From assembly GCA_900315075.1 (NCBI GenBank), contig OMXV01000026.1:1-64000 (forward strand): a DNA stretch of 64,000 nucleotides, in the 5' to 3' direction. This document shows positions 1 to 64,000 of this stretch, piece by piece. Under the pieces are notes generated by a model, which saw only the letters and a list, made by a program, of their open reading frames with translations, did no database searches and was not told where the DNA came from. The stretch is from an uncultured Prevotellaceae bacterium. GTDB lineage: Bacteria; Bacteroidota; Bacteroidia; Bacteroidales; Bacteroidaceae. Position 1 is the first letter of the stretch; each line of letters begins with the position of its first letter. A program made the position numbers and the translations under genes.

Positions 1-225
1 GTTAAAATGCCAATCCTGAGTATCAGATGGTTATAGCGGGAAAAACATCAAAAACACACCAAAATAACATGAAAATAATTATGTAGGGGCAAAGTTGGGA
101 TAAGGTCGGGGTGATTGTTTACACAACATAGTTGCGATTATTTATGTTCGCTCCGCTCACTTGGTGGCGACTATTCCACCGCGACATCGCCTGTCACCCA
201 CCTTAGGGGCCCGGACAGAGAGCCG
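1..225. other. left-edge stretch without a recognised gene
   Basis: No convincing coding region or RNA gene is visible here. A weak 5-bp hairpin (GGTGG at 163-167 with CCACC at 176-180) is the only local structure noticed. The stretch leads into the repeat block that follows the leftward peptidase gene. Confidence 0.5.
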
Positions 226-372
226 CAGTGGTAATCTCTCACCTCTTACCTCTCACCTCTTACCACTAAGATACTCCTAACTTCTAACTCCTAACTAAAA
301 CACCCTCTTACCACTAAGATACTCCTAACTTCTAACTCCTAACTCCTAACTAAAACACCCCCTCACCTCTTA
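226..372 (+). repeat. CTTACCT / CTAACTC heptamer repeat block
   Basis: Degenerate 7-bp units of two kinds follow each other: TCACCTCTTACC-type, then ACCACTAAGATACTCC, then TAACTTCTAACTCC-type. The whole sentence is given twice in tandem (from about 226 and about 301). A near copy lies at 2847-2935. On the strand of the leftward peptidase gene it reads TTAGGAG and GGTGAGAGG units placed directly after the stop codon, which itself falls in the edge of the block. Confidence 0.85.
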
Positions 373-2508
373 CTAAAACCCTCTTGCCCGGAGTAGTCCG
401 GAGGCATCGGGCGATTTCATACCCGTGAAATCAGAGAAAATTTGCATGAGGTCTTTGGTGTTGCCACGGCTGAGGATTTTATCGCGGAAAGCCTGTCCCA
501 CTTCTGGTTTCAAAGCACCATGGGCGGCAAAATAGTCAGCGATATTTACAGCCAACACTTCTGTCCAAAGATAACTGTAATATCCTGCGGCATAGCCACT
601 GCTCCAGATATGATTGAAATACGATGTGGAATAGCGTGGGGGAATCTGCGGATTAAGGAGTCCGATTTTCTTCAGCGCCTCCGTCTCAAAGGCTGCAGCC
701 TGAGTGGCTGTGGGAATATCTTTGAGGGGAAGTGTATGCCATGCCATATCAAGACAGGTGGCAGCAAGATTCTCTCCCAAGGCGTAGGAAGGCTGGAAAT
801 TGATAGACTTTAGCATTTTCTCTTTCAATGCTGTCGGCATAGGTTGATTGGTGGCAGCATGGCGGGCATAATGGTCGAAGACCTCAGGTATGGATGCAAA
901 CGACTCATTGAATTGTGAGGGCATCTCGACAAAGTCGCGTGCCACCTCCGTGCCACTCAGCGAATTGTATTTGCATTGGGAGAGCATACCATGAAGGGCG
1001 TGTCCAAACTCATGGAATAGTGTGGTCGTCTCGTCCCAGTTCAGCAGTGAGGGCTGGCCATCGGGAGCCTTGGCGAAATTGCACACATTGTAAATAATGG
1101 GCAGTTGTCCACGCAAGGTGCTCTGTCGGGCAAATTCACTCATCCATGCTCCACCGCGTTTCTCAGGCCTACGGAAATAATCGCAGTAGAACAGTGCCAT
1201 CGTCGTACCGTCTTTGTCGAGAACTTCAAACACCTTCATGTCTGGATGATAGGTGGGGATGTCTTTGCGCTCCTTGAACGAAAGGCCATAGGCACGGTTG
1301 GCGGCATAGAAGACACCATTGACCAGCACGCTGTCGAGGTTGAAATAAGGTTTTACCTCATCTTCATCGAGACTATAAGTCTCTTTCTTCATCTTTGCCG
1401 AATAATAGAAGCGGTCGTAGGGCTGGAGCATAAAGTCCTCACCCATGGTTCGCCGAGCATACGCCTCGATGTCGCGTGTTTCCTTCTCGGCGTAGGGAGT
1501 ATAAGCGTCAATAAGCTGGCGAAGGAAAGCATAGACATTGTCGCTATTTTTCGCCATCGTCTTTTCAAGCGAATAAGAAGCATAGTCGGCATAGCCCATC
1601 AAGGCAGCCTGCTCTGCGCGCAACTTGGCAATCTCGGCAACAATGGGAAATGTGTTGAAACTGCCACTACCATCAGCTCGATGGATGGAAGCCTCATAGA
1701 CCCGTCGGCGCAGGTCGCGATTGTCGAGACTGACAAGGATAGGCTGTTGGGTGGTGTTAATGATAACGATACAATAGGGAGCCTTGCCGCCACGGCTTTC
1801 AGCGTCTTTCTTGCATTGGGCTATATCAGCCTCGCTGAGGCCGGCCAATTCAGCCTCGCTCTCCACCCACACTGCGGCGTTGTTGGTGGCGGCAGGCAAC
1901 AGGTCGCCCCACTGCTGCTGTAAGTCGGAGATACGCAGATTGATTTCTTTCATGCGTGCCATTTTCTCGTCGGAGAGTAATGCTCCGGCTCGCACAAATC
2001 GCTTATAGGTCTCTTCCAACAGTTTCTTGTCTTCGCCTTTCAACTTGTTGTATTCATGGTCATAGACATATTTGATACGTTGGAAAAGCTGTTTGTTGAA
2101 AGATATTTCATTCTCCCATGCGGTGAGAATTGGTGTCACCTTCTTTTCAATCTCAGCGATTTCAGGTGTCTTATGTGCACTTGTCAAGCCAAAGAAGATG
2201 TTGGACACCCATTCTAATGTTGTGCCACTTTCCTCCAATGCAAAGATGGTGTTTTTGAAGGTAGCTTTGCGCTTATTAGCGACGATTTTGTTGATGGCTT
2301 GACGCTGTTGGTCGATACCTGCCTGGAATGCCGGAAGATAGTGTTCGGGCTTGATTTTACTGAAATCAGGTGCACCAAAGGGTAGATTGCTCCTCACCAA
2401 TAGCGGATTGGTCTCAGGATCGTTGATGTTCATACTGAATGTAGGTAAGACTGCCACTAACAGCATCAAAGATGCTACAGCGACAAAGGAATAAAATCTA
2501 TATATCAT
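373..2508 (-). CDS. dcp: exported M3-family peptidyl-dipeptidase (Dcp-like)
   Basis: Zinc metallopeptidase of the thimet oligopeptidase/M3 clan; family members of this length (about 680-710 residues) release dipeptides from peptide C-termini. The 711-residue product has a hydrophobic N-terminal signal segment (about residues 5-25), so it probably acts in the periplasm. The zinc-binding HEFGH motif is at residues 499-503, with conserved downstream residues in the FVEMPSQFNE stretch. The ATG at 2508 lies just after a CTTCAAT repeat tail; no good Shine-Dalgarno is visible, as usual in Bacteroidetes. The stop codon is inside a repeat unit. It is a single gene flanked by repeat blocks on both sides. 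Function by family; substrate not determinable. Confidence 0.9.
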   Translation of the reverse strand: MIYRFYSFVAVASLMLLVAVLPTFSMNINDPETNPLLVRSNLPFGAPDFSKIKPEHYLPAFQAGIDQQRQAINKIVANKRKATFKNTIFALEESGTTLEWVSNIFFGLTSAHKTPEIAEIEKKVTPILTAWENEISFNKQLFQRIKYVYDHEYNKLKGEDKKLLEETYKRFVRAGALLSDEKMARMKEINLRISDLQQQWGDLLPAATNNAAVWVESEAELAGLSEADIAQCKKDAESRGGKAPYCIVIINTTQQPILVSLDNRDLRRRVYEASIHRADGSGSFNTFPIVAEIAKLRAEQAALMGYADYASYSLEKTMAKNSDNVYAFLRQLIDAYTPYAEKETRDIEAYARRTMGEDFMLQPYDRFYYSAKMKKETYSLDEDEVKPYFNLDSVLVNGVFYAANRAYGLSFKERKDIPTYHPDMKVFEVLDKDGTTMALFYCDYFRRPEKRGGAWMSEFARQSTLRGQLPIIYNVCNFAKAPDGQPSLLNWDETTTLFHEFGHALHGMLSQCKYNSLSGTEVARDFVEMPSQFNESFASIPEVFDHYARHAATNQPMPTALKEKMLKSINFQPSYALGENLAATCLDMAWHTLPLKDIPTATQAAAFETEALKKIGLLNPQIPPRYSTSYFNHIWSSGYAAGYYSYLWTEVLAVNIADYFAAHGALKPEVGQAFRDKILSRGNTKDLMQIFSDFTGMKSPDASGLLRARGF

Positions 2509-2775
2509 TGAAGATTGAAAATGGAAGGGTAGTTAAAGGGTAGTTAAAAGGGAGTTAAAGAGTAGTTAAAGGGACATTACCATTTGAAAATGGAAGGGTA
2601 GTTAAAGGGTAGTTAAAAGGGAGTTAAAGAGTAGTTAAAGGGACATTACCATTTGAAAATGGAAGGGGAGTTAAAAGGGAGTTAAAAGGGAGTTAAAGAG
2701 TAGTTAAAGGGACAATACCATTGAAGATTAAAAGGTAGTCAAAGAGTAGTTAAAGAGTAGTTAAAGGGACAATAC
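2509..2775 (-). repeat. 11-bp TAGTTAAAGGG array (family A)
   Basis: Degenerate tandem array of 11-bp units (TAGTTAAAGGG / GAGTTAAAAGG), broken into three sentences each starting near ATTGAAGATTGAAAATGG or its variant and ending GGGACATTACCATT or GGGACAATACCATT. On the strand of the peptidase gene it reads GGTATTGTCCC, then TTTAACTACCC units, then CTTCAAT, and ends immediately at the start codon. Two of the sentences (about 2525-2650) are near-identical duplicates. Confidence 0.9.
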
Positions 2776-2846
2776 CATAGCTGCTGTAGGGGTAGTTTTT
2801 CCGCATGCGACGGTTTTGCCGTCGCCTCTGCCATCCCTTTCGAAAG
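2761..2846 (+). repeat. 86-bp dispersed hairpin element, copy 1
   Basis: Contains a perfect 7-bp stem, GCGACGG (2807-2813) with CCGTCGC (2819-2825), loop TTTTG. The whole block, including the adjoining end of the 11-bp array, recurs in inverted orientation at 19225-19311 with few differences. Nothing in it looks coding; it resembles a small non-autonomous or REP-like element. Confidence 0.8.
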
Positions 2847-2935
2847 CAGCAGTGGTAATCTCTTACCTCTCACCTCTTACCTCTTACCACTAAGATACTT
2901 CTAACTCCTAACTATAATACACTCCCGAGCTTCCA
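2847..2935 (+). repeat. CTTACCT / CTAACTC heptamer repeat block
   Basis: Near copy of the block at 226-372, starting from GCAGTGGTAATCTCT and followed by CACCTCTTACC and CTAACTCC units. It lies directly beyond the stop codon of the leftward WG-repeat gene, in the same orientation relative to the gene as the block behind the peptidase gene. Confidence 0.8.
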
Positions 2936-2938
2936 CTC

Positions 2939-4576
2939 TTACAATTCAATGAGTTCTGTGGTTGTCAGACGGAATTTTCCTTCCTCCTCATCATACTCGA
3001 TGCTATCATATTTGCAAGGGAGGAGTTCATTTCCGTCCTTATCGATGACACCGTATTTTTCTTCGGTCTGCACAATGATTTTACCATTTGGTGCAAGCGT
3101 CAAATCATCATAGATAAATGGAATAACCTCTTTTCCTTTGGTATTAATACATCCATATTTATCATCCTTTGACGTAACCATTATTCCATCTTTGAACAAG
3201 GAATAGATGATGTAAGTGGTACCATCGATTTCGAGTGAAGGATTACCCCAGAAACCAGGTGTATAATCATCGAAAATCATTTGTGTGATAGGTTTTCCCT
3301 CCTTGTCATAGATGCCATAACGTTCGTCGCTCGATGCAACAACCTGAAATTCTTCACCATCATTGATCATCGTGATGTATTCATACCTTCCATTCAGCAC
3401 AGGAACACCACCTTTTTTCACTAATTGCCATCCCGACAGTTCGTCGCCGATGACAAAATAGTCTTCATGGTAACCTTGAATGTCGTAATTTCCCTTTGGT
3501 AACAGTTCCTGATAAAGTGTGTCAACCACCATTTTCTGTGTGCCATTGGTCAAAATGATGATGTCTTCATTGATCTCTACCTGTTCGTATTCAGCACAGA
3601 GTTTACCCAATTTGTTGTCGTATTGATTGCCATATTGTTTCCATAATTCTCCTAATTTCTCTTTTGCTGTTGTACTATAGTCCGACTCACCAGCTGTAAT
3701 GGCCAACTTATAGTAATCGATAGCCTTTTGCACATCTTTTGGATACACTTTACCTTCAGCCATAAAATCACCAAGAATCACACGGGCATGAGGATTGTTG
3801 TATTCATTGGCCAAGCGTTGGATATATTTGAGTCGTTGGTCTTTGTCCAATCCACCTTTTTCATAGTAGTCAAGCACAGCATCGCAGCCTATCAACGTGC
3901 AGGGTTCAAAGGCACCTTCAAACAATTGTTCGGCCTTTTTCATGTCAATAGCCTTGGGACTGTTGTCGTAGGTCTTGCACATCAGCACCAGCAAGGAGTC
4001 AGACACTTCACCATTGAATTTTCCTGCCAATTCTGGTGAAATATCCTTGACAAGCAGTTTGACAGACTTGTAATTACCCTGGTTTACCTCTTCGCTAACA
4101 GCGAGGACTCTATCACTGGTTGTAATGAGAGCTGCCATCTCGTTGGCATCCTCAGTAGTTTTCTCGCCATCACTGTCATAGATGAAGGGTGTTGTCAGAT
4201 TGCCATTCTTGTCCATATAGGCGAAACGACCATATCTGTCGACAAATAATTTCCCTTCTTCAAAACCATTGTAAACAGTATATTTTTTACCCTTGATAAT
4301 CAAATCTGCGGCATAATAGCTGTTCTCCACATTTTCTATCCGCATATTGGTCAGGATATTCCCTTCTGCATCGGCAAATTCCCATACGCCATTTTGCTTC
4401 ACTAAGAAAACGTCGTTGAAGTTCTCCACTTCGTCAAACTTTTGGCGTAGTTGTTCGGCTATTTTTTCGTTCACATCCTGCTCTTCATCATCTTCTTGGC
4501 AGAAGGCATTGAGGTTGAATGCTAAAAAAAGCCCAAGGAGCATAAATAAGCGATTGTAAAGAGTCATAGTTTTCAT
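2939..4576 (-). CDS. exported WG-repeat protein with Sel1-like segment
   Basis: 545 residues with an N-terminal signal peptide ending near residue 26 (FNLNAFCQ). WG-type beta repeats, recognisable as YG-x-[IY]-D-K-x-G-x-x-[IL]-P-x-x-YD, occur near the N-terminus (RFAYMDKNGNLTTPF) and several times in the last 150 residues (RYGIYDKEGK, KYGCINTKGKEV, KYGVIDKDGNEL). The middle has a Sel1/TPR-like stretch (AIDYYKLAI). Such proteins are widespread in Bacteroidetes with unknown roles, probably envelope or extracellular protein binding. A good promoter lies upstream in the divergent region shared with the SusC operon. Function not assigned. Confidence 0.75.
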   Translation of the reverse strand: MKTMTLYNRLFMLLGLFLAFNLNAFCQEDDEEQDVNEKIAEQLRQKFDEVENFNDVFLVKQNGVWEFADAEGNILTNMRIENVENSYYAADLIIKGKKYTVYNGFEEGKLFVDRYGRFAYMDKNGNLTTPFIYDSDGEKTTEDANEMAALITTSDRVLAVSEEVNQGNYKSVKLLVKDISPELAGKFNGEVSDSLLVLMCKTYDNSPKAIDMKKAEQLFEGAFEPCTLIGCDAVLDYYEKGGLDKDQRLKYIQRLANEYNNPHARVILGDFMAEGKVYPKDVQKAIDYYKLAITAGESDYSTTAKEKLGELWKQYGNQYDNKLGKLCAEYEQVEINEDIIILTNGTQKMVVDTLYQELLPKGNYDIQGYHEDYFVIGDELSGWQLVKKGGVPVLNGRYEYITMINDGEEFQVVASSDERYGIYDKEGKPITQMIFDDYTPGFWGNPSLEIDGTTYIIYSLFKDGIMVTSKDDKYGCINTKGKEVIPFIYDDLTLAPNGKIIVQTEEKYGVIDKDGNELLPCKYDSIEYDEEEGKFRLTTTELIEL

Positions 4577-4616
4577 TTTTTTATAAGGTTAATAATCGTC
4601 GAAATAAATATTTTTG

Positions 4617-4648
4617 CAAATATAGCAAGATAGATTCTATTATGCAAA
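4617..4648 (-). promoter_or_regulatory. Bacteroidetes-type promoter of the WG-repeat gene
   Basis: On the minus strand TTTG (4648-4645) is followed after 20 bp by TATATTTG (4624-4617), matching the TTTG-N19-21-TAnnTTTG pattern. It lies about 40 bp upstream of the start codon. Confidence 0.6.
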
Positions 4649-4708
4649 TTTTTGAAAAATTTTCTATGAGAACTTGCAAAATAAGCCCCCCTTACCTCTA
4701 AAAAATGT

Positions 4709-4732
4709 AAATACATTTCAAAAAATGTATTT
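4709..4732. promoter_or_regulatory. operator-like dyad AAATACATTT-N4-AAATGTATTT
   Basis: Perfect 10-bp inverted repeat with a 4-bp spacer in the AT-rich divergent region between the WG-repeat gene and susC. It lies upstream of both promoters: about 60 bp beyond the -33 of the leftward one and about 120 bp upstream of the -33 of the rightward one. The symmetry suggests a dimeric regulator site; which gene it serves cannot be told. Confidence 0.45.
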
Positions 4733-4852
4733 TTTACACTTCTATGTTTTATCCACATTTTTTTTAGAGTGTATTTTTGCAAGTGCTTATTTTTCAATAA
4801 TTTACATAAAAAGATAATAAAAATCATCCACTTTTACGTTCAATCTCCGTTG

Positions 4853-4880
4853 TTGCATATTACTATTTTATATATATTTG
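4853..4880 (+). promoter_or_regulatory. Bacteroidetes-type promoter of the SusC operon
   Basis: TTG at 4853-4855, 17 bp, then TATATTTG at 4873-4880, about 62 bp before the susC ATG. The -7 element is a full match to TAnnTTTG. Confidence 0.6.
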
Positions 4881-4941
4881 CATTCGAAAACCACGATTAC
4901 TTCGAGATAATAAACCTAAAACTATAACAACAATCAACAGT

Positions 4942-7900
4942 ATGAAAAAAAGCAGGTATTTACTCATGCTATTGGCATGGATGATGTCAATAGCCGTATC
5001 TGCACAGACGCACACATATAAAGGGGTGGTTGTCGATAACGACAACGAGCCCGTTATCGGTGCGTCGGTAGTGCAGAAAGGAACCACTAATGGTTCAGTT
5101 ACCGACATCGACGGTAATTTCAGCATCAACGTCGAGCCAGGTACAACTCTTGTGATTTCGTATATCGGTTTTGCCTCACAGGAAGTGCGGGCCACCGATA
5201 ATATGCAGATTCGCCTCGTGCCCAATGACCAAACCCTCAGTGAGGTGGTGGTTATCGGCTACGGTGTACAGAAAAAGAGCGTTGTGACCGCCTCAATCGC
5301 CAAGGTCAGCTCTGAAGACCTCGACGGTAAGACCCGTCTGCGTGCCGAGGATGCCCTGAAGGGTTTGGCTGCCGGTGTCAACGTCACTTCCTCTTCTGGT
5401 CAGCCAGGTAGTAAGTCAATGATTCGCGTACGTGGTAACGGAACCATTACCGACACCGACCCACTTTACATTATTGATGGTATGCCTACCGACCAGAACG
5501 GTTTAGAGTCTGTCAACCCCAACGATATTGAGAGTATTGAGGTGCTGAAAGACGCTGCCTCGGGTGCTATCTATGGTGCTCGTGCTGCCAATGGCGTTAT
5601 CCTCGTCACCACCAAGAAAGGTAAGATGGGCAAAGCACAAGTCAACTACAATTTCTCGTACGGCTGGCAGAGTGCATGGCGCAAACGTGATGTCACCAGT
5701 GCCACAGACTATGCTATCCTGCAGAATGAGAAATATGTGAACGGCGGTCAGGCACCCCTTTATGCCGACCCTTACCATCTGACAGATGCCAACGGCGCTG
5801 CCATCACAGGTTTTGGCACTAACTGGCAAGATTTGCTTTTCAACGACAATGCCCCCATCGTGCAACACGACCTATCCATCAGCGGAGCAAGTGAGAAAGT
5901 AAACTACTACCTCTCATTAGGTTACTTCGAGCAGGATGGTATCGTGGGTGGAAACTACGGACAGTCAAACTACGACCGTCTGACCCTCCGCAGCAACAAC
6001 CAGTTTAATCTCTTTGACTTCAGCGAGGAGCGCAATTTCCTCAACAAACTCGACTTAGGAGCCAACCTCTCCTACATGCGCGTACATAATACAGGTATTG
6101 ACGCCAACTCCACTTGGGGTTCACCACTTGGCTCAGCACTCTACCTGGCACCCACACTGCCCGTGGTGCTCACAGGTGACATCGCACAGCGACAAATCGA
6201 CCAATATTCCAGTTTCGACCTCTATAGAGACGCCAGCGGAAATCCCTATACTATTCCCGGATTTATAGGTTCCTATAATGAGCAGAACAACCCCATCGCC
6301 CTCATGCAAGGCAACCCCAGCCGCAACTGGGCACATAAGTTCATGCCAAGATTTACCCTTGACCTGCAGCTCTGGGACAACCTGAACTACCATTTCGCAT
6401 GGAGTGCCGAGCAATCCTTCTGGGGATACAATGCAGCAACCCTGCAACTGTACTATCTCTCTGGTAACAACAATGCCGACCACACTGAGGCCGCTGCTTA
6501 CAAAGGCAACAACACCTCGTGGCAGATTGAAAATACACTGACCTACGACAAGACCTTTGGCAAACACACCATCGGTGTAGTGCTCGGACAGTCGGCTTTG
6601 AAATTCAAGGGCGACGAACTGGGTGGTTCACACTGGAACCTGGTCAACATCAACAAGCCCTCCATCAACTACACCACCGGCGGCAACTTAGAACTTGATA
6701 CCGATGCCGACGGCAAGGTAATCGGAGCCACCAGCCTTGTAGGCGTTTGGGGAGGTCCCTATGTGGAGCACCGCCTGGCATCCTACTTCGGGCGTGTAAG
6801 CTACAACTACGATGAGCGCTACATGCTTCAGGCCACTGTACGCCGTGACGGTAGTAGCCGTTTTGGTTCAAACAACAAATTCGGTACATTCCCATCAGTC
6901 TCAGTAGGTTGGAACATCATGAATGAAGAGTTCCTGAACTTCTCACAATATAATATCAGCAACATGAAACTCCGCGCCAGCTGGGGTAAGAATGGTAATG
7001 AAAACATCGGCGATTTTGCCTACACTACCAACACCGCCATGGGTGGTAGCAGCAACTACTTCTTCGGACAAACAGCCGCCATGGTTTATGGTTCAAAAGC
7101 CAACCGCCTGGCCAACGAAGACCTGAAATGGGAAGAGAGTGAGCAGACTGACATCGGCCTCGACCTCGGTTTCTTCAGCAATGCCCTGACCTTCACCGTA
7201 GATTACTTCGTCAAGAAGACCAACGGTATGATTATCGACATGCCTATCCCCAGCTATGTGGGTGAGCAAAAGCCACTGGCCAACGTCGGTAAGATGAAAA
7301 ACTCTGGATGGGAGTTTGAGTTAGGTTACAAATGGCATATTGCCGACGCATTCTTCGCTGTCAAGGGCAATGCCTCATATCTGAAAAACGAACTCACCAA
7401 CCTCGGCAATGACACAGGATTCCTCAACTGGGGTATCAGCCAGTTCTCTGATGGTGCCACACGCGCTGAGAACGGCCAGCCATTCCCATTCTTCTATGGT
7501 TACAAGACCAACGGCGTATTCCAGAACAAAGCAGAGATTGAGGCCTATACCAATGCACAAGGCGGTATGATACAGCCTGATGCCCGTCCCGGTGACCTTC
7601 GTTTCGTCGATACCAATGGCGATGGTAAGATTTCCTCCGACGACCGTACCAACATTGGTAACGGCACCCCGAAATGGACCTTCGGTTTGAGCTTCAATGC
7701 CGAATGGAAAGGGTTTGACTTTGGCGTATTCTTCCAGGGTGTCAGCGGCGTGGATGTTTTCGATGCTACCTACCGTCAGGATATCGCCTCGGGTAACTAT
7801 CCCACCTGGATGCTCAGCCGCTGGACTGGCGAGGGCACCAGCAATACCATCCCCGCACTCCGACTGGGCGACACTAAGAACTGGGTTGTCAGCGACATCT

Positions 7901-8148
7901 ATGTGCAGGACGGCTCTTATCTGCGTCTGAAGAACCTTACATTGGGTTATACATTGCCACGCAGCATCACACGACAAATCAACATCGACCGCTTCCGTGT
8001 CTATGTGCGTGCAGAAAACCTCGTCACCTGGACCAAATACTGGGGATTTGACCCAGAAATCGGTACCAGCAGCTACTCTCTCGGTGTAGACTATGGTGTC
8101 TATCCGCAGGCACGCGTATGGACTGTAGGCTTCAACATCTCACTCTAA
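4942..8148 (+). CDS. susC: SusC-family TonB-dependent outer-membrane transporter
   Basis: 1068-residue outer-membrane beta-barrel transporter that imports oligosaccharides with its SusD lid, powered by TonB. Signal peptide at residues 1-22, then a carboxypeptidase-regulatory-like domain (GVVVDNDNEPVIGASV...GSVTDIDGNF), a TonB-box/plug junction (SEVVVIGYG), a plug with the LYIIDGMP and AASGAIYGARAANGVI motifs, and a barrel ending in an aromatic-rich strand (WTVGFNISL). It is the first gene of the PUL; the SusD partner starts 27 bp downstream. GH16 and GH3 partners point to a beta-glucan oligosaccharide as cargo. Confidence 0.95.
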   Translation: MKKSRYLLMLLAWMMSIAVSAQTHTYKGVVVDNDNEPVIGASVVQKGTTNGSVTDIDGNFSINVEPGTTLVISYIGFASQEVRATDNMQIRLVPNDQTLSEVVVIGYGVQKKSVVTASIAKVSSEDLDGKTRLRAEDALKGLAAGVNVTSSSGQPGSKSMIRVRGNGTITDTDPLYIIDGMPTDQNGLESVNPNDIESIEVLKDAASGAIYGARAANGVILVTTKKGKMGKAQVNYNFSYGWQSAWRKRDVTSATDYAILQNEKYVNGGQAPLYADPYHLTDANGAAITGFGTNWQDLLFNDNAPIVQHDLSISGASEKVNYYLSLGYFEQDGIVGGNYGQSNYDRLTLRSNNQFNLFDFSEERNFLNKLDLGANLSYMRVHNTGIDANSTWGSPLGSALYLAPTLPVVLTGDIAQRQIDQYSSFDLYRDASGNPYTIPGFIGSYNEQNNPIALMQGNPSRNWAHKFMPRFTLDLQLWDNLNYHFAWSAEQSFWGYNAATLQLYYLSGNNNADHTEAAAYKGNNTSWQIENTLTYDKTFGKHTIGVVLGQSALKFKGDELGGSHWNLVNINKPSINYTTGGNLELDTDADGKVIGATSLVGVWGGPYVEHRLASYFGRVSYNYDERYMLQATVRRDGSSRFGSNNKFGTFPSVSVGWNIMNEEFLNFSQYNISNMKLRASWGKNGNENIGDFAYTTNTAMGGSSNYFFGQTAAMVYGSKANRLANEDLKWEESEQTDIGLDLGFFSNALTFTVDYFVKKTNGMIIDMPIPSYVGEQKPLANVGKMKNSGWEFELGYKWHIADAFFAVKGNASYLKNELTNLGNDTGFLNWGISQFSDGATRAENGQPFPFFYGYKTNGVFQNKAEIEAYTNAQGGMIQPDARPGDLRFVDTNGDGKISSDDRTNIGNGTPKWTFGLSFNAEWKGFDFGVFFQGVSGVDVFDATYRQDIASGNYPTWMLSRWTGEGTSNTIPALRLGDTKNWVVSDIYVQDGSYLRLKNLTLGYTLPRSITRQINIDRFRVYVRAENLVTWTKYWGFDPEIGTSSYSLGVDYGVYPQARVWTVGFNISL

Positions 8149-8175
8149 CCATCATCACCATAAATATTACGAAAA

Positions 8176-9690
8176 ATGAAAACGACTCAATATATCATAG
8201 CAGGAGCCATGGCCGTGGCAATGACATTCACATCATGCGGCGAAGACTTCCTTGACGTGAAGAACCCCAGCGGTGAGCCCTTAGAGGAATACTACACCAC
8301 CAACGAGACCATCAACGAGGCGCTCACATCAGCTTACGCACCACTCCACTGGCCCGACTGGGACAATGTAGGCTACAACGACCTTACTGTCGATGCCGAA
8401 ATCATGGGCGACGACTTCTGGGTAGGTGGCGCAAGCATCACCGACAACCAGCACTGGCACAGACTGTTTAATTTCGAAGCCGATGGCAACAATACGCTCG
8501 CCACACTCTGGACAGACTTCTATTCTGGTATCAAGCGCTGTAACGACTGTATCAAATACTGCTCATGGGTAGGTAACGATGTCACCAACCGTGAGAGCGC
8601 AGAAATGCAAGCACGCCTGTTGCGCATCTATTATTATAATATTCTCTGGCACTACTATGGCAATGTGCCTTTCTATCTGGAGAACCTCTCACTGCCCTAC
8701 ACAGCACCACAATTGCAAGCTGATGAGATCTACGGACAACTGATAGTGGAACTCGAGGCTATCATCGATTCCAAGGTCCTGCCTATGCGCTGGAAAGCTA
8801 ATGATGCCGGTCGTGTGTCACAGGCTATGGCCTATATGCTCTATGCCGAGATGGTGATGTATCAGAACGACACACAGCGCTATCAACGTGCATTGGGTTA
8901 TATGAAGGAGATCATCGCATCGTCGGACTATAACCTGAATCCTAACTATGCTGCCCTGTGGCAGGAAAGCGGTGAATGGTGCTCGGAGTCAATATTCGAA
9001 ATCAATTACAACGACGATATGGCACAGCGTGACTGGGGTGTAGCCGCACTCAATGCCGGTGGCAGCATACTGCCCACCCTCATCTCACCCAACCAATGGC
9101 CCGGTGGTGATGGATGGAATGCCGGTGAAGACGGATGGGGATTCCTGCCCGTACGTGTAGAAACCTACAATATGTTTGCCGAAGGCGACGTGCGCCGCGA
9201 TGCTACCATCTGGGATGTACGTGGTTCATCCTATACAGAGCGCTACCAAGACACACACCTCTGGTTGGCCAAATATCGCCCCTACAGCGATAACAACAAA
9301 GACTGCCCCACCTCAAAGAACCTCAACTACAACAACAATAAGCGCGTCTATCGCTATGCAGAGACATTGCTCAATGCAGCCGAACTGCTTATTGCAACCA
9401 ATGGTAGTGCTTCTGAGGCTTTAGGGTATCTCAATGAGGTGCGCACACGCGCCGGACTGGCTGGTTACACCGAGTGTAATCTCGAAAACATTCTCAACGA
9501 GCGCCATATGGAGTTCTGCGGTGAGGGCAAACGCTACTTCGACCTCGTACGTACAGGCTATGCCGCCTCTGTACTCGTTCCCGACAAGTATGGCTATCGT
9601 ACCAACTCATGGACACCCAGCAAGAAGCATATCCCACTGGCACAGTCAGAACTTGATGCCGACCCCACACTCGTGCAGAATAATTATTAG
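8176..9690 (+). CDS. susD: SusD/RagB-family surface glycan-binding lipoprotein
   Basis: 504-residue lipoprotein with a signal peptide and lipobox ending at Cys21 (FTSCGED), the acidic residues after the Cys fitting surface export. The mature part has the helical, TPR-like SusD fold features: NETINEALTSAYAPL at the N-terminus and, near the C-terminus, RYAETLLNAAELLI, LNEVRTRAGL and ILNERHMEFCGEGKRYFDLVR. It caps the SusC barrel and binds glycan at the surface. Its gene lies 27 bp after susC and is followed by a 9-bp repeat array before the next operon gene. Confidence 0.95.
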   Translation: MKTTQYIIAGAMAVAMTFTSCGEDFLDVKNPSGEPLEEYYTTNETINEALTSAYAPLHWPDWDNVGYNDLTVDAEIMGDDFWVGGASITDNQHWHRLFNFEADGNNTLATLWTDFYSGIKRCNDCIKYCSWVGNDVTNRESAEMQARLLRIYYYNILWHYYGNVPFYLENLSLPYTAPQLQADEIYGQLIVELEAIIDSKVLPMRWKANDAGRVSQAMAYMLYAEMVMYQNDTQRYQRALGYMKEIIASSDYNLNPNYAALWQESGEWCSESIFEINYNDDMAQRDWGVAALNAGGSILPTLISPNQWPGGDGWNAGEDGWGFLPVRVETYNMFAEGDVRRDATIWDVRGSSYTERYQDTHLWLAKYRPYSDNNKDCPTSKNLNYNNNKRVYRYAETLLNAAELLIATNGSASEALGYLNEVRTRAGLAGYTECNLENILNERHMEFCGEGKRYFDLVRTGYAASVLVPDKYGYRTNSWTPSKKHIPLAQSELDADPTLVQNNY

Positions 9691-9696
9691 AAAATA

Positions 9697-9775
9697 ATCT
9701 GAGTAATCTGAGTAATCCGAGTACTCTGAATAATCCGAGTACTCCGAGTATTCCGAGTATTCCGAAAAACAAAAT
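9697..9775 (+). repeat. 9-bp TCCGAGTAT array (family B)
   Basis: About eight degenerate 9-bp units (AATCTGAGT, AATCCGAGT, ATTCCGAGT, ACTCTGAAT) fill the space between susD and the next lipoprotein gene, ending about 18 bp before its ATG. The same family occurs at about 33013-33055, 38605-38665, 41258-41330 and 43681-43782. Confidence 0.9.
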
Positions 9776-9793
9776 ATAAAGATATTATCAACA

Positions 9794-12214
9794 ATGAACA
9801 AAATATTCAAATATTCAGCAGGAGTCCTGATGGCATGCCTTTCGTTGACGGCGTGTTCGCCCGATGAGTTTGAGGGAGCCGACCCCAGTGGCATCCCCAC
9901 CATGGACGGTGTGGACTTCAACATGACAGTAGATCAGGAAGTGAACCAGGTTTCGCTGCACTTCCCAGAAACAAAAGGCGTTTATCCGATATGGATTATC
10001 AACGGTGCCTCTTATTCTACACTCAATGACGTAGGATGGAGCAATACCGAAGCTGGAACCTACGATGTGGAACTGAAGTTAGGCAACCGCAACGGATTCA
10101 GCGATGGTTCCATCCACAAACAGTTCACCTTCAATGAGACAAAGGTTAATTGGAACAGCCTCTTCAACCGTATCAAGGACAAGGAGTGGCGTATTGACAA
10201 CAAAGAGATAGCACACCTGGCTTGTGGACCACTCGGTGGCGACGGTACAGGATGGTGGTCTGCCAATGCCGATGAAAAGAAGGACTTTGGTGTCTATGAC
10301 GACCGTCTCACCTTCACCGTGGAAAATAACAAGGGCGGTACCTACACCTACAATCCCGGTGCCGATGGTATGACCTACGTCAACAAAGGTACTACGCTGT
10401 GGGGCACTGGCGACCCAGATTTCGATACCCCCACTCAAGAGCAGGTAACAGGCTGGCACTTTGAACGCGGCCAGTGGACAGACTCCGAAGGCAAAGAGAT
10501 TGATGTTGATTACTTAGTGCTCGACGACAATTCGCTCTTCCCCTATATCAGTGCCGACAGACAATACCAGTCGCCACGCTTCCGCATCGAGACCTTGACA
10601 GCTTCGAAGATGGCACTCGTCTATGACAATACTGCCGATGGTATTGCCTGGCGTTTCATCCTCACCAGCAAAGCTGAGGAGAAAGGCTTCGAAGGCTTCG
10701 ATGCCAACAGCGAGTTCAATATGTGGAAGTCGGCACAATATAATATGTTCTTCTGGTATGCACCAGGATGGAACCAGATTGCCGATCCTGATTTCCAAGC
10801 CAGTGGCAACGACTACACCGTGACACTGCCCGAGGCAACTACCGACCAGTGGCAGGCACAGATGGCCTTCAAGACCACCAACATCTCGACATCACAGGAT
10901 AAGCACTACGACTTCTCGTGCATCCTCAACTCCACGAAAGACCTCAACGGTTGCACCGTGAAACTCGTGATGGACGGCGACGACAATGTATATTACTTCA
11001 CCGACCGCATCGACCTAAAGGCTGGCGAGGACTACATCTTCTGGAAGAGCGACATGCCCGGTATCGACATGGAGCGTGTGAACCTCTTCTTCGACTTCGG
11101 TGGCAACCAGGCAGGTACTGCCATCAACATCCGCAACATCGTGCTCAAAGACCATGCCAACGACGACGGCACCATCCTGCCCAACCAAGAGGAGGGTTCC
11201 AGCGTGAACTGGGTCGATGTGAATTCGTCCGACAACCTCGGTGCAGGCTTCAACACACGTGGCGAGATGCAGTTCTGGTGGGCTGATGCTGGCTGGAGCC
11301 AGATTGGCGACCCACAGTTCTCATACTCCAACGGTGTCTATACAATCACCGCCAATAGTGCCACGGTATCTGAGTGGCAGGCACAAAACTCTATCCACGA
11401 TGTGGCTATGACCATCGAGCCAGGACAACTCTATGATATCCGTGCCAAACTCGTGGCAAGCGACAACCTCTCACGCTATACCTTCAAGATTTGCGACGAG
11501 GGCGACGATGACAATACGCTCACCTATAACGGTTCACTCGCATTGGAGGCTGGCGAGAACATCCTCGAAATCGTAGGCGTGAAATGTGCAAAAGGCGGCG
11601 AAGACTCTGGCTTCAGCACAGCCAAACTGTTCATCGACTTAGGTGGCTGTCCAGCAGGCTTCGAGTTGCAACTGAGCGACATCATCGTACAGAAACACTC
11701 CGAATCCGAGGGTGGCAATGAAAATGCAACTGTGGATTGGGACTGGAAATCCGACAAGAACCTCTGGAAGGGTGTCTATGACAGCAAACTGGCACCGGCA
11801 TTCTGGTATGCACCGGGATGGTCACAGATAGCTGACCCAGACTTCTCGCAGAATGGCGACGTCTATTCCGTGACACTGCCCCAGGCCACTACCGACCAGT
11901 GGATGGCACAGATGCACTTCGACACCAATCTCTCTGCCAAGCAGAGCGACAAGTACAATTTCTACTGCGTGCTCGAGTCTGACTACGACCATCCTGGTGT
12001 CACCGTGAAACTGACACAGAATGGTGATGACAACAACTTCTTCTTTGCTCCGCGTGTTGCATTGGAAGCCAACGAACCATATGTCTTCAAACAGACAGGT
12101 GTCTCACTGCCCAATGCCGACGCTCCCGCATTGAACCTCTTCTTCGACTTCGGTGGCAATGCTGCCGGAAATACGATTACTATCAGTAAAATCTATTTCG
12201 AGAAAGCTGAATAA
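9794..12214 (+). CDS. surface lipoprotein with three tandem glycan-binding-like modules
   Basis: 806 residues, lipobox at Cys21 (LTACSPDE). After an N-terminal region of about 300 residues there are three homologous modules of about 150-175 residues, starting near residues 305, 485 and 660. Each carries FW-[YW]-APGW-[NS]-Q-I-[AG]-DP-x-F, then a T-x-[QE]-WQAQ stretch, and ends near LFFDFGG(N)xAG. The aromatic-rich repeats resemble carbohydrate-binding modules, so this is probably the PUL's surface glycan-binding protein (SGBP-B position between susD and the hydrolases). Binding specificity is inferred from the neighbouring GH16 and GH3 only. Confidence 0.75.
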   Translation: MNKIFKYSAGVLMACLSLTACSPDEFEGADPSGIPTMDGVDFNMTVDQEVNQVSLHFPETKGVYPIWIINGASYSTLNDVGWSNTEAGTYDVELKLGNRNGFSDGSIHKQFTFNETKVNWNSLFNRIKDKEWRIDNKEIAHLACGPLGGDGTGWWSANADEKKDFGVYDDRLTFTVENNKGGTYTYNPGADGMTYVNKGTTLWGTGDPDFDTPTQEQVTGWHFERGQWTDSEGKEIDVDYLVLDDNSLFPYISADRQYQSPRFRIETLTASKMALVYDNTADGIAWRFILTSKAEEKGFEGFDANSEFNMWKSAQYNMFFWYAPGWNQIADPDFQASGNDYTVTLPEATTDQWQAQMAFKTTNISTSQDKHYDFSCILNSTKDLNGCTVKLVMDGDDNVYYFTDRIDLKAGEDYIFWKSDMPGIDMERVNLFFDFGGNQAGTAINIRNIVLKDHANDDGTILPNQEEGSSVNWVDVNSSDNLGAGFNTRGEMQFWWADAGWSQIGDPQFSYSNGVYTITANSATVSEWQAQNSIHDVAMTIEPGQLYDIRAKLVASDNLSRYTFKICDEGDDDNTLTYNGSLALEAGENILEIVGVKCAKGGEDSGFSTAKLFIDLGGCPAGFELQLSDIIVQKHSESEGGNENATVDWDWKSDKNLWKGVYDSKLAPAFWYAPGWSQIADPDFSQNGDVYSVTLPQATTDQWMAQMHFDTNLSAKQSDKYNFYCVLESDYDHPGVTVKLTQNGDDNNFFFAPRVALEANEPYVFKQTGVSLPNADAPALNLFFDFGGNAAGNTITISKIYFEKAE

Positions 12215-12227
12215 ATTATTATGGTCA

Positions 12228-12265
12228 AGGTCGGAACTAAAGCCTAAGGTCTAAAGTTCCGACCT
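12228..12265 (+). promoter_or_regulatory. 11-bp hairpin inside the PUL operon
   Basis: AGGTCGGAACT (12228-12238) pairs perfectly with AGTTCCGACCT (12255-12265) around a 16-nt loop. It lies 14 bp after the binding-protein stop and 19 bp before the GH16 start. There is no T run, so it is more likely an mRNA-processing or stability element than a terminator; attenuation between lipoprotein and hydrolase genes is possible. Confidence 0.55.
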
Positions 12266-12283
12266 CATTTCAATCCCAACACA

Positions 12284-13402
12284 ATGATGAAATATCTTAT
12301 CATGACCCTGTGTGTCGGGGCCATTTTGGTGGCATGTGGCGGCGACGACGAGGACAAGAAAAAGACCGACACTATCAACATTACCTGCCAACCAGAAACA
12401 CTTGCAGCACCCGCCGAAGGTGGTACATATACTATTGATGTTACCACCACAGGCAAAGAATGGGGCGCTTTTACTGAGAGTGAGTGGATAGCAGTCACTG
12501 CCAACAACACCCTCACACAAAAAGGTTCTGTCACCGTGAAAGTGCAGGCCAACCCCATGGTGGATTCTCGCGCAGGAACAGTCACTGTTAAGTCGGGTGT
12601 TGCACGTAAGACCATCACCGTGAACCAGGCTGCCGCTGACAAACCCGCATATTATGCCCCCGATGGCTACTCATTGGTATGGCACGACGAATTTGACACC
12701 GGTTCAGAACTCAATCCCAATGACTGGACCCATGAGGTTCAACGCAGCGGATGGGTAAACAACGAACTTCAAAACTATGTAAACCATCTCTCTCCCGGTG
12801 GTGCTGCCGTTACCGAGATTAAGAACGGCAAACTGCGCATCAACTGTTTCAAGGAGAGTGGCAAAGTATATTCCGGACGTGTCTACGCACATGTTAACCA
12901 AGGATGGCAGTATGGCTATTTCGAGGCAAGTATCAAACTGCCCAGCGGCAAAGGTACATGGCCGGCATTCTGGATGATGCCCGTGGGCAACGACTGGAAT
13001 ACCAACCCCTGGCCGATGTGTGGCGAAATCGACATCATGGAAGAGGTGGGCGTAGTGCCCAACGAGGTATCCTCGTCGGTACACACCCAAGACTACAACC
13101 ACACCAAGAACACCCAGAAGACCCATGCGATGACCATTGCCGGGGCTGAGGGAGAATTCCATACCTATGCTATGGAGTGGACAGCCGATGCCATCACTAC
13201 TTACGTTGATGGTAAGGTACAACTCGCTGTCACCAAGCAACAGTTGGGCTCCAGCCACAATCAGTGGCCTTTCCACTATGCTTTCTACCCCATTTTCAAC
13301 TTAGCATGGGGTGGCGACTGGGGTGGTATGCGCGGTGTCGATGAGTCGGCCCTGCCCGTCACTATGGAAATAGACTATATCCGCGTATTTCAGAAGAAAT
13401 AA
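12284..13402 (+). CDS. GH16 endo-beta-glucanase lipoprotein with BACON domain
   Basis: 372 residues. Lipobox at Cys18 (LVACGGDD), a BACON-type beta domain at about residues 35-120, then a GH16 catalytic domain. The GH16 signature EIDIMEE covers residues 248-254 (nucleophile Glu248, acid/base Glu253 by family). GH16 enzymes with this beta-bulge motif include laminarinases and mixed-linkage beta-glucan endohydrolases, so the product probably cuts beta-1,3 or beta-1,3/1,4-glucan at the cell surface. It sits between the binding lipoprotein and a GH3 exo-enzyme in one operon, a common beta-glucan PUL arrangement. Confidence 0.9.
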   Translation: MMKYLIMTLCVGAILVACGGDDEDKKKTDTINITCQPETLAAPAEGGTYTIDVTTTGKEWGAFTESEWIAVTANNTLTQKGSVTVKVQANPMVDSRAGTVTVKSGVARKTITVNQAAADKPAYYAPDGYSLVWHDEFDTGSELNPNDWTHEVQRSGWVNNELQNYVNHLSPGGAAVTEIKNGKLRINCFKESGKVYSGRVYAHVNQGWQYGYFEASIKLPSGKGTWPAFWMMPVGNDWNTNPWPMCGEIDIMEEVGVVPNEVSSSVHTQDYNHTKNTQKTHAMTIAGAEGEFHTYAMEWTADAITTYVDGKVQLAVTKQQLGSSHNQWPFHYAFYPIFNLAWGGDWGGMRGVDESALPVTMEIDYIRVFQKK

Positions 13403-13429
13403 CCACGGTTGGAAATAATGAGATTATCT

Positions 13430-15658
13430 ATGAAAAAAATCATCACGTTCATCATGTCACTGGTTGCACTGGGCGCTTCTGCCCAGCAACCAGTTTATCT
13501 GGATGCCACAAAGCCCATCGACCAACGGGTGGAGGATGCCCTACAACGGATGACACTCGACGAGAAAATTGCCGTCATCCACGCACAAAGCAAATTCTCA
13601 TCGCCAGGCATCAAGCGATTGGGATTCCCCGATTTCTGGACCGATGACGGTCCTCATGGCGTGCGCCCCGACGTACTCTGGGATGAATGGGAACAAGCTG
13701 GCCAGACCAATGACTCGTGTGTGGCCTTTCCTGCATTGTCATGCCTTGCAGCCACCTTTAACACCCAACTGGCACGCCTTTACGGTGAGAGCCTGGGTGA
13801 AGAGGCCCTATACCGCGACAAGGATATGATTCTCGGACCAGGTGTGAACATCTACCGTACGCCGCTCAACGGTCGCAACTTTGAGTATATGGGTGAAGAC
13901 CCCTATCTGGCTTCACGAATGGTGGTGCCCTATATCCAAGGACTTCAGTCGAAAGGAGTGTCGGCCTGTGTAAAACACTATGCGCTGAACAACGATGAAA
14001 ACTTCCGTCATCAGGTGAACGTCATCGTGAGCGACCGCGCCTTGCACGAAATCTATCTGCCAGCTTTCAAGGCTGCTGTCATCGAGGGAAAGACCTGGGG
14101 ACTCATGGGTGCCTACAACCTCTACAACAACCAGCATAACTGCCACAACGACATTATGCTCAACCAGATACTGAAACGTGACTGGGGGTATGACGGCGTG
14201 GTGGTATCTGACTGGGGAGGCGCACACGACACAGAGGAGGCCATCCGTTATGGTCTCGACATGGAGTTTGGCACCTGGACCGACGGCCTCACTATGGGTA
14301 AGACCAATGCCTACGACCTCTACCACATGGCCGATGCTTACAAACAACTCATCCGTGAGGGAAAATACACTGAGCGTGAACTTAACGATAAGGTGCGCCG
14401 TGTGCTCAGACTCTTCTTCCGCACCACGATGAACCACAACCGTGGCTACGGTTTCCTATGCTCTGAGAGTCATTACGATGCCGCCAGAAAGATTGCCCAG
14501 GAAGGCATCGTGCTGCTGCAAAACCGTGGTAACTTGCTCCCCATACAGATGGAAGGCAAGAAACGCATCCTCGTGGTGGGTGAGAATGCCATCAAAATGA
14601 TGACTGTAGGTGGAGGTAGTTCTTCGCTGAAAGTGCAACACGAGATTCTGCCCCTGGATGCCATCGCCAAGCGTTGTGCAGCCAAAGGGATTGAATGTGA
14701 CTATGCCCGCGGTTATGTGGGCGACACCGTACAGAGTTACAATAGAGTGACCGTAGGCCGCAGCATCGCCGAATGGCGTGACGCCACCACATTGCTCAAT
14801 GAAGCAGTGGAGAAAGCACGTGGTGCCGACTACGTAATCTTTGTGGGAGGTCTCAACAAAAGCGACTTCCAGGACTGCGAGGGGCACGACCGCCGCGACT
14901 ATGAGATGCCTTACGGACAGAATGAGGTGATTAAAGCCATCGCCGATGTCAATCCCAATGTGGTCTTTGTCTGCATCTCAGGCAATAGCATGGCGCTGCC
15001 ATGGGTCAACCAGGTTCCTGCCATTGTGCAGGGATGGTATGGCGGTTCGGAAACGGGCGAGGCTATCGCCTCCATCCTCTTCGGCGAAGTGTGCCCGTCG
15101 GGAAAACTGCCCTATACATGGTATGCCAGCCTCAACGATTGTGGCGCCCATGCCACGGGGTCATTCCCTGGTACATGGCGCGCGAGCCACGATATCATCG
15201 ACGAGCGTTACGACGAGGGATTGTATGTAGGTTACAGATGGATTGACAGTCATAAGAAAGCGAAGGCATTGTTTGCCTTTGGACATGGCCTGAGTTACAC
15301 CACCTTCACCGTGAAAAACCTGCGGTCAAGCAATAAGACCATCACCAAAGACGGACAAATCACTTTTACAGTGGATGTCACCAATACGGGTTCACGCGAA
15401 GGAGCAGAGACCGTACAACTCTATATCCACGACAAGAAATCGTCGCTCGACCGACCCTATAAAGAACTGAAAGGTTTTGCCAAAATATGGCTGAAACCAG
15501 GCGAGACACAGCCTGTAAGTATCACCATCGGCACCGATGCCTTGAGTTTCTATGACGACAGGGTAGGAGAGTGGGTCTGTGAACCTGGCGACTTTGAGGC
15601 CCTTGTTGGCACATCCTCTGCCAATATCCTGCAGCGCATCACTTTTAAAATGAATTAG
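13430..15658 (+). CDS. GH3 family beta-glucosidase
   Basis: 742 residues from the ATG at 13430, chosen because it gives a clean signal peptide (MKKIITFIMSLVALGASAQ); an in-frame ATG at 13418 and a TTG at 13409 are less likely. Domain order: GH3 N-terminal barrel with KHYALNN and the catalytic nucleophile region VVSDWGG (Asp261), GH3 C-terminal domain (GIVLLQNRGNLLPI), then a fibronectin-III-like domain (VTNTGSREGAETVQLYI). It releases glucose from short beta-glucan oligosaccharides, probably in the periplasm, and is the last gene of the PUL, 27 bp after the GH16 stop. Confidence 0.92.
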   Translation: MKKIITFIMSLVALGASAQQPVYLDATKPIDQRVEDALQRMTLDEKIAVIHAQSKFSSPGIKRLGFPDFWTDDGPHGVRPDVLWDEWEQAGQTNDSCVAFPALSCLAATFNTQLARLYGESLGEEALYRDKDMILGPGVNIYRTPLNGRNFEYMGEDPYLASRMVVPYIQGLQSKGVSACVKHYALNNDENFRHQVNVIVSDRALHEIYLPAFKAAVIEGKTWGLMGAYNLYNNQHNCHNDIMLNQILKRDWGYDGVVVSDWGGAHDTEEAIRYGLDMEFGTWTDGLTMGKTNAYDLYHMADAYKQLIREGKYTERELNDKVRRVLRLFFRTTMNHNRGYGFLCSESHYDAARKIAQEGIVLLQNRGNLLPIQMEGKKRILVVGENAIKMMTVGGGSSSLKVQHEILPLDAIAKRCAAKGIECDYARGYVGDTVQSYNRVTVGRSIAEWRDATTLLNEAVEKARGADYVIFVGGLNKSDFQDCEGHDRRDYEMPYGQNEVIKAIADVNPNVVFVCISGNSMALPWVNQVPAIVQGWYGGSETGEAIASILFGEVCPSGKLPYTWYASLNDCGAHATGSFPGTWRASHDIIDERYDEGLYVGYRWIDSHKKAKALFAFGHGLSYTTFTVKNLRSSNKTITKDGQITFTVDVTNTGSREGAETVQLYIHDKKSSLDRPYKELKGFAKIWLKPGETQPVSITIGTDALSFYDDRVGEWVCEPGDFEALVGTSSANILQRITFKMN

Positions 15659-15746
15659 AAATAAAGGGTTAGAAGAATGAGGTAAGAGGTGAGAGAAATG
15701 ATTTTATGTCATTAATCTCTCACCTCTTACCTATTATATATTATAT

Positions 15747-15922
15747 ACTCAACTTTCGCAAGCTCCAGTTTCGTTTGGTTTTTAGGTTTTGAGGTCGCTA
15801 CGCTTGCAGGTTATAAGGTGATATATGTATGGATAACGACATATTTGGGCACATTTCACCTCATAACCTCATAACCTAAAAACCTCATAACCTAGAAGTT
15901 GAGGGCTTACGAAACTTCAGTT
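15747..15922 (+). repeat. MITE-like element, copy 1
   Basis: Bounded by imperfect terminal inverted repeats: left ACTCAACTTTCGCAAGCTC, right (read inward) ACTGAAGTTTCGTAAGCCC. The interior holds 8-bp AACCTCAT units and a GGTCGCTACGCTTGC core. A second copy lies in inverted orientation at 20047-20245. No coding sequence inside. A GGTGAGAG/CTCACCTC repeat pair (about 15680-15733) lies between the GH3 stop and this element. Confidence 0.75.
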
Positions 15923-15930
15923 ATATATAA

Positions 15931-15970
15931 CAGCCTCACCCCCAACCCCTCTCCAAAGGGCGAGGGGAGT
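15931..15970. repeat. REP-like G/C-rich hairpin (GCCTCACCCCC...GAGGGG)
   Basis: CCCCTC (15946-15951) pairs with GAGGGG (15962-15967). The same core, in opposite orientation, occurs at 33070-33110 and 38681-38720, and a truncated form at about 51522-51545. Recurring short palindromes of this type are common extragenic elements in bacteria. Confidence 0.65.
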
Positions 15971-15972
15971 GG

Positions 15973-16052
15973 TACTTCAATCTTCAATGGTATTGTCCCT
16001 TTAACTCCCCTTTAACTCCCCTTTAACTACTTTTTAACTACCCTTCAATTTC
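15973..16052 (+). repeat. 11-bp CTTTAACTCCC array (family A)
   Basis: Reads CTTCAATCTTCAATGG, TATTGTCCC, then 11-bp CTTTAACTCCC units and CTTCAATTTCCAATTG. It lies at the 3' end of the leftward AlbA_2 gene and overlaps it: the last codons and the stop codon (16038-16040) are repeat sequence. Confidence 0.85.
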
Positions 16053-16694
16053 CAATTGTCCAAACAAGAATTGATGATCAGAAAATCGACATTCCATTAA
16101 TCCAAATCTAATCATCCTGGCAAGTGTGATAATTACTTGGGGACGTTTTACCTTAGAACGCCGTACAATCTGGTTGAGGGTTTGGAGATTGTTAGTTTGA
16201 AGTGCAGCGAACACCTTGTTCTCAATTTCGCTATAAGTAAAAACTTGTCCTTTGGGCGACTGCTCATCCTTCCAAATACGCACATGCACTGGCGATGCCA
16301 CGATGTTTTCGTCGGCCACACGGATGAATGCACGGTAGCGACCGTCGTCGCACAGCGCTCGGATGGGTTTGTGAGGAGATATGGGCACATGAGCGATGAC
16401 AATCTGTCGCCCCTCGGCCACAAGTCGTTCAAAAGAGATTTCCGCTGCTGGTCGGCAATACTTTTCCGCAGCCACCTGCATCATATACACCTCCTCCTCC
16501 GATCTTACGCCAGACAGATGCCCGTCATCACGCACACCAATCATCAAACGGCCACCGTCGGTGTTGGCAAATGCCGACACCGACTTAGCCAATTTACAGG
16601 CATCCGTGATTTTATACTTGAAATCTTGCTGCTGGTGCTCACCCTCAGCAATCATCCTGTTTAGATAGTCAATATCTAAAAACTGTCGAGCCAT
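16038..16694 (-). CDS. AlbA_2 (Schlafen-like) domain protein
   Basis: 218 residues. The N-terminal about 120 residues fit the AlbA_2/Slfn domain: E-x-x-QQDFKYKI, then AFANTDGGRLMIGVRDDG with the nucleic-acid-binding-like glycine turn, then SGVRSEEE. The C-terminal about 70 residues look like a winged-helix (TLNQIVRRSKVKRPQVIITLARMIRFGLM). Such proteins are often annotated as putative transcriptional regulators. It overlaps the downstream esterase gene's 3' end by 19 bp, so the two are co-transcribed leftward with the esterase first. The last residues (LEIEG) and stop come from a repeat unit, suggesting the original C-terminus was replaced. Confidence 0.75.
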   Translation of the reverse strand: MARQFLDIDYLNRMIAEGEHQQQDFKYKITDACKLAKSVSAFANTDGGRLMIGVRDDGHLSGVRSEEEVYMMQVAAEKYCRPAAEISFERLVAEGRQIVIAHVPISPHKPIRALCDDGRYRAFIRVADENIVASPVHVRIWKDEQSPKGQVFTYSEIENKVFAALQTNNLQTLNQIVRRSKVKRPQVIITLARMIRFGLMECRFSDHQFLFGQLEIEG

Positions 16695-17491
16695 GCTTTC
16701 AGCTCCATGATCATCTCGATGTGATACTTGAAACCTAAATTACTTCCCCAGCCATGGCCACCGTCGGGATAGACGTGTAGGGATGCTGGCACGTCATGAC
16801 GGTAGAGTTCGATATAATAGTTGGCGCCATTGGCTGGCTCCACGGTCGTGTCGTCATCGCTCAATGCTATCCAAGCGCGGGGGGTAGTACGTGTCACTTG
16901 CTGGTCGCTGCTGTATTTCTTTTCCTCTCGCTTACTGCCCTTACCCATGAAATTGTCGTGTGACCCTTGATGCGTATAACCTTGCATCATGGTAATGACA
17001 GGATAGAAGAGAATTTGGAAATTTGGCTTCGCCTGGTTGGTGGATTGGGTGGCAATTGTGGAAGCCAAGTGGCCACCTGCCGACGAGCCCATGATTCCGA
17101 TTTCGTTGCTCTTGATATGCCATGTAGAGGCATTGCGGCGCACCATACGGATAGTTTCCTCTGCATCAGAGATAGGTACCTCGGGCCTGCCATGCGGCAT
17201 ACGGTATTTAAGTACAAAGGCTGCAATGCCATTGTTTTGGAAGAATTTCCCCCACTCATGTCCCTCATGGCTCATTGCCAAACCGCTGTATCCACCACCA
17301 GGACAGATGACGATGGCACGCCCGGTAGCCTTTTTGGCCTCCGGCAAGTATATCCACACCTTGGCGGTGTCCCTTGGGTCACCATTATTATTAGGGGCTT
17401 TCTTAGGCCACAAATTCATCACTTTCACACCCTGTGCAGAGGCTGCGACAGCCACACAAACCAAAAGTATGGTAAATATAAATTTTCTCAT
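16676..17491 (-). CDS. exported alpha/beta-hydrolase, acetyl esterase-like
   Basis: 271 residues with a signal peptide (residues 1-19, ending AAASAQ). An oxyanion-hole-type CPGGGYSGL motif is followed by the nucleophile elbow GSSAGGHLAS, and a late GGHGWG supplies the probable catalytic His; an Asp candidate is in LSDDDTTV. This set matches exported carbohydrate or xylan acetyl esterases common in Prevotella PULs. It is the first gene of a two-gene leftward unit with the AlbA_2 gene. Next to it, divergently, is a sialate-esterase-type gene, so both may deacetylate plant or host glycans. Exact substrate not determinable. Confidence 0.75.
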   Translation of the reverse strand: MRKFIFTILLVCVAVAASAQGVKVMNLWPKKAPNNNGDPRDTAKVWIYLPEAKKATGRAIVICPGGGYSGLAMSHEGHEWGKFFQNNGIAAFVLKYRMPHGRPEVPISDAEETIRMVRRNASTWHIKSNEIGIMGSSAGGHLASTIATQSTNQAKPNFQILFYPVITMMQGYTHQGSHDNFMGKGSKREEKKYSSDQQVTRTTPRAWIALSDDDTTVEPANGANYYIELYRHDVPASLHVYPDGGHGWGSNLGFKYHIEMIMELKAWLDSF

Positions 17492-17549
17492 ATTTATTAT
17501 TAATGTTATTGAGTTCAGAATAATATTAAAGGAAAAGATGTTAATGGGA

Positions 17550-17694
17550 ACTGCAAATAACTTGTAACTTGTTTACTTGTCAACTTGTCAACCCGTCAAC
17601 TTGTGAACTTTTCCACTGCATATAACTTGTCAACTTGTTTACTTGTTAACTTGTCAACTTGTTTACTCGTCAACTTAACAACTTTTCCACCAAT
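17550..17694. repeat. 8-bp ACTTGTCA array (family C)
   Basis: Two sentences of degenerate 8-bp units (ACTTGTCA, ACTTGTTT, ACTTGTTA), each ending near AACTTTTCCAC, in the divergent space between the two esterase genes. Related shorter runs are at about 33122-33162, 38727-38741 and 51546-51562. It lies in the presumed leader of the leftward esterase gene. Confidence 0.85.
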
Positions 17695-17701
17695 TTCGTT
17701 G

Positions 17702-17709
17702 CAAAGATA
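17702..17709 (-). promoter_or_regulatory. possible -7 element of the leftward esterase gene
   Basis: Minus strand TATCTTTG matches TAnnTTTG, but no TTTG is seen 19-21 bp upstream. If used, the leader would be about 200 nt and contain the 8-bp array. Confidence 0.3.
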
Positions 17710-17763
17710 GCGATTTTTTTGTAATATTGCAGCCGGTTTATAATTCTATAACATTCTATCACT

Positions 17764-19212
17764 ATGCAGAAACGTTTTTTTACATTGGCTATTTTGGCAC
17801 TTTTGGCTATTTCCATGCAGGCAAAAGTGAGACTGCCTCACATTATCGGCGATAACATGATACTTCAACAGAACACCGAAGCACGCCTTTGGGGTTGGGA
17901 CAAACCTGGACAAAAGGTTAGTGTCACAGTGTCGTGGAACCAACAGGTATATTCTACTAAGGCCGATAAAGACGGTCGTTGGCTGGTAAAGGTGCCAACA
18001 CCTGCTGCCAGTTATCACCCGCTGTCCATTACCTTCGACGATGGCGAGAAGACCACTATCAAAAACGTTCTCTCTGGTGAAGTGTGGGTTTGCGCAGGAC
18101 AGAGCAATATGGAAATGCCCGTCCGTGGATTTGGCAACTGCCCAGTAGAAGGATACAACGACGAGGTGATTAATGCGCGACAGTACCGAGGCATCCATTA
18201 TGTAAAAATACCCAGCGTGATGAGCATGAAACCTCTCGACGATGCCAACTGCGAATGGTGTGAGATTGGTCCTGAGACAGTAAGTGAGGCCTCAGCCACG
18301 GGCTACTTCTTCGCACAAGTGGTCAACCGTGCGCTCGACATCCCCGTAGGACTCATCATGGCCAACAAAGGCGGTACACGCGTGGAAAGCTGGCTCACAC
18401 GTGAGAATCTGACAAAATACACCAACGAACCGCTCGACACGATGGAAATTGTCCGTGGACATGAGTGGGACTATCATCGGCAATTAGTGTGGGGCAATGG
18501 CACTTTCAACCCCATCCTCAACTATACCGTCAAAGGCATCATTTTCTATCAAGGGTGTTCTAATGTGGGTGACCCAGGCGACCAATATTCCGAACGATTA
18601 GCATTGTTGGTGAATCAGTGGCGCTCACAATTCGGATTGGGTGAGATACCTTTCTATTTTGTGGAGATTGCTCCTTATCACTACGACAATGTCAATGCAG
18701 ACAATGGGGCACGGTTGCGTGAGCAGCAATATCTCGCCGCTCAGCGTATCCCCAACAGTGCGCTCGTATGTACCAACGACTTGGCATATCCATATGAATC
18801 CACACAAATACATCCAGCACAAAAGCGTCCTGTCGGACAGCGTTTAGCTTATCTGGCACTCAACCAAACCTATGGGATGAAAAACGTATGGTGTAAAAGT
18901 CCTTCGTTCAAAGACATGAAAATCGTGGGCGACACCATCCACATCCACCTCAACGACGACTATGGCAGCATCAATCGCTTCGAGGGCATTGAAGGATTCG
19001 AGGTGGCTGGCCCCGACCATGTATTCTATCCTGCCAAAGCCACTCATTTCTGGCAACCTGGTGGTGGTTACTGGGATGAGACCATCCAGATTGTATGTCC
19101 AGAAGTAAAGGAACCTGTTGCCCTTCGCTATTGTTTTAAGAACTTCCAACTCGGCAACCTGAAAAACGGTGCCGGACTACCTCTCTTCCCCTTCCGAACG
19201 GATAAGTGGTAA
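17764..19212 (+). CDS. sialate O-acetylesterase-type SGNH esterase
   Basis: 482 residues, signal peptide about residues 1-20. Family features: N-terminal beta domain (LPHIIGDNMILQQ), then the SGNH block I motif GEVWVCAGQSNMEMPV with the catalytic Ser, NKGGTRVESWL, and IIFYQGCSNVGDP. These exported enzymes remove O-acetyl groups from sialic acids or from plant polysaccharides (the xylan-active relatives are in the same family), so the family name should not be taken as the substrate. The C-terminal codons end in a GTGGTAAGA sequence that resembles a repeat unit. Confidence 0.85.
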   Translation: MQKRFFTLAILALLAISMQAKVRLPHIIGDNMILQQNTEARLWGWDKPGQKVSVTVSWNQQVYSTKADKDGRWLVKVPTPAASYHPLSITFDDGEKTTIKNVLSGEVWVCAGQSNMEMPVRGFGNCPVEGYNDEVINARQYRGIHYVKIPSVMSMKPLDDANCEWCEIGPETVSEASATGYFFAQVVNRALDIPVGLIMANKGGTRVESWLTRENLTKYTNEPLDTMEIVRGHEWDYHRQLVWGNGTFNPILNYTVKGIIFYQGCSNVGDPGDQYSERLALLVNQWRSQFGLGEIPFYFVEIAPYHYDNVNADNGARLREQQYLAAQRIPNSALVCTNDLAYPYESTQIHPAQKRPVGQRLAYLALNQTYGMKNVWCKSPSFKDMKIVGDTIHIHLNDDYGSINRFEGIEGFEVAGPDHVFYPAKATHFWQPGGGYWDETIQIVCPEVKEPVALRYCFKNFQLGNLKNGAGLPLFPFRTDKW

Positions 19213-19224
19213 GAAAGATCATTA

Positions 19225-19311
19225 GCTTTCGAAAGGGATGGCAGAGGCGACGGCAAAACCGTCGCATACAGAGAAACTACCCCTACAGCAGCTATGGTAT
19301 TGTCCCTTTAA
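19225..19311 (-). repeat. 86-bp dispersed hairpin element, copy 2 (inverted)
   Basis: Inverted near copy of 2761-2846, with the same stem GCGACGG (19247-19253) and CCGTCGC (19259-19265), loop CAAAA. It starts 12 bp after the sialate-esterase stop and runs into the 11-bp array, exactly as copy 1 does, so element and array were copied as one block. Confidence 0.8.
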
Positions 19312-19536
19312 TTACTCTTTAACTACTCTTTGACTACCTTTTAATCTTCAATGGTATTGTCCCTTTAACTACTCTTTGACTACCTTTTAATCTTCAATGG
19401 TATTGTCCCTTTAACTCCCCTTTAACTCCCTTTTAACTCCCCTTTAACTCCCCTTCCATCTTCAATGGTATTGTCCCTTTAACTCCCCTTTAACTACCTT
19501 TTAACTCCCCTTTAACTCCCCTTCAATCTTCAATAT
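19293..19536 (+). repeat. 11-bp CTTTAACTCCC array (family A)
   Basis: Four sentences, each opening ATGGTATTGTCCC and continuing with 11-bp TTTAACTCCCC/TTTAACTACCT units and a CTTCAATCTTCAAT or similar tail. The last tail is followed by ATAA and the ATG of the Nudix gene, the same spacing and orientation as at the YqiA-like gene (35415) and, without ATAA, at the peptidase gene (2508). Confidence 0.9.
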
Positions 19537-19538
19537 AA

Positions 19539-20051
19539 ATGCATCCATTGGATAAATTCACCCACTGCCCTGTCTGCGGCAGTTCAAATTTCGGAATTAA
19601 CGACGAGAAGAGCCGCCGCTGTCATGACTGTGGCTTTGAGTTTTACCTTAATCCCAGCACTGCATACGTGGCACTGATTTATAATGATCAGGGGCAGTTG
19701 CTCGTAGTACGCCGCCAATGTGAACCCGCCCGTGGCACACTCGACCTTCCTGGAGGCTTCGCAGACATCGGTGAGACAGCTGAACAAGGTGTTGCCCGTG
19801 AAGTGCTCGAGGAGACAGGATTGGAGGTCATTCACACAGAATTTCTTTTTAGCCTACCCAATACTTACCTTTATTCTGATTTCCCCATCCCCACTCTCGA
19901 CCTTTTCTTCCGCTGTCAGGTGCGCGACATCTCCACCCTCCATGCTCATGACGATGCTGCAGAATGTATGTGGCTCCATCCACACGACATCAACCCTGCC
20001 CTTTTCGGCCTCACATCTATCAGAAAGGGAGTGGAGAGGATTATTAATTGA
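19539..20051 (+). CDS. Nudix hydrolase with N-terminal zinc ribbon
   Basis: 170 residues. A CPVCG...CHDCG four-cysteine zinc ribbon at about residues 9-31 precedes a Nudix fold whose signature runs from GGFADIGE to REVLEETGLEV (G-x5-E-x7-RE-x2-EE-xG). Nudix enzymes hydrolyse nucleoside diphosphates linked to another moiety; zinc-ribbon members include NADH pyrophosphatases, but this one is short and its substrate is not determinable. It is preceded by an 11-bp array and its TGA stop lies in the terminal repeat of the MITE-like element. Confidence 0.85.
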   Translation: MHPLDKFTHCPVCGSSNFGINDEKSRRCHDCGFEFYLNPSTAYVALIYNDQGQLLVVRRQCEPARGTLDLPGGFADIGETAEQGVAREVLEETGLEVIHTEFLFSLPNTYLYSDFPIPTLDLFFRCQVRDISTLHAHDDAAECMWLHPHDINPALFGLTSIRKGVERIIN

Positions 20052-20245
20052 AGTTTCGTAAGTCCTCAACTTCTAGGTTATAAGGTTATAAGGTTATAAG
20101 GTTATGAGGTTATAAGGTTATGAGGTTATGAGGTGAAATATGCTAAAAGATGTCATTAGCCGTACATATATCAACTTAAAACCTATAAGCGTAGCGACCT
20201 CAAAACCTCAAAACCAAACGAAACTGGAGCTTGCGAAAGTTGAGT
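20047..20245 (-). repeat. MITE-like element, copy 2 (inverted)
   Basis: Inverted copy of 15747-15922: starts TTGAAGTTTCGTAAGTCCTC, continues with 8-bp AAGGTTAT units (more than in copy 1, explaining the greater length), the GCGTAGCGACCTC core, and ends GGAGCTTGCGAAAGTTGAGT. Its outer end overlaps the Nudix stop codon. Confidence 0.75.
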
Positions 20246-20288
20246 TATTAATAAATAGTCAACTATAAATTTTTGAAAATATTTTTCT

Positions 20289-20326
20289 ACTGCGCATTAA
20301 AACTGCGCAGTATAGCCTTACCTTTG
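20289..20326 (+). promoter_or_regulatory. promoter with overlapping 8-bp dyad, Ro60 locus
   Basis: TACCTTTG at 20319-20326 is a full TAnnTTTG match. No TTTG is present at -33; instead an 8-bp perfect inverted repeat, ACTGCGCA (20289-20296) with TGCGCAGT (20304-20311), occupies that region. A promoter with a good -7 and a dyad in place of the -33 element suggests control by a DNA-binding regulator, possibly an activator. Confidence 0.55.
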
Positions 20327-20340
20327 CATCGGAAATTACA

Positions 20341-20690
20341 AACAAGGGGTGCTCACCCCGAGTGAATAAAGACCAAACAAGGGCGGTTCGCGTTCAGGAG
20401 AGATACTTCGTTTTTTAACTTTATTTTCGACACTGATAATTGGCCGCCAAAGTGTGAGGCTATGCCGAGCACAAAGGCGAGAGGCAGGTTCTTACCTCCT
20501 ATCCAAACAAAGTTGGATATTATGACTGGATGTCTTTGTACAACAAAACATCTCTGATTTCAACCTCTCTCCTCGTCCGCGGAAAGATGCCACACGAAGA
20601 CCCGCTTGCGAGTTGACGTAAGGCTAATGGAAACGGACATTACCACCGCCCTTGTTTTTAAACAAAGCGTTGGATTTCATCCGACCCTTT
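20341..20690 (+). ncRNA. large structured RNA upstream of the Ro60 gene
   Basis: A 13-bp perfect stem, AAACAAGGGCGGT (20375-20387) with ACCGCCCTTGTTT (20645-20657), encloses 257 nt with further hairpins: ACACT/AGTGT with inner TTGG/CCAA (20430-20455, 5-nt bulge), ATCCAA/TTGGAT (about 20500-20518), GATGT-TTTGT with ACAAA-ACATC (about 20529-20552). Outside it, GGGGT/ACCCC (20346-20359) lies 5' and GTTGGAT/ATCCGAC (20669-20685) 3'. It has no long reading frame and ends about 85 nt before the Ro60 ATG. Ro60 proteins bind Y RNAs, often encoded next to the gene, so this is either a Y-RNA-like partner or a structured leader. Transcription and boundaries are inferred. Confidence 0.6.
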
Positions 20691-20771
20691 CCTCGCCATG
20701 ACAATGTCCAAACGAGTTCGCATTGTTCATTTGGCTTAATGAAAGCGTTCTTTGAAAGACTTATATAAATT

Positions 20772-22655
20772 ATGAGTTACAACGAAAAGCTACGTTGTGA
20801 CTGTCTGACAACCAACTACGAGGGTGAAAAAGCGTGGCTACTGACACCTGAGTGGGAACTCTACACAGCTGTTGTCACTACGATGGGCACCGAGGACAAG
20901 TTCTATGAGCGTGGAAATGACCGCGTTAGGCGTATCGCTGAGTTGGTGCGAAAGGTTGATCCCCTATTTGTGGCTCAGCTCGCTATCTATGCCCGCGAGA
21001 AGATGTACCTGCGCAGCGTACCGTTGCTCTTGCTTGTCGAACTTGCCCGTTGTTACCATGGCGACTCATTAGTCAGCAAGGCTACTGCCCGTACGGTGCA
21101 GCGTGCCGACGAAATTACCGAATTGCTGATGTGCTACCAATGGCGTACAGGTAGGAAGTCCCTTTACAAGGTGAGCAACCAGTTGCTTAAAGGACTGGCA
21201 GAAGCCTTTAACCACTTCGACGAGTATCAATTGGCCAAATACGACCGCAAAGACCGCAAGGTGACTCTGCGCGACGCGCTGGTGTTGACGCATCCTCGTC
21301 CGAAGGATGAGGCACAGGCCGATATCTTCCGCCGAATCCTCGACAATCAGCTTGAGACACCCTACACATGGGAGACGCAACTCTCAAACGTGGGCCAGCG
21401 GAAATTCTCCACGAAAGCGGAGAAGGACGAAGCCAAGCGCGAGTCATGGCGCAAACTGATTGCCAGCAACCGTCTCGGCTATATGGCCACGCTCCGCAAC
21501 CTACGCAACTTGCTCGACCTACACCTCGACAGCGAGAGTATGAAGCGGGTTTGCGACTACCTCGCCAATCCCACTGCTGTACATAATAGTAAGCAGATGC
21601 CCTTCCGATACCTGTCAGCTTATCTGCAGCTCTTCAGCAATAGCGGCAAGTGTGACTTTACGGCAACCTATCTCGAAGAGATTCTTTGCAGAGTTTCTGC
21701 CGTGAAGAATAAACTGGAATCAGTAGTGAGGCTGATGGAACAAGGTTTCTTCAAGGCAAGGGTGAGAAGAACCAGCAGATACTATGTCGCTGGCAATACC
21801 ATCTTCGACAATGCTGTTATCAGAGGTAAACTCCACTTTAGTCCAAAAAAATATCACCTTCGGAAGAGCAAGCTATCGAATCGGTTGTTTGTGCACCCCA
21901 ATGAGAGGTGCCTGGCACAGCTTCGTAAACATAGGGAGTGGCTTGCTACAGCTGTACGACGTGAGGAAAAGTTTCGGAAGAAATTTCAGAAACGGGAACT
22001 GAAGAAGGGCAACAGCAGATATCTGGTCTATCGGGCACTCGAGGAGGCCGTCCGTCATACGGCGGACAACATCCCCGGCTTTGCTTCTGATACTCGTATA
22101 TTGTTGGCAAGCGACACCTCAGGCTCCATGTGTCAGTCAATAAGCAGAAACAGTAAGGTGATGTGCTATCACATCGGACTGCTGCTCTCGATGCTGATGA
22201 AACACAAGTGCAAGGATGCCGTCACAGGTATGTTCGGTGACATCTGGAAGGAGTATGAGATGCCATCTGAGAACATCCTGCACAACACGAAGGAGATGAT
22301 AGCACTTGAGGGTGAAGTGGGTTATTCCACCAACGGCTATTTGGTCATCGATTGGCTTATTGAGCAGACAAGGGTGATGGACAAGGTGATGCTCTTCACC
22401 GACTGCCAGTTGTGGAACAGTAATGGTTGGTTCTGCAGCGGTAGTCTCTCCGAAAGTTGGGATAGGTACAAGGAAATTGCCCCCGATGCCAAGCTCTACA
22501 TCTTCGACCTCGCTGGCTACGGCCATAGTCCCGTGGATATGAAGCGCGACGATGTGTTCTGTATCTCAGGATGGAGTGACAAGGTGTTCGACATCCTCGC
22601 TGCACTGGAGCAGGGTAGCAATGCTATCGACGAGATCCGCCGGATCGTCGTATAG
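20772..22655 (+). CDS. rsr: Ro60/TROVE-domain RNA-binding protein (Rsr-like)
   Basis: 627 residues; the N-terminal about 300 form the TROVE alpha-helical repeat ring (LTPEWELYTAVVTTMG near the start, KVDPLFVAQLAIYAREKMYLRSVPLLLLVELAR), the C-terminal about 190 a von Willebrand A fold. The metal-site motif D-x-S-x-S is intact (Asp448, Ser450, Ser452, in DTSGSM). Family: ring-shaped proteins that bind misfolded RNAs and Y RNAs and help in RNA surveillance or decay under stress. It is longer than typical Ro60/Rsr (about 530-540); a basic stretch at about residues 320-420 may be an insertion. No rtcB/rtcA genes are adjacent. A structured RNA lies upstream and another candidate downstream. Confidence 0.93.
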   Translation: MSYNEKLRCDCLTTNYEGEKAWLLTPEWELYTAVVTTMGTEDKFYERGNDRVRRIAELVRKVDPLFVAQLAIYAREKMYLRSVPLLLLVELARCYHGDSLVSKATARTVQRADEITELLMCYQWRTGRKSLYKVSNQLLKGLAEAFNHFDEYQLAKYDRKDRKVTLRDALVLTHPRPKDEAQADIFRRILDNQLETPYTWETQLSNVGQRKFSTKAEKDEAKRESWRKLIASNRLGYMATLRNLRNLLDLHLDSESMKRVCDYLANPTAVHNSKQMPFRYLSAYLQLFSNSGKCDFTATYLEEILCRVSAVKNKLESVVRLMEQGFFKARVRRTSRYYVAGNTIFDNAVIRGKLHFSPKKYHLRKSKLSNRLFVHPNERCLAQLRKHREWLATAVRREEKFRKKFQKRELKKGNSRYLVYRALEEAVRHTADNIPGFASDTRILLASDTSGSMCQSISRNSKVMCYHIGLLLSMLMKHKCKDAVTGMFGDIWKEYEMPSENILHNTKEMIALEGEVGYSTNGYLVIDWLIEQTRVMDKVMLFTDCQLWNSNGWFCSGSLSESWDRYKEIAPDAKLYIFDLAGYGHSPVDMKRDDVFCISGWSDKVFDILAALEQGSNAIDEIRRIVV

Positions 22656-22746
22656 CAGTCAGACTGGAACGACAAGGCTTAGAGGACTGGACTCCCGGGA
22701 TGGGAGCCGCCTCACAGGTTCCTCCTCTTACGAGGGGTTCCGGCGG
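22656..22746 (+). ncRNA. structured RNA candidate after the Ro60 stop
   Basis: The 90 nt between the Ro60 stop and a strong terminator can fold: GG(A)CTCCC with GGGAGCC (22689-22708), CCGCC (22707-22711) with GGCGG (22742-22746), and inside it CCTC-TTAC-GAGG (22724-22735). Two GGTTCC motifs (22718-22723 and 22737-22742) recall tRNA T-arm sequence, a feature of some bacterial Y RNAs. In enteric bacteria Y RNAs are encoded after rsr. The fold competes between two stems, so it may also be only a 3' untranslated region. Confidence 0.35.
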
Positions 22747-22788
22747 AAAAAGCGGGGGCTTGCATACATGTGCAAGCCCCCGCTTTTT
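22747..22788. terminator. bidirectional intrinsic terminator
   Basis: Perfect 18-bp stem: AAAAAGCGGGGGCTTGCA (22747-22764), 6-nt loop, TGCAAGCCCCCGCTTTTT (22771-22788). The A and T tracts at both ends suit termination of the rightward Ro60 transcript and the leftward GH43... region boundary alike; the leftward gene ends at 22809. Confidence 0.95.
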
Positions 22789-22808
22789 GGCTAAGGTGGC
22801 GTGATATG

Positions 22809-23822
22809 TCACAACACCATTTTCCCGACTACGAGTTTGTCGCCGCTTAGGTCGATTTCGAAAATATGGGGAATACGTATGTAACGACCATCGACATCTT
22901 TGTGACTATGGACAGACATCATCCACCGGCCATCAAGTGTCTTGAATAGCATGCCATGTCCGAAGTCCGGGGGTGTGATGGGGTCCTTCTCCTGAATCCA
23001 TGGGCCATCGAGGGTTCCTGATTCGGAATGGGCTACACCTTGAGTATAGGTGCTATACACCCAACTTGTCCATATCATACCAAGTCGCCCAGTCGCAGTG
23101 CGGAACAGGAAGGGACCGTCTGTCACTTTGTTGGGTTTGATGACTCCATCTTCTTTTTCCTTGCTCCACGGACTGTCATGGGCACGGAATAACACTTCTG
23201 GCTGCCCGATACTGCCACTTAGGTCGTCTTTCAAACGTATTTTCTCGATTGTGCCGTTCCAGTTGCTGAGCCATTCCCCACAGAAGACCATGTAGGGTAG
23301 CCCATCGGTATCAATCCAGAATGTGCCGTCGAGTGTGGGACGGTCAGCCGACAAATACATTGGGTCTTTCATGGGCACATAAGGGCCCTCGGGCTTGTCG
23401 CTCACCAACACATGACAGGCTCTACGCTCGATGACATTGCCACGTACCACACCAATTTTCACGGCTCGATTGGTGAAAGTGGCGAAATAGTAATACTTTC
23501 CTTTATACTGATGCAACTCTGCTGCCCAGATCATAGGATGCGGCCCCATCCACGATGTGGAGTCGGTCATCGCCACAATGTATGGGCCAGTCCAATACTC
23601 AAGATCTTTACTGGTGTAGAGCATGCCGCCAGTACCAGTCATGTAGTATGTTTGTGACAAGGAATCCGCAAGGATTGCTGGGTCGCTCAGTCGTATTTCA
23701 CTAATATGCAGAGTCTTCACCTCAGGGCGTCTGCGATTTTGTCCCACGGTGGTAGTGCATACCATTGTCAACAGTAAAGTGACAAAAAGTGCTATCTTGT
23801 ATTTGTTGATTTGTTTTTTCAT
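22809..23822 (-). CDS. GH43-family glycoside hydrolase
   Basis: 337 residues from the ATG at 23822 (a GTG two codons earlier is less likely), with a signal peptide (residues 1 to about 27). The five-bladed propeller family is recognised from RLSDPAILAD (catalytic base Asp), MLYTSKDLEYWTGP, MIWAAELHQYKGKYYYFAT, DGTFWIDTDGLPYMVFCGEW and DGPFLFRTATGRLGMIWTSW. GH43 enzymes are mostly arabinofuranosidases and xylosidases acting on plant cell wall glycans. It faces the Ro60 gene across a shared terminator and is the last gene of a leftward group behind a BspA-like protein. Exact activity not determinable. Confidence 0.85.
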   Translation of the reverse strand: MKKQINKYKIALFVTLLLTMVCTTTVGQNRRRPEVKTLHISEIRLSDPAILADSLSQTYYMTGTGGMLYTSKDLEYWTGPYIVAMTDSTSWMGPHPMIWAAELHQYKGKYYYFATFTNRAVKIGVVRGNVIERRACHVLVSDKPEGPYVPMKDPMYLSADRPTLDGTFWIDTDGLPYMVFCGEWLSNWNGTIEKIRLKDDLSGSIGQPEVLFRAHDSPWSKEKEDGVIKPNKVTDGPFLFRTATGRLGMIWTSWVYSTYTQGVAHSESGTLDGPWIQEKDPITPPDFGHGMLFKTLDGRWMMSVHSHKDVDGRYIRIPHIFEIDLSGDKLVVGKMVL

Positions 23823-23830
23823 AACCACAA

Positions 23831-23868
23831 CACCACCCTGTCAAGACATCTGTCATGGCAGGGTGGTG
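23831..23868 (-). promoter_or_regulatory. 10-bp hairpin just upstream of the GH43 gene
   Basis: CACCACCCTG (23831-23840) pairs with CAGGGTGGTG (23859-23868), loop 18 nt. It ends 8 nt before the GH43 ATG at 23822. Without a T run it is not a normal terminator; it may end upstream transcription weakly or control GH43 translation. Confidence 0.5.
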
Positions 23869-23913
23869 CTTTATGTATTCTGATGACACAGATTGCTCAG
23901 GTGGAAGCGACTG

Positions 23914-24096
23914 TTATTCTTCATCCCACAATGAACGTTGGTAGATATTGGCATCGGCTTCGTCGTTAGCTTCGCCTTCGCCTCCAATATGTTTCACGTC
24001 CTTACCGATGCTTTGATTTGACAATATAACGGGAGCCATACATTCGCTTCCCATGCTTTCCTTGTAGATGTTGGGCTTTTTATATTTTATTTTCAT
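23914..24096 (-). CDS. 60-residue peptide of the Bacteroidales KPxxx...WDEE type
   Basis: Start placed at the ATG at 24096 because the minus strand shows a strong AAGGAGG about 7 nt upstream, rare in this window. The product begins MKIKYKKPNIYKES, has a SECMAPVIL segment and ends in an acidic QRSLWDEE tail. Small proteins of this layout (N-terminal KKxYxKP, a central Met/Ala-Pro turn, acidic Gly-rich tail, C-terminal W-D) are frequent in Prevotella and Bacteroides next to BspA-like or C10-peptidase genes; their role is unknown. It follows the BspA-like gene by 13 bp, so it is co-transcribed. Confidence 0.7.
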   Translation of the reverse strand: MKIKYKKPNIYKESMGSECMAPVILSNQSIGKDVKHIGGEGEANDEADANIYQRSLWDEE

Positions 24097-24109
24097 TGTA
24101 TCCTCCTTG

Positions 24110-25777
24110 TCATTTGATGATGATTTTCTTTCCATTTCTCACATAGATGCCTCTTTTAGGCTGACGAACCTGCTGACCCGCCAAATTATAGAGTGGTTGG
24201 TCAGACGCCTTCGTCTCCATTTGATATGATTCGATGACGCTGGCATCACCTGAATGTCCAACGGCCAAGTCAAAGACATTGACATTGTTGCCCGGTTCTA
24301 CGTTACTCTCGTCATAGACATAGACGATACCACCATAGGCTTTCCACCCCAATGTGGTGTTTTCGCTTGGCATATAATAGAAAAGGTTGTTTTTCAAGTA
24401 GTATGCGTATGTAGGTATCTTCTGGTTGGTGTAGGTGCCTTGGTAGGTAGAGGTGTATTGCTCAGTTCCTTTCTTACCACCAGCCACGGCAAGACTCGGA
24501 CTACCATCAAATGATGTGTAATCCACATCCTCCCCGTTGAATTCATATTCCCCTTTCCCCTCGCCTGGTTTAATCAGGTAAGGTGTGTCGGCTGCCATCC
24601 CTTCACCGACCGCTGTGACAGGTTCGTCGAAACAGAGCGTGTTGTTATAGACACCGGAATAGCCCCACACTTGGGTGTCTTCGCCGAAAACCTCTTTCAA
24701 CTTTTGATTGGAAACATCGAATGGCAGCATGATGGTGTACCATTTGCTGGTGTCCATGCTCCGGACATAGACAGTATTGATGTTACAGATATAGTCGTAT
24801 TCGTTGACGTTAGGATTTTCCACCGTCAGTTGCTGCACTCCCGACACCTGTGGACGTTGCAGGTCTGTGGGGCGCAGGTAGATTTTCACCATACCTTTAA
24901 TGAAGAACTTTTTCCAATATGGAGCATTGCTATATGCTTCTAAAACTTCTGTTGTGGGCTCGACATAGAGGATGCAGTGGGAGTAAAAGTCGAACTCTCC
25001 ATTTTCGAAGTTCCAGTTGTATACAGAAGCGGCTTCAGCGGTAGAGGTGCAGAAGTCACCTTGTGCTGTGGGTGGCGTAAGCTTGCGTGAGTATAAGGCG
25101 ACGACAGGGCTTTTCATGATGACATCCCTACCGACAGTTTGAAGGGTGGCTGGAAAAGTGATACTGCTCAGCGAAGCACAATCTGCAAAAGCTTCTTTGC
25201 CGATACTCGTCACACCCTCGGGGATAGTGATAGAGGTGAAGCCCGTATTGAAGAAGGCATCCTCTCCGATACTTGTCAAGGCTGGACTCCATCCCACATT
25301 GTTGAGGCTGGTACAGCCGTTGAAGGCATTATCAGCAAGTGTTGTCAAGCCATTGGGCATCACCACAGATGTGATTTTCTTTCTTAAGGTTACACCCTGG
25401 AAAGAGAAGAGATTGTCGGCAATAGAGATTCCCGAGAAATCAAGTGCCACCGTTTTTGACCCGCCAGCAGTGGCATTGTTAATAATTCGTGCGATTACCC
25501 CCCAGTCATCACCATTAAATTCCGCACCGTCTACGCTTTTAAACTGAATAGAGGACATTTTACTCCATGGTAGAAGAAGCAAGTTGCTCGGATAATACGC
25601 ATTAGCAGATATGGCTCCACTGGTACTGAGGCTGACTACCGCAATACTATCATCTAAATTAATGGTGATGTCTACGCCATCAAAGTGGTAGTAGTCAATT
25701 GCCATGGCATCGACATGAAATATCAGAAGCAGAATGATTGCTCCTATGCTTTTCCAGATTTTTCTTTTTATCGTCAT
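24110..25777 (-). CDS. BspA-like leucine-rich-repeat surface protein
   Basis: 555 residues with a signal peptide (to about residue 26, HVDAMA). Residues about 120-215 hold LRR_5/BspA repeats (ITSVVMPNGLTTLADNAFNGCTSL, SITIPEGVTSIGKEAFADCASL). The C-terminal part has beta-rich sequence and ends PLYNLAGQQVRQP-KRGIYVRNGKKIIIK, the Prevotella C-terminal motif seen on many exported proteins and resembling a secretion-sorting domain. BspA-type proteins mediate adhesion to host matrix or other bacteria. It is followed by a 60-residue peptide gene. Confidence 0.85.
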   Translation of the reverse strand: MTIKRKIWKSIGAIILLLIFHVDAMAIDYYHFDGVDITINLDDSIAVVSLSTSGAISANAYYPSNLLLLPWSKMSSIQFKSVDGAEFNGDDWGVIARIINNATAGGSKTVALDFSGISIADNLFSFQGVTLRKKITSVVMPNGLTTLADNAFNGCTSLNNVGWSPALTSIGEDAFFNTGFTSITIPEGVTSIGKEAFADCASLSSITFPATLQTVGRDVIMKSPVVALYSRKLTPPTAQGDFCTSTAEAASVYNWNFENGEFDFYSHCILYVEPTTEVLEAYSNAPYWKKFFIKGMVKIYLRPTDLQRPQVSGVQQLTVENPNVNEYDYICNINTVYVRSMDTSKWYTIMLPFDVSNQKLKEVFGEDTQVWGYSGVYNNTLCFDEPVTAVGEGMAADTPYLIKPGEGKGEYEFNGEDVDYTSFDGSPSLAVAGGKKGTEQYTSTYQGTYTNQKIPTYAYYLKNNLFYYMPSENTTLGWKAYGGIVYVYDESNVEPGNNVNVFDLAVGHSGDASVIESYQMETKASDQPLYNLAGQQVRQPKRGIYVRNGKKIIIK

Positions 25778-25946
25778 AGTTAGGTATATTTATTTGATAC
25801 TGAACTTTTTTTGTAGGCTATAGTACTCCCCAATTTCAGACCAGTGACCCTATGTTGCTAAGACAATATCCAAAGTCCTTCAGCCCCGCAAGGCAGACAA
25901 CAGACAATGTGAGCCACAGTTTTTTCTTTGACAACAGCGTAAGGTT

Positions 25947-26160
25947 TCACCAGCGTATTTTTCGGGACGTTACAAAAATACAAAAAATTTCCGTTTCAGC
26001 AAAATTTTTTTTAGATTTTTTTTCACTCATGCCGCATATTTGTATCTCCATTGGTATCTGGTGGTTGATGCCTTGGTAGCTGCGGTGGTTGTTGTAATAT
26101 TCGATGTAATCCCTAATGCCCTGTCTCAGGCAAGGCACGTTGTTCTCATGGTTCGAAAAA
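25947..26160 (-). pseudogene. 3' remnant of an IS3-family transposase
   Basis: Minus strand encodes CLRQGIRDYIEYYNNHRSYQGINHQIPMEI, the C-terminal end of an IS3-group DDE integrase domain (I-x-x-YN-x-x-R-x-HQ-type tail). Everything upstream, including the DDE core, is missing, and no inverted repeats of a complete element were found. The remnant lies just left of a segment bounded by 51-bp direct repeats, a likely rearrangement scar. Confidence 0.8.
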
Positions 26161-26235
26161 ACGGGAGTATTATACCACTATCACACAAATCAACAAGAAA
26201 TAAGAAAAAAAATGATAGACTTTTGAAAAAAAACG

Positions 26236-26243
26236 TATCTTTG
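26236..26243 (+). promoter_or_regulatory. possible -7 element before the four-helix-bundle gene
   Basis: TATCTTTG matches TAnnTTTG, 40 bp upstream of the ATG at 26283; no TTTG at the expected distance. The following leader is the first copy of the 51-bp direct repeat. Confidence 0.4.
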
Positions 26244-26249
26244 CGTTTT

Positions 26250-26300
26250 GATAGCAAATGGTGACCTAAACGACGAAACAATATGCGAATTTCAAAAATC
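26250..26300 (+). repeat. 51-bp direct repeat, copy 1
   Basis: Starts GATAGCAAATGGTGACCTAA and ends ATTTCAAAAATC; identical to 27123-27173 except at one position (C at 26271, T at 27144). It includes the start codon and first six codons of the four-helix-bundle gene. Confidence 0.9.
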
Positions 26301-27023
26301 GGATATTATTGGCTTGACACATGGGTGCTTGCCAATGTGATACAGTTAGCGACACAAGATTTTTGTATGCGGTTCCTTAACCGAGACAATGACCCTTGTG
26401 GACGGCAGTTTGACCAAATGACTCAAGCCGCTCGCTCTGCACCAGCCAACATCGCTGAAGGAAGTTCACGGCACTCAACATCCAAAGAGACAGAAATGAA
26501 ACTTACCGATGTGGCACGCGCCACCCTTTCAGAACTTGTCAACGACTATCTGAATTGGCTTCTACGACATGATCAAATCCCATGGTCAATAAAATCACAG
26601 GAGTATCGGCAGGTGAATCTCATACAACTTGAAAAGCCCATCTATCAAGACGATGTGCTATATAATAGTAGCATTCATATCTTACGACAGAAGCATCGTT
26701 TCGACACATGGCTTCGTTCAGAAGACTCAATGGTTGTCGCCAATTGTATGCTTGTGCTCTGCAATCGATTGATCATGATGCTCCACAAACAGATTGAAAA
26801 TCAACTGGCGACATTTCGAGAAGAGGAAGGCTTTACAGAATCTCTGACAACAGAACGCCTTGCTCATCGTGCGGAGCAGAGCAAACAAATAGATGCACCA
26901 ACTTGTCCACGATGCGGCAAGCCTATGATCAAACGTGTTGCGAAGAAGGGCATGAATTCAGGAAAAGAATTCTGGAGTTGTTCTGCATATCCCGAATGCA
27001 ACGGAATAAGAAATATCTATTAA
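26283..27023 (+). CDS. four-helix-bundle protein with C-terminal topoisomerase-type zinc finger
   Basis: 246 residues. The N-terminal about 120 fit the four-helix-bundle family (QFDQMTQAARSAPANIAEGSSR is its hallmark); the C-terminal 45 form a C4 zinc finger of the topoisomerase I type (CPRCGKPMIKRV...FWSCSAYPECNGI). Members of the family are often found next to or inside rRNA or DNA-metabolism loci and have no established function. Its neighbour downstream is topA, so the zinc finger type matches its neighbour. The first seven residues are encoded in a 51-bp repeat whose second copy follows the gene, which suggests the gene arrived by duplication or insertion. Confidence 0.75.
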   Translation: MRISKIGYYWLDTWVLANVIQLATQDFCMRFLNRDNDPCGRQFDQMTQAARSAPANIAEGSSRHSTSKETEMKLTDVARATLSELVNDYLNWLLRHDQIPWSIKSQEYRQVNLIQLEKPIYQDDVLYNSSIHILRQKHRFDTWLRSEDSMVVANCMLVLCNRLIMMLHKQIENQLATFREEEGFTESLTTERLAHRAEQSKQIDAPTCPRCGKPMIKRVAKKGMNSGKEFWSCSAYPECNGIRNIY

Positions 27024-27032
27024 TGGCGATTT

Positions 27033-27070
27033 CGATATATCGATGTATCGATGTATCGATGTATCGATAT
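27033..27070. repeat. 8-bp GTATCGAT tandem repeat
   Basis: About four units of the self-complementary GTATCGAT, flanked by related CGATATATCGAT and TATCGATATTACGGCATATCGA. It starts about 10 bp after the four-helix-bundle stop. Between 27071 and 27122 nothing else was recognised. Confidence 0.85.
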
Positions 27071-27122
27071 TACGGCATATCGAACCCCGACATACCAACC
27101 TCTCATCATAACATCATTAATA

Positions 27123-27173
27123 GATAGCAAATGGTGACCTAAATGACGAAACAATATGCGAATTTCAAAAATC
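27123..27173 (+). repeat. 51-bp direct repeat, copy 2
   Basis: Second copy of 26250-26300, now in the leader region of topA. It carries the same ATG and first codons (MRISKI), which here lead into a short frame that crosses the topA promoter and is not thought to be a gene. Confidence 0.9.
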
Positions 27174-27325
27174 TGCAAAATATTACTTTTATTCCTCACA
27201 CTGACCATCTCAGTTTTTGCAAAGGCTGCGACTCTGATAGATGGGTCTGGACGACCAACAAATGCAAATTTCTTAAAAATTCTAAATTTTAGATATATAA
27301 TAAGGTATATGATTAAAGTTTTGCG

Positions 27326-27333
27326 TACTTTTG
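27326..27333 (+). promoter_or_regulatory. -7 element of the topA operon
   Basis: TACTTTTG matches TAnnTTTG and lies 28 bp before the topA ATG. The -33 region shows no clear TTTG. Confidence 0.45.
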
Positions 27334-27361
27334 CCGCTCGAATAACTTTTCGTATATCAAT

Positions 27362-29671
27362 ATGCAAGACAATTTAGTAATCGTAGAGAGTCCCGCCAAG
27401 GCCAAGACAATAGAGAAATTCCTTGGTAAAGACTACAAAGTGATGTCAAGTTACGGGCACATCAGAGACCTGAAGAAGAAAGAGATCAGCATCGACCTGA
27501 ATACGATGGAGCCCGATTATGAAATTCCTGAGGATAAGAAAAAACTGGCTAATGACCTGAAAGTCCAAGCCGCCAAGGCAGAGAAGGTTTGGCTCGCATC
27601 CGATGAAGACCGCGAGGGAGAAGCCATCTCTTGGCATTTGTGTGAAGTGTTGGGATTGGATGAGAAGAAGACCAACCGCATCGTATTCCACGAAATTACC
27701 AAGCCTGCCATCCTTGAGGCTATCAAGTCGCCCCGCCATATCGACATGAACCTTGTCAATGCACAGCAGGCTCGCCGTGTGCTCGACCGCTTAGTGGGTT
27801 TCCGCCTTTCTCCCGTGCTGTGGCGCAAGGTAAAGCCATCGCTCTCAGCCGGACGTGTGCAGAGTGTTGCCGTGCGACTCATCGTAGAGCGTGAGCGTGA
27901 GATACAGTCCTTCGTGAGTGAGCCATACTATCGTGTGAATGCCATATTCACCGTACCTTCTATTAGTGATGCTCCGGCAGAAGTGAAAGCAGAGTTGTCC
28001 ACTCGCTTCAAAACCCGTGAGGAGGCACACGCCTTCTTGGAAAGTTGTAAAGACGCCACCTTCACCATCGACAGTGTGGTGAAAAAACCACTCAGACGCA
28101 CTCCCGCTCCTCCTTTCACCACTTCTACTTTACAGCAGGAGGCATCCCGCAAATTAGGTTTTACGGTGTCACAAACCATGATGGTGGCCCAGCACCTGTA
28201 TGAGAACGGTCTCATCACCTATATGCGTACCGACTCTGTCAACCTCTCCAGTCTCTGCATCAATGCAAGCAAAGAAGAGGTGATACGTCTTTATGGTCAG
28301 GAATACAGCAAACCCCGCAACTATAAGACCCACTCCAAAGGTGCCCAGGAAGCCCACGAGGCCATCCGACCCACCTATATGAATAATACTGAGATTGAGG
28401 GCAATATGCAGGAGCGTCGTCTATACGACCTCATCTGGAAGCGTACTGCTGCTTCACAGATGGCCGATGCCCAGATTGAGAAAACCACCGTCAACATCCT
28501 CATCAGCGGTAAAGAAGAGTATTTCGTGGCCAATGGCGAGGTGGTGATTTTCGACGGTTTTATGAAAGCCTATCATGAGTCGAACGACGACGAGCAAGCA
28601 CAGGAAGAGAGCCATGTGCTACCCCCCATGCGTGTTGGCGATACCCTCGCGCGCATGGACATTGTATCTACAGAGCGCTATACCGTAGGTCCACTGCGCT
28701 ATACCGAGGCCAGCCTTGTGCATAAATTAGAGGAACTTGGCATAGGTCGTCCTTCCACCTACGCTCCTACTATCAGCACCATCCAACAACGTGAATATGT
28801 TCAGAAAGGCGACAAGAAGGGTGTGGACAGGAAATATGTCATCGAAACACTGAAAGGCCAAAAAATCGTGACCAAGGAAAAGTCGGAAATCGTGGGCAAT
28901 GAGAAAGGCAAACTGCTCCCCACAGATATCGGATTGGTGGTGAACGATTTCTTGATGCAGTATTTCCCCGACATCATGGACTATAATTTCACTGCCAACG
29001 TCGAACAGCAGTTTGACAAGATTGCCGAAGGAAAGGCCAAATGGGCCACGATGATAAAGAAGTTCTACAAAGATTTCGACCCCATCGTAGAAAAGACTAT
29101 GAATATCCGCGCCGAGCACAAAGCTGGCGAGCGTGAGTTGGGTATCGACCCCAAGAGCGGCAAGCCTGTGTTTGTGAAAATCGGGCGTTTTGGCCCCATC
29201 GTCCAGATTGGTCGTGCCGACGATAAGGAGAAACCACAGTTCGCACAGCTTCCTGCCGACAAGAGCATGGAATCTATCACCCTCGACGAGGCTATGGAAC
29301 TCTTCAAGCTCCCCCGTACTCTCGGTGATTTTGAGGGGAAAGCAGTGACGGTTGGCGCAGGGAAATATGGTCCCTACATCCTCCACAACAAAAAATATGT
29401 TTCACTGCCTAAGGATGAAGACCCACTGACTGTCACCCTCGAGACCGCTATCGAACTCATCGACCAGAAACGTAAACAAGACGATGAGCGACATCTGAAG
29501 AAATTCGACGAAGACCCCAAACTCGAGGTGATGAACGGTCGCTACGGACCCTATATCTGCTACGATGGCAAGAACTACCGTATGCCCAAGTCGATGCATG
29601 CCAAGGCAGCAGAGCTCACCTTTGAGCAGTGCATGCAAGTGGTCAACACCACCGCCAGCAAGAAGAAATAG
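27362..29671 (+). CDS. topA: DNA topoisomerase I
   Basis: 769-residue type IA topoisomerase that relaxes negative supercoils. TOPRIM domain at the N-terminus (IVESPAKAKTIEKFLG, then LASDEDREGEAISWHL with the DxD metal motif), the catalytic tyrosine in LITYMRTDSVNLS (Tyr287), and C-terminal repeat domains of the Topo-C type (GRFGPIVQIG, GKYGPYILHN, GRYGPYICYD) in place of zinc fingers. The length is normal for Bacteroidetes. First gene of topA-aroK-speA-argB; aroK starts after a 1-bp gap. Confidence 0.96.
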   Translation: MQDNLVIVESPAKAKTIEKFLGKDYKVMSSYGHIRDLKKKEISIDLNTMEPDYEIPEDKKKLANDLKVQAAKAEKVWLASDEDREGEAISWHLCEVLGLDEKKTNRIVFHEITKPAILEAIKSPRHIDMNLVNAQQARRVLDRLVGFRLSPVLWRKVKPSLSAGRVQSVAVRLIVEREREIQSFVSEPYYRVNAIFTVPSISDAPAEVKAELSTRFKTREEAHAFLESCKDATFTIDSVVKKPLRRTPAPPFTTSTLQQEASRKLGFTVSQTMMVAQHLYENGLITYMRTDSVNLSSLCINASKEEVIRLYGQEYSKPRNYKTHSKGAQEAHEAIRPTYMNNTEIEGNMQERRLYDLIWKRTAASQMADAQIEKTTVNILISGKEEYFVANGEVVIFDGFMKAYHESNDDEQAQEESHVLPPMRVGDTLARMDIVSTERYTVGPLRYTEASLVHKLEELGIGRPSTYAPTISTIQQREYVQKGDKKGVDRKYVIETLKGQKIVTKEKSEIVGNEKGKLLPTDIGLVVNDFLMQYFPDIMDYNFTANVEQQFDKIAEGKAKWATMIKKFYKDFDPIVEKTMNIRAEHKAGERELGIDPKSGKPVFVKIGRFGPIVQIGRADDKEKPQFAQLPADKSMESITLDEAMELFKLPRTLGDFEGKAVTVGAGKYGPYILHNKKYVSLPKDEDPLTVTLETAIELIDQKRKQDDERHLKKFDEDPKLEVMNGRYGPYICYDGKNYRMPKSMHAKAAELTFEQCMQVVNTTASKKK

Positions 29672-29672
29672 C

Positions 29673-30200
29673 ATGACGCGCATTATCATCATAGGATATA
29701 TGGGAGCCGGGAAGACCACTGTGGGCAAGTCGCTCTCACGGGCACTCGGCATCCCCTTCTACGATCTTGACTGGTATATCGAGAGCCGAATGCGAAAAAC
29801 GGTACCCCAGATTTTTGCTGAGAAAGGCGAAGAGGGCTTCCGGCGTATCGAGTACAATATGCTGCACGAAGTGGCTGAGTTTGAGAACGTCATCATCAGT
29901 TGTGGAGGCGGTACTCCATGTTTCTTCGACAACATGGACTACCTCAATGCCCAAGGCGAGACCATCTACCTGAAAGCCACGCCAGAGGTGCTCTACAAAC
30001 ACCTACGCATGGGGAAGACAGAGCGACCACTGCTCAAAAATAAAACTCCCGAGGAGTTGCAGCGTTTCATCACGGAACAGTTGCAACAACGTGAACCGTT
30101 CTATGCCAAGTCGCGTCATACACTTGACGTCAATCTGCTCGACACCTACGAGAAAATCAATGTCTCTGTAGCCAGCATTCGACGTATGCTTAATATATAA
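29673..30200 (+). CDS. aroK: shikimate kinase
   Basis: 175 residues from the ATG at 29673, right after the topA stop. Converts shikimate to shikimate 3-phosphate in aromatic amino acid synthesis. P-loop GYMGAGKTTVGKSL at residues about 8-21, DLDWYIE (shikimate-binding Asp), GEEGFRRIE, and the CGGGTPC motif, then the LID region with RPLL. A longer in-frame extension inside topA lacks any family similarity and is not used. Confidence 0.95.
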   Translation: MTRIIIIGYMGAGKTTVGKSLSRALGIPFYDLDWYIESRMRKTVPQIFAEKGEEGFRRIEYNMLHEVAEFENVIISCGGGTPCFFDNMDYLNAQGETIYLKATPEVLYKHLRMGKTERPLLKNKTPEELQRFITEQLQQREPFYAKSRHTLDVNLLDTYEKINVSVASIRRMLNI

Positions 30201-30255
30201 GATCTTTTTATAAAGCCGTTTTTTAGAATCCATCTTAACAAACCACCCTACCTAC

Positions 30256-32148
30256 ATGAAGAAATGGACTATTGAAGATTCCAAGGAGCTATACAACATC
30301 AATGGATGGGGTACTTCCTATTTTGGAGTCAACGACACTGGTCATGTCTATGTCTCACCATGCAAGGACGAGACACGTATCGACCTGCACGAGGTGATGT
30401 GCGAACTGGCCCTGCGCGACGTAGCCCCTCCGGTGCTGCTGCGCTTTCCCGACATCCTCGACAATCGTATCGAGAAAACTGCCAGCTGCTTCAAGAAAGC
30501 CGCCGAGGAATATGAATACAAGGGTGAGAACTTCATCATCTATCCCATCAAGGTCAACCAGATGCAGCCTGTCGTGGAAGAAATCATCTCACACGGCAGG
30601 AAATTCAACTTAGGACTGGAGGCCGGCTCCAAACCCGAGCTCCATGCTGTCATCGCTGTGCAATGCCAGAGTGACTCTCTCATCATCTGCAACGGCTATA
30701 AAGACCAGAGTTATATCGAACTCGCCCTGTTGGCTCAAAAGATGGGCAAGCGTATCTTCATCGTCGTGGAGAAACTCAACGAGCTCGATGTCATTGCGCG
30801 TGCCGCCAAGAAACTCAACGTTAAGCCCAATCTCGGCATCCGCATCAAACTGGCTACTTCGGGTTCGGGAAAATGGGAAGAAAGTGGTGGTGATGCCAGC
30901 AAATTCGGCCTTACCAGTAGTGAATTGCTTGAGGCACTTGAAATCCTCGACAAGAAAGGAATGCACGACTGTCTGAGGCTTATCCATTTCCATATCGGTT
31001 CGCAAATCACCAAGATACGCCGCATCCAGGCTGCCCTCCGCGAGGCATCACAATTCTATATCCAACTTCATAAAATGGGCTACAACGTGGAATTCGTGGA
31101 TTGCGGCGGTGGATTAGGTGTTGACTACGATGGCACACGCTCACCCAGCAGCGAGAGTTCTGTCAACTACTCCATCCAGGAATATGTCAACGACTGTATC
31201 TACACCTTCGTAGAAGCAGCCAACCGCAATGGCATCCAACATCCCAACCTCATCACGGAAAGTGGACGGTCACTGTCGGCACATCACTCCGTGCTTATCA
31301 TCGATGTCTTGGAGACGGCCACTCTGCCTGAAATGGACGAGGATTTTGAGCCAGAGGAAGGTGCCCACAAACTTGTGCGCGACCTCTATGACATTTGGGA
31401 CAACCTCAACCCCCGTTCCATGCTTGAAGACTGGCATGATGCCGAACAGATTCGCGAAGAAGCCCTCGACCTGTTCAACCATGGCATCATCGACCTACAG
31501 ACACGTGCCGAGGTAGAGAGTATGTACTGGAGTGTGTCGCGCGAAATCAATAGTATCGCCAAGCATCTGAAACATGTGCCCGAAGAATTGAGGGGGCTCG
31601 ACAAAATCCTTGCCGACAAATATTTCTGCAACTTCTCGCTCTTCCAGTCGCTGCCTGATTCATGGGCAATCGACCAACTCTTCCCCATTGTGCCTATACA
31701 GCGTCTCGACGAGCGACCAACACGCAGTGCCACTCTGCAAGATATCACCTGTGACAGTGATGGCAAGATAGCCAATTTCGTGACCAACCGCCATATTTCC
31801 AACATCCTCCCCGTACACACGCTTCGCAAAAACGAGCCCTATTATCTTGGCGTATTCCTCGTGGGTGCTTATCAGGAAATACTTGGCGACATGCACAACC
31901 TCTTCGGCGACACCAATGCGGTGCATATTTCGGTGAAAGACGGAGGTTACCACATCGACCAAATCATCGATGGTGAGACGGTGGAGGAAGTGTTAGCATA
32001 TGTGCAATATAATCCCAAAAAACTGGTTCGCCAACTGGAGATTTGGGTGGCCAAAAGCGTGAAACAAGGTAAAATCTCATTGGAAGAAGGCAAGGAATTT
32101 CTTTCCAACTATCGCAGTGGACTATATGGATACACCTATCTTGAATAG
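30256..32148 (+). CDS. speA: biosynthetic arginine decarboxylase
   Basis: 630-residue fold-III PLP enzyme that decarboxylates arginine to agmatine, first step of polyamine synthesis. The PLP lysine lies in IYPIKVNQMQ (Lys99); HFHIGSQI and DCGGGLGVDYDGTRS are the glycine-rich phosphate and substrate loops; the late NITESGRSLSAHHS-type stretch and GDTNAVHIS are also family features. Length is normal (about 630). It lies 55 bp after aroK in the same operon; argB overlaps its 3' end, so the cluster joins arginine synthesis and use. Confidence 0.96.
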   Translation: MKKWTIEDSKELYNINGWGTSYFGVNDTGHVYVSPCKDETRIDLHEVMCELALRDVAPPVLLRFPDILDNRIEKTASCFKKAAEEYEYKGENFIIYPIKVNQMQPVVEEIISHGRKFNLGLEAGSKPELHAVIAVQCQSDSLIICNGYKDQSYIELALLAQKMGKRIFIVVEKLNELDVIARAAKKLNVKPNLGIRIKLATSGSGKWEESGGDASKFGLTSSELLEALEILDKKGMHDCLRLIHFHIGSQITKIRRIQAALREASQFYIQLHKMGYNVEFVDCGGGLGVDYDGTRSPSSESSVNYSIQEYVNDCIYTFVEAANRNGIQHPNLITESGRSLSAHHSVLIIDVLETATLPEMDEDFEPEEGAHKLVRDLYDIWDNLNPRSMLEDWHDAEQIREEALDLFNHGIIDLQTRAEVESMYWSVSREINSIAKHLKHVPEELRGLDKILADKYFCNFSLFQSLPDSWAIDQLFPIVPIQRLDERPTRSATLQDITCDSDGKIANFVTNRHISNILPVHTLRKNEPYYLGVFLVGAYQEILGDMHNLFGDTNAVHISVKDGGYHIDQIIDGETVEEVLAYVQYNPKKLVRQLEIWVAKSVKQGKISLEEGKEFLSNYRSGLYGYTYLE

Positions 32149-32920
32149 CAAGGAACCGCTTACTGTGGTAAAAGTGGGTGGCGCCGTAGTGGAAGACGAA
32201 CAACAACTCTCATCATTACTAGACCACTTTGCTGCCATTCCCGGTCATAAAGTGTTGGTGCATGGTGGTGGCCGCAGTGCCACACGCATTGCCGCCTCAT
32301 TAGGTATCGAGAGCCAGATGGTGAACGGCCGCAGAATCACCGATGCCGACATGCTCCGTGTGGTGACCATGGTCTATGGCGGCCTGGTGAACAAAAACAT
32401 CGTGGCACGCCTGCAAGTACATGGCATCGATGCCTTGGGACTGACTGGTGCCGACATGGATGTGATACGCTCACACCGCCGGCCTGCTGGTGAGGTGGAC
32501 TATGGATTTGTGGGAGATGTGGATTATGCCGATGGGGGGAAAATGAAAGTGCTCATCCAGCAGGGCATCACACCCGTCATGGCACCCCTCACCCACGATG
32601 GCAAAGGCAATATGCTCAACACCAATGCCGATACCATCGCTGGCGAAGTGGCTAAGGCATTGGCTCCATTCTTCGATGTCACCCTCATCTATAGCTTCGA
32701 GATGCCTGGGGTGATGGACGCCGACGGAAAGGTAATCTCCAAAATCACACGTGAGTCGTTTCAGAAATATGTTGATGAGGGCGTCATCAGCGGGGGCATG
32801 ATCCCCAAAATCGAAAATGCCCTACAAGCGGTAAACGCTGGTGTCAGACGAGTCATCATCACCCAAGCCAATGCTATCGACGGGAAAAAGGGGACGGCGG
32901 TTGTTGGAGTTGATAGTTAG
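32126..32920 (+). CDS. argB: acetylglutamate kinase
   Basis: 264 residues from the ATG at 32126 (a GTG at 32117 is the alternative), overlapping the speA end by 23 bp. Phosphorylates N-acetylglutamate in arginine synthesis. Amino-acid-kinase motifs: VVKVGGAVVED, VHGGGRSATRIA, MVNGRRITD, and the C-terminal GGMIPKIENALQAVNAGVRRV. The stop codon (TAG) is in the first TTAGGAG repeat unit of the downstream block. Confidence 0.95.
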   Translation: MDTPILNSKEPLTVVKVGGAVVEDEQQLSSLLDHFAAIPGHKVLVHGGGRSATRIAASLGIESQMVNGRRITDADMLRVVTMVYGGLVNKNIVARLQVHGIDALGLTGADMDVIRSHRRPAGEVDYGFVGDVDYADGGKMKVLIQQGITPVMAPLTHDGKGNMLNTNADTIAGEVAKALAPFFDVTLIYSFEMPGVMDADGKVISKITRESFQKYVDEGVISGGMIPKIENALQAVNAGVRRVIITQANAIDGKKGTAVVGVDS

Positions 32921-33165
32921 GAGTTTATTTAGTTAGGAGTTAGAAGTTAGGAGTTAGAAGTTAGGAGTTAGAAGTATCTTAGTGGTAAGTGGTGAGAGGT
33001 GAGAGGTGAGAGAATACTCAGAATATTCAGAATACTCGGAATACTCGGAATACTCAAAAACTCATCATGTCACTCCCTTCGTCCTTCTGGGAGGGGCTGG
33101 GGGTGAGGCTTCACATCAAATAGCTTGTCAACTTGTCAACTCGTCAACTTGTCAACTTATCTTAG
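32921..33165 (+). repeat. mosaic repeat block: TTAGGAG + GGTGAGA + GGAATACTC + REP + ACTTGTCA
   Basis: In order: TTAGGAGTTAGAAG heptamers, CTTAGTGGTAAG, GGTGAGA heptamers, five GGAATACTC nonamers (about 33013-33055), ACTCATCATGTCACTCCC, a REP-like hairpin (CTCCC 33073-33077 with GGGAG 33089-33093), GGGGGTGAGGCT, then ACTTGTCA octamers (about 33122-33162). The same order recurs at 38550-38741. Confidence 0.9.
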
Positions 33166-33208
33166 TTTAGTTAAAATATATTAAATTTCACTTTACCCAT
33201 CCAGCGGT

Positions 33209-33234
33209 TGTAACATTTTCCCACCCTAATCGTC
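33209..33234 (+). promoter_or_regulatory. possible ECF-type autoregulated promoter
   Basis: TGTAAC, 16 bp, CGTC, ending 15 bp before the sigma factor ATG. The AAC/CGTC pair and spacing resemble promoters read by ECF sigma factors and not the housekeeping TAnnTTTG type; autoregulation is an inference. Confidence 0.35.
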
Positions 33235-33249
33235 AACTATTTAGATAAG

Positions 33250-33753
33250 ATGAAAATTATCAGTTTCAAAAACGATGTGCTGCCACTCAAGGACATTCTT
33301 TATCGTTTGGCCTTGCGTATCACACTGAAGCATGAAGAGGCAGAAGACATCGTACAGGAAACACTGATAAAAGTCTGGAACAAGCGTGATGACCTTGATA
33401 ATATTGACTCATTAGAAGCTTATTGCCTCACAATATGCCGTAATCTGTCATTAGACCATCTAAAACGCAAGGATATTCACACTGAGTCATTGGATGATGC
33501 AACCCATGATGAGAATCTGGGTCCCTACGAGCAAATGCTACAAAAAGACCGTGTGGAACTTGTGCGACGACTTGTCAACCACCTGCCTGAGAAACAACGT
33601 AGCTGCATGCAGCTGAGAGACTTCGAAGGTAAGACCTACAAAGAGATTGCCACCATTCTCAACATCTCAGAAGACCAAGTGAAGGTGAACATCTTTAGGG
33701 CTCGACAGACCATCAAACAAAAGTATCAACAAATCGAAGTTTATGGACTATAA
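33250..33753 (+). CDS. ECF-type RNA polymerase sigma factor
   Basis: 167 residues with the two sigma domains only: region 2 (EEAEDIVQETLIKVW) and region 4 (LPEKQRSCMQLRDFEGKTYKEIATILNISEDQVKVNIFRARQTI). It directs polymerase to a small regulon. The next gene overlaps by 11 bp and looks like its membrane anti-sigma partner. The upstream site resembles an ECF promoter, fitting autoregulation. Regulon unknown. Confidence 0.93.
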   Translation: MKIISFKNDVLPLKDILYRLALRITLKHEEAEDIVQETLIKVWNKRDDLDNIDSLEAYCLTICRNLSLDHLKRKDIHTESLDDATHDENLGPYEQMLQKDRVELVRRLVNHLPEKQRSCMQLRDFEGKTYKEIATILNISEDQVKVNIFRARQTIKQKYQQIEVYGL

Positions 33754-34216
33754 GTATATAGAACAATTGATGGACCGCTATTGGGAATGTGAGACTTCCC
33801 TTGAGGAAGAACAGATTCTCCGCACTTTCTTCAGCCAAGAAAGCGTACCCGTCTATCTTTTGCCATACAAGGACTTATTCACATACGAGCACGATGAGGT
33901 GCATGAGGAAAAACTTGGCGAGGATTTCGACCGCAAAATGCTGGAGATGGTCGGTGAAAAAGCTCCTGTCAAAGCTCGTGAAATACGTATCACAGAGCGT
34001 CTGAAACCTCTCTTCAAAGCAGCAGCCATCGTGGCAGTCATTCTTACCTTGGGCAATGCCATGAAAGTGGCATTCCAGCCAAAAGAGGTGGACAATGTGG
34101 CACAGCAGCAAACACAACCGACCAAAGACGGTATATCAGTTGCTAAGGCCGACACTATCAATATCAACATCAAGGATTCCGTCAACAATTCAAGAATTGT
34201 GGAAAAACCTTTCTGA
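33743..34216 (+). CDS. probable membrane anti-sigma partner, unknown family
   Basis: 157 residues. A cytoplasmic N-terminal about 90 residues with an acidic helix (YIEQLMDRYWECETSLEEEQILRTFF), one membrane span at about residues 92-110 (AAAIVAVILTLGNAMKVAF) and a hydrophilic outer tail. The first segment resembles the short sigma-binding helix of Bacteroidetes anti-sigma factors. The 11-bp overlap with the sigma gene and the terminator that follows make the two a closed unit. Function by context only. Confidence 0.6.
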   Translation: MDYKYIEQLMDRYWECETSLEEEQILRTFFSQESVPVYLLPYKDLFTYEHDEVHEEKLGEDFDRKMLEMVGEKAPVKAREIRITERLKPLFKAAAIVAVILTLGNAMKVAFQPKEVDNVAQQQTQPTKDGISVAKADTININIKDSVNNSRIVEKPF

Positions 34217-34324
34217 AATAGATTTTTTCAATGCTTTCTCTATAAAATCAATGTTTAGTAAAACAAAATCACGAAACTGTGAAGTTTCAATTCTCTCAAA
34301 TTTTTCATAACATACTAATTTTCG

Positions 34325-34357
34325 AAGCGCTGCGGGACTCCGCAGCGCTTTGTTTTT
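34325..34357 (+). terminator. intrinsic terminator of the sigma operon
   Basis: AAGCGCTGCGG (34325-34335), loop GACT, CCGCAGCGCTT (34340-34350), followed by TGTTTTT. An 11-bp perfect stem with a T tract, 110 bp after the anti-sigma-like gene. Confidence 0.9.
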
Positions 34358-34425
34358 GACCACGAATTAGTTTTACGACCACGAATTACTCGAATTTTCA
34401 CGAATAATTGAATACCCACGGACTC

Positions 34426-35415
34426 TTACATTCCCATCAGCCGGTCGAAATAGACGATGATGTCTTCCCATGACTTGAAGTCGCCAGTGCCCAATAGGAT
34501 GACAGTACCTAAGAACTCGTCACAAGGGACAGTGCTGATGAGGAAGTCTCCATAGAGCAGATGCGGCTGACAAGTGCAGATGACATGATTGTATGCCGGA
34601 GCATCGAAGGCCTGCCACAGCCATTGCTGTGCCTCGGGCATGGTCTGTCGGCTGTTGTAGTCGGCATCCACTACAAAATACACTTGATAGGTTTCTATGA
34701 GATGGCGGAAAGCTTTTTGACTGCTGCTGCGCGGCATTCCCCGCTGATCAGCCACGCTGTCATAACTGATGAAGATGACGGGGCGCTCGCGGTGCTCCTG
34801 ACGGTCGTCTATCCATCGTACGATTGGCATTACGGCATGCATATAGGAGCGGTCGTCCATACGATGTTCACCATGGAAGGGAATGGCTGTGGGATAATGC
34901 TGACGGAAGAGGTCGAAAGTATCTACGAGTGTATCATTGTCACCAAATAGCCCCCATACACGGCGTCGCTCTTCTTCGGTAACGCCCGAGAAGCAATGAG
35001 TGGTTATCTCACGGTATTCCTTCACCATTGCCTTAGTGACGATAAAGTCCTGCACACCATCTTGACGTGGGTTCTGAAAAGACTGCGCACCTGTCAGCCC
35101 ATGAGCCACCATGGTGTCGCCAATCTGAAAGGCAGGATTGATGACGATGCGATCGTATCCATAAAGCATTTCGGTGTACATGCCACCCATTGATGTGCCG
35201 ATGATAAGGTCGGGGTGATGTTCGTCACACAACCGATGCAAGAGGTCGATAGCCTCTTGCGGATGCAGGGGTATGTCCTCGGCGATAATCTCAGCATTGC
35301 AGAGCACCTGTCGGAGTCTTCTTACAGTGCCTGACTGTGCCGATGAAGCGAAACCATGCACATACATTACTTTTTTTCCTGCCATTACATCAGGAAACTG
35401 CTTGATATATTCCAT
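34426..35415 (-). CDS. YqiA-like esterase fused to a degenerate HAD-like domain
   Basis: 329 residues. Residues about 14-205 resemble YqiA/YcfP alpha/beta-hydrolases: MYVHGFASSAQSGT, nucleophile elbow IGTSMGGMYTEML, GDNDTLVDT and the late EHRMDDRS for the catalytic His. Residues about 215-329 resemble the NT5C/5'-nucleotidase HAD-like family (VYFVVDADYN, EAQQWL, YGDFLIS, SWEDIIVYFDRL), but the expected DxDG nucleophile is SYDSVAD, so this half may be inactive. The ATG is preceded by an 11-bp array tail (CTTCAATATAAC). No operon partner. Confidence 0.6.
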   Translation of the reverse strand: MEYIKQFPDVMAGKKVMYVHGFASSAQSGTVRRLRQVLCNAEIIAEDIPLHPQEAIDLLHRLCDEHHPDLIIGTSMGGMYTEMLYGYDRIVINPAFQIGDTMVAHGLTGAQSFQNPRQDGVQDFIVTKAMVKEYREITTHCFSGVTEEERRRVWGLFGDNDTLVDTFDLFRQHYPTAIPFHGEHRMDDRSYMHAVMPIVRWIDDRQEHRERPVIFISYDSVADQRGMPRSSSQKAFRHLIETYQVYFVVDADYNSRQTMPEAQQWLWQAFDAPAYNHVICTCQPHLLYGDFLISTVPCDEFLGTVILLGTGDFKSWEDIIVYFDRLMGM

Positions 35416-35419
35416 GTTA

Positions 35420-35687
35420 TATTGAAGATTGAAAATGAAAAGTAGTTAAAGGGTAGTTAAAAAGTAGTTAAAGGGTAGTTAAAGGGACAATACCATTGAG
35501 GATTGAAAGGGTAGTTAAAAGGGAGCTAAAAAGGAGTTAAAGGGACAATACCATTGGGGATTGGAAATGGAAAATTGAGATTTGAGATTTGTAACCGCAA
35601 CAGTGTTGCGGTAAAGGAGAACACTTGTAACTCCTAACTCTTAACTTCTAACTCTTAACTCCTAACTAACGCACCCCCTCTCACCTC
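35420..35687 (-). repeat. 11-bp array plus CTAACTC heptamer block
   Basis: From left: a CTTCAAT tail and two sentences of TAGTTAAAGGG units each ending GGGACAATACCATT (35425-35555), a GAGATTTGAGATTTG run, then CTAACTCTTAACTTC heptamers and CCTCTCACCTCTC up to and into the aat stop codon. It is the 5' array of the YqiA-like gene on one side and the 3' block of aat on the other. Both genes read leftward. Confidence 0.85.
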
Positions 35688-36338
35688 TCATTCTCCCTCG
35701 TCTCTAATTTTTTTCAAATAATCATCATAGGGGATGTAGCGGCCACCCATAGAGCGCAGATGAGGCGTTTCCAATTGGCAGTCGATGATGGTGCCACCAT
35801 GTTCCTCCATAAACTGTGCCAAGAGGATGAGCGCCATTTTGCTGGCACTGGGAACGAGTGAAAACATACTCTCTCCGAAGAATGCCTTACCGATAGTCAC
35901 ACCATAGAGGCCACCCACCAGGCGGCTACCTTCCCACACCTCCACACTGGCAGCGAAACCCTGTCGATGCAGTTCGGTGTAAGCATTTATCATATCCGGT
36001 CCGAGCCAAGCCCCATTCTCATCTATGCGGAGTTTGCTGCACTCATGAATGACGCCGTCGAAATCTTGGTTGATAGTGACCTTATATCGCTCTTTATTGA
36101 ACAGTGTCCGCATGGAGTGAGAGACATGTATCTCTTTGGGGAAGATGACAAATCTCATCATCGGACAATACCATCTGATTTGATCAGCGTCACGGAACGA
36201 ATACCATGGGAAAAAGCCATAGCTGTAGGCCAGCAGCAGGCGATCGACCGACAAGTCTCCACCGACGGCAATTAGTCCGTCATCCTCTCCGTAATGTGGG
36301 TCGGGGAATGTCAAGCTATCATCGAGTTGGAAAATCAT
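35688..36338 (-). CDS. aat: leucyl/phenylalanyl-tRNA-protein transferase
   Basis: 216 residues. Adds Leu or Phe to N-terminal Arg/Lys, creating bacterial N-degrons. Family motifs: FPDPHYGEDDGLIAVGGDLSVDRLLLAYSYGFFPW, WYCPMMRFVIFP, GFAASVEVWEGSRLVGGLYGV, and the GESMFS and DCQLETPHLRSMGG ends. Its ATG overlaps the clpA stop in an ATGA, so it is translated with clpA. The stop TGA is the first TGAGAGG unit of the following repeat block. Confidence 0.96.
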   Translation of the reverse strand: MIFQLDDSLTFPDPHYGEDDGLIAVGGDLSVDRLLLAYSYGFFPWYSFRDADQIRWYCPMMRFVIFPKEIHVSHSMRTLFNKERYKVTINQDFDGVIHECSKLRIDENGAWLGPDMINAYTELHRQGFAASVEVWEGSRLVGGLYGVTIGKAFFGESMFSLVPSASKMALILLAQFMEEHGGTIIDCQLETPHLRSMGGRYIPYDDYLKKIRDEGE

Positions 36339-38542
36339 ACGAGTATCAGTTTTTCGTCTTTCAGTCCGATGGTGACATCACCACCATTTTTCAGTTTACC
36401 GAAGAGAATCTCACGCATGAGGAGCGGTTTCACCTCCCGACCGATAACACGGTCGATTTCCCTGGCACCATACTCACGTGTAAAGCCTTTGTCGAGAAGC
36501 ATCGCACGTGCTTCGTTGGTAAGTGTCATCACCACCTTGCGCGCATCGAGCAGTTTCTGAAGCTGTCGAAGTTTCTTGTCGAGAATAAGTCCAGCCATGG
36601 TACGGTCCATGTCGTTGAACACGACGGTACCCGTCAGGCGGTTGATAAATTCGGGCTTGAATGTCTTCTTCACCTGTCGTAGCATAGCCTCACCGGCCGG
36701 GACATGGTTGCCAAAGCCTATCGATGCCTGAGCAGCATATTGTGCGCCGGCATTCGAGGTCATGATGAGCACCACATTGCGGAAATCGGCCTTTCGTCCC
36801 TTGTTGTCGGTCAGTCGGGCATAGTCCATCACCTGTAGGAGGATGTTGTAGATGTCGGGGTGGGCCTTTTCGATTTCGTCGAGCAGCAGCACGCAATTGG
36901 GCGATTTCCTGATGGCGTCGGTGAGCAATCCTCCGTCTTCATAGCCCACATATCCCGCTGGCGAACCGATGAGTTTTGCCACGGTATGTTTCTCGGTGTA
37001 TTCGCTCATGTCGAAGCGCACGAGCGAGATGCCCATCTCTGCCGCCAACACCTTCGCCACCTCGGTCTTTCCCACCCCCGTAGGACCTACGAAGAGCAAC
37101 GAAGCCAACGGTTTCTCGTCGTCGATGATACCCGCCTTCGACATCTGTATGGCTTCTACCACCTGTCTGACGGCCTCATCCTGTCCATATACCTGTGCAC
37201 TCACCCGCTCATAGAGCGTTTCGAGCGACGCATTGTCGTCGTCGTTCATGGCCAAGGTGTCCACCTTGCAGATTTTTGCCAGAACATCGGCAATGAGCGG
37301 TTTATCTACGATAGCACCTTCGTCTGTAGGATGCATTTCTCGCCATGCCCCCGCCTCATCGATCAGGTCGATAGCCTTGTCGGGTAGAAAACGATCGCTC
37401 AGATGTTTTGCACTGGCTTTAACGGCAAACTCCAATGCCTCGTCGGTATAGGTGACATGATGATATTGCTCATAGCGTGGGCGCAGGTCGCGCAGGATAG
37501 CAATGGTCTCATCCACAGTCGGCTCATCGATGTCTATTTGCTGGAAGCGCCGCACGATGCCTTTGCTTCGCGAGAAATAGCGATTGTATTCTTCGTATGT
37601 AGTAGAACCGATAAAGCGGATGTCGCCTCCTTCAAGGTATGGTTTGAGCATGTTGGAGGCATCCATGGAACCTTCGCCTGTCTGTCCAGCTCCCACAAGG
37701 GTATGGATTTCGTCGATATAGACGATAGCGTTGCCTTCTTTCTTGATCCCATCCATGACAGACTTCAATCGCTTTTCGAAATCACCACGGAATTGTGTGC
37801 CGGCGAGCATTGTTCCCAAATCAACTTGGTAGATATGGCTGCCCTTAAGGCGTTCTGGCACTTTTCCTTCGTTGATTCTTGCTGCCAGACCATAGACGAG
37901 TGCCGTCTTTCCCACACCAGGTTCACCAATATGCAATGGGTTGTTTTTCTCACGTCGGCAGAGCACTTGTATGGTGCGTTCCAGTTCGGTGTCACGGCCG
38001 ATAAGTGGATTGTGGGAGTCGAGGTGGTCGTTGATGCAAGTCACAAGCTGTCGCCAGGCTTCATCGGGAGAAGGTTCGTCTTCGGCATCTCGTTCATCTG
38101 TGGTCTCATATGCCGAAACGATGGTACTCATGAATGCAGCTTGATCAGTACCAATCATTTGTTTCAGCAAATAACAAGCCTGAGAGTCTTCCAATTCAAG
38201 GATTCCTTGTACGAGGTGTGGCACATCCATTACCTCGGCACTGGAGAAGCGTACCTGGTTGTATGCTGTTTCCAATACCTCGTCCATCTGCACGGAAGGT
38301 GTGGGGGCATATTTCACATCGTCGGGCACACGTTCCATCTCCTTGAGCAGGTCGTCAAGCTTTTTCTTCAACGGACGCTGGTCGAACATGGCATCTTTTA
38401 GTGCTGCGGCAAACTGTTCCTGGTCTAAGAGCACACGCAGCATGTGTTCAGGAGTGATAAACTCATGACGATATTGTTGGCAAAGTCGTACGGTTTCCGT
38501 AAAAACCTTGTTAACATCTGGTGAATTATTTATCTGGGGCAT
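36335..38542 (-). CDS. clpA: ATP-dependent Clp protease ATP-binding subunit ClpA
   Basis: 735 residues: an N-terminal double ClpN repeat (about residues 1-150), AAA-1 with P-loop GEPGVGKT near residue 206, and AAA-2 with GPTGVGKT near residue 486; no ClpB-type middle domain. Unfolds substrates for ClpP. ClpP is not in the window. Between aat and clpS on the same strand, it completes an N-degron set of transferase, unfoldase and adaptor. Confidence 0.95.
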
Positions 38543-38549
38543 TATTTGG

Positions 38550-38741
38550 GATTTAAAGTTAGAAGTGACTTAGTGGTAAGAGGTGAGAGGTAAGGGGTGA
38601 GAGAATACTCGGAATACTCAGAATGCTCGGAATGCTCGGAATACTCAGAATATTCGGAATACTTAAAAACTCATCATATCACTCCCCTCGCCTTTCGGAG
38701 AGGGGGTGGGGGGTGAGGCTTTTAATAACTTGTCAACTTTT
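38550..38741 (+). repeat. mosaic repeat block, second copy of the order at 32.9 kb
   Basis: GTTAGAAGTGACTTAGTGGTAAG, GGTGAGA heptamers, seven GGAATACTC-type nonamers (38605-38665), ACTCATCATATCACTCCCC, REP-like hairpin CCCCTC (38684-38689) with GAGGGG (38700-38705), GGTGAGGCT, AACTTGTCAACTT. It fills the space between clpS and clpA and abuts the clpS stop. Confidence 0.9.
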
Positions 38742-39044
38742 TCATTCCGGTGCATAGGTGAGGCGGAGGGGATAGCCTTCATCACGTGCCATCTGTGTGG
38801 CACGGCGCACCTTTGAAACGGCTACATCGTAACTATATACCCCAACCACAGCCTTGTCACTATGGTGTACTTTGAGCATGAGAGCTTCAGCCTCTGCATC
38901 ATTTTTGAAGAACACCACTTTGAGTACCATCACCACGAATTCCATCGTGGTGAAGTCGTCGTTGTAGATAGTCACCTTGTAACGCTTTGGTTCTTTGGTG
39001 TTGGTGTGTTGCCGTTCTTTGACGGATGATTGTTCTTGGGGCAT
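38742..39044 (-). CDS. clpS: ClpS N-degron adaptor
   Basis: 100 residues. Core ClpS signature YKVTIYNDDFTTMEFVVMVLKVVFFKNDAEA, the MLKVHHSDKAVVGVYSYDVA stretch and a charged flexible N-terminus. It hands N-degron substrates to ClpA. It lies 200 bp upstream of clpA with a repeat block between, so separate or processed transcripts are possible. Confidence 0.95.
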   Translation of the reverse strand: MPQEQSSVKERQHTNTKEPKRYKVTIYNDDFTTMEFVVMVLKVVFFKNDAEAEALMLKVHHSDKAVVGVYSYDVAVSKVRRATQMARDEGYPLRLTYAPE

Positions 39045-39145
39045 GTGACTAATTAGAAGTTAGTGATTTGAAACTGTTCCAATTTCAGAGGTGTAGCCGT
39101 TTTTCATCAGACATCGTCTGACAATTTTCAATCTTCAATTTTCAA

Positions 39146-39757
39146 TTACAAAAATAATATGCTTTCATTGCCTTCGTTGAAGAGCAGGTCGAGGATACTC
39201 AGATTGGGTAGAAAGCCGTGTTTCTGTTCAAAGACTTGATAATATTTTCTTGGGATAAATTCAGTATCGGGTAGTGGGCGTTTGGGTCGGATGGTCTCAC
39301 GGAAGTCGGCGACATCAGGTGTGACGCTGGTTTGGTAGTTTGTGGTGCGCTCCATTCTTGGTTCAATGTCGAGCAATTCACACATTTTGCTGGTGATGGC
39401 TTCGTTGAAGTCTATCAGGAACCCCCATCGTTGCTCGAAGAATGGGCGTAGGTCATCGGCATAGAACTCAAAGAACGGCGAACTGTTATAGGCACTTTGT
39501 ATAGCATTCCAGTGTAGGTGCCGCCAGTTGCCATGTTCGCTGATTCTGATGTCTTGTGTCAGCGTTTTGTTGCCATCGTGGGTCACGGGAATCGTCAAGG
39601 CCTGTATGCCATCGGTGGTGGCAATGACGCAGCGGTTGCGGTAGGTCTGTTTTTGGAAGTTCTCCATGCACTCCACCTGTACTAAATCATACCGGTGCAG
39701 TTTTTGATACCACTGCACCGGTCCGAAATAAGTTGTAGAGAGTAGGCAAGTGGTCAT
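39146..39757 (-). CDS. WbqC-family protein
   Basis: 203 residues. Features of the WbqC-like family (often in polysaccharide or signal peptidase loci): TTYFGPVQWYQKLHRYD at the N-terminus, then NRCVIATTDGIQALTIPV and a WRHLHWNAIQSAYNSSPFFEFY stretch. Function unproved. Its ATG overlaps the lepB stop by 4 bp, so it is translated with lepB. Confidence 0.85.
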   Translation of the reverse strand: MTTCLLSTTYFGPVQWYQKLHRYDLVQVECMENFQKQTYRNRCVIATTDGIQALTIPVTHDGNKTLTQDIRISEHGNWRHLHWNAIQSAYNSSPFFEFYADDLRPFFEQRWGFLIDFNEAITSKMCELLDIEPRMERTTNYQTSVTPDVADFRETIRPKRPLPDTEFIPRKYYQVFEQKHGFLPNLSILDLLFNEGNESILFL

Positions 39758-41235
39758 TTGATGTTGTCAACACAGTTGAACAGACGTCCCCAGCGTATTT
39801 TGGGTCCTACTTCTCCAGAGGGTCTCAGAGAGAGCCAGATGAAGATGGGCTTACCCACGACATGGTCCTCGGGTACAAAACCCCAGTAGCGTGAGTCGAG
39901 CGAGTTGTGTCGGTTGTCACCCATCATCCAGTAGTAATCCATTTTGAAGGTATAGCTGGTAGCCTCCTTGTCGTTGATATATATCTTGCCGTTCTTCACT
40001 TCCAGTTTATTATCCTCATAGACACGGATAGGCCGCTCATAGACTGCGATATTGCTCATGTCGAGTTGAATGGTTTTTCCTTTGGCGGGAATTTCCACTG
40101 GTCCATAGTTGTCGCGTGTCCAGTGATGGTGACCGGTCAGAGGATAGACTTTACCGCTGTCCAAATGATCGTCGTCTGTAACAATTTTTATGTCTGCTAC
40201 GATATCCGGGCGTTTCTTTAAAGCCTCATATGTGGCTTTGGTCATGGGAATCACACGATATTTGACACTGATAGTCTGTCCATCGGAATTGGTTTCCCAT
40301 CTATCTAAGGCTGGATGTTCCAAATCTTCATTGGTAATACCCAATTCAACCATCAGTTCCTCGGGGATTTCCTGATTGAGGCGTACCAAGTAGGTATATT
40401 GCACATTGTCGGGTTCCTTGTTGGCTTTACCATCGAGATAGATTATTTTGTCTTTGATTTCCAACTTCTGTCCTGGCAGTCCCACGCATCGTTTTACATA
40501 ATTTTCACGGCGGTCGGTGGGTCGTGAGAACACGTCACCATACTCCACAGGATTGCTTTTAATCACATTAGCACCATAGTCGAGCACAGCATGATAGAGG
40601 TCCCATTGTTGCTGAGGCGACAGGGAGTCAGCTTGCATATTGAGTCCCCCGCCCAGTTGATAGCAGGCTTGATAATAGTCTTGTGCCTGGTACCGGTCAG
40701 CACGCATCACACTGTCGCCGGCGGGATAGTTGAACACCACGATGTCGTTGAGCTCCACATTTCCAAGGCCCTTCACACGACGGTAGTCCCAATGAGGCCA
40801 TTCGATATACGATTTTGTGCCAAAGATGGGCAGCGTGTGCTGTGTGAGTGGCATGGTGAGTGGTGTCTGTGGGATACGTGGACCATAGCTCAGTTTACTC
40901 ACGAAGAGGTAGTCACCACGTAGGAGCGACTTCTCTAATGAACTGGATGGGATGACGTAGTTTTGGAAGAAAAAGAGGTTGATGAAATACACTGCCACGA
41001 GCGCAAAGACGATGGCATCGACCCAACTCATGATAAAGCGTATGGGACCCTCACGGTCTTTCCACCACTGCCAATTGATTTTCTTGGTGAAATATATGTC
41101 ATAGATAAATGGTACTACTAAAAGTCCCCACCAGCTTTTCACCCAATAAAGGAACAGCAGGTAGGGTATGAGCACGAGGAGGAATTTAATCCACTGCTTT
41201 TTCTTGCTGAGGTTTGCTTTTCTCTTGTCTATCAT
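39754..41235 (-). CDS. lepB: signal peptidase I
   Basis: 493 residues, membrane enzyme that removes signal peptides. Two N-terminal spans (LLVLIPYLLFLYWV; VDAIVFALVAVYFINLFFF), then the catalytic Ser region YVIPSSSLEKSLLRGDYLFV, the Lys region KRCVGLPGQKLEIK, and GDNRHNSLDSRYWGFVPEDHVVG. It is longer than the E. coli enzyme (324), mainly from insertions between the boxes, a usual Bacteroidetes form. Neighbours dapB upstream and wbqC-like downstream form a leftward series. Confidence 0.95.
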   Translation of the reverse strand: MIDKRKANLSKKKQWIKFLLVLIPYLLFLYWVKSWWGLLVVPFIYDIYFTKKINWQWWKDREGPIRFIMSWVDAIVFALVAVYFINLFFFQNYVIPSSSLEKSLLRGDYLFVSKLSYGPRIPQTPLTMPLTQHTLPIFGTKSYIEWPHWDYRRVKGLGNVELNDIVVFNYPAGDSVMRADRYQAQDYYQACYQLGGGLNMQADSLSPQQQWDLYHAVLDYGANVIKSNPVEYGDVFSRPTDRRENYVKRCVGLPGQKLEIKDKIIYLDGKANKEPDNVQYTYLVRLNQEIPEELMVELGITNEDLEHPALDRWETNSDGQTISVKYRVIPMTKATYEALKKRPDIVADIKIVTDDDHLDSGKVYPLTGHHHWTRDNYGPVEIPAKGKTIQLDMSNIAVYERPIRVYEDNKLEVKNGKIYINDKEATSYTFKMDYYWMMGDNRHNSLDSRYWGFVPEDHVVGKPIFIWLSLRPSGEVGPKIRWGRLFNCVDNIK

Positions 41236-41257
41236 ATTATAAGCTTATGAATTTTTG

Positions 41258-41340
41258 GGTATTCTGAATTATCTGAGTAATCTGAGTATTCCGAATAATC
41301 TGAGTATTCCGAGTATTCTGAGTATTCTCTCACCACTTAC
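41258..41340 (-). repeat. 9-bp TCTGAGTAT array (family B)
   Basis: About seven nonamers (ATTCTGAAT, ATCTGAGTA, ATTCCGAGT) followed by a CTCACCACTTACCACTAA heptamer stretch that abuts the dapB stop codon. On the coding strand of dapB and lepB it reads GGAATACTC. Confidence 0.85.
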
Positions 41341-41342
41341 CA

Positions 41343-42104
41343 CTAATAATCAAAATTGAACAAGTCTTTGGTGGTGAGCAAGCCATTGTGTGTGGCCGTG
41401 TATTCCGCTGCCAAGACAGCCCCTAATGCAAAGCCCTTGCGCGAATGGGCATCATGGGTGATGGTGATGCTGTCGGCCTCTGAGTCATAGCAGATACTGT
41501 GAATACCCGGAACCTCATCACGACGGATGCTACTGACGGCCAGTTGGTCGGGCGCGCACTCACTGCTGCCACTGACAGTGCCATCGGGAGCTTGAAGCGT
41601 ACCTTTCACCCATTCATTTTTGCGGTCCAGGCATGCCACCAAGTCTTCTGCCAGTGTAATGGCTGTGCCTGAGGGAGCATCGAGTTTATGAATGTGGTGT
41701 GTCTCCTCCATTTTCACATCATACTGGGGGAAACCATTCATGATTTTGGCCAGATAGCGGTTGACAGCCGAAAAGATGGCTACACCGATGGAGAAATTGG
41801 ATGCCCAAAAGAGTGTCTGTCCACCTTCGGAACACAATCGCCGTACGTCGTCACCATGGTCGTCCATCCATCCTGTGGAGCCTGAAACCACTTTGACATT
41901 CTTGGCGAAAGCTTTCAGGTAATTACCGTATGCCGCGGCTGGTGCGGTAAACTCAATGGCTACATCCGCCGATGCGAATGCCTCCGACTCAAAATCTTCC
42001 TGATTGTCGATATCGATGATACTGACAATCTCATGACCACGTGCCAGGGCTATCTGCTCTATCATCTTGCCCATCTTGCCGTAGCCTATCAGTGCTATTT
42101 TCAT
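41343..42104 (-). CDS. dapB: 4-hydroxy-tetrahydrodipicolinate reductase
   Basis: 253 residues; NAD(P)H-dependent step of lysine and diaminopimelate synthesis. N-terminal nucleotide-binding GYGKMGKMIE, the VSGSTGW strand, SNFSIGVAIF, and the EETHHIHKLDAPSGTA active-site stretch. Length is normal. A good promoter lies upstream and a 5' leader of about 55 nt contains a small GTAGGT/ACCTAC stem. Confidence 0.95.
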   Translation of the reverse strand: MKIALIGYGKMGKMIEQIALARGHEIVSIIDIDNQEDFESEAFASADVAIEFTAPAAAYGNYLKAFAKNVKVVSGSTGWMDDHGDDVRRLCSEGGQTLFWASNFSIGVAIFSAVNRYLAKIMNGFPQYDVKMEETHHIHKLDAPSGTAITLAEDLVACLDRKNEWVKGTLQAPDGTVSGSSECAPDQLAVSSIRRDEVPGIHSICYDSEADSITITHDAHSRKGFALGAVLAAEYTATHNGLLTTKDLFNFDY

Positions 42105-42168
42105 TGTCTTGTAGCTGTTTGTCGTTAATTATGTAGGTATTTAAAAAACACACCTACTTTATCGGCTG

Positions 42169-42199
42169 CAAAATTAGGCATTTTCGCAAACATATCAAA
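42169..42199 (-). promoter_or_regulatory. Bacteroidetes-type promoter of dapB
   Basis: Minus strand TTTG (42199-42196), 19 bp, TAATTTTG (42176-42169). Both elements and the spacing match the consensus. A GTAGGT (42133-42138) / ACCTAC (42152-42157) stem lies in the leader. Confidence 0.65.
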
Positions 42200-42322
42200 G
42201 AAACCACCCTGATGATTACATCTCAAGAATTGTAAAAGTATTTAAAATATGTTTGTTTTTGCTATTTTGAAGTATCTATGTGTGATAAATATCAACTCAA
42301 AGAAACAGTGTAAAAGAGATTA

Positions 42323-42355
42323 TTTGTGTATTCTCGTTTTTTTTTCTTACTTTTG
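42323..42355 (+). promoter_or_regulatory. Bacteroidetes-type promoter of the DUF2851 gene
   Basis: TTTG (42323-42326), 21 bp, TACTTTTG (42348-42355), 23 bp before the ATG. Both elements are exact. Confidence 0.65.
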
Positions 42356-42378
42356 TCGGTTGAAATAAAAACAACGTT

Positions 42379-43680
42379 ATGGAGGCATTGCTACACTATT
42401 GCTGGAAGCACAAGCTGCTGCCCTTGGGATGTTTGGAGACCACCGAAGGCCAGAAGGTAGAGGTGATAGACCCTGGCTTGCACAATATGCATGCTGGTCC
42501 CGATTTTTTCAATGCCAAGGTAAAGATTGATGGCACACTGTGGGTGGGAAATGTGGAAATCCATGAACATGCCAGCGACTGGTATGTCCATGGCCATGAC
42601 CATGATGCCGCCTACGACAATGTGGTGTTGCATGTGTGTGGTGATATCGACACGGTGGTAAAGACTCACAACGGGAATACCCCACCACAACTGCGTATTA
42701 CAGTGCCCCAATATGTTTCCGACCAATATCAGGAACTGCTTAACACCGACCGCTATCCACCTTGCTACAAAATCATCCCCCGACTTTCTCGTCTGACGGT
42801 GCATAGTTGGATGAGCGCCCTCCAGACGGAGCGATTGGAGCAAAAGACACGTGCCATCGCCCATAGGGTAAGACTCTGCGACGGTTCATGGGAGACAGGT
42901 TGTTTTGTAACCTTAGCACGTAACTATGGCTTTGGTGTAAATGGCGAGGCCTTCGAATTGTGGGCACAGAGCCTGCCTCCTCATGCCATGGATCATCACC
43001 GCGACGACTCCTTCCAAGTGGAAGCCGTCTTTATGGGACAGGCAGGTCTGCTGGAGCCAGAGTCCATCCCTGAACGCTATCGGGAAGCAGCTCTTACGGA
43101 AGGTTATTTCACCCGTCTTCGCAATGAGTACCTCTATCTGAGGCATAAGTTTGGCATGAAACCGATAGACCATACGCTGTGGAAATTCCTCCGTATGCGC
43201 CCACAAAACTTTCCGTATATTCGTATATCCCAACTTGCCAACCTCTACTGTTCGCGACGTGCCACCCTCAGTGAGTTGGTGGAATGTACTACCGTCAAAG
43301 AGCTTAACAAGGCGTTGTCCACCAATGTCTCACCCTATTGGGAAACGCACTATGTGTTTGGCAGTGTGAGCGACCACAGAGAAAAACGACTCTCACCCAC
43401 CTCCAAACGTCTGCTCATTATCAACACCGTCATCCCAGTGTTGTTTGCATACGGTCGTCATAAAGGCGACGAGCGTCTCTGCGATCGTGCATTCGACCTT
43501 TTAGAGCAACTGCAAGCCGAGGATAATAACATCGTGCGGATGTGGAACGAGTGCGGCCTCGACGTCGCCAATGCCGGCGACAGCCAGGCACTCATTCAAC
43601 TGAAGAAAGAATATTGCGACCGGCGTGACTGCCTGCGCTGCCGTATAGGATATGAATATTTGAAGAAAGTTGACGAATAG
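42379..43680 (+). CDS. DUF2851-family protein
   Basis: 433 residues, recognised by EALLHYCWKHKLLPLG, VIDPGLHNMHAGPDFFNAKVKIDG, VGNVEIHEHASDWYVHGHDHDAAYDNVVLHVCGD and a Cys-rich end (CDRRDCLRCRIGYEYLK). Conserved across Bacteroidetes, without an established function; the His-rich N-terminal part and the four Cys at the end suggest metal binding, and an N-terminal nuclease-like fold has been suggested only by analogy. It is followed directly by a 9-bp array and a thioesterase gene. Function left open. Confidence 0.85.
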   Translation: MEALLHYCWKHKLLPLGCLETTEGQKVEVIDPGLHNMHAGPDFFNAKVKIDGTLWVGNVEIHEHASDWYVHGHDHDAAYDNVVLHVCGDIDTVVKTHNGNTPPQLRITVPQYVSDQYQELLNTDRYPPCYKIIPRLSRLTVHSWMSALQTERLEQKTRAIAHRVRLCDGSWETGCFVTLARNYGFGVNGEAFELWAQSLPPHAMDHHRDDSFQVEAVFMGQAGLLEPESIPERYREAALTEGYFTRLRNEYLYLRHKFGMKPIDHTLWKFLRMRPQNFPYIRISQLANLYCSRRATLSELVECTTVKELNKALSTNVSPYWETHYVFGSVSDHREKRLSPTSKRLLIINTVIPVLFAYGRHKGDERLCDRAFDLLEQLQAEDNNIVRMWNECGLDVANAGDSQALIQLKKEYCDRRDCLRCRIGYEYLKKVDE

Positions 43681-43782
43681 ATGAGTAATCCGAATATTCC
43701 GAGTAATCCGAATATTCCGAGTAATCCGAGTAATCCGAGTAATCCGAATATTCCGAGTAATCCGAGTATTCCGGATACTTCA
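43681..43782 (+). repeat. 9-bp TCCGAGTAA array (family B)
   Basis: About ten nonamers alternating AATCCGAGT, AATCCGAAT and ATTCCGAGT, starting at the base after the DUF2851 stop codon and ending 15 bp before the thioesterase ATG. It is the longest and most regular copy of the family. Confidence 0.95.
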
Positions 43783-43796
43783 AAAAAACAATAATA

Positions 43797-44195
43797 ATGG
43801 ACTATATCTTTGAGACCCGCATGGAAGTGCGTGATTATGAATGTGATATCGAGGGCATTGTCAACAATGCCAACTACTTGCATTATATTGAGCATACCCG
43901 TCATTTGTTTCTGCGAAGCCTTGGAGTAAGCTTTGCCGAGATGCACGCCCGCGGTATTGATGCTGTGGTGGCACGCATGAGCATGCAATTCAAGATACCC
44001 CTGCGATGCGACGACGAATTTATCTCCCGTCTTGCCCTGCATAAGGAAGGCATCAAATATGTTTTTCATCAGGATATCTTCCGTGCTTCCGACGAGCGAC
44101 TGTCTTTCCGCAGCAAAGTGGAATTGGTGTGCTTAGTGAATGGCCAGCTATCCAATAGTCCTGAGTATGACGAGGTATTTAAGAAGTTTATATAG
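43797..44195 (+). CDS. 4HBT hotdog-fold acyl-CoA thioesterase
   Basis: 132 residues. Hotdog thioesterase of the YbgC/4-hydroxybenzoyl-CoA type: VRDYECDIEGIVNNANYLHYIEHTRHLFL, where the Asp and the following segment form the active site, then MSMQFKIPLRCDDEF. It hydrolyses acyl-CoA thioesters; the acyl group cannot be told. It has a 9-bp array in place of an obvious promoter and lies 47 bp before dprA. Confidence 0.85.
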   Translation: MDYIFETRMEVRDYECDIEGIVNNANYLHYIEHTRHLFLRSLGVSFAEMHARGIDAVVARMSMQFKIPLRCDDEFISRLALHKEGIKYVFHQDIFRASDERLSFRSKVELVCLVNGQLSNSPEYDEVFKKFI

Positions 44196-44242
44196 AAAAC
44201 GTAGATTGTAGGAATCTCCACCCCCTTGTCTAATTCCGATTC

Positions 44243-45370
44243 ATGAACGAGAAAGAAATCATCAATTGTATGGTGCTCGCCCGACTGAATTATTACAGTC
44301 TGGCAGCAATAAAGAGGCTCTACCAGGAAGCTGGCAGTGCCACCGTAGTGGTGGAAAATCGCAACAACATCCGCGACATCATTCCCGATGCAACACAGAA
44401 ATTCATAGAAATCTTGCGCGACTGCGAGGTGATGCGCCCACGGGCAGAAGAAGAGATGGAGTTCATTCAGAAAAATGGCATCCAAGCATTAGCCTTCTCC
44501 GACCCTCGCTATCCACAGCGGCTACGCGAATGCGACGATGCTCCTCTGATGCTCTACTACAAGGGTACCGCAGACCTCAACCAGAAACGCATCATCAATA
44601 TTGTGGGCACTCGGCGATGCACGCTCTACGGTCAGGATACCATCCGCCGTTTTATCACCGACCTACGCCGCCTCCTACCTCAGGTGCTTGTTGTCAGTGG
44701 CCTGGCATATGGTGTGGACATCTGTGCCCATCGCAATGCCTTGGAGCAAGGCTTGGAGACGGTAGGCGTACTTGCCCATGGTCTCGATACGCTCTATCCC
44801 AACGCCCATCGTGCCACAGCCCGCGAGATGTTACAACGGGGTGGTCTGCTCACTGAGTTTATGTCGCGGACGAATGCCGACAAAATCAACTTCGTGCGCC
44901 GCAACCGCATCGTAGCAGGCATCTCCGATGCATGCGTTCTTGTAGAATCGGCAGCACACGGTGGAGGACTTATCACCGCCGAGATTTCCAGGGGCTACGA
45001 CCGCGAGGTGTTTGCCTTCCCCGGACGCGTGGGCGACGAATATTCTGAAGGGTGTAACAACTTGATACGCGACAATGGTGCCGTGCTGCTCACCGATGCT
45101 ACAACTTTTGTTAAAGTCATGGGTTGGGAGCACGATAGCACACTGGCACAAGCCAAGATTGTCGGTATCGAACAGCCTGTCTTCCCTGACCTCAGTGCTG
45201 AGGAACAACGTGTGGTGGATACACTACGACGCAACAACGACCTACATGTCAATATGCTTGCTACGCAATCGGGATTGACACTAAGCCAACTCACTGCCAT
45301 ACTCTTTCAACTGGAGATGAAGGGTGTTGTGAAAGGCTTAGCAGGAGGAGCATATCATCTTAGGTCGTAA
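44243..45370 (+). CDS. dprA: DNA-processing protein DprA
   Basis: 375 residues. Extended Rossmann DprA domain: IINIVGTRRCTLYGQDTIRRF, VVSGLAYGVDICAHRNAL, GVLAHGLDTLYPNAH, LLTEFMSRTNADKINFVRRNRIVAG, and a C-terminal winged-helix (NNDLHVNMLATQSGLTLSQLTAILFQLEMKGVV). It protects incoming single-stranded DNA and loads RecA in transformation. Its stop codon lies at the edge of the 8-bp AAGGTTAT array. Confidence 0.95.
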   Translation: MNEKEIINCMVLARLNYYSLAAIKRLYQEAGSATVVVENRNNIRDIIPDATQKFIEILRDCEVMRPRAEEEMEFIQKNGIQALAFSDPRYPQRLRECDDAPLMLYYKGTADLNQKRIINIVGTRRCTLYGQDTIRRFITDLRRLLPQVLVVSGLAYGVDICAHRNALEQGLETVGVLAHGLDTLYPNAHRATAREMLQRGGLLTEFMSRTNADKINFVRRNRIVAGISDACVLVESAAHGGGLITAEISRGYDREVFAFPGRVGDEYSEGCNNLIRDNGAVLLTDATTFVKVMGWEHDSTLAQAKIVGIEQPVFPDLSAEEQRVVDTLRRNNDLHVNMLATQSGLTLSQLTAILFQLEMKGVVKGLAGGAYHLRS

Positions 45371-45480
45371 GGTTATAAGGTTGTTAGGTTATAAGGTTGT
45401 TAGGTTATAAGGTTATTAGGTAGCGTAGCGTGTTGGTTGTTAGGTTGTAAGGTTGTTAGGTTGTAAGGTTGTTAGGTGAG
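45367..45480 (+). repeat. 8-bp AAGGTTAT / AAGGTTGT array (family E)
   Basis: About ten degenerate octamers (AAGGTTAT, AAGGTTGTTAGG) with a central GTAGCGTAGCG that resembles the core of the MITE-like elements at 15.8 and 20.1 kb. The terminal inverted repeats of those elements are missing here. The rest of the gap up to 45583 has an ACCTCATAACCTCATGA run and nothing else recognised. Confidence 0.8.
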
Positions 45481-45583
45481 ATATGTGTATTTAAGAAGAG
45501 GTCGTAAAGTGAGATATATACTTTGAGAGGAGGCTAATTTCACCTTAAAGCCTCATAACCTCATGACTTCAAAACCATAAAAA

Positions 45584-46561
45584 ATGAAAATAGGTAATAT
45601 TTCTTTCGACAAGCAACCGGTGTTTCTTGCTCCCATGGAGGATGTCACCGATTTGGGATTCCGCCTACTGTGTAAGCGGTATGGGGCTTCGATGGTTTAT
45701 ACCGAGTTTGTGAGTGCAGAGGCATTGGTGCGGTCGGTAAAAAGCACAGTGGATAAACTGACTATACGCGATGAGGAACGCCCGGTAGGCATACAGATTT
45801 ATGGGCGCGACGTAGATGCCATGGTAGAGGCGGCACGTATTGTGGAGCAGGCACATCCCGATGTCATCGACCTGAATTTCGGTTGTCCGGTGAAAAAAGT
45901 CGCTGGCAAAGGTGCCGGGGCTGGTATGCTCCGCAACATCCCATTGTTGCTGGAAATCACCCGCCGTGTGGTGGATGCCGTAAAGGTGCCTGTGACTGTG
46001 AAAACCCGACTGGGCTGGGACAAGGAAAACCTGATTATCACCACCCTCGCGGAACAACTGCAAGACTGTGGTATCAGTGCACTCACCATCCATGGCCGCA
46101 CACGTTCACAGATGTACACAGGTGAGGCCGACTGGTCGCTTATCGGTGAGGTGTGTCGTAATCCGCGTATTCATATCCCCATTATCGGCAATGGCGACAT
46201 TACCACCCCCGAGGATGTGCGCCGAGCATTCGAAGACTATGGTGTGGATGCTGTCATGGTAGGGCGTGCCACTTTCGGACGACCATGGATTTTCAAGGAG
46301 ATACGCGACTATTTAGACGGCCGTGAACCCGATACCACGATGGACTTCTCATGGAAATTAGATGTGCTCTTAGAGCAACTGCGCATCAATGTGGAGCGCA
46401 TCGATGAAAAGCGAGGAATCCTCCACACCCGACGCCATTTGGCCAATAGTCCCATCTTCAAGGGTATTCCCAACTTCCGTCCCACTCGCATTGCCATTCT
46501 CAGAGCAGAAACTATGGCAGAACTGACGGCTATACTGGAGGAAGTAAGACAAATGATGTAA
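45584..46561 (+). CDS. dusB: tRNA-dihydrouridine synthase (DusB-like)
   Basis: 325 residues, FMN-dependent TIM barrel that reduces uridines in tRNA. Family motifs: LAPMEDVTDLGFRLLCKRYGA, VDLNFGCPVKKVAGKGAGAGML with the catalytic Cys, TVKTRLGWD, ALTIHGRTRSQMYTG, and the FMN phosphate site GNGDITTPEDVRRAFEDYGVDAVMVGRATFGRPWIF. DusB rather than another Dus is the best guess for Bacteroidetes. Confidence 0.92.
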   Translation: MKIGNISFDKQPVFLAPMEDVTDLGFRLLCKRYGASMVYTEFVSAEALVRSVKSTVDKLTIRDEERPVGIQIYGRDVDAMVEAARIVEQAHPDVIDLNFGCPVKKVAGKGAGAGMLRNIPLLLEITRRVVDAVKVPVTVKTRLGWDKENLIITTLAEQLQDCGISALTIHGRTRSQMYTGEADWSLIGEVCRNPRIHIPIIGNGDITTPEDVRRAFEDYGVDAVMVGRATFGRPWIFKEIRDYLDGREPDTTMDFSWKLDVLLEQLRINVERIDEKRGILHTRRHLANSPIFKGIPNFRPTRIAILRAETMAELTAILEEVRQMM

Positions 46562-46612
46562 ATACCTATAACACCTTACGATTTGCAGACAGACAATCGT
46601 CACTATTGGCAT

Positions 46613-47815
46613 ATGGCTTACAAAAAAAGGCTATTTGGAAGCAGTTCGCGACATCAGTTCTTTGTATCACTTATCTTTTTTATGATGCTGGCATTTGGCA
46701 TAGCATTGCCTGTCAGCGCGCAGTATTTCTCCAAGATGAGTATCAAGGAGAAGAATTTCTGCGACACCATCCCCATCGAATTCCGCCGTGGCAGAATCTT
46801 CATCACAGTGGAGATAGAGGGGCGTGCCCATCAGTTTATGTTCGACACAGGCTGTAGCGTGGGGTTGATGTTTACCGATCATGCTGTCACTCTGAAAAAG
46901 AAGTTTGGTTTCACCCTCTTAAACGATGCTGCCAACCTTATGCGTTTTACACCGGTAAAACGCATCCCAGAAATGCATATTGGGCATATCACTATCAGAA
47001 ACTACCGGGTTGTCCTCACTCCCAGTCAGAGCATGGTTAACTCAGAATACGACTGTCAACAGATTGTCGGTTGTATCGGAAGTGACCTTATCTCGACGTG
47101 CCGTGCCGTGAAGATTGACACCGAAAAGGGTATCATGATCATTACCGACCGTCAGGATGCCTTCAGCCACGAAGAAGGTTTCTGTTTCCCCTTCAAAGAA
47201 GATGTGCGGGTGCCATATCTGAAGGTATCGGCCCAGGCAGACAAAGCACGATGGTGTATGTTTGATACGGGCTTTCCCGGTTTCCTCGATGTCAACCGCA
47301 AAGACATCACCGTGGCGGATACTCTCGATACCGCCACGGGGAGTGTCACTGCCGGTGTCTATGGCAAGACCGGTGATGCGCCTCTGATGCTGCTTCGTTT
47401 AGATAGTATTCGTATCGGTGATTGCACGTTCCGCCAGGTGACAACTTGCCTGCAATCTGCCAATGATTATGTCTTGGGAAGTTCCATCTTAAAATTCGGG
47501 TCGATGGTCATCGACTACAACACGCATCAGATGATTTTCCGCCCATATCATTATGACAATGGCGTGACCGTGGCAAATACGTTCAACGATTTTGTGATGA
47601 TGCCTCGCAAAGACAACAATCTCTATGTCACCCTTGTATGGGGCAAGAGCCATTCCTATGCTTTAGGGGTACGCTTAGGCGACCGCCTGACTCATATCGA
47701 TGGCATCGATGTCAGTGGCAATCCCTGTGCTTACATGAATCTTGCCCCGGGCGAACATCTCATCATTCTCACCAATGCTGAAGGAGAGAGAAAAGAGATA
47801 CCGATAAATAAGTGA
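46613..47815 (+). CDS. exported retropepsin-like aspartyl protease with PDZ domain
   Basis: 400 residues from the ATG at 46613 (an in-frame TTG at 46583 is rejected), with a signal peptide to about residue 38 (PVSAQ). Two retropepsin-type aspartate motifs, FMFDTGCSVG and CMFDTGFPGF, suggest a single chain of two pseudo-symmetric lobes. A PDZ-like end (YALGVRLGDRLTHIDGIDVSGNPCAYM) follows. Such proteins are common and uncharacterised in Bacteroidetes. It follows dus by 51 bp on the same strand. The 205-bp gap to putA shows no further gene. Confidence 0.75.
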   Translation: MAYKKRLFGSSSRHQFFVSLIFFMMLAFGIALPVSAQYFSKMSIKEKNFCDTIPIEFRRGRIFITVEIEGRAHQFMFDTGCSVGLMFTDHAVTLKKKFGFTLLNDAANLMRFTPVKRIPEMHIGHITIRNYRVVLTPSQSMVNSEYDCQQIVGCIGSDLISTCRAVKIDTEKGIMIITDRQDAFSHEEGFCFPFKEDVRVPYLKVSAQADKARWCMFDTGFPGFLDVNRKDITVADTLDTATGSVTAGVYGKTGDAPLMLLRLDSIRIGDCTFRQVTTCLQSANDYVLGSSILKFGSMVIDYNTHQMIFRPYHYDNGVTVANTFNDFVMMPRKDNNLYVTLVWGKSHSYALGVRLGDRLTHIDGIDVSGNPCAYMNLAPGEHLIILTNAEGERKEIPINK

Positions 47816-48020
47816 ATTCTGAATAGTTATTGACAGAAGTTTCCCACCTTTTTTATCACGAATTAGAGAGATTTGTCGAAGACCCACGAGGAACGCAGTA
47901 ATTAAAGAATTTTCCATCATAATGGAATTTATGGGAATTTGAGATGAAATGACAAGTCATTTCCTAACTCCATCGTGTAAGTTTCACGTCGCTTACGACA
48001 GGATAATCCGTTTTTCAGAA

Positions 48021-51000
48021 TCATTCCACTTCAGGAATCTCGATTTGCGAGCCATAGCGGTGGTATTCGTTGGAGATGGACTGTTCCTTGATGTAAAGTG
48101 CCAACTCGATGCGGCCGTTTTTGACAGGGATGGACTGTGCGATGTAGCGGTCGCAATGGGCGGCAGCCTCAAACACCTCATCGGGAACCAGTGCCGAGAT
48201 GGTGCGTATGCGCTCATACTGTGGCATGGAGTCGCAGAATGCCTTGAGGCTTTCAATCTTGACACCGGAGAGTTTGCCCACCAATGGATGGTCTTTTTCG
48301 GCAGAGATGGTGAGAGGTGTACCCACGGTCTTTGCTGCTAATTGTACCATTTGGATATGCTCCAGACTTTCGTCGCCGAAGAGTCGTAACGCCATGCCCT
48401 GCTTCAATGGCAGATAGCGGAATACGTTTTGCTCGCCTCGGATTTTGGGCTGGATATTACGGGCATGACGGAATTCCTTCTCATACCATTCTGCATACGA
48501 ACGGCGATAGTCGGTCTTGCTGTTGGGCTTGTCGGTGATGACCATAAACTGTGCACAGTAGTTAGGCCCTCCTGCCTTCAGCCCTGGTCCGAATGCTGAG
48601 AGTTTCATACCACCAAAGGGCTGTCGGTTGACCACTGCTCCCGTGATACCTCGGTTGATGTAGAGGTTGCCGGCATCAACGTGGTTTTTCCAATACCGCT
48701 GTTCCTGCTCATCAAGCGACTGCAGTCCACTGGTAAGTCCATAGTCCAGTCCGTTGACCAGTTTGACGGCCTCTTCCAGCGTGTCGAAGGGAGCCACAGC
48801 CAACAGTGGCGCAAATAGTTCGGTGCGGAAGGTGAATGACTCTGGGCGGACACCCACCTTGATGGCTGGTCGCATGATGAATTTCTTCTTATCCACAAAC
48901 GTTGGTTCGATGAGCCAATCCTCGCCTGGTTCCAATTGGAAGGCCTGTTCCAGCTTGTCGTTCTTGTTGGTAATCATCGGTCCCACGATATTTCCAGTAT
49001 TCCACACACCTCCCACTTTGAGCGACGAAGCGCAGTCTTTCAGTTTCTCAAAGAATTGTGGGTCGTTATAGACGGAACGTTCAACTAAGAACAGTGAGCA
49101 GGCAGAGCATTTCTGTCCTGCGTTGCCGAATGCCGAGCGGCAGGCATTCATGATGGCATGGTCGCGATCGCCCTTTGCCGAGAGTATCATCACGTTTTTG
49201 CCTCCAGTCTCTGCCGACAGTGGCTTGCGTGGATTGGCATGGGCGATGGCCTGAGCCGTTTCTGTGCCACCGGTCAGGATGATGTGTTTCACCACTGGTG
49301 AGGAAGTGAGCAAAGGTGTTGCCTCACGGTCGGTGATGACCACTTGTAAAGCCTCCTTGGGCACTCCTGCCTCCCAGAATGCTCGTGCGAAGAGCCATGC
49401 CACGGGTGCTGCCACCGTGGCTGGTTTCAGGATGCAGGTGTTGCCGGATGCCAGTGTTGCCACCACGCCGCCACAAGGAATGGCGCAGGGGAAGTTCCAT
49501 GGCGAGAGCACCAGCACGGTACCCTTGGCCTGCATCTCGATGTCGCCGAGCTGGGCCAGTTTTTTCATCGTGGTTGTATAGAAGCGGCAGTAGTCGATGC
49601 CTTCCGACACTTCTACGTCGCCCTCCTCGATAGTCTTGCCTGTGATGGCACACATCGAACCATTGAGGTCGCCACGCATCTGTCCGAGAATGTTAGCCGC
49701 CCGATACATGATTTTGTGGCGTTCTTCGATGGTGGTCTTACGCCAATTGGCGGGGTCTTTGTCGGCTATTTCTAAAATCTTTTCTGTCTGCTCTTTATTG
49801 GCTCGCGACATCTCGCAGACCAGCACGTCGCCCTCTTGTGAGCGGTCGTAGTATTGTGCATGGTCGGCATTATAGACCAACTCATTACCAATCTGCGTGG
49901 GCAGCAGGTCGCCGGGTTGCCAGTCGCCCCATTCGGCTTTACGGCCAGTGAGTCCGCCCTTTGGCATCCATTTTTGGAAGATGCGCTCCACCCACTGCTG
50001 ATTGCAGAAACGGTCGAAATCAGTATCAGGTTCGTTGAGCATTTCGTCGCGTGGCTCCTGTCCCTCATAAGGCTTGTTGCGGTCTTGTGTGCGCGTAGGT
50101 GTATGCGAAAGCGAGTCTTTCATGTTGTATGCTTTGATGAACTGCTCTTCGAGCTCTTTCCACTCCTTGGTGTCGGGTTTCAGCGAGAAGGAGTGCGTGA
50201 GGAAATTGTCGGGAGCCGTATTTTCGTCCATACGCCGTACGAGATAGGAGATGGCATTGAGGAAATGTTCCTTTTTTACAACTGGTGTGTAGAGGATGAC
50301 ATGGTTGCCCAATTTCTTCTGTGCTCGCCACACATGGTTGGCCATTCCTTCGAGCATCTCGAAGCAGAAGCAGTCTTTCGGGGTGTGATACATCTCGGTG
50401 AGCAGGTAGGCATAGGAGATGGTGAATAGGTTGTGTGATGCCATGCCTATATGTAGCACTTTTGCATTCTCTGGCTTCAGTCCACGCTCGATGATGTGGA
50501 GGTAGTTGGCATCAACCTCGGTCTTATCAGGTCGGACGGGGTTGGGCCATCCACGGAGGTCGCTGACGATGTTTTCCATATCGAGGTTGCAGCCTTTCAC
50601 GATACGCATCTTGATGGGAGCGCCACCTTCTGCCACACGCTTGTGGGCAAACTCCAGCAGTTCGGTCTGGAATCCCCAGGCATCGGGCAGGTAGGCTTGC
50701 ACGACGATACCTGCTTCGTAGTTCTTGAACTGTGGCAGCGAGAGTACCTCTTTGAAGAGTTTCATAGTCAAGTGGGCATCCTTGTATTCTTCCATGTCGA
50801 GGTTGATGAATTTGGGCCTTTTCTCTCCCTCGGGAGTGGTGTATGGGTTGTCGATGGCTGCCTGATAGAGTTCCGACATGCGGCGAATCAGTTCTGGGAA
50901 GCACTCTTTGTAGTTGAGTGCATGGGTTTGGGCATAGATGCCAGAGATTTTGACCGAGATGTAGTTGATGTCGGGCTCTTTCAATGCCTCTAAGTACGAC

Positions 51001-51500
51001 TCATAGCGTTTGTCTGCCTCGCCGTTGCCTAATACCACTTCGCCTAATAGGTTGACATTCTGCCCGATACCTTCTTCGAAACGGGTGGCTAAGTGGTGGG
51101 TGAGGTTGGGCCGGGCGGCATTGATGATGACACGACTGGTATCTCGACGCAGGCGCCATTTGATGATGGGCACTGATGCCCAGTTGAACACTGGTAGGTA
51201 GGCAAATTTCTGGTACATCCAGAAGAGTCCGTGGTCGGTCTTGCCGAGGAATTTAGGGATACCATACTGGTCGATGAGATCCTTCACCCGATGGGCAAGT
51301 TTCTGTCGATCGTGCACTTGACTGGTTTCGTCGAGCATTCGCACGATGAATTTCTTGTCATTAGGTGTAGTGACCATCGTGCCATACATGTGTTGTTCAC
51401 TTTTCTCTAATTTTGTAAGTCCAGAATAACTCTCATCATAGAGTTTACGCATCCAGGCAAAAACCTCCTGAATGGTGGGTAGTTTTGGTTGCTCTTGCAT
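48021..51500 (-). CDS. putA: bifunctional proline dehydrogenase / P5C dehydrogenase
   Basis: 1159 residues. N-terminal FAD-dependent proline dehydrogenase barrel (about residues 100-450, with NLLGEVVLG, IPI-type MRIVKGCNLD and GMASHNLFTI), C-terminal aldehyde dehydrogenase (about 550-1040) with SPWNFPCAIPCGGV, ILTGGTETAQAI, the base in AETGGKN and the catalytic Cys798 in GQKCSAC. Oxidises proline to glutamate with substrate channelling. A fused PutA without the E. coli-type DNA-binding head is usual here. It stands alone with its own promoter region. Confidence 0.95.
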   Translation of the reverse strand: MQEQPKLPTIQEVFAWMRKLYDESYSGLTKLEKSEQHMYGTMVTTPNDKKFIVRMLDETSQVHDRQKLAHRVKDLIDQYGIPKFLGKTDHGLFWMYQKFAYLPVFNWASVPIIKWRLRRDTSRVIINAARPNLTHHLATRFEEGIGQNVNLLGEVVLGNGEADKRYESYLEALKEPDINYISVKISGIYAQTHALNYKECFPELIRRMSELYQAAIDNPYTTPEGEKRPKFINLDMEEYKDAHLTMKLFKEVLSLPQFKNYEAGIVVQAYLPDAWGFQTELLEFAHKRVAEGGAPIKMRIVKGCNLDMENIVSDLRGWPNPVRPDKTEVDANYLHIIERGLKPENAKVLHIGMASHNLFTISYAYLLTEMYHTPKDCFCFEMLEGMANHVWRAQKKLGNHVILYTPVVKKEHFLNAISYLVRRMDENTAPDNFLTHSFSLKPDTKEWKELEEQFIKAYNMKDSLSHTPTRTQDRNKPYEGQEPRDEMLNEPDTDFDRFCNQQWVERIFQKWMPKGGLTGRKAEWGDWQPGDLLPTQIGNELVYNADHAQYYDRSQEGDVLVCEMSRANKEQTEKILEIADKDPANWRKTTIEERHKIMYRAANILGQMRGDLNGSMCAITGKTIEEGDVEVSEGIDYCRFYTTTMKKLAQLGDIEMQAKGTVLVLSPWNFPCAIPCGGVVATLASGNTCILKPATVAAPVAWLFARAFWEAGVPKEALQVVITDREATPLLTSSPVVKHIILTGGTETAQAIAHANPRKPLSAETGGKNVMILSAKGDRDHAIMNACRSAFGNAGQKCSACSLFLVERSVYNDPQFFEKLKDCASSLKVGGVWNTGNIVGPMITNKNDKLEQAFQLEPGEDWLIEPTFVDKKKFIMRPAIKVGVRPESFTFRTELFAPLLAVAPFDTLEEAVKLVNGLDYGLTSGLQSLDEQEQRYWKNHVDAGNLYINRGITGAVVNRQPFGGMKLSAFGPGLKAGGPNYCAQFMVITDKPNSKTDYRRSYAEWYEKEFRHARNIQPKIRGEQNVFRYLPLKQGMALRLFGDESLEHIQMVQLAAKTVGTPLTISAEKDHPLVGKLSGVKIESLKAFCDSMPQYERIRTISALVPDEVFEAAAHCDRYIAQSIPVKNGRIELALYIKEQSISNEYHRYGSQIEIPEVE

Positions 51501-51573
51501 AGTGTTTTTAGATTTAAAGTTGAGTGGAAGGGTTGGGGGTGAGGCTTGTCAACTCTTCAACTATTTGTTGCTG

Positions 51574-51581
51574 CAAAAATA
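51574..51581 (-). promoter_or_regulatory. -7 element of putA
   Basis: Minus strand TATTTTTG matches TAnnTTTG about 75 bp upstream of the putA ATG; a -33 TTTG is not evident. A truncated REP-like GGGTTGGGGGTGAGGCT sequence lies in the leader (about 51527-51545). Confidence 0.4.
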
Positions 51582-51621
51582 TAAAATAAATCGATACGAA
51601 TCATTATTTTCCTTTTTTTTC

Positions 51622-51651
51622 TTTGATTATGAAATTATTTTTTTATTTTTG
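51622..51651 (+). promoter_or_regulatory. promoter of the microprotein operon
   Basis: TTTG (51622-51625), 18 bp, TATTTTTG (51644-51651), about 70 bp before the 44-residue gene. The spacing is one base short of the usual range. Confidence 0.5.
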
Positions 51652-51719
51652 CGAATTGGATAAGACTTGAGGCTTTGAGCTTTAGACTTTAATCGTTGTA
51701 CTCTAAATGAATTTAAGAA

Positions 51720-51854
51720 ATGAAGATATTAGATGTTGTTTACCCAGATTCCCCATCATCATCAGTATTATGGGTGGTCATTGTTTCGATAGCTTTAGTG
51801 GTCAGCTTGTTTTTCATGTGGAAATGCAGAAAAAATAATTACCGCAAAGTGTGA
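51720..51854 (+). CDS. 44-residue single-span membrane microprotein
   Basis: Frame ATG 51720 to TGA 51852-51854: MKILDVVYPDSP, then one membrane span (about residues 16-34, VLWVVIVSIALVVSLFFMW), then KCRKNNYRKV. The next gene (51891) starts MHLLDVADFPYES and ends RKHNYRS after a similar span, so they are paralogues: same N-terminal LDV motif, same basic RK-x-NYR tail. A promoter lies upstream. It is too short for most gene finders. Role unknown. Confidence 0.65.
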   Translation: MKILDVVYPDSPSSSVLWVVIVSIALVVSLFFMWKCRKNNYRKV

Positions 51855-51890
51855 TAGATTATTAATGTTGATAGTTAATCCATTTTAGAT

Positions 51891-52199
51891 ATGCATTTAT
51901 TAGATGTTGCTGATTTCCCATACGAATCAGGAGCTGTACGGGAATTCACGGAGGAAGAGTTGATTGAGAAGGGTCTGATGGACGATGTGCCAGTAGATAC
52001 GCTACCTGCTGATACGCTACCAGTAGATACACTATCTGCCGATACGCTACCTGTAGATACTATACCAATAGATACGATTCCAGCAGACCAATCCACTTCT
52101 ACCGTCTTGTTTTGGGCGATTGTTGTGGTGATGTTTTTCTTATTGGTCTGCCTGTTCTTCGTGTGGAGATACTGGAGGAAACACAACTATCGTTCGTAG
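51891..52199 (+). CDS. single-span membrane protein with [VA]DTLP repeats
   Basis: 102 residues. N-terminus MHLLDVADFPYESGAV, an acidic helix, then about nine pentapeptide repeats of [VAI]-D-T-[LI]-P (15-bp DNA unit, about 51988-52083), one membrane span (about residues 71-92) and the basic tail RKHNYRS. The repeat is an extended, negatively charged rod. It shares both ends with the 44-residue protein upstream. The stop (TAG 52197-52199) overlaps the candidate start of the next gene. Function unknown. Confidence 0.7.
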   Translation: MHLLDVADFPYESGAVREFTEEELIEKGLMDDVPVDTLPADTLPVDTLSADTLPVDTIPIDTIPADQSTSTVLFWAIVVVMFFLLVCLFFVWRYWRKHNYRS

Positions 52200-53815
52200 T
52201 GAATGTGAAAAAACAAGGGTATAGTCGTGACATTCTGTTTGTCGTGACTTGCATGTTGCTGATGGCTGTGCCGGCAAGTTACGAGCCCCACCATTTCTCC
52301 AAGGCTTTGTTGGCTGGGGCACTGTTGCAGTCGGCGGCCTATGGGATGGTGTTGGCATGGCTTACCCATAAGTCAAAGGTGGCAAGGAATGTGGTATTGG
52401 TGGTACTTACCCTCTTGTTTGCACTCGAGACTTACGCATACGTCACCTTCGACTCACGTCTCACTCCCAACATTCTGACACTGATGCTACAGACCTCATG
52501 GAAGGAGATTGGAGAGTTTTTCAGTGTCTATGTCTTGTCATGGCGCACGGTGGCGTTTGTGTTTGTGGCGGCTGTCTTAGTGACAGCTTATTGCTATGTA
52601 CATCGCCGTTTTTTCGCTGATGTCACCATTGGAAAGAAGTTGAAATATGCTGCCATTGCCCTGGCCGTGGCAGGTATTTCTCTATTCTTCATACCATTGC
52701 CCTTCCCATTAGGGCAAAACTCACTCAACCAACTCTTCATCTCTGGGCTGTTTGTGTGGGAAACGCATCAGGAGATAGAGACTATGGAGACGATGATCGA
52801 CCAAATCAATATCACGAAAACACCAACGGAAGCGGATGCACCTGTGGTGGTGCTGGTCATCGGTGAATCGTTCAATAAATACCATTCTAACCTTTATGGT
52901 TATACGCTCCCCACACAACCTCGACTCACGGCAGAGCGCGACAGTGGGCGCCTGATTGTATATACTCATGCGATGACACCCACCAACGGGACAGCCTACG
53001 CCATGCGCTATCTGTTTAGCCAGAAAGGCTGTGGTGAGACGACCGACAGCACCGACTGTGTGCTGATGCCTGCCGTCTTCCACAAAGCCCACTATCAGGT
53101 GGCCTATTTCGACAATCAATATACCCGCTCTTCGGGAGGGTCTTTAGACTATAGTTGTGGTTATTTTCTCAATCCAGAATATATCAACGACCATTGCTTC
53201 GACTATCGTAATGACCAGACCATGGACTACGATGCCGATTTTGTGAAACACTACAGCGAGACATTCCTGCGACAGCCACGCTCGCTGAATATCATACATC
53301 TGATGGGACAGCATTTCGATGCAGCAAAACGCTATCCCGAGACGTACGACAGATTCCATGCGGAGGATATCCATCGACCTGACCTCGACGAGGGAGAGCG
53401 CACACAGGTGGCACAATACGACAATGCCACCCTATACAACGACTATACACTGGCAGGTATTATCGATGCGTTCAGAGATGTGGATGCTGTCGTGGTCTAT
53501 CTATCCGATCATGGTGAGCAAATCTACGACGATGCAGAACATGTCTATGGTCGGATGTTTGGTTCACTGCAGAGCAAGGCTACACTGAAGAATGTCTATC
53601 AGGTGCCCTTCATGGTGTGGTGTAGCAATACCTACCAGACGAAACATCCCGACGATTTCCAACGACTGTCAGAAGCCCGCGACAAAGTGGTGTGTACTGC
53701 CGATCTCCCTTACCTGCTCTACGACCTGGCAGGCATCGACTTCAACTACCATCATCCGGAGCGAAGTTTTATCCATCCGTCGTTTCAATCCCATCAAACC
53801 ATCTTGCAGAAATGA
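52199..53815 (+). CDS. phosphoethanolamine transferase (sulfatase-fold, EptA-like)
   Basis: Placed from the GTG at 52199, which overlaps the previous stop; GTG 52205 or an internal ATG (about 52250) are alternatives. About five N-terminal spans, then an outer alkaline-phosphatase-fold domain: VVVLVIGESFNKYHSNLYGYTLPTQPRL, the probable nucleophile Thr in MTPTNGTAYAMRYLFS, and zinc ligands in LSDHGEQIY. Family members transfer phosphoethanolamine from lipid to lipid A or surface glycans and often raise resistance to cationic peptides. A rhamnosyltransferase-like gene overlaps the stop by 4 bp, suggesting shared envelope modification. Confidence 0.85.
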   Translation: MNVKKQGYSRDILFVVTCMLLMAVPASYEPHHFSKALLAGALLQSAAYGMVLAWLTHKSKVARNVVLVVLTLLFALETYAYVTFDSRLTPNILTLMLQTSWKEIGEFFSVYVLSWRTVAFVFVAAVLVTAYCYVHRRFFADVTIGKKLKYAAIALAVAGISLFFIPLPFPLGQNSLNQLFISGLFVWETHQEIETMETMIDQINITKTPTEADAPVVVLVIGESFNKYHSNLYGYTLPTQPRLTAERDSGRLIVYTHAMTPTNGTAYAMRYLFSQKGCGETTDSTDCVLMPAVFHKAHYQVAYFDNQYTRSSGGSLDYSCGYFLNPEYINDHCFDYRNDQTMDYDADFVKHYSETFLRQPRSLNIIHLMGQHFDAAKRYPETYDRFHAEDIHRPDLDEGERTQVAQYDNATLYNDYTLAGIIDAFRDVDAVVVYLSDHGEQIYDDAEHVYGRMFGSLQSKATLKNVYQVPFMVWCSNTYQTKHPDDFQRLSEARDKVVCTADLPYLLYDLAGIDFNYHHPERSFIHPSFQSHQTILQK

Positions 53816-54711
53816 ATCATTTTATCCTGACACGTTTTAATGTACGTCTCTACCCTAAAGACAAAAACGGCCATGTAACCCTCACTCCCGAATGGCTGGA
53901 ACACCGCTTCCAGTTGTTTGAGCTGTATACCCTGCCCAGTCTTTCGGCACAAACTTGCAAGGATTTCAAATGGATTGTCCTGATAGACCGTGAAACACCC
54001 CAAGAATACAAAGACCGTTTGGATAAATGCAGAGAACGGTGCCCAAATATGGAGGTCATCAGGGTGAAAAGTGACATGGGGCATTATTCTACACGGGTGT
54101 TCCGCGAAGTTATCCAACGTGACATGAAAGAACTCAACGGTGAAGACTACAAGGATGGAAAGGTGCTCACCACTTGGATGGACAACGACGATGCACTGGC
54201 CGTTGATTTTGTGGAGCGGGTGCAGCAAGAAGCGGCAAAGTTGCCTTTGAAGCGTTCCACATTTATTGCTTTTCATTATGGACTGCAATATTTCACACAA
54301 CGGAAAGTGGCCGTGAGACACCGCTTTAAAAACAACCACTTCATCTCGCTCTTGGAGGTGATGCAACCCACTGACCTTCCGAAAACCGTCTTTGGGTATG
54401 GCAACCACTGGTATGTCTATGACTTTGAAAAGCAATGTGATATACACCAGGTGGCAACCAAAGAAAAAGCAGCATGGATAGAAGTGGTGCACAATAGGAA
54501 TGTAGCCAACGATATCCTGCCAAGGATGTTCTGGTACAGGCCCATCAGCGACGTTCATCTTCTGGAAAAGGAGTTTGGCCTGGATGTGGTCCTCGACAAT
54601 CATAATGCCAGAAAGTTTTACACCTCAATTCTGCCCAAAATCGTCAAAGTGAATGCCAAGCATTTCGTGACAAGGGCACTGGAGAAAATGGGGATATTAG
54701 TTAGGAGTTAG
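53812..54711 (+). CDS. rhamnosyltransferase-like glycosyltransferase
   Basis: 299 residues from the ATG at 53812 in an ATGA overlap with the transferase before. Signature of the putative rhamnosyltransferase family: RFNVRLYPKDKNG, EHRFQLFELYTLPSLSAQTCKDFKWIVLIDRETPQEYKDRL, and a DNDDALAVDFVERVQ metal-binding-like motif; it has no signal peptide. Probably adds a sugar to an envelope glycan. The last residues LVRS and the stop are encoded by TTAGTTAGGAGTTAG repeat sequence. Confidence 0.75.
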   Translation: MNHFILTRFNVRLYPKDKNGHVTLTPEWLEHRFQLFELYTLPSLSAQTCKDFKWIVLIDRETPQEYKDRLDKCRERCPNMEVIRVKSDMGHYSTRVFREVIQRDMKELNGEDYKDGKVLTTWMDNDDALAVDFVERVQQEAAKLPLKRSTFIAFHYGLQYFTQRKVAVRHRFKNNHFISLLEVMQPTDLPKTVFGYGNHWYVYDFEKQCDIHQVATKEKAAWIEVVHNRNVANDILPRMFWYRPISDVHLLEKEFGLDVVLDNHNARKFYTSILPKIVKVNAKHFVTRALEKMGILVRS

Positions 54712-54738
54712 AAGTGACAAACTCAAAAAAAAACTCTC

Positions 54739-57700
54739 ATGCGAAGATACGTGCTTATCATCTGGTTGTTTGTTGTGGCAGTCTGCACTGTCATGGCTGG
54801 GCCTGTGACAAAAAAACAAGCACAACAGACTGCACGGATTTTTGCTCAAAGACATCGACTGGCAGTCCCAGAGAGAGTCACACTGCTATTCCAGGAAGGA
54901 GAAAGGAGGAATGGTGACCATAGAAATGCCCCTGACAATACTAATAATCCAAAGAATCCGGCCTATTATGTTTTTGGACTCGGTGGTGAGGGATTTGTAA
55001 TTGTGGCAGGCGACGATTGCGCCTATCCCGTGTTAGGGTATGGCGACCATGGGCAGATTTCTGTCGATGCCCTGCCCGAAAATCTGCACTATTGGCTCGA
55101 CAGCTATGCACGTGAGGTGGCATGGGCACAGAGTCATGGGCTGATGGCTAACAATGACACAGAGACAGTCACAGAACCTGCCCGCCAAGTGGTGACACCC
55201 TTGTTGCAGACAGTGTGGAGCCAGAACGAGCCATACAACTTGCTATGTCCCCAATTTGATGGAATAAAAAGCCTCACAGGGTGTGTGGCCACTGCCATGG
55301 CACAAGTGATGTACTACCATCATTGGCCTCAGGATGCCACTGCCATCATACCAAGCTATAATTCAGAGATTGCAGTGTCGGGCCATAGTGCCTACAAAAC
55401 CACCGTAGCAACGCTTCCTGCCACCACCTTCGATTGGGATAATATGCTCGATACCTATGCCGATGGCTCTACGGCACTGGCTGATACTGCAGTGGCACGC
55501 TTGATGCAATACTGTGGCGCCGCTGTCAAGATGCAATATTCCCCCACACGATCGGGAGCGCAAAACACAGACTGCATCGCGGCATTTAATAACTATTTTG
55601 GTTATGCTGGCACTATTACCGAACTGGAGCGCGATTGCTGTCAGCCAGGCACCTGGGATGAACTCATCTATCATGAAATCAGTCAGGCTCGACCCGTAAT
55701 CATCAGCGGAGGTGCCAACAACGGCTTTCATTCTTTTGTTTGTGACGGTTTCGATGGCGACTGTATGTTCCACATCAACTGGGGGTGGGCGGGCGTAGGC
55801 AATGGCTATTTCCGTCTGCAAGCCTTGAATCCTACCACGCAAGGAGCTGGGCAAAACTCTCAGTATGGAGGTTTTACAACACGGCAATGTGCGTTGGTGG
55901 GTATCAGTCCCACACCCACCGCCGATGAGGTGGATTATAGTTTGGGACTCGACGACAGTAGCGTGGAATGTATGAGCCTTACAGTGAGTGGCAACAACAA
56001 TACCTCGTATCAGAAGTCGAAAGGGTTGGTTGGACTTACATTAGTCCATGAATATAAGAAACACTCTATCGCTGCTGAGACCTACGACGTGGGGGTGGCA
56101 CTCTACAAAGACGATGTGGTAGTAGAGAGACTGACTCTTGTCACGAATAGGTCTCTTGGATGCTATCACTGGACAACCACTAAAAAACTCAATGGGTTTG
56201 GTAAAAATCTCTCCGACGGAACCTACCAAATAATGGCCATCAGCCGTCGCAGTGGCACCTCACAATGGTATCGCGACATCTATGCCGAATGTAATTATAC
56301 AACGATTACCATCGCTAATGGTAGGGCTTCCTATTCCAACGTTAGTCAGCCCTACATCCCTGAGATGGAAGTAACTGCCGTGGAACAACGATTTGACGCC
56401 GAAGTCTCATCGCCCAAACAACTGAGGATTTCGGTAAAAAATACCGGCAGCGTGGAATACATTGGTCCTTTATACTTGTTTGTGGATGGTGCACAAGGCA
56501 TTTACGAACAATTAGACCTCGGTGCAGGGGCAGAGGAGTATATCGACATGTTTTTCAGACATAGTGCTGGCAACTGCCCCATAGTAATTGCCACTGATGA
56601 GAACCGTCAGAATATTATCTATGAGGGGACTATCCAACTTATTAATTATTCTACCTACAGTCAGAATGCGCGTCTTACCGTGAAGGACTGTAGATTGAGT
56701 AGTGTGGATGAGGAAAAAATGGAAATGTATGGTCGTGATTTTACTGCAGAGATAACCCTTGCTAACCATACCGCCAACGATTTTGCAGGAAATATCCGGC
56801 TCCGACTTTTAGCATACGAAAAACGAGGTGGTGACGACGAGGAATATAGCTACCTGACATCCTTGGTGCCTGCCGCTATTTTATCGGGAGAGACTACGAC
56901 ACTAAGACTTGAATATCTGCAGATACCCCAGAAGGTGACAGAGGTTTATTTTCAGGTGTTTAATGGCTCACAAATGTTGACCAGCGGGGGGTATTATGCA
57001 CTTCGTGATGGCTATGCGGTATGGGATGGTGCTGGTAGGAAAGAATACCGACCGATGAAGAACCAAGTAGTGGTGGGTGATGATGTAGCTGCCGCTGATT
57101 TCAGCCATAAAGTCTTTGCGGAAATTCTGCCAGGAAACAACCCTAATACCATCTATTATTTCTCACATGGTGCCAATATTCCTTCTACTCTGTCAGGGCG
57201 AAATGTGGTGAGAAAGGAGCATTGCGACACGCTGACTTTAGTGGCAGGATACGATTATTATATCCCACGAGCCTTTGTGGCTTCGCATGCCCGCTATACT
57301 CGAACATTTGATATGGGTGCCAACGGCACTGGTGGTTGGACCACCATCGTGTTGCCCTATGCTGTGCAGACAGTGGTCAAGGAGACGACAGGCGACAGCA
57401 TTGAGTGGTTCCGTGCCAAGGGCGAGTCGGGTAAACAGTTTTGGCTAAGAGTGTTTGTTGGGGTAATACACGACAGTGGTGTGGACTTTGCCAATGCCGA
57501 CCGCTGGCGTGCCAATATGCCCTACCTGATTGCCGTGCCTGGGCAGCGATGGGGTGCGCGATGGAACCTTGTAGGCAAGCCTCTACGCTTCGTGGCCGAC
57601 AATGTGAAGATACTATCTTCGCAAATGCCAGTGTCACGGTCGGTTGGCTATGAGTTTGTGGGAGCTACGGGGACGAAAGACATCAACAGCGCTTATGTAA

Positions 57701-57882
57701 TCAATGAGGCTGGAGATGCATTTGAATACACACAGCAAACCACGATTCCTGCTGGACAAGCCTTTTTCAGAAAACGTGGTGAGGGACAGGAGAATTTATT
57801 GAAGATTGGTTCCCTAAGTTCCTACCAGTCGAAGAACCAGCCGCCACCTTCATCGTTGATTTCTTCAAGTCCTTCTTGGTAG
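54739..57882 (+). CDS. secreted C10-family (streptopain-like) cysteine peptidase
   Basis: 1047 residues with a signal peptide (residues 1-21). A pro-region is followed by the C10 peptidase domain: nucleophile in LTGCVATAMAQVMYYHHWP, then NGFHSFVCDGFDGD with the catalytic His and INWGWAGVGNGYFRL. The remaining about 650 residues are beta-rich. C10 enzymes are streptopain/interpain relatives that degrade host proteins. Its last about 20 residues lie in a 61-bp convergent overlap with the next gene, so the C-terminus may be extended past its original stop. Confidence 0.85.
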   Translation: MRRYVLIIWLFVVAVCTVMAGPVTKKQAQQTARIFAQRHRLAVPERVTLLFQEGERRNGDHRNAPDNTNNPKNPAYYVFGLGGEGFVIVAGDDCAYPVLGYGDHGQISVDALPENLHYWLDSYAREVAWAQSHGLMANNDTETVTEPARQVVTPLLQTVWSQNEPYNLLCPQFDGIKSLTGCVATAMAQVMYYHHWPQDATAIIPSYNSEIAVSGHSAYKTTVATLPATTFDWDNMLDTYADGSTALADTAVARLMQYCGAAVKMQYSPTRSGAQNTDCIAAFNNYFGYAGTITELERDCCQPGTWDELIYHEISQARPVIISGGANNGFHSFVCDGFDGDCMFHINWGWAGVGNGYFRLQALNPTTQGAGQNSQYGGFTTRQCALVGISPTPTADEVDYSLGLDDSSVECMSLTVSGNNNTSYQKSKGLVGLTLVHEYKKHSIAAETYDVGVALYKDDVVVERLTLVTNRSLGCYHWTTTKKLNGFGKNLSDGTYQIMAISRRSGTSQWYRDIYAECNYTTITIANGRASYSNVSQPYIPEMEVTAVEQRFDAEVSSPKQLRISVKNTGSVEYIGPLYLFVDGAQGIYEQLDLGAGAEEYIDMFFRHSAGNCPIVIATDENRQNIIYEGTIQLINYSTYSQNARLTVKDCRLSSVDEEKMEMYGRDFTAEITLANHTANDFAGNIRLRLLAYEKRGGDDEEYSYLTSLVPAAILSGETTTLRLEYLQIPQKVTEVYFQVFNGSQMLTSGGYYALRDGYAVWDGAGRKEYRPMKNQVVVGDDVAAADFSHKVFAEILPGNNPNTIYYFSHGANIPSTLSGRNVVRKEHCDTLTLVAGYDYYIPRAFVASHARYTRTFDMGANGTGGWTTIVLPYAVQTVVKETTGDSIEWFRAKGESGKQFWLRVFVGVIHDSGVDFANADRWRANMPYLIAVPGQRWGARWNLVGKPLRFVADNVKILSSQMPVSRSVGYEFVGATGTKDINSAYVINEAGDAFEYTQQTTIPAGQAFFRKRGEGQENLLKIGSLSSYQSKNQPPPSSLISSSPSW

Positions 57883-58703
57883 TTTTCATCAGCTTTGTTT
57901 CTCAGATAGCTTGCGTCATGGTAATAACCATAGACAGTGCGAGCATTTGTACTGTATTCATCAATATCAGTCAATAGCTGTTGATAGATGTTTTTAAAAG
58001 TCTCCTCATCGGTAGTGTCTGGATTCTTTAATTTGTCAACACGATTTTGAAGCCATTGATAATGTGAGTCGTTGAGCCTTTTTGCTACCTGACTTAAACT
58101 GTCGCAGAGAGATGTGTTGTATTTCAGATAGTCGTGGTTTTGGTAGGCTCTCACTTTGTCCATCACTTCCTCTGAATGTTTCATACTCTGAAAATTTTTA
58201 ATCTTTATGTATTTCAGTGCTTCGTCATTACGCTTGGTGACAAAAAATACACTATCGAGCTGGTCGTTGAGTGTGGTGCCATTGTTTACTACCCGTTGTC
58301 CTTTGCTGTTAGTGATCAATTTCACGGTGCCGATTTGTTCACGCATATTCTTGATGACTATGCTGTCCCATTCTGAAGACTTTCTGAAATACTCAAAGCA
58401 CTTATTGGTGTAGGCAGGAACATATTTCTCGCAGAGGTCCTCCTTCAGCTTGTCAGCGACATCACTTTCGATAAGGAGACTGTCGGCCATATAGCAGATG
58501 GCATGTGCAGCTTGGAAGAATTGTTTGTTTAATTCCTCAATCGAAGCGTTGGTTTTGATGTTGTCGATATACCCTTGTGCCTTTTCTTGGTATTGGCGGT
58601 CGGGCATGATGCTGAAGGGCGGGTCGAGGCGGGTTTTGACAAAAAATAATATTGCCCCTATTACGAGTAGGATGACAGTTGTTAATATAATAGTCTTTTT
58701 CAT
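57822..58703 (-). CDS. membrane-anchored helical protein, unknown family
   Basis: 293 residues: an N-terminal membrane anchor (about residues 4-22) and a mostly alpha-helical, charge-rich outer part with few aromatic residues, ending GGGWFFDW. No known family recognised. It is the last gene of the leftward run that starts with a transpeptidase-like gene. Its 3' end overlaps the C10 peptidase gene by 61 bp. Co-transcription with the upstream genes is inferred from order and short gaps. Function unknown. Confidence 0.6.
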   Translation of the reverse strand: MKKTIILTTVILLVIGAILFFVKTRLDPPFSIMPDRQYQEKAQGYIDNIKTNASIEELNKQFFQAAHAICYMADSLLIESDVADKLKEDLCEKYVPAYTNKCFEYFRKSSEWDSIVIKNMREQIGTVKLITNSKGQRVVNNGTTLNDQLDSVFFVTKRNDEALKYIKIKNFQSMKHSEEVMDKVRAYQNHDYLKYNTSLCDSLSQVAKRLNDSHYQWLQNRVDKLKNPDTTDEETFKNIYQQLLTDIDEYSTNARTVYGYYHDASYLRNKADENYQEGLEEINDEGGGWFFDW

Positions 58704-58800
58704 CTTAGGAGTACTATTTCGTTAGGAATTAAAAGAATTTATAATATCAGACATATGCTGCGATGATTTGAGGTTATATTATTATGACCAAAGCCTTAGA

Positions 58801-59844
58801 CTAATAGTCTTCGTTGGAAGTGAAATCATCGTCATAGTCATCCATGTCGTAGTCGTCTTCCATGTTTGACGGTTTGTATGCAGAGGGGGCAACAGGTTCG
58901 TCGTTAGTGATGCCTGTTGTGGCGGGCGACGTGTCGTCGGTTGTGTCGTCGGTTGTCCCGTCGGGGATATTTTCATCGGTGGTCATCTCATCAGTAGTCG
59001 CATTATCAGGGATGGTATTTGTGGCTGCCGGTTTCTGCTGTTCTGGTGGCAGTAACCATTTCAAGGTGGCAAATCCGGCAGCAAACCCCAATACTATGCC
59101 GAACAGTAACCCCCATAGCCATTTCAGCGACTTTTTCCCCTTCTCGGAATGTCCTGAACTCTTTTTTTTGTCAGATGATTTGTTCTTATTGTTTTGTGTA
59201 GATTGTTTGTTGGACTCTTTGTGTGGGAGGTCGTTTCTGCTGTCAGCTTGTAGGTGTATTTGAGGCGCCGCCAAGGTTGTGGCGTAGAATGTGGGGAAAG
59301 TCTCACCATTGGTGATTTCCTGATAGGAAGGTGGTAGTAGGAACACCCCAGAGTATCGCAGAAACTCATTATACAGGATAGGATTTCCTAAGAATCTTGC
59401 CATGCTTTGTGCACTGTTGTCCAACCACAGGCACGCATACTTGTTGAAGTCGGTTTTGCCCTCGATTATTAGTTCGAGGGTGGGGTAGTCCCATTCGAAG
59501 AAATGGCGAAGTGGTTCTGCATCTCTGTTTTCGAGCAAGACGTGCTCCATCGTCTCGTGAATAGTGGGGATGTCGGCAGCTGCTGAGATAAGCAGTTGGC
59601 GTGGTACGAAGAGCACGAGTGCGAGATAGTCGCCCACGCGCGAGGAGAGCGGTAGTATGACGTACAGATAGCATCCATCATTGGTCATTGAGAGCATGGT
59701 GATGGTCTGGTTGAAATTCTGAGGCAAGGAGAAAATGGAGCCTATATGTACGTCGGTGATACCACGTGCAGCCTCGTTGCCGTTGAAGATGGCTTGGTGG
59801 CTTTCACCTTCTCTGATGGTCTGGGAATATAATTGGAGAAACAT
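58801..59844 (-). CDS. single-span membrane protein with acidic Thr/Asp tail
   Basis: 347 residues from the ATG at 59844; a TTG-initiated extension (to 59868) is repeat-derived and rejected. About 200 residues of mixed alpha/beta, a basic Ser/Lys/Asn-rich linker (about residues 207-240), one membrane span (about 242-262, LWGLLFGIVLGFAAGFATL), then about 85 disordered acidic, Thr-rich residues ending in Asp/Tyr. The N-terminal domain is therefore cytoplasmic and the tail outside, if the basic linker obeys the positive-inside rule. No family recognised. Between the GTPase gene and the 57822 gene, so a candidate partner of both. Confidence 0.6.
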   Translation of the reverse strand: MFLQLYSQTIREGESHQAIFNGNEAARGITDVHIGSIFSLPQNFNQTITMLSMTNDGCYLYVILPLSSRVGDYLALVLFVPRQLLISAAADIPTIHETMEHVLLENRDAEPLRHFFEWDYPTLELIIEGKTDFNKYACLWLDNSAQSMARFLGNPILYNEFLRYSGVFLLPPSYQEITNGETFPTFYATTLAAPQIHLQADSRNDLPHKESNKQSTQNNKNKSSDKKKSSGHSEKGKKSLKWLWGLLFGIVLGFAAGFATLKWLLPPEQQKPAATNTIPDNATTDEMTTDENIPDGTTDDTTDDTSPATTGITNDEPVAPSAYKPSNMEDDYDMDDYDDDFTSNEDY

Positions 59845-59859
59845 ATATGGATGATTTGA

Positions 59860-59955
59860 AATTGACAATTGACAATTGAAAATTGAAAATTGAAGATGAA
59901 GAGTAGTTAAAGGGTAGTTAAAGGGACATTACCATTGACAATTGAAGATTGAAGT
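59860..59955 (-). repeat. 11-bp array with AATTGACA nonamer edge
   Basis: From left: AATTGACAATTGAAAATTG units, then TAGTTAAAGGG units ending GGGACATTACCATTGACAATTG. Fourth array upstream of a start codon in the CTTTAACTA orientation, here separated from the ATG (59844) by an AATTGTCAATTTC stretch. The rest of the gap to 60028 has a GTTTAGGAGTTTAGGAG run. Confidence 0.8.
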
Positions 59956-60028
59956 TTAGGAGTTTAGGAGTTTGGGAGTTCAGATTTTGTTATTATAACT
60001 AAAGTCTAGAGTCTAAATCTTAAGCCCC

Positions 60029-62200
60029 CTACTTCCTGAGTTGATCTTCGATATGTGCGAGGGTGTCGCGGCGGAAACCTACAGACTCTCGCATGATGAT
60101 TTTGACGATGTCCTTGGCATAGTCGGTGTTGATACGGCAGTAGTTTTTGAAGCAGACGTCGCCAATGCAGAAGGGCACAGGGTCGGGCATGATGCCTCCG
60201 GCTATGTCGTATTTCTTGCAACACTGTCTGAGCAATCGGATAAATCCACCATAATTGCGGTAGAGGTATGCCGAGAGGTGATTGTTGATGTCCTCATCTT
60301 CAGAGATACGTGTGAACAGGTGGTCGTATTTGGTGACGATGATACATACGCCGTCGGTGGCATCGCGTAGCACTCCTGTTTCATCTAAGTATTTCAGTCC
60401 AAAGGTTAGGTATTCATCTTGGGTAAAACCTTTGTAACGTTTCTTTTCGGTACCATATTCGATGATGAAGAAATGGAATTTGCGGTTGGTGGTACGATAC
60501 CCTTGCAGAATGTTCTCAAACGACTGGAATGCCGTCTCGTGATGAATGTTGAGATTGTCGATGATGTTGTTGTATCTCCAGTAGAGGTAGCAGAAGAGCT
60601 CACCCGCCATGTCGATGAGTGTGACCGGATGTACATGGTTTTTGAAGTCGGTCATGTTGAGACGGATGGCATAGTTGCTGTTGACAGGTGTACGTGCCGG
60701 TAGCACACAATAGGTGTCGCGACCCTGGAACACATTCATCAGTTCCACCATATAGTCGTATCCTTGACAATCGCCATTGACGGTGAGGTCGTTGATGACA
60801 GTGTGCTCCATTGCTGCGTTGAGCACCACTCCTAAGGCACATGTCTTTCCGGATGAAGGTATTCCCCAGAAATAGAACTCTGTGCATCCCTCGTCTAAAT
60901 ATTCGATGTGCTTATCTGCCGGGAGCATATCGGTGAGAGGTGTTCCGAGCATATTGACGAATCCCTCCAGGTATTCGTGTCCTTCAAGTAGTTGGTCGCG
61001 TGTGAATACCCCTATTTCCAAGCACTGTGATACAGTTGCTGCGTCGAGCATGTTGCAGTCTTGGTGTAGTAGGTCAAGCAGTTCTTCGGGCGTGATTGAA
61101 CCATTGTTGAGTAAGTCGATGACCACGTCGAACTGTCTTTCGCTGTCGGTGATATATTCTCGTAGTTGGTCGAGTCGTGATTGTGGCTGGTGTTCGATCA
61201 TCGCCTTTGGAATCGACACTTCGTTGATGAGTGTGATGTGGTGGATGTTGTCGTAGTCGTGGTCGATATCCACAGGTCTGTTGTGCCGTTTGCCGAAAAC
61301 CGACACCCTGGAACGCGTATGGCGCTTCTGTAGGTAGTAGGGCAGGAAGAGCAGTGACATGCAGATGAGGCCTGTCAGCAGTGCAAGTGGGCCCGGAAAA
61401 GCCGGTTTGGTACAGATGGTATCGATGTTGTTGAGATGTTGGCGTATCTCTTGTATATGTGTGCTTGTGAAAGCGAGTGTTTTTCCTTTTTCCACTTTTT
61501 CGCCAGGGAAAATGTGTTTGGAACTTTCCTCCATTTGACCGTGCCATAGTTCGATGGCCTCGCGTATCTTGTTAATATTGCCCAATAAGAAAACATTCCA
61601 CACGGTAACACCCTCGTGGGCATTGTCGAGCCATGCGTTTGCTCCCTGTCTCAGACTGTCTTCGCCGATGCATAATTGCATTTCCATGATTTGTGGCATA
61701 TTGTCTAAGATAATATCAAATGGGACTTTTGAGAAAAATTGGTTGTCACCATAGATTTTTTTAGGGTTGCTTTTGGCACGTCTCAAACTAAGTATATAAT
61801 TTCTTTTTCGCTCTTTGGCATAGTCTGAATACTCGCTGAGCATCTTTTTCGACTCGTCGAGCATGGTGGTGAACTCGCTGGTGATTACATCCTCATGTTT
61901 GTGGATGGTAAAGAAATGCGAGAAAGGCACCATGGCCACTAAGCATAGCACAATGAACACGGGCAGGAATATGCGCTCCAATATGATGCGATTGTTGAAA
62001 TGACGGTCGGTGCCTTTTAGTCTTTGCAGGCCAAAGGTGCATGCGGTCATCAGGAGGATGAGCCCTCCTGTGAGGAGCAGTGTCGGCAGCATCCTTCCGC
62101 CCATGAGGTATAGCATACCCACAAATACGATGTAGGTGATGATAATCAATGATATGATAGCCAGGACGATGCCGTAGGCAAATTTCAATTTTTCGTTCAT
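60029..62200 (-). CDS. multi-span membrane GTPase, unknown system
   Basis: 723 residues. Three N-terminal membrane spans (about residues 8-30, 38-58, 75-95), an outer helical region, a fourth span (about 280-300), then a cytoplasmic P-loop NTPase: Walker A GIPSSGKT (Gly446-Thr453), DxxG-type DMAG (Asp530-Gly533) and NKxD-like TKYD (Thr623-Asp626). The G1, G3 and G4 motifs are those of a GTPase, not an AAA or ABC protein. No close named family recognised; the layout recalls GTPase-centred envelope or conflict systems. It lies between a transpeptidase-like gene and two membrane-anchored proteins of unknown function. Confidence 0.7.
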   Translation of the reverse strand: MNEKLKFAYGIVLAIISLIIITYIVFVGMLYLMGGRMLPTLLLTGGLILLMTACTFGLQRLKGTDRHFNNRIILERIFLPVFIVLCLVAMVPFSHFFTIHKHEDVITSEFTTMLDESKKMLSEYSDYAKERKRNYILSLRRAKSNPKKIYGDNQFFSKVPFDIILDNMPQIMEMQLCIGEDSLRQGANAWLDNAHEGVTVWNVFLLGNINKIREAIELWHGQMEESSKHIFPGEKVEKGKTLAFTSTHIQEIRQHLNNIDTICTKPAFPGPLALLTGLICMSLLFLPYYLQKRHTRSRVSVFGKRHNRPVDIDHDYDNIHHITLINEVSIPKAMIEHQPQSRLDQLREYITDSERQFDVVIDLLNNGSITPEELLDLLHQDCNMLDAATVSQCLEIGVFTRDQLLEGHEYLEGFVNMLGTPLTDMLPADKHIEYLDEGCTEFYFWGIPSSGKTCALGVVLNAAMEHTVINDLTVNGDCQGYDYMVELMNVFQGRDTYCVLPARTPVNSNYAIRLNMTDFKNHVHPVTLIDMAGELFCYLYWRYNNIIDNLNIHHETAFQSFENILQGYRTTNRKFHFFIIEYGTEKKRYKGFTQDEYLTFGLKYLDETGVLRDATDGVCIIVTKYDHLFTRISEDEDINNHLSAYLYRNYGGFIRLLRQCCKKYDIAGGIMPDPVPFCIGDVCFKNYCRINTDYAKDIVKIIMRESVGFRRDTLAHIEDQLRK

Positions 62201-62221
62201 TTATTTTGAGTATTTAAACTT

Positions 62222-62485
62222 ATGCTGTTTGAGTTTTTAAGTTTATGAGTTCTTGAGTTTATGAGTTTTGGGATAGATTGGGATAGATTGGGATAGATTG
62301 GGATAGATTGGGATTGAATAGAAGGAGTATTCTCTCACCTCTAAATCACTTCCAACTTCTAACTAAATATTGCCTCTCACCACTAAGTCACTTCTAACTC
62401 CTACCTTCTAACTTCTAACTAAATATTGCCTCTCACCTCTAAACCACTTCTAACTCCTAACTAAAATCAACTCCTAAACTCCCAA
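62222..62485 (-). repeat. block of GAGTTTAT, GGGATAGATT and heptamer repeats
   Basis: From left: a GAGTTTATGAGTTCTTGAG run (62231-62265), four exact 10-bp GGGATAGATT units (62270-62309), then three sentences of CCTCTCACC and CTTCTAACTCC heptamers with AAATATTGCCTCTCACC spacers (to about 62480). On the coding strand of the transpeptidase-like gene the TTAGGAG orientation follows its stop. Confidence 0.9.
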
Positions 62486-64000
62486 TTAATAGTACCCTTT
62501 TGTGAGATAATAGAATTTTTTGAGTCGGGCCTCGGACTGTTCTGCTGAGAAGAAGTTGCGGGCATCATTGGATTGTACGCCGTTGCCATTGACTTCGCCA
62601 TTGACTTTCCTTGTAATTCTGATGACGCACATCAAGCCTTTGGGTTTACCGCCATATAGTGCCGCGTTATATGAACTTCGTGTCATGAGAGCCATGCAAT
62701 AAAGTCCCATGTCGAGTGTCATCTTTCCACCATTGATGAGTTTCACTTCCAGCCGTTCATAGTTGTCGGGTGTTCCTGTCTTGGAGAAAAGCACCAGCTG
62801 GTCGTCGCCAGTGAGATGCTCAGCTTCGCATAGTTTTACTATTTTTTTGTACATAGGAGAGAGCAACCCATAATTAGTGTTGGCCTGGGCGTCTTTTAGT
62901 GCATTTATGAGTGTGTTCCATGCTCGTTCGTTCTCCCCCTCAGAGAGCAGTGGGGCCTCCCATTTGCTGTCGTGCAGGATAAAGGATGTCATGACTTTTC
63001 GTTTGGTGAGCATACGCGTCCATGCCTCGGCAATTTTGAGACAATTCCATTCGTTTGTACCCTGTCCGAGCACCCATGGCACGAGTTCACCTTTGAGTGT
63101 AGCTCCTTTTGTGGTGAGATTGTCGAAGTATAGCAACGTGGGGTCAGGGCTGATATTATCGAGTCCGAAACGGTCTTCATTGCTTAAGTTGAGTGCATCC
63201 CACGTGTAGTATGTCATGTTGAGGTCGGTGTTGGCATTGTATTCAGCCATGGTCGGTATGCTGTAGAGTTTGTCAAGCTTTTGAATGAATGGGCATGTAG
63301 GCCATGTAAAGGACGTGTTCTCTTCCAATAGTATGTCTCTCTTCGTGAACTTAAACGGGCTTGCAGGTTCACCTAATCCCAATGCCTTTGTCACCATAGC
63401 CACGGGATAGACATCGTCGGACTTGGCAAAAAAATCGCTCATGGTCTCACATCCTTCCCAGAAGCGTTGATAGCTTGTACTCAGTGCCCATGCGTTTGTG
63501 GTGTGTCCATAAAACTCAGCAGAACCTTTTGTCTTCTTTCCTTTGTTTTCAACGCTGATGAGTTTGTAGTCGCCTTTGGTGTTTTGGTGATTGGCAAGTT
63601 CGGGCTTGGTGAGCACGGATGTCAGTGCCACTAAAGGTTTGAATGTAGAGCCTAAGTAACGCCGCATGAGTGCAGGGTTTTTCCTGCCGAGTGCCAGGTC
63701 GTAGTCGATACCTTCGTCGGTGGAGCGATAGTATGGTGCCCCTACGATGCATCCTGTTGACATGTCCATCATGGTAAGTGACAGTTCCCATTCGCCAGTT
63801 CCAAATTTAGGCTGCAGTGTTTTCTTGCAATAGTCACGTAGCTCGCGCTCCATTTCTAATGATAACATCGGGTCGATGCTTAGTCGGATGGTATCGGTGC
63901 TTGAGGTGTTGCGAAGCGTGCTTGACAGCCCTCTGACAATTTGCTGTGTGAATTTATCTGTGAGATTTGACGAGATGCTATAGCGAGACTTTCCCTCGTA
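62486..64000 (-). CDS. penicillin-binding-protein-like transpeptidase (5' end beyond window)
   Basis: Open to the window edge; 504 residues visible. TPase-domain features: LSIDPMLSLEMERELRDYC and MMDMSTGCIVG like the LTID...Q and D-x-x-TG strands of PBPs, active-site SxxK in GSTFKP (63638-63649), and KTGT in SKTGTP (about 62771-62782). The middle SxN motif is altered: LSTSYQRFWEG gives S-Y-Q where S-x-N is expected. It may crosslink peptidoglycan or act as a scaffold. First visible gene of the leftward operon with the GTPase, 285 bp upstream of it. Confidence 0.7.
   Translation of the reverse strand, partial: YEGKSRYSISSNLTDKFTQQIVRGLSSTLRNTSSTDTIRLSIDPMLSLEMERELRDYCKKTLQPKFGTGEWELSLTMMDMSTGCIVGAPYYRSTDEGIDYDLALGRKNPALMRRYLGSTFKPLVALTSVLTKPELANHQNTKGDYKLISVENKGKKTKGSAEFYGHTTNAWALSTSYQRFWEGCETMSDFFAKSDDVYPVAMVTKALGLGEPASPFKFTKRDILLEENTSFTWPTCPFIQKLDKLYSIPTMAEYNANTDLNMTYYTWDALNLSNEDRFGLDNISPDPTLLYFDNLTTKGATLKGELVPWVLGQGTNEWNCLKIAEAWTRMLTKRKVMTSFILHDSKWEAPLLSEGENERAWNTLINALKDAQANTNYGLLSPMYKKIVKLCEAEHLTGDDQLVLFSKTGTPDNYERLEVKLINGGKMTLDMGLYCMALMTRSSYNAALYGGKPKGLMCVIRITRKVNGEVNGNGVQSNDARNFFSAEQSEARLKKFYYLTKGYY

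Follow-up and report, generated by a model that had tools for sequence, protein, structure and literature searches.

A probable enlarged Y RNA without a recognisable tRNA-like part, encoded ahead of an insert-bearing Ro60 in Prevotellaceae

Ro60 is a lupus autoantigen with orthologs in commensals, and for that reason the RNA partners of a gut-type Ro60 are of wider interest. Which RNA, then, might partner the Ro60 encoded in a 64,000-nt stretch of DNA (hereafter the window) from an uncultured Prevotellaceae bacterium (GCA_900315075.1, contig OMXV01000026.1, forward strand, positions 1-64,000)? An initial annotation had placed a large structured RNA ahead of this gene and had offered two readings of it, a Y RNA of a new type or a leader sensing Ro60 or RNA damage.

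The region between the promoter-like box and Ro60

The perfect 13-bp stem said to close this RNA is indeed present in the letters, where 20375-20387 and 20645-20657 are exact complements separated by 257 nt. Nowhere else in the 64 kb do exactly complementary 13-mers stand 100-400 nt apart. However, 40 first-order Markov sequences held a mean of 0.375 such pairs per 64 kb (maximum 2), so that over the whole window the pair is not, as had been supposed, unlikely by chance, and by itself it is weak evidence. The fold of the surrounding region (20341-20690) is more distinctive, with an energy of -111.6 kcal/mol (z -4.73) that none of 100 shuffles equalled. As proposed, the region appears non-coding and lies between a TAnnTTTG box, which we take to be the Bacteroidota -7 box, and Ro60, whose product passes the Pfam TROVE and vWA_Ro60 cut-offs. 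Ro60 itself is the only reading frame longer than 39 aa on either strand over 20300-20771, and a coding region was accordingly rejected. A hairpin with a GATAA bulge can also be read in the letters (ACACT-GATAA-TTGG-CCG-CCAA-AGTGT, 20430-20455), but it is absent from the minimum-energy fold and, by eye, has no counterpart in relatives. No Rfam family matched in the window at cut-off, none of relevance appeared in 20050-20800 at E values up to 10, and simple promoter and terminator scans added nothing further. The features of the locus are as follows.

20288-20312, no strand assigned: palindrome TACTGCGCA-N7-TGCGCAGTA, a likely operator (from the letters)
20319-20326, + strand: TAnnTTTG promoter-like box TACCTTTG (from the letters)
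20346-20359, + strand: small 5' hairpin GGGGT-GCTC-ACCCC, ahead of the RNA
20375-20657, + strand: enlarged (type-1) RNA, probably a Y RNA, kept in 11 loci
20375-20387, + strand: P1 5' arm, paired with 20645-20657
20396-20402, + strand: P2 5' arm AGGAGAG, paired with 20567-20573
20403-20410, + strand: AUACUUCG segment, common to canonical Y modules
20483-20499, + strand: hpA, inner hairpin GGCAG..CUCC
20501-20518, + strand: hpB, inner hairpin
20567-20573, + strand: P2 3' arm CUCUCCU (hand alignment and RNAalifold)
20575-20638, + strand: hpC, hairpin set between the P2 and P1 3' arms, GUCCG (20575-20579) with CGGAC (20634-20638)
20645-20657, + strand: P1 3' arm, with a T run after it
20664-20747, + strand: dispersed repeat AAAGCG-TTGGA..TTAATG-AAAGCG, outside the RNA (DNA search)
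20747-20756, + strand: putative rRNA-type boxA GTTCTTTGAA, just 5' of the Ro60 ATG (motif match)
20772-22655, + strand: Ro60 (TROVE and vWA), 627 aa (Pfam and fold matches)
21639-22016, + strand, approximate: part of the gene that codes for the TROVE-vWA insert, residues ~290-415 (linker comparison)
22682-22748, + strand: second conserved structured element (nine loci aligned)
22749-22789, + strand: terminator-like hairpin with a T run (from the letters)

Conservation of the RNA and its flanks

Relatives of this Ro60 were found in 19 of 299 genus genomes and in 11 of 399 in a family sample, and from a scan of named genomes the best 80 of 457 Ro60 relatives were retained. Eleven loci from nine genomes (the window, L077-L083 and L085-L087) have the RNA directly 5' of Ro60, in one copy per locus; the upstream DNA of L084, at 113 nt, is too short to show its presence or absence. 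We refer to this class as type-1. Its RNAs are 141-283 nt long, the window copy being 283 nt and two of the 11 shorter than 150 nt, and they share the order AAGGGCGG..CCGCCCTT (P1), TTGACGC or a variant, GGAGAG (P2), AUACUUCG, hpA, hpB, CUCUCC (P2), hpC and P1. At least four T residues directly follow the P1 3' arm in 10 of the 11 loci. A GGGG..CCCC hairpin stands at the place equivalent to 20346-20359 in L077, L078, L080 and L085, the other short members being without it by eye.

When 398 genus genomes were searched with the type-1 pattern, six sites were found in five genomes and none with the reversed pattern; all six adjoin a Ro60 coding sequence, one of them truncated. There was no exact match to the pattern in a viral collection. 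We also note that 74 loci of that collection (L176-L249) encode Ro60 relatives.

The helices of the 11 loci were aligned by hand. Paired residues occupy 338 of the 363 cells, a count attained by none of 2000 shuffles, and compensatory changes occur in 14 of 33 pair columns (P1 1/10, P2 1/7, hpA 1/5, hpB 6/6, hpC 5/5). Six of the seven P2 pairs are invariant, the end pair alone varying, and hpA is paired in 54 of 55 cells. Since the arms of hpB and hpC had been picked by eye, we added a MAFFT alignment of the six short members, from which RNAalifold recovered all five helices, with both-side changes at nine of 38 pairs (P1 four, hpB three, hpC two; P2 and hpA without any). A lack of compensatory changes in the outer stem of relatives had been named as refuting the proposal; this was not the outcome, since both-side changes appear by each approach, at four pairs in the six-sequence RNAalifold result and at one of ten in the eleven-sequence hand alignment; the inner G+C-rich core of P1 is nearly invariant and so says little on covariation. 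The hpC region of the window copy is paired differently in its minimum-energy fold. Most of the relatives come from metagenome assemblies, which limits direct testing.

These data bear on whether the stem might be a chance pairing, or the product of a mobile repeat, with no RNA function. The Markov expectation given above would allow for such a pair, and a real dispersed repeat does adjoin the RNA: a DNA search with 20341-20771 hit 92 of the 299 genus genomes, for the most part at ~20658-20753 or in the last 33 nt, and the repeat near 20658-20753 is dispersed and often tandem in many genus genomes. Yet the stem is conserved with compensatory changes, and the repeat lies outside the RNA and by eye is seen in none of L079, L081 and L082. 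This explanation, already contradicted by the comparative data, is hardly credible.

Neither the repeat nor the last 33 nt, which resemble an rRNA leader, is part of the structured RNA. The motif in these 33 nt was present in all nine contig ends examined (a 16S start is visible in three), and GYTCTTTGA stands 202-294 nt before eight of the 10 16S starts examined (five genomes; 10 of 19 found), both misses being in G122. In 12 of 12 type-1 loci a looser boxA motif lies 24-33 nt ahead of the ATG and does not recur elsewhere in the 1200 nt; the reverse strand gave two of 12. From its sequence, the motif before the Ro60 ATG is a putative rRNA-type boxA.

Upstream, CGCA-N7-TGCG is found 11-12 nt before TAnnTTTG in 28 of 96 Ro60 upstream regions, of both types and including some duplicates, versus 10 of 96 in a reverse-strand control. 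As to possible regulators, of 93 sources searched 21 encode a relative of the WYL/WCX regulator of L079, and L081, L083, L086 and L087 are preceded by a sigma-70-region-2 protein; the window has neither, and a NUDIX gene instead. Short direct repeats such as GGTTATAAGG/GGTTATGAGG and CCTCAAAACC lie upstream of the palindrome, at 20090-20220.

Downstream of the Ro60 stop there is another structured element. Across nine loci its mean column identity is 87%, with both-side changes at two pairs; it is absent from L082, and L083 and L085 end ahead of its position. Nine of 398 genus genomes carry it, six beside Ro60 and three (G773, G729, G201) after a small reading frame, and in two of these last three a palindrome and promoter box of the kind described above come first. 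At these three loci (L278, L279 and L280) the frame is basic (56-70 aa, ..FLTH..WTL..), and there is no adjacent type-1 Ro60. Two of the small basic proteins preceding the element gave no Pfam match above cut-off, and the window's genome returned no convincing relative (best E 0.15).

Relation to canonical Y RNA modules

Type-2 loci, by which we mean Ro60 loci of the same genus whose protein is without the insert described below, hold small modules, arranged in arrays, that have the strand TTGCCGTAG-N8-TACTTCG. Five sources were scanned, and in three of them these modules match the Rfam YrlA model at 28.1-43.5 bits, under its cut-off of 69, and only two modules, both in L043, gave full-model matches, also sub-cut-off.

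We built a Y matrix from 163 unique modules drawn from 63 type-2 loci. At fixed spacing, 20387-20410, a site that includes AUACUUCG, ranks first in the 64 kb over both strands (9.5 bits; runner-up 7.0), and L083 scores 20.7 bits; the RNAs of L077, L079, L081, L082 and L087, which have longer spacers, were missed. At variable spacing, the RNA site ranks first in nine of the 10 other RNA-bearing loci and second in L082 (10.1 versus 10.5 bits). It is third in the window, with 8.2 bits; 40 Markov sequences gave a higher mean maximum, 10.5, and eight of them attained the window's best score, 12.8 bits. Among type-1 RNAs, the window copy belongs to the most divergent.

A covariance model (R1) was made from six short type-1 RNAs, with the window left out, and run on 80 Ro60-locus sources (732 kb; matches up to E 10). 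It recovered the six training sequences and, with exact ends, five held-out type-1 RNAs, of which L078 and L085 are near copies; the window RNA was matched end to end, over exactly 20375-20657, at 32.6 bits (E 1.5e-4). There were 33 further matches, led by L109 (43.5 bits, E 6e-7), and 31 of them hold the canonical Y motif 9-16 nt inside the match start. It is in this placement of matches that the strength of the R1 evidence lies, because only four of the 33 reach E <= 0.005. When R1 was applied to 45 additional sources, five of six matches fell in the 13 with Ro60 loci, and the other sources, 27 repeat loci and five 16S loci, gave a single end-truncated match of 7.9 bits. With filters off over 6 kb, the window RNA was split into partial matches of 18.8 and 17.1 bits, one of the partial matches being at 20483-20527, and a terminator hairpin scored 15.5. 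Since R1 finds the window RNA and nearly all further matches carry the canonical Y motif, we regard the window RNA as a divergent Y RNA by homology. At the level of single strands, TTGACGCAGTGGAGAGATACTTCG of L083 and the canonical strand given above are homologous, and in L088-L156 the type-1 5' strand (two mismatches allowed) occurs only as the canonical strand of L114, GCTGCCGTAGTGGAGAGATACTTCG.

Could the RNA be a structured RNA of some other kind, unrelated to Y RNAs, that stands before Ro60 by chance? Neither the window RNA nor eight other type-1 loci gave an Rfam match, and the cargo hairpins are unlike any known RNA compared; against this, R1 and the matrix connect the type-1 and type-2 classes, and 11 of 11 copies stand before Ro60. 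We consider this very improbable. Taken together, homology and context support the type-1 RNA as a Y RNA, and the part of the initial annotation that proposed a new type of Y RNA is supported, as regards homology, by the relatives, the covariation, R1 and the matrix.

A second alternative accepts the Y-like stem and confines its action to cis. On this view the RNA, never released, would form the 5' leader of the Ro60 mRNA, bind Ro60 by its stem and thereby repress or destabilise the message that carries it. The single copy per locus, directly before the Ro60 ATG and behind one promoter-like box, would suit such a leader, and this position leaves room for a role in cis, such as the sensing leader of the initial annotation. 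However, the type-2 homologs are tandem modules, some of them downstream of the gene, and 10 of the 11 type-1 copies end in a T run; a leader needs neither tandem nor downstream modules. We think a leader of this kind unlikely. By contrast, that 20375-20657 is a Y RNA and the partner of the adjacent Ro60, one of an enlarged class in which no tRNA-like part is recognisable, is in our judgement very probable.

The type-2 arrays themselves vary. Multi-module Y arrays with differing inner parts lie before or after the type-2 Ro60 in L088-L156 (for example, L097, L119 and L148), with tRNA-like letters between some modules. In L044 (1359-1439; G111:C43) the inner part of a Y module matches positions 1079-1158 of the bacterial 23S rRNA model at 63.9 bits (cut-off 50), presumably the GTPase-centre (L11-binding) region. 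Among the loci covered by a regular-expression search, such a module was found at L044 alone. Against rRNA operon stretches of three genomes, this cargo matched one stretch at 91% over 35 nt, and the type-1 inner module gave no match longer than 14 nt.

The Ro60 insert, a possible mechanism and comparison with known systems

Foldseek returned 13 matches to the window protein at E <= 0.001, all of them Ro60/TROVE chains. Against the NCBIfam Rsr equivalog NF041674 the protein scores 27.1 bits, far under the curated cut-off of 900. The type-1 proteins are distinguished by ~120 extra residues between TROVE and vWA: from the TROVE end to the vWA motif there are 148-228 residues in nine of nine parsed type-1 proteins, against 42-43 in all 62 others parsed (unparsed type-1 proteins were L085, at a contig end; L086, which is split; and L080, missed by the pattern). 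AlphaFold (12 sequences) gave a mean pLDDT of 79.8 and a pTM of 0.54, and the insert is predicted as helix-strand-helix-strand-helix, a long helical hairpin with a strand-rich tip (pLDDT 55-57). A tree built on the first 290 residues (37 rows, without L086) places the 11 type-1 proteins in a single clade with support 100/99; L109, which has the most type-1-like canonical module, branches outside both Ro60 groups. The type-1 RNA is co-inherited with this insert-bearing clade, and computation establishes its homology, shared fold and location as well. We also note a second Ro60 in the window's own genome (contamination estimate 6.96%), which is of type 2 and accompanied by an array (G000:C61).

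Bacterial Y RNAs are described, in the accessible parts of PMC8394870, as a Ro60-binding stem joined to a tRNA mimic. The accessible parts of four sources (PMC8394870, PMC8058203, PMC4726728, PMC7790460) have the stem formed by pairing of the ends as the element that binds Ro60, and in Deinococcus a Y RNA as the tether between Ro60 and PNPase. In the window RNA, P1, the internal loop, P2 and AUACUUCG form a stem homologous to that of canonical Y modules in related bacteria, and because of this homology they are expected to anchor the RNA, most likely on the outside of the Ro60 ring. The inner hairpins hpA and hpB, the lineage-specific hairpins and hpC may constitute an effector module that replaces the tRNA mimic and is perhaps held by the extra arm of the type-1 Ro60 clade; the differing module and arm should then set the partner. 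Like other Y RNAs, this one would gate or tether Ro60 for the handling of structured or damaged RNA. It is probably transcribed together with Ro60 from a promoter at the palindrome and released either through processing or because transcription terminates at the T run that follows P1. It is this T run, in 10 of the 11 loci, and the arrays found elsewhere that lead us to infer release from the Ro60 transcript.

A wider idea, which we put forward tentatively, is that in Bacteroidota the Y stem may be a general scaffold on which Ro60 displays interchangeable modules: tRNA-like, a 23S look-alike, or a large non-tRNA module that co-evolved with an RNA-handling Ro60 arm. Every module might bring in a partner of its own, or else serve as a decoy against one particular RNA-targeting attack. 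Because the type-1 class has kept the stem, is without a recognisable tRNA mimic, has gained a hairpin in the 3' strand and is accompanied by a Ro60 with an extra arm, it is a natural experiment that can tell the parts anchoring Ro60 from those choosing the partner, and the purpose of Y RNA modules becomes testable through module exchange.

Among known RNAs, the closest comparison is with YrlA (RF02553), which according to the accessible parts of PMC8394870 adjoins the Ro60 gene, is 90-150 nt long and has 5' and 3' ends that pair to give the stem that anchors Ro60 in known members. No tRNA or YrlA match was found in the window RNA or at the RNA of eight other type-1 loci (L077 and L085 left out), and YrlA membership was rejected, as no tRNA-like domain was found, the RNA is too long and there is no Rfam match. 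In the open literature, as far as its accessible parts go, we found no description of a large tRNA-less bacterial Y RNA or of an rRNA-like Y cargo, although an earlier one is possible.

The window RNA resembles YrlA in being encoded beside Ro60 and in the pairing of its ends to a stem. It differs in its length, 283 nt (141-283 nt for the class) against the 90-150 nt given in those parts of PMC8394870, and in the hairpin inserted in its 3' strand. The type-2 Y modules have a stem homologous to that of the type-1 RNA and the same kind of palindrome and promoter box; however, type-2 loci (L037, L062, L109 and others) carry several small modules with tRNA-like or other cargo and a Ro60 without the insert, whereas type-1 loci carry a single larger RNA. 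Finally, the window protein shares TROVE and vWA with Ro60/Rsr proteins such as 2nvo and 1yvp, its best Foldseek matches, and adds to them the ~120 residues between the two domains.
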